The notes under the pieces: generated by a model
The model's database searches: none
The model's input: the letters and a program-made list of their open reading frames with translations, nothing else
What the model was told of the DNA's origin: nothing
Shown: piece by piece, positions 1 to 64,000 of the stretch
Numbering within the stretch: position 1 is the first letter of the stretch
Layout: the number at the start of each line of letters is the position of its first letter
Origin: Lepus europaeus
Lineage: Eukaryota > Chordata > Mammalia > Lagomorpha > Leporidae
Direction of reading: 5' to 3'
NCBI RefSeq assembly: GCF_033115175.1
Contig: NC_084832.1
Span: forward strand, 9,599,342-9,663,341
Length of the DNA stretch: 64,000 bases
Position numbers and translations under genes: made by a program

Positions 1-120
1 CATCTGTAGATCCTAAGAGTTCACCTTATCCCAGGAAGAGAATATAAAACTCAACAGAAATGTTAAAATTCAAAAATGAAGAAAAACGAATTCTAGCTTT
101 CAGAAATATAAAAAAATCAT
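1..120. other. Unassigned AT-rich flank
   Basis: No gene or repeat was recognised. The segment is A-rich. The first copy of the target-site duplication of the adjacent SINE begins at 121. Confidence 0.5.
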
Positions 121-126
121 GTTAAC

Positions 127-167
<41 letters not shown>

Positions 168-490
168 ACAGGCAGAGTGGACAGTGAGAGAGAGAGAAAG
201 GTCTTCCTTTTCCATTGGTTCACCCCACAGTGGCCGCTCCGGCAGCCATGGCACACCATGCTGATCCGAAGCCAGGAGCCAGGTGCTTCTCCTGGTCTCC
301 CATGCGGGTGCAGGGCCCAGGCACTTGGGCCATCCTCCACTGCACTCCCGGGCCACAGCAGAGAGCTGGACTGGAAGAGGAGCAACCGGGACAGAATCCA
401 GCACCCCGACCGGGACTAGAACCCCATGTGCCGGCACCGCAGGTGGAGGATTAGCCTAGTAAGCTGCAGCACTGGCCGTTAACCTCATAT
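121..490 (-). mobile_element. CSINE: CSINE (rabbit C-repeat SINE), antisense, with TSD
   Basis: This is a near full-length tRNA-derived SINE read on the minus strand. Its 3' end (TGACAGGCAGAGTGGACAGT on the plus strand) lies at 166 and its head is near 477. The tail, normally A-rich, is here a pure TA dinucleotide run at 131-165. The 13-bp repeat gttaacctcatat occurs at 121-133 and again at 478-490, so this is an L1-type target-site duplication. CSINEs are known as RNA polymerase III transcripts mobilised by L1 enzymes. Low divergence from the other young copies suggests a recent insertion. Confidence 0.92.
131..165. repeat. (TA)n microsatellite in SINE tail
   Basis: About 17 uninterrupted TA units lie where the SINE poly(A) tail should be. 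Tail-seeded microsatellites of this type are commonly length-polymorphic. Confidence 0.95.
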
Positions 491-990
491 TTCTTCCCCA
501 CTGGAATAGACTTCATATAAAAAATAGAGGAAAAAAAAAAAGAATTCCCTACACTAAACTAGCTGCTCATATATAAATTGAAGGAAAGATATTTTTTCAG
601 ATATTGGACACTAAGAATAATTTTCATGTAGATTACCTGAAGAAAGATGTCAGACTATATTTCAGATCACCAAGAATTTAGTGAAAATTAGAAAACCATA
701 AAGATGAAGGGTACTACATAAAGAAAAAAAAAAAAACTGAGCCAGGGCACAAAGCACAATTAAACAAATAGCTACATTTCTAAGCATTTTTCATACATAA
801 AATAAAATTTTTAAATTTGCTTTTAAATAATAAGATAAAATGTAAAAATATCTGTAGTTACTAAAAATATGAACCAATAAAATACAGATTTATTATAAAA
901 ATGATAACCTAACCTGAAAGTTTGCTAAAAAATGTGCTGAGGTGAGTTTTACATGGTGTAGAATAAGAAGTTATTATACTGTTGCTTATT
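491..990. other. Unassigned AT-rich stretch
   Basis: This stretch is A/T-dominated with several short A runs, for example near 530 and 725. No open frame, RNA gene or recognisable repeat was seen. Confidence 0.5.
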
Positions 991-1008
991 GATAATTAGA
1001 AAAATTTA

Positions 1009-1340
1009 GGGCCGGTGCCGTGGCTCAACAGGCTAATCCTCCGCCTAGCGGCGCCAGCACACTAGGTTCTAGTCCTGGTCGGGGCGCCGGATTGTGTCCT
1101 GGTTGCCCCTTTTCCAGGCCAGCTCTCTGCTGTGGCCCAGGAAGGCAGTGGAGGATGGCCCAAGTCCTTGGGCCCTGCACCCCATGGGAGACCAGGAGAA
1201 GCACCTGGCTCCTGCCTTCAGATCAAGCGCAGTGCACCAGCCGCGGCGGCCATTGGAGGGTGAACCAATGGCAAAGGAAGACCTTTCTCTCTGTCTCTCT
1301 CTCTCACTGTCCACTCTGCCTGTCAAAAAAAAAAAAAAAA
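1009..1340 (+). mobile_element. CSINE: CSINE, sense, young
   Basis: This is a full-length CSINE with an A-box-like region at 1021-1032 and a B-box match GGTTCTAGTCC at 1065-1075, which together form the internal polymerase III promoter. The body carries GGCCATTGGAGGGTGAACCAA, then a (TCTC)n stretch and a 16-base A tail at 1325-1340. The motif gataattag occurs at 991-999 and 1346-1354. It may be an imperfect target-site duplication, but the left copy is about 10 bases from the SINE head. Confidence 0.93.
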
Positions 1341-1361
1341 TAGTAGATAATTAGCATTAGG

Positions 1362-1615
1362 GAAGTAGGAGCCAGAACGGCAGAGGTAAACCAGGTAGAG
1401 GAAGGGAGTCTACGGGTGGATGGAAATGAGGGAGCTCCCAGAGCTGGGAAAAGTCCGGGGCTGCAAAGAAGGGGGTGCTGGGTTGGCCAGTTCTGAAGGC
1501 GCAGACCACATGGACATCGGTGGAGAGCACTGCGGCCGCGAGGCTGGGTATGGGGGATGCAAAGAAGCTGCAACAGGGCTTCTATGATGCTTTGGTTCAG
1601 GTACTTTTTTCTGGG
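1362..1615. other. Unassigned GC-rich block upstream of composite copy 1
   Basis: This block is clearly more GC-rich than its surroundings and holds several CpGs, including a NotI-type GCGGCCGC near 1533. It is open in more than one frame. No protein family was recognised. It directly abuts the 5' end of the composite element and is absent upstream of composite copy 2. It could be an old exon or promoter fragment, an unknown repeat, or sequence carried with the insertion. Confidence 0.35.
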
Positions 1616-1623
1616 CGGGGGGG

Positions 1624-1633
1624 AAGATGGCGG
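1624..1633 (+). promoter_or_regulatory. YY1-like site at L1 5' end
   Basis: The sequence AAGATGGCGG sits at the extreme 5' end of the element. The same motif is at the 5' ends of the other near full-length L1s here (46203-46212, and 62406-62415 on the minus strand). By analogy with the YY1 site at the start of human L1 it probably positions transcription initiation; that role is inferred. Confidence 0.55.
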
Positions 1634-2525
1634 AATAGGCAGGAAGCACACTTAGTCCGGGGGGACAGAAAGTTTAATATAAGTGGAGATACTGCAGGGT
1701 CAAGGAAGAGTAGGGGATGAAACAGCAGAGGAAACTCTTCCGGAACTAGTGATTCACAGTGGACCTGCGTGGAGAGTGTGGGAGCCCAAGTTCGGGACAC
1801 CAGCGGCAGACTCAACGCACCAGCGCTGGAACGCGAGGTGAGCCGAACCTCCATAGCCCGAGATACCAGCAGGCAAGCGGAAAGAGGAGGCTAGAGGGAA
1901 CGAGGCTTGAAACTCCGTGGGGAAAAGTTCACCAGGCTAACTAGAAGAGAGAGAAAAAAAAAAAGTGACTGATACGGACACAAGTTTCTCTCTCTCCGCT
2001 CACCTCTCAAAGGCGAGCAAGACAGAGCAGGCGCCATTTTGGACATACGTCATAAGCAGGGCGACCTCAGGTCTGCACCGGCCCTGAGCCTAGCAGAAAA
2101 ACCTGACTCTGGGGGGAGGGGTGAAATAACAGGAGATTAGCATCTAACTTGGCAACCCAGTGGGAGACTGCAGGAGAATTGGAGCCCACACTGAGGGCAG
2201 CACAGATTCCCTGTGTGGTCCTTGGGAAAGAGCTTCTGATCTCTGGCTCCTGTGGGTATATCATTCGCCTGCTAACTACCTCCAATTACTTTCAGCTGTG
2301 AGGAATTACTTCCCTTTTAAATCAAAAACAGAAAGAGAGATTTACCACACCTAACCTGGGAGTGTCATCTTTGACACACCCTCAACCCTGAGGAACCAAA
2401 CACAGCTCTTGGGCCACACTCATCTCAAGCCTCTAAGGCTCCACCGAAAGCAGACTGTCCACTTAATATAGAGCCATAGTGTAACAAGAAAAAACACCAC
2501 AGTGAAGAAACCAAATATCTCCAAC

Positions 2526-3563
2526 ATGCCAAACAACAAACGCAAAAACCAAGCTAACAAGAACAAGGAAGAAACTATGACGCCCCCAAATGAAAAAGAC
2601 ACCCCAATTCAAGATTATGAAGATGATGAGATCGAAGAAATGCAAGAAGCAGATCTCAAAAAATTGATAAGAACATTAAGAAGTTCTCAAAAACAAATTC
2701 TTGAACTACAGAAATCCTTCATGGACAAGATAGAAAATCTCTCTCGTGAAAGTGAAATATTAAGGAGGAATCAAAATGAAATGAAACAACTAGTGGAACA
2801 AGAAATTCTGATAGTGACGAGAAATCATAATGAAATGAAGAGTTCAATAGATCAAATGACAAACACATTAGAGAGCCTTAAAAACAGAATGGGCGAAGCA
2901 GAAGAGAGAATATCAGACTTAGAAGACAGAGAACAGGAAAGGAAACAGGCAAACCAAAGAAAAGAAGAAGAAATTAGAAATCTAAAAAATATTGTCAGGA
3001 ATATACAGGATACTATTAAAAAACCCAACATTCGGGTTCTAGGAGTTCCTGAAGGCATGGAGAGGGAGAAAGGATTAGAAGGCATTTTCAGTGAGATACT
3101 AGCAGAAAATTTCCCAGGTTTGGAGAAGGACAGAGGCATCTAAGTACAGGAAGCTTATAGAACCCCTAATAAACATGACCAAAAGAGATCCTCACCACGA
3201 CATGTTGTAATCAAACTCACCACAGTGAAACAGAAAGAAAAGATCCTAAAAGGTGCAAGAGAGAAACGTCAGATCACTCTTAGAGGATCTCCAATTAGAC
3301 TCACAGCAGACTTCTCATCAGAAACCCTACAAGCTAGAAGGGAATGGCGAGACATAGCCCAGGTACTAAGAGAGAAAAACTGCCAGCCCAGAATACTATA
3401 TCCTGCAAAGCTCTCATTTGTGAATGAAGGTGAAATTAAGACTTTTCATAGCAAACAGAAACTGAAAGAATTTGTTGCCACTCATCCTGCCCTGCAAAAG
3501 ATGCTTAAAGATGTCTTACACACAGAAACACAGAAACATGGTCACCAATATGAAAGAAGGTAA
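2526..3563 (+). pseudogene. L1 ORF1 (RNA-binding chaperone), interrupted by one in-frame stop
   Basis: ORF1p is the trimeric nucleic-acid chaperone that coats L1 RNA. The start is taken as MPNNKRKNQ at 2526, because the homologous start is seen at 61729 on the minus strand and the upstream Met at 2502 lies in less conserved sequence. The frame spans 346 codons. A basic/acidic N-terminal segment is followed by a long heptad-rich coiled coil (about residues 45-155) and then the RRM-like and C-terminal domains. A TAA at 3141-3143 (codon 206, inside the RRM-like region) splits it. The frame then stays open to 3563, ending GHQYERR. The same TAA occurs in copy 2 and in the large antisense L1, but the 14.2-15.8 kb element has CTA. 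Without readthrough, only a coiled-coil-containing 205-residue product would be made. Confidence 0.88.
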
Positions 3564-5200
3564 AGGAAGGAAACCTCACAGCAAAAGATCACAGGAAGCT
3601 CAATTTCTCTTTGACATAGAATTAAACTCTGATGCTCTGGTAAAGCAATGTGTTAAAGTAATCTATTATGTTCTCTTGATGTCTGTTAAATTCTAATTGT
3701 TCAAAAACAGCTGAATTTTTATTAAGAGCTATGGGTTATTTAAATATGTGCTTTTTTCAAAGATTTGAATAAGTACCTTGTAACAATGATCAAATTTGGT
3801 CTATGTTATGTCATGATTTGAAGAAATCTTATTTCAACCAGATATTTTGGATTTTGAGCCTTCTTGGCATTCTTGACAGGCATTCAAAAAATCAAAGTTT
3901 CAAACAATCTGGTCTCTAAAATTTCCAGTAAATCCTGGACTTTGGTTTTTCCAGTTTGGGCCCAACTGAAAAAATCGAAGGACCTATGTCTCTCATCTTA
4001 TAGAGACACCAACTAATCAGTCTATTTGGATTATATTAGAAGGACTGTCAAGATGTGATGTGGTACCAGACTTTAAGTTTCTATAATGGAAAATGCTATT
4101 AATACAAATGTTTGAGAATTAAAAAGTCTAATGATCTTGTGTTACTAGACATGATAGTTATCTTAATGAGAAAGCCCCAGAGGCTTAAAGGGTTAAATAC
4201 TTGTAAAATCCTACAGGTGCTTTCAAAAATACTGTGAAGTAAGCAAGTGCCTCTTGTTGGTTGATGAGTTTATAATTTTAAACATGGCGACTTAAAGTCT
4301 TTTGTCATCCACAGTTATATATGATGTGCTGCTCATAAAACTAAAGCGTTGTTGGTTCTGTGTTTAGCTGTCCTCCTATAGGTTCCTATGGACTTTTTCC
4401 AGCCACTTTTATTGTATTCAGTACTTTGGGATGGCTCTGTAAACAGATGAAGCCAATAATGTATTAACAGTACCAACTGAGAGAAAGTATGGTTAACTGA
4501 GGTTACTAAAAAGAAAAAGCAATTCAAATCAATTGGCAATCTACAAAAAGAGTTAAAGATTTTAAAAGCTATTATTAAAATTGCTATATTGGTCTATTAT
4601 GCTATATTATATGTGTGTACATATTGTATGTCCAATGGGGAAATTTTATTAAGAGTTTTATTTTAAATGGCTTATAGATAAGATTGTTCATAAATTTAAG
4701 CTGCTAAAATCAATCAAAGATACATTTTAATTTGTGGGACCTGAATCTGTGTATCATATGTTTTAGACTTGTTGGTAGAAAGAAACTAAAAACATTTTAG
4801 ACGGTTGTGCTTAAGTTTACTGGCTAGACAAACTACACCATGTTAGATATTTAAGAGGTGTTTTCAAATACATGATTCTTAAAATTTATAGAAGGCATTG
4901 GACTTTCTGGTAAATGTTTTCTTAAGTTGTTATCTAATGGTTGAAACGGTTTGCTAAGTATTCATGTGATATTGCTATTGTCAGCAAACGATCTAGGACT
5001 TGCTCCCTCATTTCTCTATTCTAAGCCCAACTTGTTCTTTCATTTCTCTATTCTCTTCAAGGTAGGAAACTAATTCTATTATGAAGGAATCTGTAGGATG
5101 CACAATTTAATCTTTAGGCCTTATAAAAGAGATGGCTAACATTTTTCTGCAATAGCATAGCCAAAATAAGAACTTAAATAATAATCTCATAGCTAGATTC

Positions 5201-5219
5201 ACTTCGCCATCAGCGAAGT
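5201..5219 (+). repeat. Conserved 7-bp-stem hairpin
   Basis: ACTTCGC, a 5-base loop CATCA, then GCGAAGT form a perfect inverted repeat in otherwise AT-rich cargo. The identical 19 bases occur in copy 2 at 49738-49756. Function is unknown. Confidence 0.6.
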
Positions 5220-5377
5220 ATACAGTAAGTAGAAAAATCCTCCCTTTCAGACCAAAGGGAAAGAAAGTTTTAAAGTGAGAATATAATTTTCCTCATGGGC
5301 ATTGTCTACCTTAGAAAAACTACTACAGAACATGCCTGTGACTATAGACTTGTAGTTCAGGCCACCAAAGATTAGAG

Positions 5378-5689
5378 ATGGGACACGGGCACTCCCTTGA
5401 CTTGCATCCTCTGGTCTGCTTTAACACAAACCAGGAGGAAAAGAAAGCTCGGCATCAGAAGCAATGGGTGGCAGGCCTATTAATGGCTGATCTGTACAGT
5501 GATCTGCCCTCAAGGAGACCCAACAGGCCAGTCCACTGCAGTGGCTTTCAATGTGGTAAGCCTGGGCTTCAGCAGAAGTCAGCTTGTGAAGAGCCCTGGC
5601 AGTTCTGCCAAGAGTTGGATCACTGGAAATGGACCTGCCCTGGAGTCGAAGGATGCCCAGGTCAGAGCCACAGATCTTATTGGCTCTAA
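5378..5689 (+). pseudogene. Retroviral gag nucleocapsid-like remnant
   Basis: The 103-codon frame includes a segment, near residues 55-90, with two degenerate Cys/His zinc-knuckle-like motifs. The clearer one reads FCQELDHWKWTCP: the second Cys, His and last Cys have CCHC spacing (C-x4-H-x4-C), but the first Cys position is Trp. The preceding motif, FQCGKPG followed by a Cys, lacks the His. Intact knuckles bind the genomic RNA packaging signal in retroviruses and would be non-functional here. No matrix or capsid sequence was recognised upstream. In copy 2 the frame has an extra upstream stop and survives from 50005 to 50226. Assignment to a gammaretrovirus-like lineage is an inference from order and style only. 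Confidence 0.5.
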
Positions 5690-5754
5690 GCTGAAAAGCC
5701 CTTCACTCAGCCCAACTTCCAAAGTGACCACTGCAGCTGAGGGGATGGTCAAGT

Positions 5755-5850
5755 AGGGTCAGCAACATTGAAGGCAGAACTGTAAATTTCTTGTTAGAGA
5801 TGCCACCTGCCTTTACCTGGCCAGCTCTCCTCCCAGGCCAGCCAAGTAAT
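5755..5850 (+). pseudogene. Retroviral aspartic-protease-like remnant
   Basis: Just downstream of the nucleocapsid-like stretch, in a different frame, the translation RTVNFLLEMPPAFTW resembles the start of a retroviral protease around its active-site loop. The catalytic Asp-Thr/Ser-Gly triad is not preserved (Glu-Met-Pro instead), so it cannot be active. The position after gag and before any pol supports the reading. It is short, so chance similarity is possible. Confidence 0.35.
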
Positions 5851-6250
5851 GAAAGTCAACAGAGTGCCTTCCCCTAGGAGGTTCACACCTCCCTTAGGAT
5901 ATACCCCATGTGAAGAGATTGATAGGTCTGGGCCTCTGAATTTACAAGGCCTAAAGCCCACCAGATTATTATCAAGCCCCTTCTATCAGGTTCTATTTGC
6001 CTCTCAATCAGAAAACTTAATTGTAGCTTAGACAGCGCCTTTCTTAGCTCCTCTAATAATGACTCTGTCCTTTGTTCTAGGCCCTGTCTAGTGCACTTGG
6101 GCCTCATTCCTTTGTAATCATAACCTCTACTCTACCACCAATGGCTCTACTCCCAACATGTGTGTACTGATGGTCCTCTTCCCCACTTAATGCTGTATAA
6201 TTGTTCAAACCTGGTAAATGCCACTCTTAGGATCATTGGTTACTATCCTC

Positions 6251-6728
6251 ACTCTGTCTTTTATGACCTTGTCTAAATATGATCAGAGTCGGCAAACTTG
6301 GAAGGCTTCCATAGCCTTGGCAACTCATGACGACAGCCTAGGATGGTTACTGGCGCCATAAACTAGAGTGTCAATTTGTTGGGTCAACAACAGGAGCCAC
6401 TGTGCACTTGCTCCTCATGTGGGATCTCTGTCCTTAATGTGCTGTACATTGTGATTTAATGCTATAACTAGTACTCAGACAGTATGTTTCACTTTGTGTT
6501 TCTATGTGGGTGCAAACTGTTGAAATCTTTATACTAAATTGATCTTCTGTATATAAAGAGAATTGAAAATGAATCTTGATGTGAATGGAAGGGGAGAGGG
6601 AGCGGGAGAGGGGAGGGTTGCGGGTGGGAGGGAAGTTATGGGGGGGGAAGCCATTGTAATCCATAAACTGTACACTGGAAATTTATATTCATTAAATAAA
6701 AGTTTAAAAAATAAATAAATAAATAAAT
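6251..6728 (+). repeat. L1 3' UTR with G-rich tract and A-rich tail
   Basis: This segment matches the 3' ends of the other L1s here, for example the minus-strand 40618-41300 region. It contains AAACTGTTGAAATCTTTATA, a strongly G-rich purine tract (about 6586-6650) and the terminal ATTCATTAAATAAAAGTT followed by (TAAA)n. A G-rich polypurine tract near the 3' end is a general mammalian L1 feature and has G-quadruplex potential. Only one unit of the 3' UTR duplication described at 40618 is present. Confidence 0.85.
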
Positions 6729-6879
6729 CCAGGTTGGTATAACCTCAAAAAAAAAATTTAGATTGCACTGTGTTTCTTTAAAAATTTCATGGGTAATTGC
6801 CAGTATATTTAAAAACAGGAAGCATATCTGTTCTCCAAATCACTACAGAATGAAAAAGACTCATGATCTGCAAAGAATA

Positions 6880-7243
6880 AAAATAGCCAATATTTATTTA
6901 ACACTCGCTCTATGGCAGGTTCTAGGCAGGTATGTCTGTCTGTCTGTCCCTCTCTCTCCCCACCCCCAAAATACATTCTATGATGTATATGCTATTATTG
7001 GTCCCATTTTTAAGCGATGACATTGAAGATCAGAAAGATACAGTAAGTTGCTCACAGACAAAAAGTGTTAGAACTGGCATTTTAGCCTGGAAGTTTATCC
7101 CTCAGAGCTAGAATATGTGGCCTTCACTAAATGTTTATTGAGAGATTATTATTATTTCATTTAACCTTTCAAGAATTCTACAAGATAAGCAGAATAACTT
7201 AACGACTTAAATATATTATATTAAAGCACAGAGATTTGTGGAT
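6880..7243. repeat. MIR: MIR-like ancient SINE fragments
   Basis: The text resembles MIR consensus features: a 'tatttatttaacactcgctctatggcaggttctaggcagg' type start, then a 'cccatttttaagcgatgacattgaagatcagaaag' type core. A second weaker piece follows at about 7128-7243 before the CSINE. Orientation and exact limits need an alignment. Confidence 0.55.
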
Positions 7244-7256
7244 TTGACTAATTTTT

Positions 7257-7576
7257 AAAAATATTTATTTATTTACTTATTTGAAAGGCAGAGTTACAGA
7301 AGTGAAGACAGAAAGAGAGGTCTTCTATCCGCTGTTCAGTCCCCAGATGGCCACAATAGCTGGAGCTGCGCCAATCTGAAGCCAGGATTCACAAGCTTCT
7401 TCCTGGTCTCCCGTGTGGGTGCAAGGGCCAAGGACTTGGGCCATCTTCTCCTGCTTTCCCAGGCCATAGAAGAGAGCTGGGTAGGAAGTGGAGCAGCCAG
7501 GACACAAGCCAGTGCCCATATGGGATGCCAACCCTGCAGGCGGTGACTTTACCCACTATGCCACAGCACTAGCCCC
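7257..7576 (-). mobile_element. CSINE: CSINE, antisense, older
   Basis: The plus strand begins with a TTTATTTATT tail and GAAAGGCAGAGTTAC and ends with a complement of the SINE head. It is diverged from the young group and has an A/T-type tail. Near-identical flanks ttgactaattttt (7244-7256) and ttgactatttttt (7577-7589) form a target-site duplication. Confidence 0.88.
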
Positions 7577-7589
7577 TTGACTATTTTTT

Positions 7590-8031
7590 GTTTTAATTAA
7601 GTTTCATTTCATTTTTGGGCTAAAGTTACGTGATGTCAAATATATCAAAAGTAAAGAAATAAAAAAGTAAAAGGATATACAAGATATGAAGTAAACAGCA
7701 ACTAAAAGAGCACTAATGCCAAAATAAGTATTCAATATCAAATGTATTAAAATTTAAAAGTCAAATCATCACACTGTATCAATCACATAAATTTATTCTA
7801 TAATTAAGCCAACTAGGCAATAAATTCACATGCCATATAATATAATGTCATAGTTAAATATTAAATATAACTGTATATACTTATATATTTTAAAATTATA
7901 AATCTTCATTAAAAATGGAATAATGAACAAAAACTAAAATTATATTACTACAGTGCTGGCCCCAGTGAACCCTTTTAGTATAGCAATATCCATACATCAT
8001 AGATCCAACAGATTAAAAAACATGCAGAATT
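7590..8031. other. Unassigned AT-rich stretch
   Basis: AT-rich intergenic sequence. No gene, RNA or recognised repeat was seen. Confidence 0.5.
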
Positions 8032-8347
8032 GGGGCCAGCACTGTGGCATAGTAGGTTAATCTCAGCACCCTATGGCACCAGCATCCTGTATGGACCCCC
8101 GTTCCTGTTCCAGCTGCTCCTCTTCTGATCCAGCTCTCTGCTTCTGGTCTGGGAAAGCAGTGGAAGATGGTCCACAAGTGTGAGAGATCTGGAAGAAGCT
8201 CCTGGTTCTGCCTTCAGATCAGCTCAGCTCTGGCCTTTGCAGCCATTTGGGGAGTAAAGCAGCAGATGGAAGACTTTTCTCTCTGTCTCTCCCCATCTCT
8301 GTTAACTTTATCTCTCAAATAAATAAGTAAAATATTTTTAAAAAAAA
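8032..8347 (+). mobile_element. CSINE: CSINE, sense, older
   Basis: The head GGGGCCAGCACTGTGGCATA starts at 8034. The body carries GATCCAGCTCTCTGC and TTTGGGGAGTAAAGCAG, and the end is TCTCAAATAAATAAGTAAA, the A/TAAA-type tail of older C-repeats. Divergence is moderate. Confidence 0.88.
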
Positions 8348-8872
8348 CACAAAAAGAATTATATAATGTAATTAATAAATTCAAGATAATCAAGTTTTGC
8401 ATTCTACAGAAAAATCAATGACAGAAAATTGATCTAAAACTTGATCAAAAAATATTTCATAATTATAAGGATAGACATTATAGTGGTCAGATATTTGAAT
8501 ATAAAACTAAAATATAAAAAATATATACATATAATACAAAAAAGTATTAAAATTATTCAATAAAATAGTTAAAATTATTCAAATACTTAATAGATAAAAA
8601 TACTGCCACCAAAGGAATGTTTAAAATGTAAGAATATATTATATATAATATTTTAAAGATAGAAAGATATTAATATGTGATTTAATAGTTTAAAATAGTA
8701 AAAATATAAATGTATGAGTAGAAAATTAAAAATTAATGTAAAAAACTATATATAATAAATCTGTGTGCAAATAAAATGAGAAATCAGTGCATAAAAAAAC
8801 AAAGTGAACATGTCTTTATTATTTTATGTTTATTGATAGCTAATAATTGTCCACACTTATGAGATACTGTGT
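8348..8872. other. Unassigned, extremely AT-rich stretch
   Basis: The stretch is dominated by ATA/TAT words (about 8460-8780), with no coding or RNA signal. Confidence 0.5.
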
Positions 8873-8873
8873 A

Positions 8874-9202
8874 GGGGCCGGCGCCATGGTATAGTAAGCT
8901 AATCTACTGCCTGTGGTGCCAGCATCCCACATACGTGCACGTTTGTGTCTCAGCCCTTCCTTTTCTGATTTAGCTTTCTGCCTATGGCCTGGGAAAGCAC
9001 TGGATGATGGACTAAGTGCTTGGGCCCCTGCACCCACATGGAAGACCAGGAAGAAGCTCGTGGGTCCTGACTTCAGGTCAGCCCAACTCCAGCCATTACA
9101 CCCATTTGGGGAGTGAACCAGTGGATGGAAGACATTTGTTTTTGTCTCTACTTCTCTCTGTCTGTAACTCTGCCTCTCAAGTAAATAAATAAAATCATAA
9201 AA
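8874..9202 (+). mobile_element. CSINE: CSINE, sense, older
   Basis: The head GGGGCCGGCGCCATGGTATA starts at 8874, and the end is CTCTCAAGTAAATAAATAAAA. The flanking words gagatactgtg (about 8861) and aaagatacagt (about 9201) may be a decayed target-site duplication. Confidence 0.88.
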
Positions 9203-9205
9203 AGA

Positions 9206-9545
9206 TACAGTACAATATTTTAATACACGTATATAATAATAAATACACCAAACTAAGTGGCATATCCATCACCATAATTGATCACTTTTTACGTTGGGAA
9301 ATCATTGATATTAGCAATTAAGAAATAATCACAGTTAGGTTACTGTACTCTTGAACACTGTAAGATGCTCCTCCTGTCCAGCCAGATGCACTCATGTCCT
9401 CATGAACCACCCTCACCCCATACCCCCAAACACACATCCTTCCCAGTTTTGGGTGGCTACTACTCTACCTTCTACTTCTGTTAGACCCACATTTTTGCTT
9501 CTGCATATAAGTGAAAACACACAAAAAATCACTACCATTCCCAAA
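9206..9545 (-). repeat. Old L1 3' UTR fragment, antisense
   Basis: The plus-strand text resembles antisense mammalian L1M 3' UTR: AGTGGCATATCCATCACCAT followed further on by a 'cttctgcatataagtgaaaacaca' type block. It is the 3' half of the head-to-head pair with 9548-9897. Confidence 0.65.
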
Positions 9546-9547
9546 TG

Positions 9548-9897
9548 AGCTGAATAACAAATGAGCTGAAAAGGAAATCATGAAAACAATTCCATCTAGA
9601 TGAGCTACAAAATAAAAATATGGTAAAACACCCAGAAGCAAATTTAACTAAGAAGGTGAAAGAATTCTACAATAGAAACTATAAAGCACTGATGAAAGAA
9701 ACTGAGGAGGACACGAAAAAAAAATGAATAAATATTCCATGTTCATGGATTGGTAGAATTAACCTGGCTAAAATGTGCATACTACTAAAAATGATCTACA
9801 GATTCAATGCAATCTATATCAAAATACCAGTGACATTTTTCACAGAAACAAATACTCCCATAATTGATATGGAAACACAAAGTGTTCCAAATAAAAT
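9548..9897 (+). pseudogene. Old L1 ORF2 fragment, sense
   Basis: The translated remnant includes KEFYNRNYKALMKET and [15 protein letters not shown], typical of the region of L1 ORF2 downstream of the reverse transcriptase. It carries stops and shifts. It is oriented opposite to the adjoining L1 3' UTR fragment, which is the twin-priming (5' inversion) pattern. Confidence 0.72.
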
Positions 9898-11570
9898 TAA
9901 GATGTATTAATATAGTAGTTGCTTCTTAGGGAATAAGTTAAATAAAAGAAATGCCAAATCAATAAAATGTTATAAATATAAACATTTTATGTAATTTCAT
10001 GTTAAGAATCTGGCATATTTCAAAGAAATAAGAGTTTTAAGGCAGTAGAAAACCTTAATGTGTCTAAAATCAAAGAATGCATGAGGGAAATACTACTTCC
10101 AAGTATGTGTCTGGGCATGCAGGTGAATTATTTCAACCTTTAACATGCTAGATCATTCCAGTCACTTATACATCTTTTCAACACCCAGGATAAGGTCTCT
10201 AAAGCAATTTATCTTGTGAGTCTACCATAACTCTAATAAACAAAGTTTGATAATGAACAAAACAGAAACTAAAGGTCAATCTTATGTATTTCTGTACATA
10301 TATATACATGCAAAAGTCCTAAATGAAATAATTGCAAATTTATAATCTACTGAAATCAGATAGACACTGGGTTGCTTTAATAAGCATTCTATACTTATAG
10401 ATATCTGTATGTCAGAAAAGGGGCGTTGATTCTTTGCAACTCAATAAATATCTTGAACATAATTCCTATTAAAATCTTAAGCTTAAAACTTAAAAAAAAG
10501 AATTTTAAGAATACAAAAATTTAAAAGAATATAAACATGATGACTACTAAAATATTTGATAAAGAACAATAAAAGAGGATGTGCTTGCCACAATAATAAA
10601 ATGAGCTGTCAATGAAAATGTTTTCAGTTATAGAAAAATATTATATGCAATGCATGACAATTACAAACTGAATTAGAAGAATACTAAGATCCCAGTGGCC
10701 AATGAAAAAGCAAATAACCAGAAATTCATGAAAGAGAAAATTTGAATGACTAAATATTAGGGGGAGAGGATCATGATTAGGAATGAAAGTATGTGTTATG
10801 CTATCAAATACTAGTCTTCACATATTACATTTGTCAACATCATCAGTGTTATATTTGCAAAGTCATGATAAGTTGATTCACTGACAGTGGAAGTGTTAAT
10901 TTTCTGGAGAATAATTTGGAAAAGTAGAAGTGAATTGGAGTAGAGGGAAAAAGAGAATGAGATAAGAAAAAATTTGGCATCATGAAGTGCTGAGATTCTG
11001 AGAATTTTCTTCTTTATTCTTTTCTCAGTTTCTCAAAATTTGGGTCATAAGCAGTTATCAATACAAATGAAGAACACTAATGTTAACATTACCTTTTATT
11101 TAACTTAACTAGAATGAGGGGTTGAACTAGAAGATCTCTGTGACTCCAGTTATAAATGACTCCGTTGTTCTAATAGTGTTACTACAATTACTGTCTAAAT
11201 TTAAGGGAGCCAGTGCATCTGAACCATTTTTTTATTTTCATTTTTAATAGATGGGAACTCCCTCAAGCTGCCATTTTCAACCACACTGTCCAAATTTGAA
11301 GATCTACATTAAAAAATGGTTAACTTTGCCATAAAAGCAACTATACCCTTAAACTAGCTATTCGTATGTGCAAATCATGCATCACTTATTCTGACAGGTC
11401 TTCCCCAAGGGACACCACCTGGCCAAAATGAACTGTAGTAACACTTATACCTCTCAACTCATCGTCTGTCATACCTAGTTCGTGACATGACTCAAACACA
11501 CAAAGTAGACATAAGGAGAAATTATAGATTTCCAATTAACCAGTAGTAACAGCAAACCTAATTTAGACAT
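9898..11570. other. Unassigned intergenic sequence
   Basis: No coding sequence or confidently recognised repeat was seen in this AT-rich stretch. The rightmost few hundred bases (from about 11225) could still belong to the RAN-like 3' UTR on the minus strand. Confidence 0.45.
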
Positions 11571-11574
11571 TACA

Positions 11575-12868
11575 TGGCATCAGCTTTCCAATTCCAGTGA
11601 TTTTAAAATGTTTATAAACAAGGGATGAGTTTGCTTGCTTAGATATTTGAAATCCAACTTCATTTTGATTCTCAACACAAAGGAATGGGAATGACAGTAA
11701 CAAACAAGATTCCACCACCGAATACTGTGCTGTGACTGTTGGCAGCCTTGTATTTGAAACTTGAGAGAAAACAGCTGCAATCTAAAACAGCTAAATGTGC
11801 AGAGGTCCAAAAACATGACTGCCATATTCACTCCAGAGATGAAGCTCTGGTCCGCTTAGCAAGCTAGCAACAGTGGCACTCAGGCAGCACCACCGACATC
11901 ACAGCACAGTGGCCTATAAGCCCCAGCTTCACTCACTCCCAGATCCTCATCCTTATCTGGGAGAGCAGTTGTCTGAGTCACCTCTTGGGTCCATGGCCAC
12001 CTCTGGTGGGGCTATAGCGGGCAAGGCAACAAACCCCAAGCTGGGTCTCCAGTGAGCTTTCCAGCCAGCCAGAGGAAGGGCTTTTCAGAGTTGTAGCTAC
12101 TTTTGGCAGACGTATCATAGTACAGAAGATGGACTTTGCCCTTACCTTTCCTGTCCTTAATATCCACTTTGTGGCACCCTGCACGATGGGGATGTTTCAC
12201 ACACGCACACCAGTTAGCCACGCTCCTGTAGGTAACTCTGGATGTCACATCAAACAATGCGATGGCACACTGGGCCTGGATGTAGTAGCCATCCCGCAGG
12301 CCGGGTCCCAGACCCTGATGGGGCCCTGGTTGGTGTGGAACACGAGCGGGTGGGCGTCAACGCCCAGCGTGGCTACATACTTCTCGAACTCGCCAGTCAG
12401 GTGCAGCTTCAAGAATGTAGCTTGGGCCGGCGCCGGTGGCTTAACAGGCTAATCCTCCACCTGCGGCGCCGGCACACTGGGTTCTAGTACCGGTTGGGGC
12501 GCCGGATTCTGTCCTGGTTGCCACTCTTCCAGTCCAGCCCTCTGCTATGGCCCGGGAAGGCAGTGGAGGATGGCCCAAGTGCTTGGGCCCTGCACCCGCA
12601 TAGGAGACCAGGAGAAGCACCTGGCTCCTGGCTTCGGATCAGCACGATGCACCGGCCGCAGCGGCCATTGGAGGGTGAACCAACGACAAAGGAAGACCTT
12701 TCTCTCTGTCTCTCTCTCACTATCCACTCTGCCTGTCCAAAAAAAAAAAAAAAAAAAAAAAAAAGAATGTAGTTTGCCGGTCCCAGCGTGGCTGACCAGA
12801 TCCAGATGACCTGCACTGGGTGCTTCCCCTGCACGGCCATCGCGTTTTCTTCCAGAAGCGTCTCCATG
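11575..12868 (-). pseudogene. RAN: RAN GTPase processed pseudogene
   Basis: RAN is the nuclear small GTPase that drives nucleocytoplasmic transport. The intronless minus-strand copy starts with an ATG at 12840 (MAVQGKHPV...). It then shows a damaged P-loop (about 12784-12813, GTGK recognisable in one frame), [48 protein letters not shown] and a C-terminus TTALPDKDEDL. Frameshifts and stops break it, so different segments need different frames. A 3' UTR-like extension continues to at least about 11575; a polyadenylated end was not located with confidence. A CSINE at 12424-12762 splits the body. No introns and no intact frame indicate an L1-mediated retrocopy, older than the SINE. Confidence 0.93.
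12411..12775 (+). mobile_element. CSINE: CSINE, sense, young, inserted in RAN pseudogene
   Basis: The head GGGCCGGCGCCGGTGGCTTA starts at 12424. The B-box-like GGTTCTAGTACC is near 12480 and the A tail is at 12739-12764. Flanks aagaatgtagctt (12411-12423) and aagaatgtagttt (12763-12775) are a target-site duplication of RAN pseudogene sequence, so the SINE is the later event. Confidence 0.95.
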
Positions 12869-12869
12869 A

Positions 12870-14224
12870 GCCATCTTTAAGATTAGTGACTATCTACTGT
12901 AAATTTTTAAACTCTATTTTCAATCGAGTTTATTTATTTTTATTTTCTTTTCTCTGTATAGTCAATTACAAAGAATTATATTGAGATATAAATAACTGAT
13001 TGTTTAGAACATTTTTTAATACGTTTACAAATTTGGAAAGCAAATCCTGCAGGTAACATTTGAAATACCTACTAAGAAAAACTTTGGTATATGGTCTCAT
13101 TGTATAGACAATATGTAAAGACAAGTTGATAGACTCACAGGATTTGGGTTTTTTATTTATTTTTTTAAGATTTGAAAAAGGTCCCTGTCATTTGACTTTT
13201 AAAGGAGTGAGGTATTGCAATGTTTTCCACTCAATTTTTCACACAGTGCGAATTAACCAGTTATTCATGAATTCATGTCTGTTTATTATTGCATAATATG
13301 ATCTGCTTTTATCTCTTTAGAAAGACAAACCAACTTATTGTCATTGTATATCATCTTTTATTTCACAGGAAGCTAAAACATAAAAGTAAGCAAAGGATCT
13401 GCTACATGGCCGTCATGCTGAATCATGGACCTCAAGTTTTCAAATGTATATAACAGACTCAATTAGCTTCAGTCTCTTAATAAGACATAGGGAATAAATC
13501 ATGCTGATCACTTTGGTAAAATAAAGCCCATGATGCAACTGATGGGCTTGGATTTCATCTCAAGCATGTTAGTCTCATCTCTTCCTTAGTTGATAGCTTA
13601 AACTGAAACTTCTTTATTTTCATGAGTTCACTCCTCTTTAGAAATCTGAAGGGAATAATATCAAAATTTGCTTATCTATTCCCAGTAAAGTAAGATTGCT
13701 TTGGGGGAGAATATTTCTTAAAATAGAAACTTCATTATTTCCACCTATTTTCAAGATAATCTTTTACTACAGAGACAAAGTCCCAATCTAATTAATCATT
13801 ACTCTAATTTTCAGTACCTAAAAATTAGAAGAAATTTTTGGTTTACTATACATTTTCAAGAAATAAGCTAAACACATCTGGTTAGGTCAATAAAATACTT
13901 TCTGCTGCCTTCTAACTATTCTCTGTAATAAATTGCATTAGACACTGGTTTGACTCAATGAAAATAATGTGAATTGATCATAGTCAAAGTGATTTGATTA
14001 ATCACTTGGAATTTTTAATCTCAATTCATAGCAAAATGTTTTTAAATTTTTTTCTTCTAATATATGCAGTCTCCCAAATCACTTTATTTAATGTAAATTT
14101 GGAAGTCTTTGATGAGTCTTAATTAAGACTGTTTTATTCAGCTCTCTTTGGGTCGTTTTGTCAGCAGATGCTTTGAGATGATCGACTCTTACATTTCCTT
14201 TCTCCAAGATGAGAACAAATTATT
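12870..14224. other. Unassigned intergenic sequence
   Basis: AT-rich, no coding signal and no repeat recognised by eye. Confidence 0.5.
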
Positions 14225-15839
14225 TTATTTCTATTTTTCTTTTTTTTAAATTTTTTTATTTAGTAAATATAAATTTCCAAAGTACAGTTTATGGATTACA
14301 ATGGTTTTCCCCCCCATAACTTACCTCCCACTCACCCCCATCCTATCTCCAGATCCCTCTCCCATTCCATTCACATCAAGGTTCATTTTCAATTCTCTTT
14401 ATATACAAAGGATTGATTTAGTATATATTAAGCAAAGATTTCATAGTTTGCACCCACACAGAAACACAAAGTGGTATGGTATATCTTTTCCAGCCTTTCA
14501 CTTTCAGTCTGTGTGCATTTTGTTGGAAAGATGTGTTTCTTGTAAGCAGCAAAAAGATGGGTTTTGTTCCTTAACCTAATCAGCCACTCGGTGTCTTTTA
14601 ACTGGACAGTTCAGGCCATTAACATTCAATGTGACTATTGAGAAGGAGTAACTTTGCCCTGCCATTTGCCAAAGATATTTTCTAATATATGCTTTGAGTT
14701 TCCTGTGATATTTTGCTGTGAGGTTTCCTTCCTTTACCTTCTTTCATATTGATGGCCGTGTTTCTGTGTTTCTGTGTGTAACACATCTTTAAGCATCTTT
14801 TGCAGGGCTGGACAAGTGGCGACAAATTCTTTCAATTTCTGTTTGCTATGAAAGGTCTTTATATCACCTTAATTCACAAATGAGAGCTTTGCAGGATATA
14901 ATATTCTGGGCTGGCAGTTTTTCTCTCTTAGTACCTGGGCTATGTCTTGCCATTCCCTTCTAGCTTGTAGGGTTTCTGATGAGAAGTCTGCTGTGAGTCT
15001 AATTGGAGATCCTCTGAGAGTAATCTGACGTTTCTCTCTTGCACATTTGAGAATCTTTTCTTTGTGTTTCACTGTGGTGAGTTTAATTACAACGTGTCGT
15101 GGTGAGGATCTCTTTTGGTCATGTTTATTAGGGGTTCTATGAGCTTCCTGTACTAGGATGCCTCTGTACTTCTCCAAACCCGGAAAGTTCTCTGCAAGTA
15201 TCTCACTAAAAAGGCCTTCTAATCCTTTCTCTCTCTCCATGCCTTCAGGAACTCCTAGAACCCAAATGTTCGGTTTTTTAATAGTATCCCGTAGATTCCC
15301 AACAATATTTTTTAGATTTCTAATTTCCTCTTCTTTTCTGTGGTTTGACTGTATACTTTCCTGTGCTCTGTCTTCTAAGTCCGATATTCTCTCTTCTGCT
15401 TCACTGACTCTGTTTTTAAGGCTCTCTAATGTGTTTGTCATTTGATCTATTGAGTTCTTCATTTCATTTTGATTTCTCTTCACTATCACACTTTCCTGTT
15501 CTACTAGTTTCTGCATTTCATTTTGATTCCTCCTTAAGATTTCATTTTCTTGAAGGAGATTTTCTATCCTGTCCAGTAAGGAATTCTTTAGCTCAAGCAT
15601 TTGTTTTTGAAAACGGGAGGTGTTGATTCAGCCACTGGTGTCCTGAACCATGGGCTCCCACGCTGTCCATGCAGGTCCACTGTGAATCACTAGTTCCGGA
15701 AGAGTTTTCTCTGCTGTTTCTTCCCCTACTCTTCCTTGAACCTGCAGTATCTCCACTTTTATTAAACTGTCTCTTCCCGAACTATCAGCGTGCTCCCTTC
15801 CTATTCTGCCATCTTGCTGCTCTCCTTATTTCTATTTTT
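14225..15839 (-). mobile_element. Internally deleted L1 with TSD, antisense
   Basis: The element (14239-15825) has both L1 ends but is only about 1.6 kb long. On the minus strand it starts GGAGAGCAGCAAGATGGC (5' UTR, about 210 bases) and jumps directly into the ORF1 coiled coil near 15612. It runs through the rest of ORF1 to 14734, then has only about 200 bases of the ORF2 start (VTLNVNGLN..., endonuclease N-terminus) before joining the 3' UTR at about 14470. Flanks ttatttctattttt at 14225-14238 and 15826-15839 are a 14-bp target-site duplication. Hence two internal deletions existed in one insertion. They may reflect spliced or rearranged RNA, or later deletion. Confidence 0.88.
14734..15612 (-). 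pseudogene. L1 ORF1 fragment lacking the N-terminus
   Basis: The open part (15612-14869) begins at QKQMLELKNSLLDRIENLL, inside the coiled coil. It continues through the RRM-like domain (NIWVLGVPEGMEREKGLEG) and CTD (LTADFSSETLQARREW). At the position where other copies are stopped (GI-TAA), this copy reads through with Leu (GILVQEAHR). A different stop, GAA to TAA, follows LSFVN at 14868-14870, after which homology continues to 14734. The first roughly 60 residues are missing because of the upstream deletion. Confidence 0.88.
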
Positions 15840-16100
15840 TTAAACACATTTCTGCTGTTATCAAATACTCTCTATTGGTTCCAGTCATTTTATAAGTTCT
15901 GAGACATTTTCTGTATTACATTAGCCCATCTAGTATTTCTACACAGAGTGTGCACATGACCAAGTTCCATGGTGGCCAGGAGAAATGACATAGGTGGAAA
16001 GAACATGCTGATGGTAGTACAGACCATGACTGACCTGAGGATGCATGTGAGTGTTTTCCTGTCATACTCTTTTAGGTCATTTCATTGTATTTTTTTAAAG
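15840..16100. other. Unassigned short spacer
   Basis: Nothing recognisable between two L1-derived blocks. Confidence 0.45.
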
Positions 16101-16104
16101 TTTT

Positions 16105-16760
16105 ACTTATTTATTTATTTTGACAAAAACCATACATGTTTATTGTGTACAGCACAGTGTTTTGAATTTTATATACATTTGAAGATGGCTAAAGTGAGCT
16201 CATTGACATATGCATTGCTTCACATTGTGTGTGTGTGTGTATGCATGTGAACATGCTTGAGAGCACTTAAAATCTATTCTCAAGATAATTTAAGAATACA
16301 ATAACTTGTTGCATTCCTGGCAGTGCCTTCTATGTGATTTTTGTAACATTCATATTTTGTACACAGTTAATGGGAGTTTCTGACTAACCAAAGCTGAGTG
16401 CCTGCCCCTCCCAGCCAGTCCATTAATCAAACAATGAAGACATGCAAAAATAATAATAATAATAAATGATTACTTGAAATTTTTCTCTTTATCTTCCTGA
16501 AATTTTGTATTCTTTGACCAACATCTTCCCAACCCTTGTCCTTATAACCTCTGGTAGCTAATATTCTCTCTATGTCTGTGATTCCAACTTTTTTTAGATT
16601 CTACACATATTACAGCCTGTGGTATTTGTCTGTCTATGTCTGGCTTATTTCACTTAACATCATGTCCTCCAGGTATCTTCTGAATTTGGTTCTGTTTCTG
16701 TGTACTTTGGATTTCAATATTCATTTTTATATCTTATAAAAGCCACTATGCCATTGTTAT
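16105..16760 (-). repeat. Old L1 (L1M-type) 3' region, antisense
   Basis: The plus-strand text resembles antisense L1 3' UTR and ORF2 end: a 'tgtttattgtgtacagcacagtgttttgaattttatataca' block and later 'cttatttcacttaacatcatgtcctccaggta'. It includes a short (TG)n run at 16226-16242 and (AAT)n near 16448. It is heavily diverged. Confidence 0.65.
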
Positions 16761-19700
16761 CAGTTCAAAACCCCTATGGCCAACTCAATTTAGCAATTCA
16801 CATGCTGGATCTAGTTTGAAAGAATACTTTTCATTCATTTTCAGTTCCAATCCATTTGATAATTTTATTCTTTGTACACACTTTGCTGGGATGGGCCTAT
16901 AGGAGGTGGTGGCTGAGGTACCTAGAAAAGTGATTTTACCTACTTGAAGCAGAAAATTTCATCAGCTCTTCTGCCTCTTGATTTTACCAACTTTGATTAA
17001 AGCCTACCTAAACGGGAAGAGTACATAGTAAGAAAACCAGGAAAACCAAAATACATCAAAACAGAATGGAGTATGGATGAAGGATAGGGACTCTGCAAAA
17101 GTACCAACCGTGTATAATTGGCCTTTACAGAACCATGAACTTTCTCCAGGATGCATCTATGGACTCAAACAGACATTCTTTCCTGGACATTCCCTCCTAA
17201 CTAGAACTAACACTTTCACTTACATTATAGAAGGTGAGGAATTCAGTTTAATTTAGTGAGACAGAGTGGCTTGAGCAAGAAATAATGTCTCCCTTTCATA
17301 CAGCAGACTACTAAGTATGAAGGCGCCACATCATTTGGAAACCAGACATCCCCCCTACTTGGCAATGACCTTACTGATAAAGCTCTAGCCACATGTGTGT
17401 CCCCAAGGAGTCACAGGGCGAGCAAAGGGCAGAGTACACCCTCCCTCCTTTGAGGAACCTTCCAGGGAGATGCCTATCCCAGTGCCGCTAACAGCACCTT
17501 GGCCAGATTAATTACATGGCCACACCAGCTGGGAAAGAACTTAGGGAATTTAGTTCTTATTCCCAGCTTGCATTTAAAATTCTACGATTAAAGAAGAGAA
17601 CATGGATGTTGAGAGAAAATGATCATAGACTGCCACAGAACCAATTACTTTTGTTAAGTAATGATTTGGGTCATTTAATGAGATGTGGAATCTGACCACC
17701 TCCTTTTCCTATGCTCAGTCAGCTTTCCCTCTGTGGAGTTGATTAGTTTTGTCCTAAAAATAAAACCATGACTGCAGAACAGATATCACTGAATACAAGA
17801 TCTACATTTATCATGGATATCATAAGAATACATTCATATAAGTCACACTAAGTGGCCTATGCTTGGCATTTCACACAGAGGTATATTGTTTACTAAATCT
17901 CATAAAAACTGATCAAATTTAAGTAATGATTTGATGGACACTGGAAATGTTCATAGCTACCCTAACTACACGTTGGCTTCACTGGTTGTTGCTCTTGTTT
18001 TCTCTGTTACCTTTCAAAAATTCCAATGTCTGGCACACACCCAGTGCCAAATAAATAAAAACTTGGAGGGCACAGGGCAGGGGAATATCTCTTAAATACA
18101 TTGTCTATAGCATAGGACCTGTCCAGTAACTCCCAGTAAAGCCTTGGAATCATATCATTAAGTTGTACAATGCTGATGCTTTTATTGCACTCAAGAGTAA
18201 AGTACAATTAAGAAATTCTGTGGCGTGATTGATATCTACATACATGGAAGATTTTTGCATTAAATAAAGTCAGTTACCAAGGTGAATTAAATGTATTTCT
18301 GAATCCCCTTTGAAATCACTCACCTTTTTTCTCTTCCAGGTTAATTATATAAAGCCATTGCAAAGATATGATATGCAACAACAAGATACTTTTCAAGTGC
18401 AGATGAAGGGGAGGCTAAAACTCTCAACATAACAGAAAATGCAAAAATATTTAGTTGTGACCCTTCTGTGTCTTCGCAGATGCTGTTTCCATTCTATCTG
18501 TTGGTGCCCAGGGCTGGTATCTCAAAGCCACCCTTTGCACTTTCTGTCAGACAGACTTCTTGGTGAGTCCAGCCTTGCTAGGTGAAGCAGACATGCATAG
18601 AATGGTAAAATCTCCCCACTAAAAAGTAATGGAGGGTGAAATCCCTGTGACCAGGCACGCAGACACTTGGCCTCCTGGTCTCAATCTGCTCCTGATGACT
18701 TCTAATAACTCAGCCTTCAAAATAAGTCACCCTCATGTGCAAAACACAGGCATTTCACCAATGGTAGCTCCAGAATCCTAAGTTCCCACACAACAGTCAT
18801 TCCGCTTGGGAAGAAAATGACTAGTTCAGATTTCCTGTCCAAATGATTGCATCAGGCCCCCTCCTGACTACAGGTCATTCCAGAAGAGAAGCAATGACTA
18901 GAGGGAAAATCCTCCATTTGAGCCTCTCCCTAGGTCCCCCTGGCAATTCAAATACATTAAGTGAAGAGAATGTGGTTAGAGTGCATTCAGGGTTTATGCA
19001 CTTAATACAGAAAACACCTGGCATGAGGTCTGCCTTCTGGGATCTGCACTGAGGACCAAAGCTTAAAGCTTCTGAGCCTCTCTGAGAGGTATTGGTTATG
19101 GGGCAGAGAACTTTCTAATGGTCTAACATACAAAACGGACTTCAGAACAGGTGGCAGACTAGCTGAGGGTCTAAGGGAGTAAATCTCACAAGAATGCAAA
19201 TATTGAGGCTCAACAGGAAACACGGGCTGGGAAACTAGGAGACTCATGGGGACAAGGCAGCGTGAGTGTGTCTCAGGTCTTGAAAGGAAGAACTGTGCAT
19301 ATAATCAAGGCACCCAGCCTTGAAGATAGAGTCGAGACACCTGAGATTTTTGTCTCTAGGTACCTGCAACTAATTAATGATTCTGAATGTGAAATGGTAT
19401 GGGGTTACCTAGAGAAACACTGAGATTCCAAGGAAGCACATAATAAAACTTACAACACCAACCCAGCTTCAGGCAAGCCAGAGGAAAGAAAGAATGGCGA
19501 CTGGACTCAGAAGAGAATTGTGTTAAGCTCAGTGTCTTAAAACACTAACTTAAGATCTGTCATACAGCAAACACTTCCCCTTTTGCTTATGGGAGAATCT
19601 CAGTTTGGTTCAGGACACCTCCAAGTCCTACAGGAAATGCTTCTTTTGCTGTTCTCATGATAGGGGCAGAAGTGTGAGGATGGTTGGCAGGGCCAGAGGA

Positions 19701-19840
19701 TGGTTCTGGCTCTTGTGAAGTGGACAGAAAACCAGACTCACCCAAATAAGAAAAAAAAAAAAAAAGCAGACAACCTCTGTAGAGGGCAGACATTGGCCCT
19801 TATTCCAACCAGGAGAATGGCTATTAATCTAAAGCTAAGA
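16761..19840. other. Unassigned intergenic sequence
   Basis: About 3.1 kb with no convincing gene, RNA or repeat. Short frames (for example 18007-18207 and 19002-19247) show no recognisable domain. Confidence 0.45.
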
Positions 19841-19841
19841 C

Positions 19842-20166
19842 TTGGAGCTGGTACTGTGGAGTAGTAGGTTAAGATTTCACCTGTGGCACCAGCATCCCAT
19901 ACAGGGACTGGTTCAAGTGTCAGCTGCTCCATTTCCAATCCAGCTCCCTGATGATGGCCTGAGAAAACAGGGGAAGATATACCAGATATTCAGGCCCCTG
20001 GGCCCCTGCATCCACCTGTGGAGCCCAGGGGAGGCTCCTGGCTCCAGGCTCCTGGCTTTGGATTGGCCCAGCTCAAGCTATTGTGACCATCTGGTGAGTG
20101 AACCACCAGATGGAAGACCTCTCTCTCTGTCTTTCTCTAACTCTGCCTCTCAAATAAATAAATATA
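19842..20166 (+). mobile_element. CSINE: CSINE, sense, older
   Basis: The head TTGGAGCTGGTACTGTGGAG leads to a body with CCAGCATCCCATACAGGGAC and TGGTGAGTGAACCACCAGA, and the end is CTCTCAAATAAATAAAT. Divergence is moderate, and the tail is immediately followed by an L1 3' end. Confidence 0.87.
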
Positions 20167-20174
20167 TATTTTAA

Positions 20175-20556
20175 TGAAAAAAGGAAAAACCTGGTGTCAA
20201 ATTGGAAATGGCATAGAAAATTAATTTTTTTTAAAAAAAATAAGATCTCTGTCTTTAATGTACTGTACACTCTTATTTAATGCTATAACTAGTACTCCAA
20301 CAGTATTTCTTTTCACTTTGTGTTGCTATATGGGGGCAAACTGTTGAAATCGTTACCTAATATATACTAAACTGATCTTCTGTATATAAAGAGAATTGAA
20401 AATGAATCATGATGTGATTGGAAGGGGAGAGGGAGCAGGAAAGGGGAGGGGTGTGGGTGGGAGGGAAATTTTGGGAGGGGGAACCCATTGTAACCCATAA
20501 GCTGTACTTTGGAAATTTATATTCATTAAATAAAAGTTTAATTTAAAAAAAAAGGC
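20175..20556 (+). mobile_element. 5'-truncated L1 (3' UTR only), sense
   Basis: The fragment starts at the junction between the two repeated units of the L1 3' UTR (AACCTGGTGTCAAATTGG) and runs through the G-rich tract (about 20420-20490) to ATTCATTAAATAAAAGTTTAA plus an A tail. About 380 bases long, no coding. Confidence 0.85.
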
Positions 20557-23445
20557 TAAGGCTATTATCTTACAACCTTGAGGTGGTCAATGGGAAGACA
20601 AAAGCCATAAGGAAAGGTAGAGGGCACAGAAATTCAGGTGGAGGCTGGGGCACAGGATCATCAGAGAACCATGGGACCTGCCCACACTTCATGCTCGAAG
20701 AGGAAATGAAACACTGTTTGACCAAGGCCCTTGCAAGCCGATCACATCATTGGGTAAGCCCAGTCACTTATTAAATTGTGAGAACATGGCTCCACAATGC
20801 CAAGAAATGGGGAAGCCTAGGAAGTCCACAGAACATTCCTGCTCACCCTATGCCTGCTCATAGGAGCCAACCGCATGCCTCTGGGTGATAACGTAATCTC
20901 CTTGAAGATTAAAGAAAAAAAATCAAACATCTTTAAAGGAGCAGATGAACTCAGAACATTAAGATAAATGTGGCAAATGCTTGGCATATCCTTAGTGAGC
21001 AGGGAGGGTTTATGCCATTTTTATAAACAATGGAAGAAAGATAGAAAGGAACTAAAATTAGAATCAAGCCAGAGCCTTGACATTTCAGATGATATTAAAA
21101 CTACAAACTGGCACTTATAAATGACGAGAGACACACAGGAGACAAACACATCTGCCTCGGGTAGCTGATTAAAGTTTGAAAGGAAACATTAAGACTCAGC
21201 AGCTACAGATCATGCCTGAAGAATTTCAGATTAGTTGAGGAGAGACAAATAGACAAATACTGTTTTTCTGGCTCATGAAAAGGCATGGGGACCCAAACAC
21301 CTGGCTGCTGCAATAAATAAACTCCCTCTGGGCTATATCAGATTTTTGCTTGACGTGGGTAGAATTCAACTTCTGGATAGACTGGCCAGAGCAAAATCAG
21401 TTTTGTGGCTAGGGCTGGCAGGATCCAAGAGTTCATTGCAAGCATTGTCAGGAGGCTACATGGATGTTGAGTACAAAAAAGAAAAGGGTCTGTTAGACTG
21501 AGAACTTTTTTTTATTAAGATAATCTAGATCTTCACAGAAGCTTCAGCATAGAGAAGCCTTCGGTCAGGCTTTCAAACTCATGTTCACCCAGGAATATGC
21601 TTCAGTAATCCTTTTTCCACTCCATCAAGCATATGATCTTTCAGTTCTCACAGACTCATGGTATCATGAGCCTCGATCAAGGGCATCACTAAGTCTGAGG
21701 CCAGAGCCGACCACTGCCTCCTCCTCACTGACCCAGGACAGACTGGCAGAGTAAATGTGCTGTCCGTGAACCCACACCTGGGCGGCCACAACAGCACCCT
21801 CAAGACATCACCAACGTCTGAGACACTAAGTTGTGTGTGTGCCTAGATGGTGACACAACTGTTGTGGGGAAACCGTATTTCTCAATCTGCTAAGAATTTG
21901 AGCCTCTCTGCTCAGAAATGATGTGAGGAAGCCTCAAACAAAAATTAAAAGTGCAATATGCAAAGAAACTTGTTTCCTTCGTGACTTTACTAAGTTGTTG
22001 AAGAAAACACCAACACCATGCTAATCAGTGGAAAGATGGGAGCATATTGTAAAAGACTATGAGTTGAACTCAGCTTTCCTCAAAACTGGCCATGCGGCCT
22101 GAATGCCCCCACCATTGCTGCAGAACCTCGGCTTCCATCTGTTGAACGGGTGTCATGACAGCTGCCTCAAAGAGAATCTGGGAGCTTAAAAGCAGAGGAC
22201 ATGTGCCATGTGCCTTGCGGTTTGGTAGGTATGGCGAGCAGTAGGCGCAGTGTACTCATCACTGGCAATCTTTAAAGTAGGACTCAAGATTCTATCGTTA
22301 TCACCAAAAGTAGAGCAGTTAAAGGAGAAATCTGACCTTTATCTGAGAGTTAGGAAACACATTGACTTAGGAAGATGTTGGCTTCCTGCAGGCAATGGGC
22401 TCTTTACCCAGGAGTGTGCTCTGATTCTGGATCCAGGGAGCAGACCCCATCTGTAAGGGAGCCCTGAAGTGTACATTTCTCGCTCCCTAGGGCTGAGGGA
22501 ATGCAGGGTGAGCCATGATGGAGCAACTCCAAGAGTGTGAGTCAGACAGGGTTGAAGGTGGAGAATAAACCCCAACTTCTGCGTTCTACACAGCACAACT
22601 TCTCGGAGCAATAATGAATGTTGGCCAGGCCAAAAAGCAAAAGCTTGTGAAGTTATACAAACAATAGCCTTCTGCAACATCCACCCTGCACTGGTCCAAT
22701 TAGCAGCATTATTTCATCCAACCTTCATCACGCAATTATAAAGTAGAGCCAATTTCCTATTCATGTGAGTAAGGAGATGTTCAATGATTCCAGTCCTTTA
22801 GGCCATGCCAATGTCCTGTGAGCAATGATGAACATTTCCTGTCATAAATACTTTCTGTTCCTTTCAACTCTGCAAGAAACCTGCTGCCTTCAGCCTGGAT
22901 CTTAATTGTGGAAGAGAGTTTTTGGTATTGCGGTACTCGTTTGTTCTCCAAATCTTGCTGATCCCAAATTCCCAAACACAACTTGCCTACGTCCTGTCTT
23001 CTTTCATAAGAAAGATACTCTGATGTCTAGATAATCTGATAAATATTTTTACATTAATATAAGCAAAGATAACATTCTTAGCTACTTCTGTAGATAAAAT
23101 TTTGTTAGAGGTTTGCATAAAATGCCTGTGGCAACCCAGGAAGTTCACAAGAACTTTCAGTGGTCCATAGGCCAAAACTATTTTCATAATATGAATAATG
23201 CTAAAATATTGTTTGCCTTTTTCATTGTTTGCTGTTTACCTTAAAGTGTCCAGTCCAGCTCATTTCCTTCATTTTCAAGAAAATTTCTGCAAAATACTCA
23301 GGTTTGAAAACTGTGGCTTTACTTTCCACAATTTTTTCAAGTAAAAATATTACTCCACAAGTGGTAATTCAGTTCAGAACTCAAACATAGGCACAGGCCT
23401 TTTCTTGCAAATAAACATCATATTTTGCTACGTAACAGAAGTATA
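20557..23445. other. Unassigned intergenic sequence
   Basis: About 2.9 kb without a recognisable gene. The 21550-21830 region is more GC-rich with a longer open frame, but no protein family could be recognised. Part near 22690-22760 is faintly MIR-like. Confidence 0.4.
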
Positions 23446-23449
23446 ATGT

Positions 23450-23845
23450 GACAGTATTTGAAAAGTTCATGGAAATTTAATTAAAAGACAAGTTCAGAAC
23501 AATGGTTTACCTAGCATTTAAGATGCCAATTAGAACACCCACGTTGATTAGCAGGTTGCGTGGGTGTTCCTGGTTCTGCTCTGATTCCAACTTCCCACTA
23601 ACGTGGACCCTGGGAGGTAGCAGGTCATGGCTCAAGTAGTTTGGTCCCTGCCATTCACATGAAAGAAGTGAACCTGAATTGCCAGCCAGCTTCAGCTGTT
23701 GCAGGCATTTGGGAAGCGAACCAGCAGATGGGAGCACTGTCTTTCTCCAGTGTGGTGAGGGGAGTTGGGAGGTGGGGAATGTTAATTTATTTCAGTGCAA
23801 GAAAATGTTGAAATCTAGGCATATAAGTGGTCTTCAAGAAGTCCG
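23450..23845. repeat. Possible short palindromic DNA-transposon-like repeat, split by SINE debris
   Basis: The left end 'aaaagttcatggaaatttaattaaaagacaagttc' (about 23460) and the right end 'gaaaatgttgaaatctaggcat...cttcaagaagtccgtgg' (about 23800-23847) match the two ends of the palindromic-looking repeat at 26725-26822. The family is uncertain; mariner/Tc1-like is a guess. Confidence 0.3.
23505..23760 (+). repeat. CSINE: Degenerate CSINE-like fragment
   Basis: Late-body words survive: TTCAGCTGTTGCAGGCATTTGGGAAGCGAACCAGCAGATGG near 23690-23730. The head is poorly preserved. Confidence 0.5.
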
Positions 23846-23851
23846 TGGAAG

Positions 23852-24150
23852 TGGCCAGTGTTGTGGCACAGCAGGCTAAGCCACAGCCTGAAATAACAGT
23901 ATCTGAAATGCATGCCTGTTTGAGTCCTGACTGTTCTACTTCTGATCCAGCTCTCTGCTAGTGTGCCCTGGAAAGCAACAGAAGATACCCCCAAGTACTT
24001 GGGCTCCTGTTACCTATGTAGGAGACCCAGATGGAGTTCCTTGCTTCTAGCTCTGACTTGGCCCAGCCCTGGCAGTTGTAGCCATTTGTAGAATGAGCCA
24101 GTGAATGGAACATCCATATATATATATAAAACTCTGTCTTTCAAATAAAC
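23852..24150 (+). mobile_element. CSINE: CSINE, sense, older
   Basis: Head GGCCAGTGTTGTGGCACAGC, body TTCTGATCCAGCTCTCTGC and end CTTTCAAATAAAC, with a short TA run near 24117-24127. It abuts the L1 that follows. Confidence 0.85.
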
Positions 24151-24159
24151 AGAATCACC

Positions 24160-25250
24160 AGAAATCAATAAAAGTATATATAACCAACTTATATTTGACC
24201 AAGGAGCTAAAAACAATTCCTGGAGCAATGACAATCTCTTCAACAAATGGTGCTGGGAAAACTAGATTTCCACATGCAGAAGTATGAAGCAAGATACCTA
24301 CCTTACACAAAAATCCACTCAAAATTGATTAAAGATCTAAATCTATGACACAACACCATCAAATTATTAGAGAACATTGGGGAAACCCTGCAAGACTTGG
24401 CAAAGGGTTCTTGGAAAAGACCCCAGAGGCACAGGCAGTCAAAGCCAAAATTCAAAAATGGGATTACATCAAATTGAGAAGTTTCTGTACTGCGAAAGAA
24501 ACAGGAAAGTGAAGAGACAACCGACAGAATGGGAGAAATTATTTGCAAACTATGTAACTGATAAAAGATTAATATCCAGAATATACAAAGAGATCAAGAA
24601 ACTCTACAACAAAACAAACAACTCAGTTAAGTGATGGGCAGAACTTAAACAGATATTTTTCAAAAGAGGAAATCCAAATGACCAATAGACACATGAAAAA
24701 ATGTTCAGGATCACTAGCTGTTAGGGAAATGCAAATCAAAACCACAATGAGATTTCACCTCACCCCAGTTAGAATGGCTTTCATACAGAAATCAACAAAC
24801 AACAACTACAGGAGTCACTGTGCACAAACTCCCCATGCAGGACCTCTGTCTTCAATGAGTTGTATTATGAAATTTAAAAGTGATACTTGCTCTCAAACAG
24901 TTTTGTGTGTGTGTGTGCAAATTGCTGAAATCTTTACTTGGTATAGAACTGGCAAGCTTGTGGGGAAAAAAGGTACCCTAACCAACTCTTGGTGGGACTG
25001 CAGACTGGTAAAGCCACTTTGGAGGACAGTATGGAGATATCTCAGAAATCTGAATATAGACCTACCATATGACCCAGCCATCCCACTCCTGGGAATTCAC
25101 CCAAGGGAAATGAAATCAGTAAATAGAAGAGTTATCTGCACCCCTATGTGTATTGCAGCTCAATTCACAATAGCTAAGACATGGAACCAACCTAAATGCC
25201 CATCAACTGAAGACTGAATAAAGCAATTATGGGATATGTATACTATGGAA
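24160..25250 (+). pseudogene. L1 ORF2 C-terminal remnant
   Basis: Translated pieces include [74 protein letters not shown] and later [17 protein letters not shown], in the order known for L1 ORF2 downstream of the reverse transcriptase and around the Cys-rich end. Stops and shifts are present. Between STNN and the [15 protein letters not shown] segment, about 140 bases of non-ORF2 sequence replace the expected short linker. Confidence 0.85.
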
Positions 25251-25256
25251 GACAAC

Positions 25257-25362
25257 ATAGCAGAGAAAGAAAGAAGGAAGGAAAGGAAAGGAAAGGAAAG
25301 GAAAGGAAAGGAAAGGAAAGGAAAGGAAAGGAAAGGAAAGGAAAGGAAAGGAAAGGAAAGGA
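25257..25362. repeat. (GGAAA)n microsatellite
   Basis: A GAAAGAAAGAAGGAA lead-in is followed by about 17 GGAAA units, lying in an A-rich stretch of L1 ORF2. It is long and almost pure, so likely length-variable. Confidence 0.95.
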
Positions 25363-26654
25363 AGAAAAAGTCATTTGCACAATGGATGAATCTGGAAAAC
25401 ATCATACTTAGTGAAATAAGCCAGCCCCAAAGGGACAAATATCATATGTTCTCCTTGATCTGCAAGAATGAATAGAGAACCTAAAACAAAATCTGCAGAA
25501 GTGAAATTGACACTTCAAGAGGGGATGACTTGAGCTTCCCTTGTCTTGACTGTTTATTTTTTGTTTGTTTTTTTCATTTTTTCTCTTCATACTATTTGTT
25601 GAACTCTTAACATAGAATTAATCATATGTGAATAAAGTCAGTTGAGGATGGATCTCAGTAATAAATAAGAGTGGAAATAAGAGAAGGAAGGAGGGAGCTT
25701 GTAAAGCTGTATAGTTCTGCATACATTCCTAAGAACTAACTTTTAAGGGTACAGTTTAAAAACTTGTCATGGGACTCCAAATCCCAATAAGCTTGATGAT
25801 AAAAATGTCATCTTTAGTGTTAAAGTGATTATTTTGAGTGTTAAATTGAACATATAGATACAATTAAGTGTTAAAAATGACCATATAAATAGGATCAAGT
25901 GTGGGATAGTTATAGTAGATAGAATTAAAAAGTCGAGAATGTTCCAACATGGGAAGGCAGTCCACACAGCAGACTCATAGAAAGATAATTGCTTTAAGTA
26001 ACACTCTGACCTCAGAATCAGCCCTAAAGTCTTCCTGGCCTGGCTGAAAAGTCTGAGAGAATTTCATGCCTAGACAGCCAAGACACTGTGGCAAAAAATA
26101 TTCTACATGAAGGATCTGTGCGAGTGACATCCCAAAAGAAAGAAGTGGCTATCAAAGAAGGATGTACTTTTCTCTGAAGGGAGGAAAGAACTTCCACTTT
26201 GTTTATGGCCTTGTCTAAATACTGAAAGGAGTTTGTGGATTCAAAATGTTTCCATACCCTAGACAGCTGATGTCAAGAGCCTCAGGTGGTCACTGACTTC
26301 ATACATAAGAGTATTAATTGTTAAATTAGCTACAGGAGTCACTGTGCACTAACTCTCCATGCAGGACCTCTGAGTTGTATTATGAGTTAAATGTGATACT
26401 TGCTCTCAAACCATGTGTGTGTGTGTGCATGTGTGTGCAAATTGTTGAAATCTTTACTTAGTATAGAGTTTGTCTTCTGTGAACAAAGTTAATTGAAAAT
26501 TAATCTTAATGGAGAATGACACTGAGAAGGGGAGAGGGAGGAGGAGGAGGGGTGGGAGTGTTGTAGGGCAGGTATGGTGGGAAGAATAACTATATTCCCA
26601 AAGTTGTACTTACGAAATTTGTATTCCTTAAAAAATAAATTAAAAAGAGTGAAT

Positions 26655-26702
26655 CATGACTGGAGATCTCTGTTTCTCTTTCAAATAAAGAAATAAAAAA
26701 TT
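26655..26702 (+). repeat. CSINE: CSINE 3'-end fragment
   Basis: The sequence ACTGGAGATCTCTGTTTCTC followed by TTTCAAATAAAGAAATAAA resembles only the last 45 bases of an older CSINE and tail. Confidence 0.4.
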
Positions 26703-26724
26703 TTAGAATTTTTTAAAAAGAATT

Positions 26725-26822
26725 TTTTAAAAGATGTGAAATATGCATGGATTTCAACATTTTTGTATCAAATTAACTTACCCTTTAATTCTACTTTCCA
26801 GAAAAGCTTTTGAAGTACCCTC
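26725..26822. repeat. Short palindromic repeat (possible mariner-like MITE)
   Basis: The two halves are roughly inverted complements: 'gaaatatgcatggatttcaac' on the left, 'ctttccagaaaagcttttgaag' on the right. Related blocks are at 23450-23845, 44345-44420 and 44835-44893. Assignment to a DNA transposon family is a guess. Confidence 0.3.
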
Positions 26823-28039
26823 ATATACCTACTTGTCATTTCATCACAAAATAGTTTTTAAATGTGCTAAAAGGTTGACATGTAACAAGATGAATGATTT
26901 CTGTTGCTTCCTTTGGATCTATTTAAGAGAAGTTGGTTTCTGTTTATTTCTTAGCTTTTACCGTTAGTGTGGAGCAGAAAGAATATAATGATATGTAGGA
27001 CACTTTGCTGTCATTCCCTTGACTGGTACAAAGGAAGCAGGTTTATTCATCCTTGCTTTTGCAACATCAGTGCAAATGTCAACACAAACAAAACATGTTT
27101 GCCAGTGATAAACTTTGATCCTTCAAGATTTAAAAAATGGAAATTTAGAAATTTTGTTTCATCACTAGGAACTTCAAATATTTACAGGTTTATTTGATGA
27201 AATTAATAATGACATTGACAAATGTGGGGTTTGTTTTTTCTTTGGTGTACTTTAAAATGTGACAAGATTTAGAAGATCTTCATGATTCTTGAGCCAACAT
27301 TTTACAAATTAATAAAGGACGGTATTATGAAACTCGTTCATGGATAAAAGAACTATTCAAAGTGCAAGACCCCTGGGTTTAAAGCAATAGACTACAAAAA
27401 TCTCACTGATGTGTTTTCAGATTCCACGTTGCAAATGACCTTTTAAAAATTGCCACTTGTCTCACCTGTCACATTTGGGTGTAGTGTCAAAGAAGTACAT
27501 TCAAGCTATCTATGAAAACTATTGAAATATTCCCTCATTTTCCAACCACACATTTGTAAGAGGCTGGATATCCTTCATCTGTTTTAACCCATGCAGCACA
27601 TTGCAGTAGATCAACTACAGAATCAAGTACACAATCCAGCTTTCTTCTGTCAAAAACAGACATTTAAAGGATTTCAAAAATGTTAAGTGATTCTACTTTT
27701 TCACTCAATTTTTATAATATGGTTATTCTTAACAATCTTGTTATTCATATTAATATATGCATTTATTTTAGACCTTTTAAAATGATTGAGAAAATAAATA
27801 GTGCCAATATTTTCCATTTTAATTCCTACTGCAGTAAATAGCAATAGATGTAGCCCACATGAACAAAAGCTCTTTGGATCTTTAAGAAATCTTAAGAGCA
27901 TGGAAAGGATTTGAAATGACAGAGTTTAAGAGAAAAAAAATCTATGTACTCAAAAAGCAATGTTTGTCATGAAAGTTCTTTCTATTTTGCTTGAATTATT
28001 CAGAATATCTTCAATAGTAAGCAGGATAATAGCCATTAG
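26823..28039. other. Unassigned intergenic sequence
   Basis: AT-rich, no coding or recognised repeat. Confidence 0.45.
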
Positions 28040-28830
28040 ACATCCAAGTTCTAATTCCCAGAGCCTATGTGTTACCTTAGGTGGTGAAAGGGAATTAGAT
28101 AAGGTTGCTACTCAGCTGTAGCGAGGATAATCCAGGTGGCCTTAATATAATCACAAGGGCCGTTAAGGGTGGAAAGCCAAGGCAGAAAAGTCAGTGGGAG
28201 GGTAATCCCTGAGAGGAACACTCGGTTGGCCATCAGGGCTTTGAAGATGAGAAGGAGCCACAGGCCAAGGAGTGCAACAGTCTCTCCACGTTAGAGAACA
28301 TAAATAAGCAGATTGTCCCCTACAGCAGCGAAGAGCACAGTCCTACCACCTGCCACCTCCTGGATCCTAACCCAGGAGAACCCATTTCTTTTTTTTTCTT
28401 TTTTTTTTTTTTTTTTTTGACAGGCAGAGTGGACAGTGAGAGAGAGAGAGAGAAAGGTCTTCCTTTTCCGTTGGTTCAACCCCCAATGGCCGCTGCGGCC
28501 GGCGCACCGCACTGAACCGAAGCCAGGAGCTTCTCCTGGTCTCCCATGGGATGCAGGGCCCAAGCACTTGGGCCATCCTCCACTGCACTCCTGGGCCATA
28601 GCAGAGAGCTGGCCTGGAAGAGGGGCAACCGGGATAGAATCCGGCGCCCCAACCGGGACTAGAACCCGATGTGCCGGTGCCGCAAGGCGGAGGATTAGCC
28701 TATTGAGCCGCGGCGCCGGCCCCAGGAGCACCCATTTCTGACTTCCAGGACTGTTAGCTGCTGAGTCTGTGAGGTTTCAAGCTACTGCCAACATCGAACT
28801 TTACCTGAGACTTGGAAACCCTAGAGAAAA
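28040..28830 (+). repeat. MLT1: MLT1-like MaLR LTR, split by a CSINE
   Basis: Order and wording resemble MLT1-type ERVL-MaLR LTRs: a 'gacatccaagttctaattcccagagcctatgtgttaccttaggtgg' start, 'ggataatccaggtggccttaatataatcacaagggccgttaa' and 'ggctttgaagatgagaaggagccacaggccaaggagtgc'. After the SINE it resumes with 'acccatttctgacttccaggactgttag'. It is an old, non-coding LTR remnant. Confidence 0.7.
28373..28739 (-). mobile_element. CSINE: CSINE, antisense, young, with TSD
   Basis: The plus strand shows a long T run (28388-28419), GACAGGCAGAGTGGACAGTG, and a head ending GGCGCCGGCC at 28722. Flanks caggagaacccatttct (28373-28389) and caggagcacccatttct (28723-28739) are a 17-bp duplication of the host MLT1-like LTR with one mismatch. 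Confidence 0.95.
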
Positions 28831-29024
28831 GAAAAATACTTTCATGATTCTGCATGCTGGGAAATGACTCACTGCTGGGAATTAACTCTTCCTCTTATGA
28901 CTTAGATGAAAACACGGGGCCACATTCCAGCCTGCCTGTGGCAAGGCCGGGCACTGGCTTTCAAGTTCCCACCTCCACCTTGTAAATGATTAGCTGAGAT
29001 GTTTTGTGTATTGTCAAATGGAAC
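28831..29024. other. Unassigned spacer
   Basis: Nothing recognised. Confidence 0.4.
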
Positions 29025-29249
29025 AAAATGCATGTGAACTTTACCATCACTAAGTAAACTGAAAGTAGATCTTTGTAAAAATTAAGAGTGCAAATGGGAG
29101 AGGGAGGAGGAAGAAGGGTTGGAATGTGGGTGGGAGGGAGGATAGAGTGGGAAGTATCACTGTGTTCCTAAAGCTATATATATGCAAAACATGAAACTTG
29201 TATAACTTACACTTTAAAATTTTTAAAAAAATAAAAAAATGCATGTGAA
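29025..29249 (+). mobile_element. Tiny 5'-truncated L1 (3' UTR only) with TSD
   Basis: Only about 197 bases of a diverged L1 3' UTR are present (29039-29235), with a G-rich purine tract (about 29095-29150) and an A-rich end. The 14-bp repeat aaaatgcatgtgaa flanks it at 29025-29038 and 29236-29249. Confidence 0.82.
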
Positions 29250-29471
29250 GCAAACTTCAGCTGAGCTTCTCTCCATCCCTAAGCACCTGAAATATTAACA
29301 CCCTCAACCAGAGGGCAGCACACCACGCCTCAATAATGATCTTAGAAGAAGATAATCTGGGGATAAAAAGGTTCCCTAATCTGTTCTGTCATGCCATCCT
29401 CCTCCTCACCCCTTTCATATGCCTGGTTCTCTTTAGGTTGCTTATAGTCTCTTAAAAGAGGAAAGCCCTTG

Positions 29472-29768
29472 GGGCCGGCATTCGTGGCGTAGTGGGTTAA
29501 GCCTCCACCTGCAATGCTGGCATCCCATATGGGCGCCAGTTCAAGACCCAGTTGCTCCACTTCTGATCCAGCTCCCTGCTAATGTGCCTGGGAAAGCAGT
29601 GCTTGGGCCCCTGCTCCCATGTGAGATCCTGACAGAAGCTCCTATCTCCTGGTTTTTGCCTGGCCCAGCCCTGGCAGTTGTGGCCATTTGGGTAGTGAAC
29701 CAGTGGATGCAAGATTCTCTCTCTGCCTCTCTCTGTAACTCTGCCTTTCAAATAAATAAAAAATAAAT
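29472..29768 (+). mobile_element. CSINE: CSINE, sense, older
   Basis: The head GGGGCCGGCATTCGTGGCGT leads to a body with GATCCAGCTCCCTGC and TTTGGGTAGTGAACCAGTGG, and the end is TTTCAAATAAATAAAAAATAAA. Confidence 0.87.
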
Positions 29769-29867
29769 CTTATGACACACAGAGAGAGAAAGGCCCTTTT
29801 TTGCTGACCTCTGTCACTGTTGCAGTGTTCTTCTATGTTCCCTTTGGCCTTCTTGCTATAATTCTTC

Positions 29868-29869
<2 letters not shown>

Positions 29870-29901
<32 letters not shown>
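29870..29901. repeat. Long A homopolymer
   Basis: About 31 consecutive A residues. No retrocopy body was recognised immediately upstream; it may be the tail of an unrecognised insertion. Confidence 0.9.
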
Positions 29902-29903
<2 letters not shown>

Positions 29904-32494
29904 GCCACCCTCTCTAAATCTGGATTCCGGCACCAGTTCTTACAGCAGCATAGGAAATTAATGCTCATGCCTACCTGGGCTAAAAGCAGGAGACCTCCCA
30001 ACGCCATCCTGAGAGACAGAGCAGAGCGGGAGCGGGAGACGTTATTTCCCATTCAACAGTAGTTCCTATCAAATGGCTGGTGTGCTGATGCTTATACCAA
30101 GAGTAGTGAAGATTCGCGAATGAAGGCAATTTACCGAGAAGAGAACCTGTGACCAATCAAACTGATGATCTCTCATTCCGAACTTGCAGGTGGCATAGCA
30201 GGGAGCATCAGAGTAGCCTTAATTTCTTCCATGGCCCACAGTCTAGCCACAGTACCCGAGGGAGGGGCCTCCATAACCCCAAACAAGGCTGCATGTAGGC
30301 CTATGAGGATCATTTGCTACAAGTCTGCATGGGACAACCCTTAATTCATTTAAAAAATAAAACAAAAAAAGAGAACTTAGAGAATAGGAACAAACCCTAT
30401 CATTTCCTAGGTTAACAAAGGGGGAAAAGTTTCTTTTCTGAAACACTGTGCAGTCCTTGTAGTATGCCTCATGAGAAGGAGTAGAGCCAGGATGTTCTTT
30501 GAAGAGCAATGGCTTGCTTTCCTGTTGGCTTTAGCTCGAACATGAGGAGGAGCAACGCAAGTGTTACTGATAGCTGCCATGTTGGAGTTTCAAAACGAAA
30601 CTCTTTACCTCTTAAGAAAGTTATTTTTATTTCCAAAAAGTCCTCCGGATGAACCAGATGTTTGAGTAAGGTTGGTGCTATTTTAGTGTCTTCACTTGTC
30701 AATTTTTACTTGAAGGTTTAAAAATGGAGAAGCAAAAAAGCTCCGTGAGTCCTTAGCGCAGGCAGGGAGAGCTGGGCTAATGAGTGAGCCACGCACACAC
30801 ACAGTGGCACCCACGCTGGCACATTTCGTCAGGCCCTGGCCCCTAGCTCACCTCCCCATCTAAATTCCCAGGAGCTGAATCCCATCTATGTGACACGCTC
30901 ACTACTGGCTGCCAAAGCCAGCAAACACATGTCCACCTCAGCCGCCTCAGCTTGTCGGGGCAGGAGGTAGAACCCACGATCTCCAGCTCAACAGCCTGTA
31001 AGATGTAAAGCAGGAGGCTTAGGATATGTCATAAAACGAAAAGGGTTCAGTGGGAAGCCGTACCCACAGCTGTACTCTTGCTCGTGTTTTAAGACTACTC
31101 CTTTTCTCTCTGGAAGCCCAGCATCAGGTTTGCATCTTCCCTGCAGCCTGAATCTGCGGGATTCCTTTCCCAGCTGAGTGGCTTGCGGCAGGGGCTTCAG
31201 CCCTTCCCTGGGGAGCATACAGGGTTGCACCCGTGTGTGGCTGTTTCCAACTGAACAGCTGACAAAGCTGCAACTTATTCCCCCACCATCACCACCACTG
31301 TGTGAGGCTTGGAGGTGGAGGAGGAGAGTTAGAAAAAGCAGAAGAGAACGAAGGAAAGCAGGCATGCCTCCAACAAACTCAACACGTGCATGGGCAGTCT
31401 CCCACTCCCTGGCCCGCCTTTGACTCCTGGCTGTGCAAAAGGCTCCTCACCTGTGTTCCCTGGGTGTATTTACAGAGATGCTTTCCTGTCATTAGATGAA
31501 ACCGCACAGAGACTGAGCAGGCGTGGGAGCAGCTTTTATCAGATTCACAACAAAAGGTTAAAACCCATCTTAATAAAGTATAAAATTCAAATGAGTCAGA
31601 AATATCTTCTTTAAATTCTGCAGCACAGCTCAAACTATTAAAAATAATCTCTCTCATAACTGTGTTTTAAATTCAGTTGTAACCAAAGGGAAATTTCTTT
31701 TTTTTTTTTTTCTGTATCTGGGGAAAAAAGTTAAAGAGAAAGAAAGGTAGAAACAAAGGCAAGAGGGCAAAACCAAACTGGAGTGTGAAGCAAGGTAACC
31801 AGCTAGGTAAAGGGAAAAGATACCGAATACACAGCAATGGTTTTCAAATGAAGGTCAAAGAAGGAATTACTGCAGTGTTCAAACGGATGGGTGATTCCCA
31901 TGGCCCCTTTGAATAAGTGAACACTGTTAATGGTTTATCAAAGTCTCTGCACTAAATTCTGGTCTGATCTCCTCCCACAGCAAAAGGTACACCCAGCCAG
32001 GGTGCATGTCGAGGGGCTGATGAACCATTAGAGAAAGGGCCCAGAGAACGTTAGAAACCTACTCACATGGTGCTCAGTACCTGCTGGGGTGTCAGGTTCA
32101 TGGTCAGAGGATCCTCACACCCTTCTCTGAGACACACACGCACCCACAGTCACAGCGTTAGTCCTCAGCAGCTTCCTTGCCATGATCACAAGCAATGTTG
32201 GCAAGGCAGCTTCATGCCCCCTGCCAGAGCTCCTGCTGCCTTGTCTCTGTACAGCCTTCAGGCCCAGTCCATCTGAACACCTGCCATGAGTTACTCCTTC
32301 TCCCTGACCCCATCAGCAGAAGAAAGGGCTCCCCCTTCCTTGTGACCCCTTCAGACAGACGCTGGGGACATTGAAGGAGAGGACCATGTCATGTTAGTCT
32401 CTATAGACCCAGTATCTTGCAGAAGTTTTAACAAAGGGAAGTCAGCCTCTGTGTAATGGTTGAACTATAGTGTTAATGGATGTAGAATTTATTC
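29902..32494. other. Unassigned intergenic sequence
   Basis: Mixed-composition unique sequence, including a more GC-rich part at about 30750-31450. Short open frames have no recognised domain. No RNA gene was seen. Confidence 0.45.
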
Positions 32495-32640
32495 ACCTGA
32501 CAAGCACTTATTGATCACTCCTGGGTATCAGGTCTGTGCTATGAGGAAGGGATATAAAAATGAACCAGCCCCAGCTTCTGTTTACAAAGAGCTCTTAGCC
32601 TAACGAAAATTAAATACACAGTGGTCATCCTTTAGAGGAA
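32495..32640. repeat. L2: L2-like ancient LINE fragment
   Basis: The sequence ACAAGCACTTATTGATCACT, then 'ggtctgtgctatgaggaagggatataaaaatgaacca' and 'caaagagctcttagcctaacg' resemble the L2/MIR-type 'activity-peak' text. Orientation was not determined. Confidence 0.5.
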
Positions 32641-32836
32641 AAGATTATCAAAGTCCACTCCCTTTTGCTAATAGGTAAGAGGCATCATATGTATGGGGCC
32701 AGTAATTCCATCACTCTCAGAGAAACCCACCTGACTACTTGTCACATCTCCACCTAATGAAGTGTTTATAATTCGGTAGTTTTAAAGTTAAGTTCAAGTT
32801 AACAGAGTCCCACAGATATTAAGAATAAGAAATATT

Positions 32837-33182
32837 AAGACATAAGAGAGGCTGGCGCTGCGGCTCACTAGGCTAATCCTCCGCCTTCGGCGCTGGCACC
32901 CTGGGTTCTAGTCCCAGTCGGGGCGCCAGATTCTGTCCCGGTTGCCCCTCTTCCAGTCCAGCTCTCTGCTGTGGCCCGGGAGTGCAGTGGAGGATGGCCC
33001 AGGTCCTTGGGCCCTGCACCCTCATGGGAGACCAGGAGGAAGCACCTGGCTCCTAGTTTCGGATCAGCGCAGCGCCGGCCGTAGCGACCATTTGGGGGGT
33101 GAACCTATGGAAAGAAGACCTTTCTCTCTGTATCTCTCTCTAACTCTGCCTGTCAAAAAAAAAAAAAAAAGACATAAGAGAG
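32837..33182 (+). mobile_element. CSINE: CSINE, sense, young, with TSD
   Basis: The head GCTGGCGCTGCGGCTCACTA starts at 32851. The B box GGTTCTAGTCC is near 32904, and the end is CTGCCTGTC with an A tail. The 14-bp repeat aagacataagagag flanks it at 32837-32850 and 33169-33182. Confidence 0.95.
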
Positions 33183-35238
33183 AACAGAAGAAAATAAAAT
33201 CTGAGCAAAACAGAATAAAAAAGGTAATGAAAATTTACAGGGAGAGACTTCGTTCTATTTCTCTGCCTCAGAGTGAAGGCTCAAAGGAGAATTTCCTTTT
33301 ACCCTTTAGAAAATCTACGACTGGCCGAGGAGGCTGGGCACGTCCTCAGCTCCCACCTCAATACTCCATTTTTAGCATTCTCCTATTTTTAAAAATGGAT
33401 TTCAGTGAAACGTTTCATAATGTGGATTGGTTTCTTTGGGGTCTGCCTCTGCACTGTAACTGCATAAAAAAAGACATTAATAACTTCTGCGTTAATGGGT
33501 TTTTCAGAGTCTCCGAAGACTCACCTTGTACATTGCAGCTTCCTCCCACTTAGCCCCCGGCCAGCACTTGATTGGCCTTCTCAGACACCATCAGGACACA
33601 TTGCTCAAGCTACAGATTGTCCAGATGAGAAACAGCTACTACAGGCGGTGTACAGAGCTTGCTCCCACAGACACAGCAGGGCTCAGGAAACGCTCAGCTC
33701 TGAGTGGGGGCGGACCCTGCCTAGCAAGTGAAAAACGTCAATGGCGGAGGCCGCCGGGCTCCATCCCACCCTTGCAAAGTGACTCCACCTTGGTTAGTTC
33801 ATATCCTTGCCCTTTGCCAATATTCACCGTGTCATCAGATTCGCCGGGCAGGGTAGAATACCCAGAAAATTATTGGGCCAATTTGAAACCTGTAGAAGAG
33901 GTGAAGAAGATGCCATAACCTCATCATTTCCTAAGTGCATCTGCGTATGTGTGTGTGTGTGTGTGTAATATGTTAGTATGTACAACATGGTATGACGTAC
34001 TTTAAACACACAGTAAAGGCTGAGTCCGCATGTTGCCACATTTGGTCTATGACACGAGAGAATGTGAACCACCAGGGGGCAGGAACCCTGCAGGCCTGTG
34101 TTTGTCACTGTTTTTAGCCTTAAAATATCAGCCTTTTCTGATCCCAACAGAAAGTAAGTTTGCATCCCTTTAACTGTCTGTGATCAGGACTTGCAGCTGC
34201 TACCCGCCAGTGACAGCTAGGCAGACAGAAGCTGCACTCAGCTATGATAAGTAGAAGCCCACGACTCTTATAAAAGAGGACTCGACTTTCTCAGACAGCT
34301 TTAAGAAGAAATAAATGAAAATACATGTAGGTACATTCATTCAGAAGTGTACATGCAATTGTTGGAAGGTCACAGGCCACAGACTTCACAGCCTCTACAC
34401 TGAAAAGTCTCTACACTGCAAAGCCCTTTTCCTCCCAGATTGGTGGTCCTGTGATTCATTTTGAGCCAGGCTAACTTGGATTCTACCCAAAGAGTGCTTG
34501 TTCTGTAAGTCAAGATTGAGCTATACGGGTCCCTGTGTGCTCCATGGGCTGCCCTTAAAGATACAACAGTTTGGTTAATAGCTCACCAAGGCTTTGCACA
34601 GGTGATAGTATTTATGGAACTGACATGCACTCCACAGCAAATGGCTGTCCCACACTGCTAGCCACTCTGTCACAAGACTGTCAGGGGTTGCATGGGCAGG
34701 CGCTTATACCTAGGGAGCTTGGCCAACGGACAATCACAGCAATGACCCCTATCTTCAGCATCCCTCTAAGCAGACCCCACAGCCTGCACCAAACGATCAA
34801 CTCCAAGCACAACAGAAGAGAAACTGCATCAGCAGCTGCAAGTACGTGGCACACAATGAAAGGCTGGTGCCAAGATTTGGATTTGTAGTTGTGATTCAGT
34901 TGCATGGCAGCTGAAAGTATAGAGTTTGGATGCAGTGGACTTCATTCTGCTTCTTGGTTTCCCTTTCAATATTTACTGAATCACCCTCATCCTCAGTTTC
35001 CTGAAACAGAACTGACATGAATGAAAAAAAAAATCCCCATTTTCCAGTTACTGTAAGTAGTAAATGTAGGGAAGTAAATTTAGGTTAACAGTTTTCCACA
35101 GTGCCTATCAGATGTTAAAGATTCAAAAGTTTCCAGGAACAGAATGGTAAATGCAAGATGATTCTAACTTACAAATGCATACAAGCATTAAAACATCACT
35201 GTTAACCCACAAATGTTTATAATTAACATATCACCATT
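33183..35238. other. Unassigned sequence with a (GT)n run
   Basis: No gene was recognised. A short (TG)n microsatellite is at about 33949-33966. The 33480-33780 stretch is more GC-rich and open in two frames over about 80-130 codons but matches no family I recognise. Confidence 0.4.
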
Positions 35239-35596
35239 GAAAACCAAGCAGAGAGGGGGCCAGCGCCATGGCTCACTTGACTAATCCTCCTCCTGCAGTG
35301 CAGACATCCCATATGGGCACCAGGTTCTAGTCCCAGCTGCTCATCTTCCAGTCCAGCTCGCTGCTGTGGCCTGGGAAGGCAGTGGAGCATGGCCCATATG
35401 TTTGGGCCCCTGCACCCACATGGGAGACCTGGAAGAAGCACCTGGCTCCTGGCTTCGGATTGGCCCAGCGCCAGCCATAGCAGCCATTTGGGTAGTGAAC
35501 CAACGGAAGGTAGACCTTTCTCTCTGTCTCCTCTCTCTCTGTCTATAACTATACCTGTCAAATAAATTAAAAAAAGAAAAGAAAACCAAGCAGAGA
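35239..35596 (+). mobile_element. CSINE: CSINE, sense, with TSD
   Basis: The head GGGGGCCAGCGCCATGGCTC starts at 35255 and the end is CCTGTCAAATAAATTAAAA. The 16-bp repeat gaaaaccaagcagaga occurs at 35239-35254 and 35581-35596. Confidence 0.95.
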
Positions 35597-35614
35597 AAGA
35601 AGAAACTGTAAGTT

Positions 35615-36060
35615 CTATGTGAGACTGATGTAGTGGTATCTTAATCTGCTCTGGTCATAAGAAAATACTATAAACTGGGTGGCTTAAACACCACAAAACT
35701 TTCACAGTTCTGGACTCTGGGAGTCAGAGATCAAAGTGCTAACTGACTTAATTCCCAGTTTGTGCCTAAGGCTCTCTTCCTGAATTGCAGATGGCTGCCT
35801 TCTTACTGTGTCCTCAAAGGGAAGGGAGTTGGGGTCAGAGGAAATGAGAGAGCAACAGCAAGAGCGAGAGAGAGAAGGGAGGGAAGCTCTGATGTCTCTT
35901 CATTTAAGAACAGTACACCTATGAGATCCTGGTCCCACCCTTACGACCTCAGTTATCTCCTTCCGGATCCCACCTACAATTATAATCACTTTGGAAGTTA
36001 TAACTTCAACATACAAACTGCAGAGATGCAGATTTGCAACAGTTCAGCCCACAGAAAACA
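35615..36060 (-). repeat. MaLR-type LTR, antisense
   Basis: The plus-strand text resembles the reverse complement of MST/MLT LTRs: 'aaaatactataaactgggtggcttaaacaccacaaaactttcacagttctgga', then 'tgtcctcaaagggaaggg', then 'ttataacttcaacatacaaactgcag...ttcagccc'. Confidence 0.72.
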
Positions 36061-36116
36061 GTAGCAGACTTTATGTGCTCTCAGAAATTTGGAAAATAAA
36101 CTCAAAAAATAACCTC

Positions 36117-36368
36117 TGGGGCCCTGGATTCTATCCCGGTTGCCCCTCTTCCAGGCCAGCTCTCTGCTATGGCCCAGGAGTGCAGTGGAGGATGGCCCAA
36201 GTCCTTGGGCCCTGTATCCGCATGGGAGACCAGGAGAAACACCTGGCTCCTGGCTTCGGACCAGCGCAGTGCGCCAGTCGCGGCGGCCATTGGAGGGTGA
36301 ATGGCAAAGAAGGACCTTTCTCTCTGTCTCTCTCTCTCACTGTCCACTCTGCTTGTCAAAAAAAAAAT
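36117..36368 (+). mobile_element. CSINE: 5'-truncated CSINE, sense
   Basis: The copy begins at GGGCCCTGGATTCTATCCCG, about 75 bases into the element, so it lacks the A box and B box. The rest is young-type, ending CTGTCCACTCTGCTTGTC plus an A run. No clear target-site duplication was found. Confidence 0.88.
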
Positions 36369-36664
36369 AGATTTCTTATAATTAATGAAATAATATTATT
36401 TCAAAGCACTTAACATGTATGACATTATAGCTGCTTAATACATTTCAGTCTACTGTTATTATAATACACTGTTTACAACTTTTATATTTCACATATCTTC
36501 AACAACTGTCCAGACAGATCTCATTATTTTTCTTACTGTATGTTTATGGGACTCCATAAAAATAATTGAGGCATTCAAGATAATGTATTCCATTCTTAAA
36601 AATGTTGAACTAATTTATGATTCCATGATGAATTTATGATTTCCCCTATAGATCACTGCTTTTT

Positions 36665-37700
36665 TTAAACCAAGCCTGTTGAGATATAATTTACATTCAA
36701 TAGGAATATACCCATTTTATGTGTAAAGTTTGATACATTTTGACAAATACATATACCATTGTAACCACTACCACATGCAAAGCACAGAACACATTCATCA
36801 CCTCTGACAGGACCCCGGGTGTCCTTGTCCAGTCAAGCTTACTCTCCTCCCACCTAAAGCAATTGCTTTTTCGCTTTCTGTCTCTAGAGTTCGGTTTTTC
36901 CTGACCCATGGGGAAGATTCAAAATGTCTTGGGAAAATGGAATCAGAAGATCAAATAAATTTTCCATGAACTTTTGGAAGGCTCTTCATGTAAGTTTGTA
37001 TAAATCAAATCCCACAGTATATTTTTAATTTTTATGGCTTCTTTTGTTTAATGTTTTTCAGATTGATCCATATTGTTAAATCCATCATTAGCTCATTCCT
37101 TTTTATTGAGTAGTATTCCATTGTGTGGACGTCCCACACTTTGTGTGTAGCTTCATCTGTATGTGGCCATTGGGCTGTTTCCATCTTTTGTCTATCATGA
37201 GTGTTTCCATACATATGGACATATATTTTCATTTCTCTTTGTGTGGAATTTCTAGTTAATATGGCAGGTATATAAGATACCACCAAGTTACTCTCTGTTT
37301 TCCCACCAGCAAGTGTGATTTCCAGTATTCCACACCATCAGTGACTTCTATTGTTGAGAGTATTACTATTTGTCACCACCCTAAATGATAGAAAGTGGTA
37401 TTTTATTGTAGCTCTCATTTGTATTTCCCTGATAACTAATGATGCCAGCCATTTCTTCTTATCATTCTTGGCAGTTCACATATTGTCTTGTATAAAGTGC
37501 TTATTCAAGTATTTTGTCTGATTACAAATAATTACATCAATGTATTTCCAAACATTAAACCAACAATGCAGTCCAAGAAAACCCTATTTTGTTAGGATGC
37601 ATTATCCTTTTTATATATTTGCTCAACTCAATTTGTTGGTATTTTGTTAAGGATTTTTGCATTTCCTGTTCAAGGGGGTGTTGACTAAATCTGTCTTGCA
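36665..37700 (-). repeat. Old L1 (L1M-type) fragment, antisense
   Basis: The plus strand reads like antisense L1: 'attgagtagtattccattgtgtggacgtcccacactttg', 'atgtggccattgggctgtttccatctttt' and, near 37640, 'tttgttggtattttgttaaggatttttgcat', which maps to the ORF2 reverse-transcriptase region. It is heavily diverged and gapped. Confidence 0.65.
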
Positions 37701-39389
37701 TCATTTCATTTGAGAAATCAGTGCTGCTTTTAACTTTGTTCTCATCTGTGCAATGTATTTTTCTCTTTCATTTAAAGTTTAGCTTTTTATAGTTATAAAG
37801 TAATTTAATTATGATATTTCTTGGAGTGTATATTTGTATGTGTATCTATTTATCCTTTTTAAACTTTGTTAAGCTTATTGGAGCTATGCTTACAAGAACT
37901 TTATCAAGTTTAGAAAAATATAAACAATTTTTTCAATTAATTTTGTGTTCTCACAACTATGGAACTACAACAATTTTAGACTGGTTGATGACACTGCAGA
38001 TCATCATAGCTTTGTTGAGTTTTTGGCTTAGTGTTATCCTTTGAAAATGTTTTTTATATTTGAACTTTAAATTCCTTATTTTTTAATTACATCTATTTCC
38101 AAGTCTATTTCTGTTGATGTGTCTTCCCCCTAAATATGGGTCACATCTTTTCTGCTTCTTTGCATGTCTATTAATTTTTAGTAAGATAATAATGATATTG
38201 CAAATGTTGCATTGTTATACTTTGCTGTCTCCTTTAAAGAGTCCTAGGTTTCTCTGGTTAGGCATTCAATTGGATATCAGCTTGATCCTTTAGACACTTA
38301 TTTTTGTGCTTCAATACAGTTGGCCTGGAGTAGCCTTTGCTATGTGGCTACTTGAGATCTGCTACTTAGGTCTGACCTTCCAGAACCTCTACCAAACCTG
38401 ATTTTCTATAGTCTCAACTGAACGCTTTGGGTACTCAAGAAGGTCTTGCTGTCCAACATGTCCATTATCTCCCAGTGCTGTTTCAGGCCTGGGATTTATT
38501 CAGCTACAGCCCCATGGTAGTTATATCTGGCTCAGCCTTGTACAAATTAATCCTAGGCATATGAAGAGCGGGGGTCATCCCAAGTTCATCGGGACACCAT
38601 TTGCATTCTGTAGCTCTCTGAGTAGCTCCCCTCTATCCAGTACTCTTGCCTGCACATGTCAGTTTTCTCTTCCTCCATCTTCTCAGCTCAGTATAATTGC
38701 TATGCTCTACTTGTGTTCTCCCACCATGGTCCATAAAGTACTTTCAGGCAGAAATCTGAGGCAACCATAGGATCTGCATCATTAGCTTTTCTTCCTGATG
38801 CATCAGGAGAATGAGCTGCCTGTTATCAAATATCTGAAAACAGTTATTCCCTATGTAATGCCCAACATTATAATGGATCATAGAAGGGGATGAGTCTCAT
38901 ATCACTTATTCTTTCATGGTTAGAGTTCTTATGCATTTCCATATACATTCACTATATAATAGGTCATTTGCATTATACTCATTTTAAAAATTAATCTACA
39001 GTATTCCACTAGACCATATAAAGGTCAAGAACATTTATCCTTCATATTTATAGAACTTGAAATCTGGCAAAATTCTTGGCAGGTAATTAGCATTGATAAG
39101 AAGTGTTCATTGAATTGATATATGTGATGTATCCTCTCTCCTGACTCTGGCCTTGGGAATTCCAGATGTGTATTAGCAAATTGCCTCAGCTTTATGTTTT
39201 ATTGACCTTGTTTTCCCATCATTGCTTCTGCTTCCTTCAGATATGGAACTGTGTGGCTTAATGCTAATCAGATAAATCTACCTTTATTCCTATGTATTTC
39301 TTTACATGATTCTTGACTTCAATACTTTGAACTAGATTATATCTCAAGTCCAACAAAATTAGTAAAAAGCAGGAAAAGTGTGAACTTCT
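37701..39389. other. Unassigned, probably old repeat debris
   Basis: No gene recognised. Composition and T-rich phrasing suggest further decayed LINE or LTR sequence, but none can be named. Confidence 0.4.
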
Positions 39390-40015
39390 TTCCTTGGCAG
39401 ACCTATACAAATCAGATAACATGTACTAGTCATTTTTATCCCTATAATGAAATACCTGGACAAGGTAATGTTACAATGTAAAGGGGTTTATTTTGGCTCT
39501 CAGATCTAGAGGTTCAAGTCCACACTCAGACAGTTCCTATGGTTTGGTCTCTCTGATCTCAGCAGATGGCAATGGCTGACTGAATGCAGAGGAGGAATCA
39601 CATGGTGAGCCAGAAAGCAAAGAAAGGCTATGCCCAAACTCAGGCTTTTAGAACAGTACTCCTGTAAGAACAACCTTTTCGTTTTAAAAACTATTTATCT
39701 ATTTGAAAGGCAGAGTTAGAGACAGAGAAAGAGAGAGGCAAACACAGAGAGATCTGTCATCCGCTGGTTCACTCCCCCGTGGCCACAATGGCTAGGCCAA
39801 AGCTAGAAACATGGAATTCCATCCAGATCCTGATATAGGGAGAAAAGGATGCAGTACTTGGATCATCTTCCAAAGGCACACACTCACTGACCTGCAGACC
39901 TCCCACTAGACCACAACTCTTAAAAGTTCCACCAAGTCCCAACCTTGAGACATGCCTTCCACATATGGACCTCTAGGGCCACCCAAACTAATATCTGAAT
40001 CACAGTAACACTGAT
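39390..40015 (-). repeat. Possible MaLR-like LTR, antisense, split by SINE
   Basis: 'tgaaatacctggacaaggtaatg...aaaggggtttattttggctctcagatctagaggttcaagtcca' resembles the reverse complement of a MaLR-type LTR end. It seems to resume after the SINE with 'gttccaccaagtcccaaccttgagacatgcc'. Confidence 0.45.
39683..39925 (-). mobile_element. CSINE: Older CSINE fragment, antisense
   Basis: The plus strand has 'tatttatctatttgaaaggcagagttagagacagag' followed by a decayed body with TCCGCTGGTTCACTCCCCCG; the head is missing or unrecognisable. Confidence 0.75.
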
Positions 40016-40209
40016 AGAATGTAAGCAATACTTGATATGTAATATGTTGTTATCCCCACACTCTCACTTAATCTGCCTTTATAGAGACACAAATAGAAGA
40101 GATTTCACCACTTTTCCATTCTCAAATTTAGGTTACTAGGAATACACAATGGATAATTTGCCAGTCCTGATACTTTGCTTACTTGCCTTTTATGTACAAA
40201 GTTATTTTT

Positions 40210-40556
40210 AGGTGTAATTTATTTATTTTTGTTGATTTGAAAGGAAGAATGATAGAAAGAGACAGAAAGGGACAGAGACATCTCTTATCTGCTATGTCAC
40301 TCCCCAAATGCTCACAACAGTCAAGTTTAAGCCAGACTGAATCAGGAAGCCAGAAGCCAGGAACTCCATCCAGACCTCCAGTGTGGACGGCAGGGACCCA
40401 AATACTTCAGCCATTAATTGCTACTTTCCAGGATGCACATTAGCAGAAAGCTGAGTCAGAAGCAGAGGTTGGACTCAATCCCAAGCACTCTGCTAGAGGA
40501 TATGGGTGTGAAAACCAGCAAGTCATCCTGCTGCACCATACCACCTGCCCCTACAC
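40210..40556 (-). mobile_element. CSINE: Older CSINE, antisense
   Basis: The plus strand begins TTTATTTATTTTTGTTGATTTGAAAGG and ends near 'ctgctgcaccataccacctgcccct', the complement of a diverged SINE head. Confidence 0.75.
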
Positions 40557-40617
40557 GCAAAATTCTCCATGTGACATGGACTTGCATTCACTGTTCGTGT
40601 TTTTTCCACCTCACTTG

Positions 40618-42876
40618 TTTTTTTATTAAACTTTTATGAATATAAATTTCCAAAGTACAGCTTATGGATTACAGTGGCTTCCCCCTCCCATAACTTCCCT
40701 CCCACCCGCAGTCCTCCCCTTTCCCACTCCCTCTCCCCTTCCATTCACATCAAGATTCATTTTCAATTCTCTTTATATACAGAAGATCAGTTTAGTATAT
40801 ATTAAGTAAAGATTTCAACAGTTTGCCCCCACATAGCAACACAAAGTGAAAAAATACTGTTGGAGTACTAGTTATAGCATTAAATAACAGTGTACAGCAC
40901 ATTAAAGACAGAGATCCTACATGAGGTTTTTTAAAAATTAATTAATTTTCTATGCCATTTCCAATTTAACACCAGGTTTTTTTCCATTTCCAATTATCTT
41001 TATATACAGAAGATAGATTCTGTATATACTTAGTAAAGATTTCATCAGTTTGCACCCACACAGAAACACAAAGTGTAAAAAATACTGTTTCAGTACTAGT
41101 TTTAGCATCACTTCACATTAGACAACACATTAAGGACAGATCCCACATGAGATGTAAGTACACAGTAGACTCCTGTTGCTGACTTAACAATTTGACAATC
41201 TTGTTTATGGCGCCAGTAATCTCCCTAGGCTCTAGTCATGAGTTGCCAAGGCTATGGAATCCTTTAAAGTTCGCCAACTTTGATCTTATTCCGATAGGGT
41301 CATGGTCAAAGTGGAAGTTCTCTCCTCCATTCGGAGAAAGGTACCTCCTTCTTTGATGGCCCTGTTCTTTCCACTGGGGTCTCACTCGCAGAGATCTTTC
41401 ATTTAGGTCTTCTTCTTTTTTTTTTTTTTCTTTTCCATGGTGTCTTGGCTTTCCATGCCTACAATACTCTCATGGGCTCTTCAGCCAGATCCGAATGCCT
41501 TAAGGGCTGATTCTGAAGCCAGAGTGCTGTTTAGGACATCTGCCATTCTATCAGTCTGCTGTGCATCCCGCTTCCCATGTTGGATCATTCTCTCCCTTTT
41601 TGATTCTCTCAGTTAGTATTAGCAGACACTTGTCTTGTTTGTGTGATCCCTTTTACTCTTAGACCTATCAGAGTCATCAATTGTGTACTGAAATTGATCA
41701 CTTGGACTAATGAGATGGCATTGGTACATGCCACCTTGATGGGATTGTATTGGAATCCCCTGGCACATTTCGAACTCCCCCATTTGAGGCAAGTCCGATT
41801 GAGCATGTCCCAAATTGTACATCTCCTCCCTCTCTTTTTCTCATTCTTATATTTAACCGGGATCACTTTTCAGTTAAAATTTAAACACCTTAGAATAATT
41901 GTGTGTTAATTACTGAGTTCAACCACTAGTACTAGAACAACAACAACAACAAATACTAAAAAGGATAAAGTATTACATTGTACATCAACAGTCAGCACAA
42001 GAGCTGATCAGGTCATTGTTTCTTATAGTGTCCATTTCACTTCCACAGGTTTCCCCTTTGGTGCTCAGTTGTCACCGATCAGGGAAAACAATTGATATTT
42101 GTCTCTTTGGGACTGGCTTAATTCACTCAGCATGATGTTTTCCAGATTCCTCCATCTTGTTGCAAATGACCGGGTTTCATTGTTTCTTACTGCTGTATAG
42201 TATTTTATGGAGTACATGTCCCATAATTTCTTTATCCAGTCTACTGTTGTTGGGCATTTGGGTTGGTTCCAGGTCTTAGCTATTGTGAATTCAGCTGCAA
42301 TAAACATTAATGTGCAGATGGCTTTTTTATTTGCCAATTTAATTTCCTTTGGGTAAATTCCAAGGAGTGGGATCGCTGGGTTGTATGGTAGGGTTATGTT
42401 CAGGTTTCTGAGGAATCTCCAGACTGACTTCCATAGTGGCTTAACCAGTTTGCATTCCCACCAACAGTGGGTTAGTGTCCCTTTTTCCCCACATCCTCTC
42501 CAGCATCTATTGTTGGTAGATTTCTGAGTGTGAACCATTCTAACCGGGGTGAGGTGAAACCTCATTGTGGTTTTGATTTGCATTTCTCTGATTGCTAGTG
42601 ATCTTGAACATTTTTTCATGTGTCTGTTGGCCACTTGGATTTCCTCTTTTGGAAAATCTCTATTGAGGTCCTTGGCCCATCTCTTAAGTGGGTTGTTTGT
42701 TTTGTTGTTGTGGATTTTCTTGATTTCCTTGTAGATTCTGGTTATCAACCCTTTATCTGTAGTATAGTTTGCAAATATTTTTTCCCATTCTGTCAGTTGC
42801 CCCTTCACTTTCCTGACTTTCTTTTGAAGTAGAAGAACTTCTCAATTTGACGCAATCCTAAATGTTAATTTTCTTT
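40618..42876 (-). mobile_element. 5'-truncated L1, antisense
   Basis: The 3' end is at about 40618, and the 5' truncation is near 42876 within ORF2, about 40 bases upstream of the MKGQLTEWEKIF segment. It has a bipartite 3' UTR. The unit from about 40640 to 40925 is repeated in diverged form at about 40985-41150, each carrying a CTTTATATACAGAAGAT block and a CACAAAGTG block on the plus strand. Target-site duplication was not resolved. Confidence 0.88.
42065..42840 (-). pseudogene. L1 ORF2 C-terminal fragment with intact frame
   Basis: An open frame of 247 codons covers the C-terminal region of ORF2p: [88 protein letters not shown] and LSQSQRDKYQLFSLIGDN then stop. In L1 this region follows the reverse transcriptase and includes the Cys-rich domain; the HLTPVRM and CGEKGTLTHCWW parts are visible. 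Endonuclease and reverse transcriptase are missing through 5' truncation, so it is inactive. Good frame integrity implies a fairly recent insertion. Confidence 0.92.
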
Positions 42877-43915
42877 CTCAGATCTATATCTATACTTTAT
42901 CATCAACATCCTATCATTTGATCTACACCTCACTACATCTACTATTGGTAATGAATGTTTACAAAAATAAAAGTTCCCTTTTGTCAGTAATTGCAAGATT
43001 ATTACAAGAATCAAATAAGTTATTGAATGAAGAATTTCTATACTGTAGTGCCTTAGCACAGTAGATGTTCAACAAATGTTTTCTAAATCAAAACAAAAAA
43101 TACATCTAAACAAACCATTAACCAACCAATAGCTCTTTGCTTATTGCTATTGTGTCCTGTAACTATGAATATAATCTTGTCATTTCAAGATCATATAACT
43201 TGAATATGTTTTCCTCTGTTCCTAAATGGTGATAAGTAATTTGTGTCTTTCACCTGATATTAGCATGTCAGATTAAGCATTTATGCTTAACTATTTTCTT
43301 CCTGTACTTTGTCAATCCTTTCAAGCTTGGTAAAAAATGAAGTGAATCTTTATCACATCACAATCTTAGTGAAGCCGCTATCCTGCATGCCCAATGAGAT
43401 GTCATAGGTTTTCTACTTTAAGATTTATTCCTTTAGCTATTCAAAGAATTAACCTTTTTATGAAAAATAAACTTAAAACTTTTGTGGTCACAACTACAAC
43501 TTCAGATACATTATTATTAGTAGTAGTATTAGTATTAAAGTGACTAGCTTGCATATACATCAAGATAGACTTTGGTGGTTAGCCACTCACTAAAGTTTTT
43601 TTATGTCTCTTGTTAAGTTCCTACAAACAACCAGCTTTTAATTATTTGCTCTAATAGGTAACAACATAATTAAAATTAATGAGCAGGCGACTATCCTGCC
43701 CTCCAAAAACTTTTCCTTTCTTTTTCTCTTTACAACATCTACCACACTTTAATGATATAAAATTGATATTCTTCTATTTCTACTGCTCATGCTTATACAT
43801 AAAAAGCTAATAAGCAGAGGAGACTCAAAAATAGGTGAACTAGAAGAACTGCAAAGAACTTATTATACTCAAAAATGAGTATTCATTCTCCAAACAAATA
43901 AATAAGAATTAATTG
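42877..43915. other. Unassigned intergenic sequence
   Basis: AT-rich, no recognised gene or repeat. Confidence 0.45.
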
Positions 43916-43919
43916 CAGG

Positions 43920-44235
43920 AGGCCAGCACTGTGGCATAGCAGGTAAAGCTGCCACCTGTGGTGCTAGCATCCCATGTAGGTACCAGTTTGAGTCCTGGCT
44001 GTTCCACTTCTGATCCAGCTCCCTGCTAATGCACCTAGGGAAGTGCTTTGGCCCCTGCACCCATGTGGGAGACCAAGGTAAAGCCCCTGCCTCCTGGCCT
44101 CAGTCTGACCCAGCCCCAGCTATTGTGGCCATTTGAGCAGTGAACCAGCAGATGAAAATTCTTTGTCTATCCATCTCTCTGTCTCTCTCTGTAACTCTGA
44201 CTTTCAAGTAAATAATGAAATCTATTTTTTTAAAA
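43920..44235 (+). mobile_element. CSINE: CSINE, sense, older
   Basis: Head GAGGCCAGCACTGTGGCATA, body TTCTGATCCAGCTCCCTGC and end CTTTCAAGTAAATAATGAAAT. Confidence 0.87.
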
Positions 44236-44344
44236 ATGAATTGCATACCCAGGTATAAGAACAGATGGAAAAAATTTCATGTAGTGGCAACTCTAAGTGA
44301 CATGTCCTTAAATCAAGAGTATTGTGAAGTGGACCATTAAATAT

Positions 44345-44893
44345 GAGGTTATTTCAAATGTTTATGGGAAACTTGCATTATCTTTTCATTCTGGTTTTCC
44401 ATAAATTTTTGAAAGTTTCTTCATCATTTCCAACCCACATAACCACTTTGTAATAAGCATGATGCTAAGCTTGTACTGAAAAGGTGCCTAGAACAAAGGA
44501 CACGGGGGAGAGAGAGTGGTGACAAATCTGGAATCTTAAGAGCCTTATTCATTCTAAATTGCTGGAACAATTTCCTATTCAACATGTGCACTTCATCCAT
44601 ATAAACCTCACCTCTGCACCAGCAATACCTTCCATTTGTGTGATGAGGATTAGCATTGACCAGTAACTTCCTTCACCCCTTCCGTAAACCAGGTTGCCCC
44701 TTGATTCCTGGTGAGCTGGATGACAGCAGCAGCAAGAATTGCCACACCGGGATTAAACTTAGAGAAGGTTGCAGGGGGGAAAACACAGCACCACCCCATG
44801 GGAACAGTGGGAGATGGTCACAGTTTGGGGATGCATTTTTAATGTTTTAATGTTCATAGGAAAAGATAATGCAAGTTTGATGTTCGTGGAAAC
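44345..44893. other. Unassigned stretch with short palindromic blocks
   Basis: Two A/T-rich blocks (44345-44420 and 44835-44893) carry 'aaatgtttatgggaaac', 'ggttttccataaatttttgaaag' and 'gttcataggaaaagataatgcaag', resembling the palindromic repeat at 26725. The DNA between is unrecognised. Confidence 0.3.
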
Positions 44894-44961
44894 GTTACGT
44901 CACAATTCACCGTAAGAACTGACACAGTCTGCCTTGTGGATCTATTCACAGGCTAAGGAAG

Positions 44962-45175
44962 AGGACACATGTGCTTCTGCAGAGTGGACTCTACCTGGCT
45001 CCCTCGGGAGCCCGACATGGACCCGGAACCCCATTTGAAACCATCTCCCAAACCACGCTGAACGTGGTGGACCAGGACACAGTGTCAGGCATGGGGGTCA
45101 TCATCCACATCATCGAAAAGGACAAAATCACCACCCAGTGTGTGTTTTAAGAAAATAAAGCAGCTTGTCTTACAT
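44962..45175 (+). pseudogene. PSMB3: PSMB3 (proteasome beta-3) processed pseudogene, 3' fragment
   Basis: PSMB3 is a non-catalytic beta subunit of the 20S proteasome core. The fragment covers only the C-terminal coding part: a decayed TCA...ESLW region near 44968-45010, then EPDMDPE, and after a shift [17 protein letters not shown], identical in layout to the family C-terminus. It ends QCVF-stop instead of the usual tail. A polyadenylation signal AATAAAG lies near 45155, and an A run (TAAAAAAAA) ends it near 45183. No introns and 5' truncation indicate an L1-mediated retrocopy. Target-site duplication was not found. Confidence 0.85.
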
Positions 45176-45183
45176 AAAAAAAA

Positions 45184-46104
45184 TTGTGTTTACAACAGCT
45201 ATATTCTATGGAAAGTCAACAGCAAGCTAACATACACTCAACAAAATGCTTACACAGTGCTCACTGTTGAAAGACATTGTACTCCACTCTGATTTGACTC
45301 CCCATTCCCTCCACAAGGTAGTGAATTGTGTCTTGACATGCCTGGCCCTCTGGAAACTAGATCAGAGTTTCTGGCTTATCAGGGAGAGAATCCAACATGT
45401 TCCCTCAAAGGACCAAAAGACGACTTGACAATTACTTCTGGCCAAGCAACAGGATCACTCTATGTTCCTGGAGGAGCAGAGCCCCCCTCCAGCTCAGCAC
45501 GTTGCTCCCCAGACACATTTTGTCAGCAGACTCTCTTCCAACTCTGTGTCTGTAATGAACACTTTGCCCTCACAGAGCTGACTCAGAGGGATGTGCGAGG
45601 CCTCCACGTGTGGTGTGCCCTAGATCTTGAATGTGCTCCCAAACAAATGCCTAATAGTTGAGAGCCCATCTATCACAGAGACAACTGTATGTGCTCCCAT
45701 TACAGAGCTACATGCAAAATCTAGCCATGTGGGAATGGGAAGAGCAAAAATAAATCTCTATTATGCATGTATTATGTATGATTTCAACCAAAGCAACAAG
45801 GCCTACAAAGTAACAAGGCTTAACAAATTTGCACCAAAGACTTCTTATTCCAATTTTAACATTTTTGTGCATATGGTTTGTGCAAAAAAATTGTTTTGGA
45901 GACTGATTGTTAATGTTTCAAGTACCTAATCTAAGTGTCATTCATTTATGCTAATCCAGTAAGTCTTAGATAACATTCAAGTGCACATTTTCCCTACACT
46001 TTTATGATTGTAATATTGAAACACTGGCTTTACTATTTTTAACTTTCCTAGAAACTTATCTTCATGATTTTATCTTTTCCTATTTTCCTTTACCAACTGA
46101 ATCC
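45184..46104. other. Unassigned intergenic sequence
   Basis: No recognised gene. A 111-codon frame at 45326-45661 has no known domain. Confidence 0.45.
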
Positions 46105-46192
46105 TAACTTCTACACTTTCAGGCTATATGACCTGGAGCAAGTCACTTTACATCCTCTGCCTGACATTCTTCACTTTAGAAGTGGAATATGA
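46105..46192 (+). repeat. MIR: MIR, left part, interrupted by composite copy 2
   Basis: The sequence CTTTCAGGCTATATGACCTG, 'gagcaagtcactttacatcctctgcctgacattcttcactttagaagtgg', resembles the MIR core 'ctgtgtgaccttgggcaagtcacttaacctctctg...'. It continues at 51252 after the insertion. Confidence 0.72.
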
Positions 46193-46202
46193 GGAGAGCG
46201 GC

Positions 46203-46212
46203 AAGATGGCGG
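46203..46212 (+). promoter_or_regulatory. YY1-like site at L1 5' end
   Basis: AAGATGGCGG starts 11 bases inside the element, the same place as in the other L1 5' ends. Confidence 0.55.
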
Positions 46213-47042
46213 AATAGGCAGGGAGCACACTATTAGTCCGGGGGAGAGACAGTTTAATATAAGTAGAGATACTGCAGGGTCAAGGAAGAGTAGGGGATGA
46301 AACAGCAGAGGAAACTCTTCTGGAACTAGTGATTCACAGTGGACCTGCGTGGAGAGCGTGGGAGCCCAAGTTCGGGACACCAGCGGCAGAATCAACACAC
46401 CAGCGCTGGTACACGAGGTGAGCCAAACCTCAATAGCCCAAGACACCAGCGGGCAAGCGGAAAGAGAAGGCTTAGAAGAGAGAGAGGAAAAAAATAAAAA
46501 AAAGGTGACCGATACGGACACAAGTTTCTCTCTCTCCGCTCACCTCTCAAAGGCGAGCAAGACAAAGCAGGCGCCATTTTGGACATACGTCATAAGCAGG
46601 GCGACCTCAGGTCTGCACCGGCCCTGAGCCTAGCAGAAACACCTGACTCTGGGGGGAGGGGTGAAATAACAGGAGAATAGCATCTAATTTAGCAACCCAG
46701 TGGGAGACTGCAGGAGAATTGGAGCCCACACTGAGGGCAGCAGAGATTCCCTGTGTGGTCCTTGGGAAAGAGCTTCCGATCTCTGGCTCCTGTGGGTATA
46801 TCATTTGCCTGCTAACTACCTCCAATTACGTTCAGCTGTGCAGAATTACTTCCCTTTTGAATCAAAAAAAGAAAGAGAGATTTACCACACCTAACCTGGG
46901 AGTGTCATCTTTGACACACCCTCAACCCTGAGAAACCAAACACAGCTCTCAGTCCACACTCATCTCAAGCCTCTAAGGCTCCACTGAAAGCAGACAGTCC
47001 ACTTAATATAGAGCCATAGTGTAACAAGAAAAAACCCCACAG

Positions 47043-48098
47043 TGAAGAAACCAAATATCTCCAACATGCCAAACAACAAACGCAAAAACCAAGCTAACAA
47101 GAACAAGGAAGACACTGATGCCCCCAAATGAAAAAGACACCCCAATTTACGATTATGAAGATGATGAGATAGAAGAAATGCAAGAAGCAGATCTCAAAAA
47201 ATTGATAAGAACATTAAGTTCTCAAAAACAAATTCTTGAACTACAGGAATCCTTAATGGACAAGATAGAAAATCTCTCTCGTGAAAATGAAATATTAAGG
47301 AGGAATCAAAATGAAATGAAACAACTAGTAGAAAAAGAAACTGTGATAGTGACGAGAAACCATAATGAAATGAAGAATTCAATAGATCAAATGACAAACA
47401 CATTAGAGAGCCTTAAAAACAGAATGGGCGAAGCAGAAGAGAGAATATCAGACTTAGAGGACAGAAAACAGGAAAGGAAACAGGCAAACCAAAGAAAAGA
47501 AGAAGAAATTAGAAATCTAAAAAATATTGTCGGTAATCTACAGGATACTATTGAAAATCCGAACATTCGGGTTCTAGGAGTTCCTGAAGGCCTGGAGAGG
47601 GAGAAAGGATTAGAAGGCATTTTCAGTGAGATACCAGCAGAAAATTTCCCAGGTTTGGAGAAGGACAGAGGCATCTAAGTACAGGAAGCTTATAGAACCC
47701 CTAATAAACATGACCAAAAGAGATCCTCACCACGACATGTTGTAATCAAACTCACCACAGTGAAACATAAAGAAAAGATCCTAAAATGTGCAAGAGAGAA
47801 ACGTCAGATTACTCTCAGAGGATCTCCAATTAGACTCACAGCAGACTTCTCATCAGAAACCCTACAAGCTAGAAGGGAATGGCGAGACATAGCCCAACTA
47901 CTAATAGAGAAAAACTGCCAGCCCAGAATACTATATCCGGCAAAGCTCTCATTTGTGAATGAAGGTGAAATTAAGACTTTTCATAGCAAACAGAAACTGA
48001 AAGAATTTGTTGCCACTCATCCTGCCCTGCAAAAGATGCTTAAAGATGTGTTACACACAGAAACACAGAAACATGGTCACCAATATGAAAGAAGGTAA
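47043..48098 (+). pseudogene. L1 ORF1, frameshifted and with the shared TAA
   Basis: The expected start MPNNKRKNQ is present near 47067. A 2-base loss at about 47110-47118 (GACACTGATGCCC versus GAAACTATGACGCCC in copy 1) throws it out of frame. The rest reads openly from MPPNEKDTPI at 47118 through the coiled coil and first part of the RRM-like domain to the TAA at 47676-47678, then in the same frame to 48098 (GHQYERR stop). The TAA is the same GGCATCTAAGTACAGG seen in copy 1 and in the 53.9-62.4 kb L1. Confidence 0.85.
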
Positions 48099-48138
48099 AG
48101 GAAGGAAACCTCACAGCAAAAGATCACAGGAAGCTCAA

Positions 48139-50788
48139 TTTCTCTTTGACATAGAATTAAACTCTGATGCTCTGTTAAATCAATGTGTTAAAGTAATCTA
48201 TTATGTTCTCTTGATGTCTGTTAAATTCTAATTGTTCAAAAACAGCTGAATTTTTATTAAGAGCTATGGGTTATTTAAATATGTGCTTATTTTCAAAGAT
48301 TTGAATAATCACCTTGTAACAATGATCAAATTTGGTCTATGTTATGTCATGATTTTAAGGAATCTTATTTCAACCAGATATTTTGGATTTTGAGCCTTCT
48401 TGGCATTCTTGACAGGCATTCAAAACATCAAAGTTTCAAACAATCTGGTCTCTAAAATTTCCAGTAAATCCTGGACTTTGGTTTTTCCCGTTTGGGCCCA
48501 ACTGAAAAAATCGAAGGACCTATGTCTCTCATCTTATAGAGACACCAACTAATCAGGCTATTTGGATTATATTAGAAGGACTGTCAAGATGTGACGTGGT
48601 ACTAAATTTTAAGTTTCTATAATGGAAAATGCTATTAATACAAATGTTTGAGAATTAAAAAGTCTAATGATCTTGTGTTACTAGACATGATAGTTATCTT
48701 AATGAGAAAGCCCCAGAGGACTAAAGGGTTAAATACTTGTAAAATCCTACAGGTGCTTTCAAAAATACTGTGAAGTAAGCAAGTGCCTCTTGTTGGTTGA
48801 TGAGTTCATAATTTTAAACATGGCGACTTAAAGTCTTTTGTCATCCATAGTTATATATGATGTGCTGCTCATAAAACTAAAGCGTTGTTGGTTCTGTGTT
48901 TAGCTGTCCTCCTATAGGTTCCTATGGACTTTTTCCAGCCACTTCTATTGTATTCAGTATTTTGGGATGGCTCTGTAAACAGATGAAGCCAACAATGTAT
49001 TAAAAATACCAACTGAGAGAAAGTATGGTTAACTGAGGTTACTAAAAAGAAAAAGCAATTCAAATCAATTGGCAATCTACAAAAAGAGTTAAAGATTTTA
49101 AAAGCTATTATTAAAATTGCTATATTGGTCTATTATGCTATGTTATATGTGTGTACATATTGTATGTCCACCTGGGGAAATTTTATTAAGAGTTTTATTT
49201 TAAATGGCTTATAGATAAGATTGTCCATAAATTCAAGCTGCTAAAATCAATCAAAGATACATTTTAATTTGTGTGACCTGAATCTGTGTATCATATGTTT
49301 TAAACGTGTTGGTAGAAAGAAACTAAAAACATTTTAGATGGCTGTGCTTAAGTTTACTGGTTAAACAAACTACACCATGTTAGATATTTAAGAGGTGTTT
49401 CCAAATACATGATTCTTAAAATTTATAGAAGGCATTGGACCTTCTGGTAAATGTTTTCTTAAGTTGTTATCTAATGGTTGAAACGGTTTGCTAAGTATTC
49501 ATGTAATATTGCTATTGTCAGCAAGCGATCTAGGACTTGCTCCCTCATTTCTCTATTCTAAGCCCAACTTGTTCTTTCATTTCTCTATTCTCTTCAAGGT
49601 AGGAAACTAATTCTATTATAAAGGAATCTGTAGGATGCACAATTTAATCTTTAGACCTTATAAAAGAGATGGCTAACATTTTTCTGTAATAGCATAGCCA
49701 AAATAAGAACTTAAATAATAATCTCATAGCTAGATTCACTTCGCCATCAGCGAAGTATACAGTAAGTAGAAAAAACCTCCCTTTCAGACCAAAGGGAAAG
49801 AAAGTTTTAAAGTGAGAATATAATTTTCCTCATGGGCATTGTCTACCTTAGAAAAACTACTACAGAACATGCCTGTGACTATAGACTTGTAGTTCAGGCC
49901 ACCGAAGATTAGAGATGGGACACGGGCACTCCCTTGACTTGCATCCTCTGGTCTGCTTTAACACAAACCAGGAGGAAAAGAAAGCTCGGCATCAGAAGCA
50001 ATGAGTGGCAGGCCTATTAATGGCTGATCTGTACAGCGATCTGCCCTCAAGGAGACCCAACAGGCCAGTCCACTGTAGTAGCTTTCAATGTGGTAAGCCT
50101 GGGCTTCAGCAGAAGTCAGCTTGTGAAGAGCCCTGGCAGCTCTGCCAAGAGTTGGATCACTGGAAATGGACCTGCCCTGGAGTCGAAGGATGCCCAGGTC
50201 AGAGCCACAGATCTTTTTGGCTCTAAGCTGAAAAGCCCTTCACTCAGCCCAACTTCCAAAGTGACCACTGCAGCTGAGGGGATGGCCACGTAGGGTCAGC
50301 AATATTGAAGGCAGAACTGTAAATTTCTTGTTAGAGATGGCCCCTGCCTTTACCTGGCCAGCTCTCCTCCCAGGCCAGCTAATTAATGAAAGTCATCAGG
50401 GTGCCTTTCCTCAGGTGGTTCACACCTCCCTTAGGATATACCCCATGTGAAGAGATAGATAGGCCTGGGCCTCTGAATTTACAAGGCCTAAAGCCCACCA
50501 GATTATTATCAAGCCCCTTCTATCAGGTTCTATTTGCCTCTCAATCAGAAAACTTAATTGTAGCTTAGACAGCACCTTTCTTAGCTCCTCTAATAATGAC
50601 TCTGTCCTTTGTTCTAGGCCCTGTCTAGTGCACTTGGGCCTCATTCCTTTGTAATCATAACCTCTACTCTACCACCAATGGCTCTACTCCCAACCTGTGT
50701 GTACTGATGGTCCTCTTCCCCACTACATTTTGTATAATTGTTCAAACCTGGTTAATGCCACTCTTAGGATCATTGGTTACTATCCTCA
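48139..50788 (+). other. Non-L1 cargo segment, copy 2
   Basis: This is the counterpart of 3604-6250 with the same order: AT-rich leader, conserved hairpin (49738-49756), nucleocapsid-like stretch (50005-50226), protease-like stretch (about 50288-50380) and possible hydrophobic transmembrane remnant (about 50575-50625). Both junctions with L1 sequence fall at the same place in the two copies. Confidence 0.6.
50005..50226 (+). pseudogene. Retroviral gag nucleocapsid-like remnant, copy 2
   Basis: The 73-codon frame contains the same degenerate CCHC-like motif as copy 1 (LCQELDHWKWTCP, first Cys replaced by Trp). An upstream TGG to TGA change at about 50003 removes the longer frame seen in copy 1. 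Confidence 0.5.
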
Positions 50789-51251
50789 CCCTGTCTTTTA
50801 TGACCTTGTCTAAATATGATCAGAGTCGGCAAACTTGGAAGGCTTCCATAGCCTTGGCAACTCATGACGACAGCCTAGGGTGGTTACTGGCGCCATAAAC
50901 TAGAGTGTCAATTTGTTGGGTCAACAACAGGAGCCACTGTGCACTTGCTCCTCAAGTGGGATCTCTGTCCTTAATGTGCTGTACATTGTGATTTAATGCT
51001 ATAAGTAGTATTCCAACAGTATGTTTCACTTTGTGTTTCTATGTGGGTGCAAACTGTTGCAATCTTTATACTAAATTGATCTTCTGTATATAAAGAGAAT
51101 TGAAAATGAATCTTGATGCAAATGGAAGGGGAGAGGGAGCGGGAGAGGGGAGGGTTGCTGGTGGGGGGGAAGTTATGGGAGGGGGAAGCCATTGTAATCC
51201 ATAAGCTGTACAGTGGAAATTTATATTCATTAAATAAAAGTTAAAAAAAGA

Positions 51252-51330
51252 AGAAGTGGAATATGAGAGATCCCACCTCATGGAGTTGGCAGAATAACTG
51301 ATTATGTTCATATATTGAAAAGCAAGCAGA
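51252..51330 (+). repeat. MIR: MIR, right part
   Basis: After the duplicated 16 bases the MIR text resumes: 'agatcccacctcatggagttggcagaataactgattatgtt', like the MIR 'tacctcatagggttgttgtgaggatt' segment. Confidence 0.68.
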
Positions 51331-52179
51331 GCTGAAGTGCAGCAGACCTGGGTCATCCTCAGATTCAATATCTCCATCAGGGAGAAAGAAAACATTTCAT
51401 TTTATAATAACTGAAATTTTGTACTACATGGTGTATACTCAACAAGGATTAGGTATTATTATTACTAAAAGCCTGCCATTCAGCAAGCTCATGTTCCAGA
51501 TATCTCAGTCCTAGACGTGCTTATCTCGATCAGTTTCATCAATAATATTCCCCTCATTGGCTGACTTTGGACTTATCCCTGGTTCTGTGGCTTTTCTTTC
51601 AAACTCCCTATTGCCATGCTATTGTATTTGTCCTCTGGCTCCAATCTCTCCTGGCTATTGTAGGTAACTTTGTGGGATGCCTACCCTCAAACACCCTTGG
51701 CAAAATAAGGAAACTAGGACAAGCAGGTACCTGTGTACCCGGAGGGAGCTGTTCAGGAGCATGTGCTTGGAAAAGGCGGATTAAGCAGCCCTGGGGAAAT
51801 CAGCATAATGCACTTTTGAAGCTTCTTTGAGCTGTCTTTTTTGCATAATTTTGTGGATTAAAGAGAAATTAATAATATTTTTAAATGCTACTTTCATTGC
51901 ATTTGAATGGACAGAAAATTTGCCCTCAACTAGATGGCAACCTTTGCACGTGCTATATTCCTATTTCCCTTTCTTGGGCCAGCTAGGAATGGAGGAAGAA
52001 ATGAGACACACCCAAATCCAGAAGAAACAGAGTGTTGATTGGCTCAGTCTAGCCAGGCCTCTGATTGACAGCAGTCAGCTGTAACACAGCTCGTGCCCTT
52101 GGCTCTCCTCATCTCCACTGTTAGCACCACCAACCTTCAGGGCCTATTACCTCTAACTTGGGTTGTAAAAGCTTCCAAG
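51331..52179. other. Unassigned intergenic sequence
   Basis: No recognised gene or repeat. Frames of 60-87 codons at 51567-52084 carry no known domain. Confidence 0.4.
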
Positions 52180-52475
52180 TCTTTCAAATCAATGCCACGT
52201 TCATCTTGTTTACACTCAGATCTTCAGTGGTTGCCTATGGCCTGCCATGTAAAGTAGGAACTGCACATTCAAGGTCCTGTGGAAGTTGATGTTTCGCCAC
52301 AACCTAACTTTCTGGCCCCATCTGTGCTGACTGCTTACACATACTATAGACTCCAGCAAGGTGAATCTGACTCAGAGATGCACAATAGCTTTTCTACGAG
52401 GAACTTCTCTTCCCAGTTCTCCCAAACTTTTACTCATTTTCCACATCAAATTCTACTTCCTTTCTGACCACAATC
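52180..52475. repeat. L2: L2-like ancient LINE fragment
   Basis: 'cagtggttgcctatggcctgccatgtaaagtagg', 'catctgtgctgactgcttacacatactatagactcc' and 'cttctcttcccagttctcccaaac' follow the order of a common L2 3'-region text. Orientation was not determined. Confidence 0.55.
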
Positions 52476-52913
52476 ATCATATCCACCCACTCTCACAGTA
52501 AGATCTAATCTCTTCTCCATCAAACCCCTCAGCGCTGAAGGCACCCCTCCTTGGGCCCTAATCACATTCTTCTCTATGTGCTAATCATCTGCAGATTGAA
52601 TTTTTTTTTGTTGTTGCCACCATCAAACCATGCTCACCTTGAGGATAAAGACTGTTTCACTATATCACCTGTCATTCTGAGTTTGGCATACCAAAAGCAT
52701 TGAAGAAACATTTTTCAAACTGAATTGAACATTTATGATAGAGAAATATCCTTTGATCTGTATTTATTTAAATTTAATTTTATTTATTTTTCAAATAGTA
52801 CCAATTATATCAACCCAATATTTTCCTCTTTTGTTCCATATAATTGCCAATATTCTCAGTAGGTTGTATCTATGTATTGAAAAACCAGAGAGGGAGAAAG
52901 AGAGAGAGGGAAA

Positions 52914-52914
<1 letters not shown>

Positions 52915-52959
<45 letters not shown>
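52915..52959. repeat. (GA)n microsatellite
   Basis: About 20 near-perfect GA units follow a GAGA-rich lead-in. Confidence 0.95.
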
Positions 52960-52960
<1 letters not shown>

Positions 52961-53159
52961 GGAGAACCACACTGTTTTTAATATTTCCAAATGGGACTCC
53001 ACCAGTATTTCATGTTCTCAGGTGTCAGCATAACATGCCAGGCTATGGATCCACTGAAATAATAATATAAAGCTTAGAAACAAAATTGCACTATCATCCT
53101 TTGGGATGGTACATCTCAATTATTCCTTGTTTTATCTCTAAAAGAGTTTTTCATTCCTG

Positions 53160-53530
53160 CTGTGCTTTGAATGTATCCCCAGACCCATGTGTTAGAAAAT
53201 GTAATCTTTAATGCAACAATGTTGGAAGGTGAGCCTGAAAAGAAGTGATTGGGCCATGAGTGCAGAGACTCATGAGTGGATTAACATTGCTGTAATGGGA
53301 ATGCCTTGTCAGAAAAGCGAGTCTTCCCTTCATGCTTTTTCCGTTGCACATGCTCACTTGTCTTTTTACAATTTGCCATGTTATGAATCAGCAAGAAGCC
53401 CTCACCAGGGCTCCACAAAGTGACACTAGACTCTCCAGCCTCCAGAATTGGGAGACAAATTTATTTTCCTTATAAATTACCCAGACTGTGGTATTCTATT
53501 ATAGCAGCAGAAAATGGATTGAGATGAGCT
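53160..53530 (+). repeat. MaLR-type LTR, sense
   Basis: The text resembles MST/MLT LTRs: 'tgctttgaatgtatccccagacccatgtgttag', 'gaagtgattgggccatgagtgc', 'cagcaagaagccctcaccaggg', 'cagcctccagaattgggagacaaatttatttt' and 'acccagactgtggtattctattatagcagcagaaaatgg'. Confidence 0.8.
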
Positions 53531-53885
53531 CCGTGAGTTTAGTGTTCTCTCTCATTGTAAATAATTCACTTAACAAATGCAGAATAATGGCATTAGGTTT
53601 AATAATAAAAAGTGATGAATACTGATAATAAATAAATATCTCTTTATGTTCCTCACACCTTGTTCATGATATCTGTGGTTTCTGGTTTCAGAATCTGTGC
53701 CTTTTCAATGCCTTCAGGTCTAAAAGTTAAAAGGTGGGAACAATGAAAAGATTTACTGTCATTAGGACACTGTGACTTTGTAGTCAATATTTTAAGTACG
53801 AAGCCGGTGGCTGTTAATTTAATAAATAGTTCAAATATTTTGTCTTATTTTTCAACAGGAGCACCTGGAGGAACATACTATTCTT
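53531..53885. other. Unassigned spacer
   Basis: AT-rich, nothing recognised. Confidence 0.4.
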
Positions 53886-55339
53886 GTTTAAAGATTTTTT
53901 TATCTTTTAATTAATGAATATAAATTTCCAAAGTACAGCTTATGGATTACAATGGCTTCCCCCCCATAACTTCCATAACTTCACTCCCACCCGCAAACCT
54001 CCCCTTTCCCACTCCCTCTCCCCTTCCATTCACATCAAGATTCATTTTCAATTCTCTTTATATACAGAAAATCAGTTTAGTATATATAAAGATTTCAACA
54101 GTTTGCCCTCACATAGCAACACAAAGTGAAAAAATACTGTTGGAGTACTAGTTATAGCATTAAATAACAGTGTACAGCACATTAATGACAGAGATCCTGC
54201 ATGATATTTTTTTAAAAACATTGATTAATTTTCAAGGGTTTTTTTTTTTTCATTTTCAATTATCTTTATATACAGAAGATCGATTCAGTATATACTAAGT
54301 AAACATTTCATCAGTTTGCACCCACACATAAACACAAACTATAAAAATACTGTTTTAGTACTAGCAATATCATTACTTCACATTGGACAACCCATTAAGG
54401 ACAGATCCCACATGGGACGTAAGTACACAGTGACTCCTGTTGCTGACTTAACAATTTGACAATCTTGTTTATGGCGTCAGTAATCTCCCTAGGCTCTAGT
54501 CATGAGCTGCCGAGGCTATGGAAGCCTTTAAGGTTTGCCGACTTCGATCTCATTCCGACAGGGTCATAGTCAAAGTGGAAATTCTCTACTCCCTTCAGAG
54601 AAAGGTACCTCCTACCTTGAAGGCCCTGTTCTTTTACTGGGATCACACTTGCTGAGATCCTCCATTTAGGTCTTCTTCTTCTTCTTCTTCTTCTTTTTTT
54701 TTTTCCAGAGTGTCTTGGCTTTCCATGCCTAAAATACTCTCATAGGCTCTTCAGCCAGATCCAAATGCCTTAAGGGCTGATTCTGAGGCCAGAGTGCTAT
54801 ATAGGACATCTGCCATTCTATCAGTCTGCTGTGTCTCCCCCTTCCCATGTAGGATACTTCTCTCCCTTTTTTGGTTTTATCAGTTAGTATTAGCAGACAC
54901 TTGTCTTGTTTGTGTGATCCCTTTGACTTTTAGATCTATCAGTGTGATCAATTGTGAACTGAAATTGATCACTTGGACTAGTGAGATGGCATTGGTGCAT
55001 GCCACCTTGATGGGATTGTATTGGAATCCCCTGGCACATTTCTAACTCCATAATTTGGGGCAAGTCCGATTGAGCATGTCCCCAATTGTACATCTCCTCC
55101 CTCTGTTTTTCTCATTCTTATATTTAACCGGGATCACTTTTCAGTTAAGATTTAAACACCTAAGAATAATTGTGTGTTAATTACAGAGCTCAACCACTAG
55201 TACTAGAACAACAACAACAACAAATACTAAAAAGGATAAAGTATTACATTGTACATCAACAGATAGCACAAGAGCTGATCAAGTCACTGTTTCTCATAGT
55301 GTCCATTTCACTTCCACAGATTTCCCCTTTGGTGTTCAG

Positions 55340-60298
<4,959 letters not shown>

Positions 60299-60340
60299 TT
60301 TTGGGTTTCCTGTGATCTTTCGCTGTGAGGTTTCCTTCCT

Positions 60341-61729
60341 TTACCTTCTTTCATATTGATGACCGTGTTTCTGTGTTTCTGCATGTACCACATCTTTAAG
60401 CATCTTTTGCAGGGCTGGACGAGTGGCGACGAATTCTTTCAATTTCGGTTTGCTATGAAAGGTCTTTCTTTCACCTTCATTCACAAATGAGAGTTTTGCA
60501 GGATATAATATTCTGGGCCAGCAGTTTTTCTCTCTTAGTACCTGGGCTATATCTCACCATGCCCTCCTTGCTTGTAGGGTTTCTGATGAGAAGTCAGCTG
60601 TGAGTCTAATTGGGGATCCTCTGAGGGTGGTCTGACGTTTCTCTCTTGCACATTTTTTTTTTAATTTTTGACAGGCAGAGTGGACAGTGAGAGAGAGAGA
60701 CAGAGAGAAAGGTCTTCCTTTGCCATTGGTTCACCCTCCAATGGCCGCCGCGGTAGGCGCGCTGCGGCCGGCGCACCGTGCTGATCCGATGGCAGGAGCC
60801 AGGTGCTTCTCCTGGTTTCCCATGGGGTGCAGGGCCCAAACACTTGGGCCATCCTCCACTGCACTCCCTGGCCACAGCAGAGAGCTGGCCTAGAAGAGGG
60901 GCAACCGGGACAGGATCGGTGCCCCGACCAGGACTAGAACCCAGTGTGCTGGCGCCGCAAGGCGGAGGATTAGCCTATTGAGCCGCGGTGCCGGCCTCTC
61001 TTGCACATTTTAAGATCTTTTCTTTATGTTTCACTGTGGTGAGTTTAATTCAATGTGTTGTGGTGAGGATCTCTTTTGGTCATTTTTATTAGGGGTTCTT
61101 TAAGCTTCCTGTACTTAGATGCCTCTGTCCTTCTCCAAACCTGGGAAATTTTCTGCTAGTATCTCACTAAAAAGGCCTTCTAATCCTTTCTCCCTCTCCA
61201 TGCCTTCAGGAACTCCTAGGACTCGAATGTTCGGTTTTTCAATAGTATCCTGTAGATTCCTGACAATATTTTTTAGATTTCTAATTTCCTATTCTTTTCT
61301 TTGATTTGCCTGTTTCCTTTCCTGTTCTCTGTCTTCTAAGTCCGATATTCTCTCGTCTGCTTCACCCATTCTGTTTTTAGGGCTCTCTAATGTGTTTGTC
61401 ATTTGATCTATTGAATTCTTCATTTCATTATGGTTTCTCGTCACTATCACAGTTTCTTGTTCTACTAGTTGTTTCATTTCATTTTGATTCCTCCTTAATA
61501 TTTCATTTTCATGAGAGAGATTTTCTATCTTTTCCACTAAGGATTTCTGTAGTTCAAGAATTTGTTTTTGAGAACTTCTTAATGATCTTACCAATTTTTT
61601 GAGATCTGCTTCTTGCATTTCTTCTATCTCATCATCTTCATAATCTTGAATTGGGGTGTCTTTTTCATTTGGGGGCATCATAGTGTCTTCCTTGCTCTTG
61701 TTACCTTGGTTTCTACGTTTGTTTGGCAT
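60341..61729 (-). pseudogene. L1 ORF1, interrupted by stops and a CSINE
   Basis: The start MPNKRRNQGNKSKED at 61729 is followed by an acidic segment, a coiled coil, then a TAG at about 61286 (QRKE-stop-EIRNLKN) and the shared TAA at about 61110 inside the RRM-like domain. The CSINE is inserted at 60657-60996 in the CTD. The C-terminal homology resumes and ends near 60341 (HQYERR stop). An extra in-frame Met at 61786 extends the frame by 19 codons, but the other copies support 61729. Confidence 0.88.
60642..61011 (-). mobile_element. CSINE: CSINE, antisense, young, inserted in L1 ORF1
   Basis: The 3' end of the SINE is at about 60669 (plus strand TTTTTGACAGGCAGAGTGGA) and the head ends GCCGGCC at 60996. 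The 15-bp repeat tctcttgcacatttt lies at 60642-60656 and 60997-61011. It carries an extra GC-rich 'ggccgccgcggtaggcgcgctgcggccggcgcacc' block near 60740-60778, a young-subfamily feature. Confidence 0.95.
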
Positions 61730-61817
61730 CTTGGAGCTGTGGCCAAAGAGCTCTGTTTGGTTCTTCAGGGTTAAGGGTGTGCCCAAGGTGACTCACCTAG
61801 ATTGTTCTCTGGCTTGC

Positions 61818-61860
61818 TCTCTTGCTCTCTCTCTCTCTCTCTCTCTTTTTTTTTTTTTAG
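61818..61860. repeat. (CT)n and T-run in L1 5' UTR
   Basis: About 13 CT units are followed by a T run (GA/A-rich on the element strand), between the L1 5' UTR proper and ORF1. The composite copies have a shorter A-rich run in the equivalent place. Confidence 0.85.
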
Positions 61861-62405
61861 ACTCAGTTGGGAAGAAATTCCACACAGCTCACCGGGTTGC
61901 CTAGGTTACGGAGTTTGTTTTACATATGTAAAATGGTGCCTGCTCTTTGTCTTGCTCGACTTTGTAAGGTGAGTGGAGAGAGATGCTAGTGACCCTTCCG
62001 GTTCCCCTTGTTTGTTTGCTTTTTTTTCTCTCCTCCAGTCAGCCTGGTGCAGTCCTCCCCACCCCCCTCCATGGGAATCAGACCACGCTCTAACCTTCCC
62101 GGCCAATGTCTCGGATTACATTTCCTTCCAGCACGGGGGCTCAAATTCTGTGGCTGGGCTTCTGTGGCTGGGCTCGCTGGGTTCCCCACTCTTGCGGCTC
62201 CGATCTCACAGCTCTGCTCCCGCGGTGTGGCTCGGCACAGCAGTGGGCCACCTTGCTCTCCCCGTAGGTCTTCTGTGTCACATCCACTAGATCTGGAAGA
62301 GTTTCCTCTGCAGTTTTTTTTTTCTGAGTCTCTTCCTGAGGGTACAGTAACTCCACTTTTGTTAAACTATCTTTTCCTGGACTGTTGGTGCGTGCCCTCA
62401 CTCTT

Positions 62406-62415
62406 CCGCCATCTT
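62406..62415 (-). promoter_or_regulatory. YY1-like site at L1 5' end
   Basis: The minus strand reads AAGATGGCGG, 7 bases inside the element start. Role inferred from the human L1 analogue. Confidence 0.55.
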
Positions 62416-62437
62416 GGCTCCGTTTAAATAGATTTTT

Positions 62438-63279
62438 ATAAGGCCTTCAGAACCTAACATGCTATAATGAACATAGGATATTTAATACAGACAACGTGAT
62501 AAAGATAAGAACAATGAATTCTTTTTGGTTACTTTCAAATTCTTTAAAAAGCATTGATATACCAAATCAGTGGAAAATGAACAAAAGAAATGCTGACATT
62601 GGGAGAGTTATCTAAGCTGTCTTTTATAATAAGCAAATTGAAAGAGCAACGGGAAGACATCCAAATAACTTACACAGCACCTGTCAAAGTCCAGGGCTGA
62701 CTTATCTAAAGAAAGCAATTTGATCAATTTCTACACTGAAGAGCTTCAATAAAGCCATTTGAAATGCCTAAATATATGCTTATTGTGACTCACTTTATAC
62801 CTCTCTGTTTTGCAGACAGTGGCATGTGAGGTAACTTCACAGGTTCAATGACCAAAAGGCTAAGTGTCTTGGAAACACTTTGTCCTTTACCTCATTTATA
62901 CTGGAGGATGTAAAAACAGAATAGGTTGGGGAGAGGGTACTCATAAATCATACACATATTTTCCTAAAGAAAAAAGTAAGGAAAAAGAGGTACCATTTTA
63001 TGCATTGTCTTCCTCCCAATTCTCCATTCAGACATTTCTGCTCAAGGATTTAAATTGACTTAAGAGCAACATGCACTCATATTTTCTCTTGGCATTTGTT
63101 TGTCTTAAAATTTCTTCTGTTTCCTATTCCTTCAATTGAGATTGCCATATTTAGCAGCCAGAAACACAGGACATCTAGATAAGCTTTAATTTCAAATAAA
63201 TAATGAATAATTTTTACGAAAAGTGTATTTCATGCAATATTTGGGATATAATTATTTTTAAAATGATTCATTAGCTATC
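62438..63279. other. Unassigned intergenic sequence
   Basis: No gene or recognised repeat. Confidence 0.45.
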
Positions 63280-63472
63280 TGAAATTCAGTAACAACAGTA
63301 AAACCAGTCAGTCTCAGCCCCATCTGCCTGTAGAAGCCAACCCCAGGAGCATCATAAATACCCTTAGACTGTGAGCCCTCTGTGGCTTCGTTTCTTTTCA
63401 CCAGCTCCTCCTGCTCCTGGGAGCTTTTTGTCTGCCTAATAAAGCTTTGCTCCTCTTCTCAACAGGATTTCA
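63280..63472 (+). repeat. Possible LTR 3'-part
   Basis: A CT-rich stretch ends GTCTGCCTAATAAAGCTTTG followed by CTCCTCTTCTCAACAGG, which resembles the polyadenylation-signal-to-U5 part of many LTRs. No matching U3 or terminal TG was identified. Confidence 0.3.
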
Positions 63473-64000
63473 AAAAAAAGGGCATTTTAGATGGAATTTT
63501 TTAATGCCAAGGCTAGCTGGAATGGGGGTGCACCTGGGCTGTCAGTGCTGGGTACCACATCCTATCTGAACATGCAGGCAAGAGGCTGTGAAATGAAGAA
63601 GTCTGATTAGGGGAAAAGTTAATGTTCAAGATGAAGTTTATTTGGTCTCTTATCTCCAGGGTCTTATTTAGTCTTACTTCTCAGGGCCCCTCTCATTATC
63701 CTCCAGCAATTTTGTGGGACATTGAGCATAAAACAAAGAGCTGAACAACTGAAAGACAGAAGTTGGTCTTGGAGGTAGGCAATAATGATGCAGGGTACCA
63801 CCTGTCATGAGAAACAGAGATGCACAGAGAACCTTGGAAGTTCCCTGTAATAGCCTCCATGTAGAGCTGCTGGCTCTCAATCCTTCTCATCCCCTACCTA
63901 ATTGCACCATATGTCCACACTTGGGCCTACATCTCTTCCTTCTCAACTCTCCTGATGCAGAACTTGGCTTATAGTTTGCTTTATAATTTCTCCCACCTTT
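63473..64000. other. Unassigned intergenic sequence
   Basis: No gene or recognised repeat. Short antisense frames near 63674-63890 carry no known domain. Confidence 0.45.

Follow-up and report, generated by a model that had tools for sequence, protein, structure and literature searches.

Several independent origins of HAL1 elements are described in the portion of PMC5753468 available to us, and the available portion of PMC3627910 reports that guinea pig HAL1 kept ORF1 coding for ~29 to 44 Myr. A HERVK10-derived part of SVA is also recorded in that portion of PMC5753468. HERV-W processed pseudogenes are retroviral sequence copied by the L1 machinery, according to the accessible part of PMC6995185, while the engineered chimeric L1 in the accessible part of PMC6500023 has no bearing on the family reported here.

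In the stretch of DNA analyzed here (64,000 nucleotides of Lepus europaeus contig NC_084832.1, "the window"), the initial annotation had pointed out two colinear composites of L1 and other sequence, which we call copies A and B. We found that they belong to a large family in which a non-L1 segment, the cargo, lies between the ORF1 and the distal 3' untranslated region (3'UTR) of an L1.

Structure and abundance of the composite

The composite consists, in order, of an L1 5'UTR, ORF1, a 2.66-kb non-L1 segment, a distal L1 3'UTR, and an A-tail (Table 1). Copies A and B align in a single block of 4,776 columns (A 1943-6711) at 96.8% identity, and the start of the 5'UTR provides a further 278 columns at 92.4% identity. 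The native L1s of the window match the composite at 87% in the 5'UTR, at 91 to 94% in ORF1, and, depending on the stretch, at 77 to 90% in the distal 3'UTR. Both copies had been described as lacking ORF2 and as having identical junctions between unrelated flanks, and this was confirmed. The interval from ORF1 to the 3'UTR is the cargo in A and B, and its six-frame translation contained no long open reading frame; the junctions coincided in the alignment, and the longest blastn match between the flanks was 35 nt.

The 5' junction lies at 3603/3604 in A and at 48138/48139 in B, the exact base being blurred by a few shared letters. The 3' junction lies at 6261/6262 in A. Among the sequences compared, eight native L1 3'UTRs begin matching at 6260 to 6263, and the other native 3'UTR matches start further downstream, that of L027 at 6275 and the rest at 6385 or later.

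Table 1. Features of the two composite copies in the window
Feature	Position	Strand	Remarks
Copy A, whole composite	1616-6728		
Copy A, L1 5'UTR	1620..2525	+	5' end uncertain by a few bases
Copy A, L1 ORF1 (345 codons + stop)	2526..3563	+	From Pfam domains and frame status; broken by in-frame TAA at 3141-3143
Copy A, short L1 stretch 3' of ORF1	3564..3603	+	Ends at 5' junction
Copy A, cargo, AT-rich block	3604..5330	+	Non-L1, no coding signal
Copy A, cargo, GC-richer block	5331..6261	+	Degenerate nucleocapsid/protease-like stretch at ~5348-5880
Copy A, distal L1 3'UTR and A-rich tail	6262..6728	+	From native L1 3'UTR matches
Copy B, whole composite	46194-51251		
Copy B, 5' target-site duplication	46178..46193	+	AGAAGTGGAATATGAG
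Copy B, L1 5'UTR	46194..47065	+	Lacks 40 nt found in A; boundaries by arithmetic from A/B alignment
Copy B, L1 ORF1	47066..48098	+	Frameshifted
Copy B, cargo	48139..50798	+	Junctions as in A
Copy B, L1 3'UTR and A-tail	50799..51251	+	
Copy B, 3' target-site duplication	51252..51267	+	

Across the 2.93-Gb genome, a 34-mer for the 5' junction matched at 7,890 places when up to 2 mismatches were allowed, and a 40-mer for the 3' junction matched at 17,061 with up to 3. The reversed patterns, used as controls, gave 0 matches. Within the first 49 Mb of one contig (C1), there were 81 exact 5' junctions, and for 37 of them a 3' junction, also exact and in the same orientation, lay no more than 6 kb away. 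The spacing was 2,643 to 2,665 nt in 21 of these pairs, corresponding to the full cargo, and 2,089 to 2,108 nt in 8, corresponding to a class with a 552-nt deletion; the other 8 had other spacings. ORF1 sequence preceded the 5' junction in 20 of 20 copies taken from the best-scoring list, 17 of which span the 5'UTR to the 3'UTR (3 of the 17 with a 5' truncation or an internal deletion). All 30 loci picked on C1 by their junctions likewise had ORF1 upstream and cargo downstream. High-identity copies were present on many contigs, and what had been described as two copies is a family of thousands.

The cargo start was found without preceding L1 letters at three places genome-wide (up to 1 mismatch). 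Two of these were examined and proved to be a 5'-truncated copy and a copy with an inverted 5' part, so that neither is the cargo's parent. At the third place, on C4, the sequence resembles that of a composite from which one base has been lost. The ORF1 end without the composite junction gave 1,934 matches (up to 1 mismatch), a number that is not comparable with 7,890, having been obtained with a different pattern and mismatch limit, and that cannot be assigned to native L1s, since the single match examined, L061, joins the cargo further on.

Insertion as a unit

Exact target-site duplications of 11 to 23 nt were found in 14 of the 19 copies that have both ends, and 13 of these duplications surpassed the best of 20 control draws. 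That of copy B is a perfect 16-nt repeat. No convincing duplication was found at A, L023, or L028. The duplication at L014 is A-rich and doubtful, and that at L026 was no better than the controls. Because the duplications enclose the L1-cargo-L1 structure, the chimera moves as one unit by L1-type retrotransposition, as the initial annotation had proposed. One fixed architecture is present in many copies, inserted with target-site duplications and A-tails. From the missing ORF2 and the L1-type insertions, we infer that L1 ORF2p supplied in trans mobilizes the composite.

ORF1

Pfam domains Transposase_22 and Tnp_22_dsRBD lie in the 3' half of ORF1. The frame is broken in both window copies; 31 of 52 copies, and 17 of the 30 in an unselected set, have it intact. 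Together with the lack of ORF2, this supports the earlier description of the element as HAL1-like and ORF1 only. Frame-breaking indels in ORF1 were all private, and the two indels common to several copies are in frame. In-frame stops, each common to two copies, were found at 3141 (A and B alone among 50 copies) and at 3198 (L038 and L055). Two copies, L032 and L041, had no private substitutions across the ORF1 region. The source elements kept ORF1 open. Among the 31 intact-ORF1 copies, from which alone it was computed, dN/dS was 0.28 to 0.55, and some of this constraint could be inherited from autonomous L1s.

Subfamilies and a second junction

Groups of copies have lost 3772-4323, 3858-4585, or 3666-4505 of the cargo, and these groups agree with the ORF1 tree, one mosaic excepted: one was monophyletic in 7 of 7 copies (support 0.94), another in 2 of 2 (0.997), and the third comprised three copies and the mosaic. 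The subfamilies were inherited as units. In some old copies, ORF1 exceeds the cargo in divergence from A, so a single history is not always common to both; in L036, ORF1 is 7.0% divergent and the first 1.4 kb of the cargo 3.9%. We rejected a spliced origin for the common cargo deletions, whose breakpoints, read by eye and not by computation, lack GT-AG ends.

L061 has a second type of junction, in which the ORF1 end is followed by ~250 nt more L1 sequence and then by cargo from 4137. This extra sequence matches the native L1s of the window at 90 to 92% and resembles the start of ORF2; the ORF2-like part had no Pfam match, and the junction was absent from every other sequence among those compared. 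This junction would fit an initial entry of the cargo into an L1 that still carried ORF2. The cargo would then have arrived in an autonomous L1 as a long new 3'UTR (ORF1-ORF2-cargo-3'UTR) and ORF2 would have been deleted later, repeatedly, so that the ORF1-only and ORF2-stub forms would be internally deleted L1s and not a captured HAL1. There is precedent for unrelated sequence replacing an L1 UTR in the available portion of PMC5753468. We nevertheless consider this history unlikely. With up to 2 mismatches allowed, the cargo start follows the ORF1 end 7,890 times; at up to 1 mismatch it follows something else 3 times, and neither of the two exceptions examined has ORF2 upstream. Moreover, L061 is a single locus, and a template switch from cargo to native L1 RNA would yield its structure too.

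Origin of the cargo

The cargo has two composition blocks, with 27 to 35% GC up to ~5330 and 44 to 54% GC thereafter. It had been called retrovirus-like, a label that was not established: only ~0.5 kb bears a weak, degenerate likeness to gag nucleocapsid and protease, no database match was found, and the 1.7-kb AT-rich block carries no coding signal. Six pieces inside or reaching into the cargo had no Pfam match, and the nucleocapsid-like piece (5348-5686) had no relative in PDB, the protein database, or viral contigs. A double zinc-knuckle-like score was reached in 1 of 1,500 shuffles, with a template that was picked after the sequence had been seen. Retroviral ancestry of the GC-richer third is suggestive only. 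The proposal that the composite gives retroviral sequence a novel route of spread was not established, since no separate parent of the cargo emerged and L1-copied retroviral transcripts are already known.

The nucleocapsid/protease-like letters of the GC-richer block would also fit a provirus, or an L1-made copy of a retroviral transcript, with L1 pieces inserted in or beside it. This is very improbable, as the target-site duplications lie outside the L1 ends and surround the full unit, both junctions recur, and 3500-6400 contains no LTR-like direct repeat (none longer than 27 nt); a provirus with LTRs was therefore rejected for the unit. The repeats of 3500-6400 included no tandem array.

No structured RNA family matched at the Rfam gathering score within 1500-6900, and the fold of 5330-5830 (z = -1.98; 2 of 100 shuffles equally stable) is too weak to use. 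Divergence by region showed the cargo to be under no clear constraint; for the GC-richer block in old copies, values were low but came from few comparisons. The cargo looks like noncoding filler carried by the element, though it might also serve the element, for instance through stability or export.

Discussion

Our preferred explanation, to which we assign a probability of roughly three in four, is a HAL1-type family in which ORF2 and the proximal 3'UTR gave way to a non-L1 segment of 2.66 kb, which may derive in part from a decayed endogenous retrovirus. The composite RNA would be transcribed from the L1 5'UTR promoter and coated in cis by ORF1p, probably its own, and the ORF2p of ordinary L1s would be supplied in trans for copying. 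The cargo deletions and the swapped 5' parts would come from template switching among related RNAs as they are reverse transcribed. That A and B instead derive from one accidental chimera by segmental duplication or assembly artefact can be rejected: they do lie 44.5 kb apart in one window and share an ORF1 stop present in no other copy among the 50, but their flanks are unrelated, target-site duplications such as that of B are separate, junctions number in the thousands, and high-identity copies occur on many contigs.

A more elaborate reading, which we think quite unlikely, is that an ORF1-bearing L1 parasite has come to outnumber comparable L1s within its genome and renews itself by template switching, with part of the cargo kept for a benefit to the RNA. 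The 3' part (cargo plus 3'UTR) would be kept and cargo pieces and 5' halves traded with L1 RNAs, and the captured segment would aid the RNA, for example in export or packaging, instead of being mere filler.

With ORF2 replaced by 2.66 kb of foreign, apparently noncoding sequence, this large family has nevertheless reached thousands of copies, including deletion subfamilies and very young insertions. It provides a natural test of which L1 RNA regions must act in cis, of whether ORF1p has to be encoded there too, and of template switching as a means for L1 frames to acquire unrelated sequence. Annotation tools may label its copies truncated L1s or endogenous retroviruses. We found no published description of the composite in the literature searched, which excluded most subscription papers, and a family so abundant may well already be in Repbase or Dfam as some L1 or HAL1. 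A 2011 table of rabbit families less than 1% divergent, which includes no L1 or HAL1 (PMC3183009), counts against our reading.

The native L1s of the same window resemble the composite in their 5'UTR, ORF1, and distal 3'UTR, but the composite lacks ORF2. HAL1 (e.g., in guinea pig and marmoset) is similarly L1-derived, with ORF1 only and ORF2 presumably supplied in trans; in the composite, 2.66 kb of non-L1 sequence separates ORF1 from the distal 3'UTR, which may set it apart from other HAL1 families. SVA and LAVA are likewise composite and L1 mobilized, whereas here L1 sequence stands at both ends, ORF1 is kept, and the cargo has no tandem array, an arrangement distinct from the VNTR/Alu/SINE-R architecture of SVA. 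Finally, HERV-W processed pseudogenes arise by the copying of proviral transcripts, whereas here a possible retroviral fragment lies inside an L1 frame and exists as a family.

Two window copies with one structure

The two copies of the composite in the window, A and B, align colinearly at 96.8% identity over 4,776 columns, and the beginning of the 5′ untranslated region (5′UTR) gives a further match of 278 columns at 92.4%. The order in the composite is L1 5′UTR, ORF1, a 40-nt L1 stretch, a non-L1 segment that we call the cargo, and the distal part of the L1 3′UTR with an A-rich tail. The position of the 3′ junction was set by eight native L1 3′UTRs whose match starts at 6260-6263, the remaining native matches starting further downstream. 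Three older L1 3′UTRs in the window carry a tandem duplication of ~160 nt that is absent from the composite.

Features of the composites and of native L1 copies in the window
Feature	Position	Remarks
Composite A	1616-6728	
ORF1 of A	2526-3563	Pfam Transposase_22 and dsRBD
Cargo of A	3604-6261	non-L1; between 40-nt L1 stretch and distal 3′UTR
Composite B	46194-51251	
Older L1 3′UTR	40632-41303	tandem duplication
Older L1 3′UTR	53894-54568	tandem duplication
Older L1 3′UTR	56944-57649	tandem duplication
Native-looking L1	14224-15832	ORF1, ~220 nt beyond, last part of 3′UTR

A large family that inserts as a unit

A search of the genome (2.93 Gb in 649 contigs) with 3604-4600 gave 1,145 candidates, and all 40 of those scored did so at 99-100%. 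SINE-like repeats whose sequence resembles rabbit C-SINEs are consistent with a lagomorph genome. Genome-wide, the 5′ junction (a 34-mer, up to two mismatches) had 7,890 matches and the 3′ junction (a 40-mer, up to three mismatches) 17,061, while reversed-pattern controls for both had none; an excess of 3′ junctions is expected from 5′ truncation. At 5.1 kb for each of the 7,890, the family would occupy 40 Mb, an upper figure from arithmetic rather than measurement. We retrieved 20 of the best-scoring copies, which were hence picked for similarity to A; ORF1 sequence preceded the junction in every case, and 17 copies ran from 5′UTR to 3′UTR. Among 30 loci taken in order along one contig, C1, by exact junction match, all had ORF1 before the junction and cargo after it. 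In the first 49 Mb of C1, 37 of 81 exact 5′ junctions had an exact same-strand 3′ junction within 6 kb; in 21 of these pairs the spacing was that of a full cargo. The idea that A and B are the only copies, linked by segmental duplication, is contradicted by these thousands of junction matches and by the flanks of A and B, which show no relation to each other.

The L1-cargo-L1 composite moves as one unit, as the initial annotation had proposed. We looked for target-site duplications in the 19 copies with both ends, namely A, B, and 17 of the best-scoring copies (L015, L020, and L022 lacked an end), and found exact duplications of 11 to 23 nt in 14, including a perfect one of 16 nt in B. Thirteen of the 14 beat the best of 20 control draws, the exception being L026. 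The duplication of L009 (17 nt) had one mismatch, that of L014 was A-rich and doubtful, and none was found in A, L023, or L028. The insertion sites of L009 (TTTT/AAAA) and B (CTTT/AGAA) fit the L1 endonuclease consensus; others were looser. In L019 (1-8501), one composite is nested inside the cargo of another, with an exact 18-nt duplication, and L060 has an inverted 5′ end. Young copies differ pairwise by ~0.5 to 1.8% outside CpG, and in two the ORF1 region is free of private changes, from which we infer that the family was active recently.

Conservation of ORF1

ORF1 was intact in 31 of 52 copies overall and in 17 of the 30 unselected C1 loci. In the 50 copies surveyed for indels and stops (L020 and L022 were dropped), the only indels common to several copies were of 6 nt and 3 nt, and every frame-breaking indel was private to a single copy. 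Two in-frame stops were each common to two copies, one to L038 and L055 and the other to A and B. The latter, TTA to TAA at 3141-3143 and its equivalent in B, occurs in no other copy of the 50; the two ORF1s otherwise differ by ~3%, and local gene conversion is a possible source of the common stop. dN/dS was 0.28 to 0.55 by divergence bin in the 31 intact copies, the sample being confined to these. The ORF1 pattern fits a need for ORF1p encoded in cis, as is likewise argued for guinea pig HAL1 in PMC3627910, and some of the constraint may come from autonomous L1 ancestors.

Content of the cargo

The cargo consists of an AT-rich block up to ~5330 and a GC-richer block, with no long ORF in any frame in A or B. 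In 14 of 19 copies the same pair of stops encloses the same open stretch of 113 amino acids at 5348, and no open stretch in the GC-richer block exceeds 135 amino acids in any of the 19, so this block had already decayed when the family spread. The initial annotation had read gag-nucleocapsid-like and protease-like remnants in the cargo. What stands is a likeness within the GC-richer block: ~5520-5640 resembles two retroviral zinc knuckles (the template, picked post hoc, gave a score equalled in 1 of 1,500 shuffles), and the translation of 5750-5880 was likened by eye to a class I protease. A Pfam search with pieces of the cargo, and PDB, protein database, and viral contig searches with 5348-5686, returned no match. 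As those searches were empty and the likenesses were post hoc or by eye, retroviral ancestry of the GC-richer block is plausible rather than established, and for the AT-rich block it has no support.

A second junction and exchange between copies

The cargo start occurs without preceding L1 at three places genome-wide (up to one mismatch), and the two fetched were a truncated and a rearranged composite. No separate cargo parent was found at this stringency, which a diverged parent would escape. The end of ORF1 without the composite junction had 1,934 matches. The one such locus fetched, L061 (260-330), has ~250 nt more L1 beyond ORF1, matching the native L1s of the window, and then ~37 nt matching neither L1 nor cargo, followed by cargo from 4137. 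A second junction type therefore exists. We read the additional L1, which had no Pfam match, as the putative start of ORF2. Either template switching put a new L1 front onto a composite, giving L061, or both forms derive from an ancestral L1 in which ORF2 and the cargo were once present together. The native-looking L1 of the window has its break near the point where L061 departs from L1 sequence.

Three deletions in the AT-rich block were each shared by two or more C1 loci (552 nt in 7/30, 728 nt in 3/30, and 840 nt in 2/30). In an ORF1 tree, the 552-nt and 840-nt groups formed clades, and the 728-nt group formed a clade together with L010. This copy combines the ORF1 of that clade with a full young cargo and so looks like a mosaic; at the 3′ end it also has additional sequence flanked by two runs of A. 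Another exchange may be represented by L036, which differs from A by 7.0% in ORF1 and 3.9% in the first part of the cargo. The agreement of the deletion groups with the ORF1 tree shows that ORF1 and cargo were inherited together, with occasional exchange.

Relation to HAL1 elements

Our search of literature other than the principal HAL1 publication and the repeat libraries found no account of a HAL1 from rabbit or hare that carries a segment of this kind. In PMC3183009, the rabbit entries of a 2011 table of families less than 1% divergent include neither L1 nor HAL1, and a published reviewer comment describes the annotation of rabbit as low. There is a real chance that the family is already named in some repeat library. 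HAL1 arose several times, according to PMC5753468. The initial annotation had cited these ORF1-only elements as a precedent, and aptly: the composite family works alike and has every HAL1 feature that could be tested, the frequently intact ORF1 included. What is unusual relative to HAL1 is the replaced middle.
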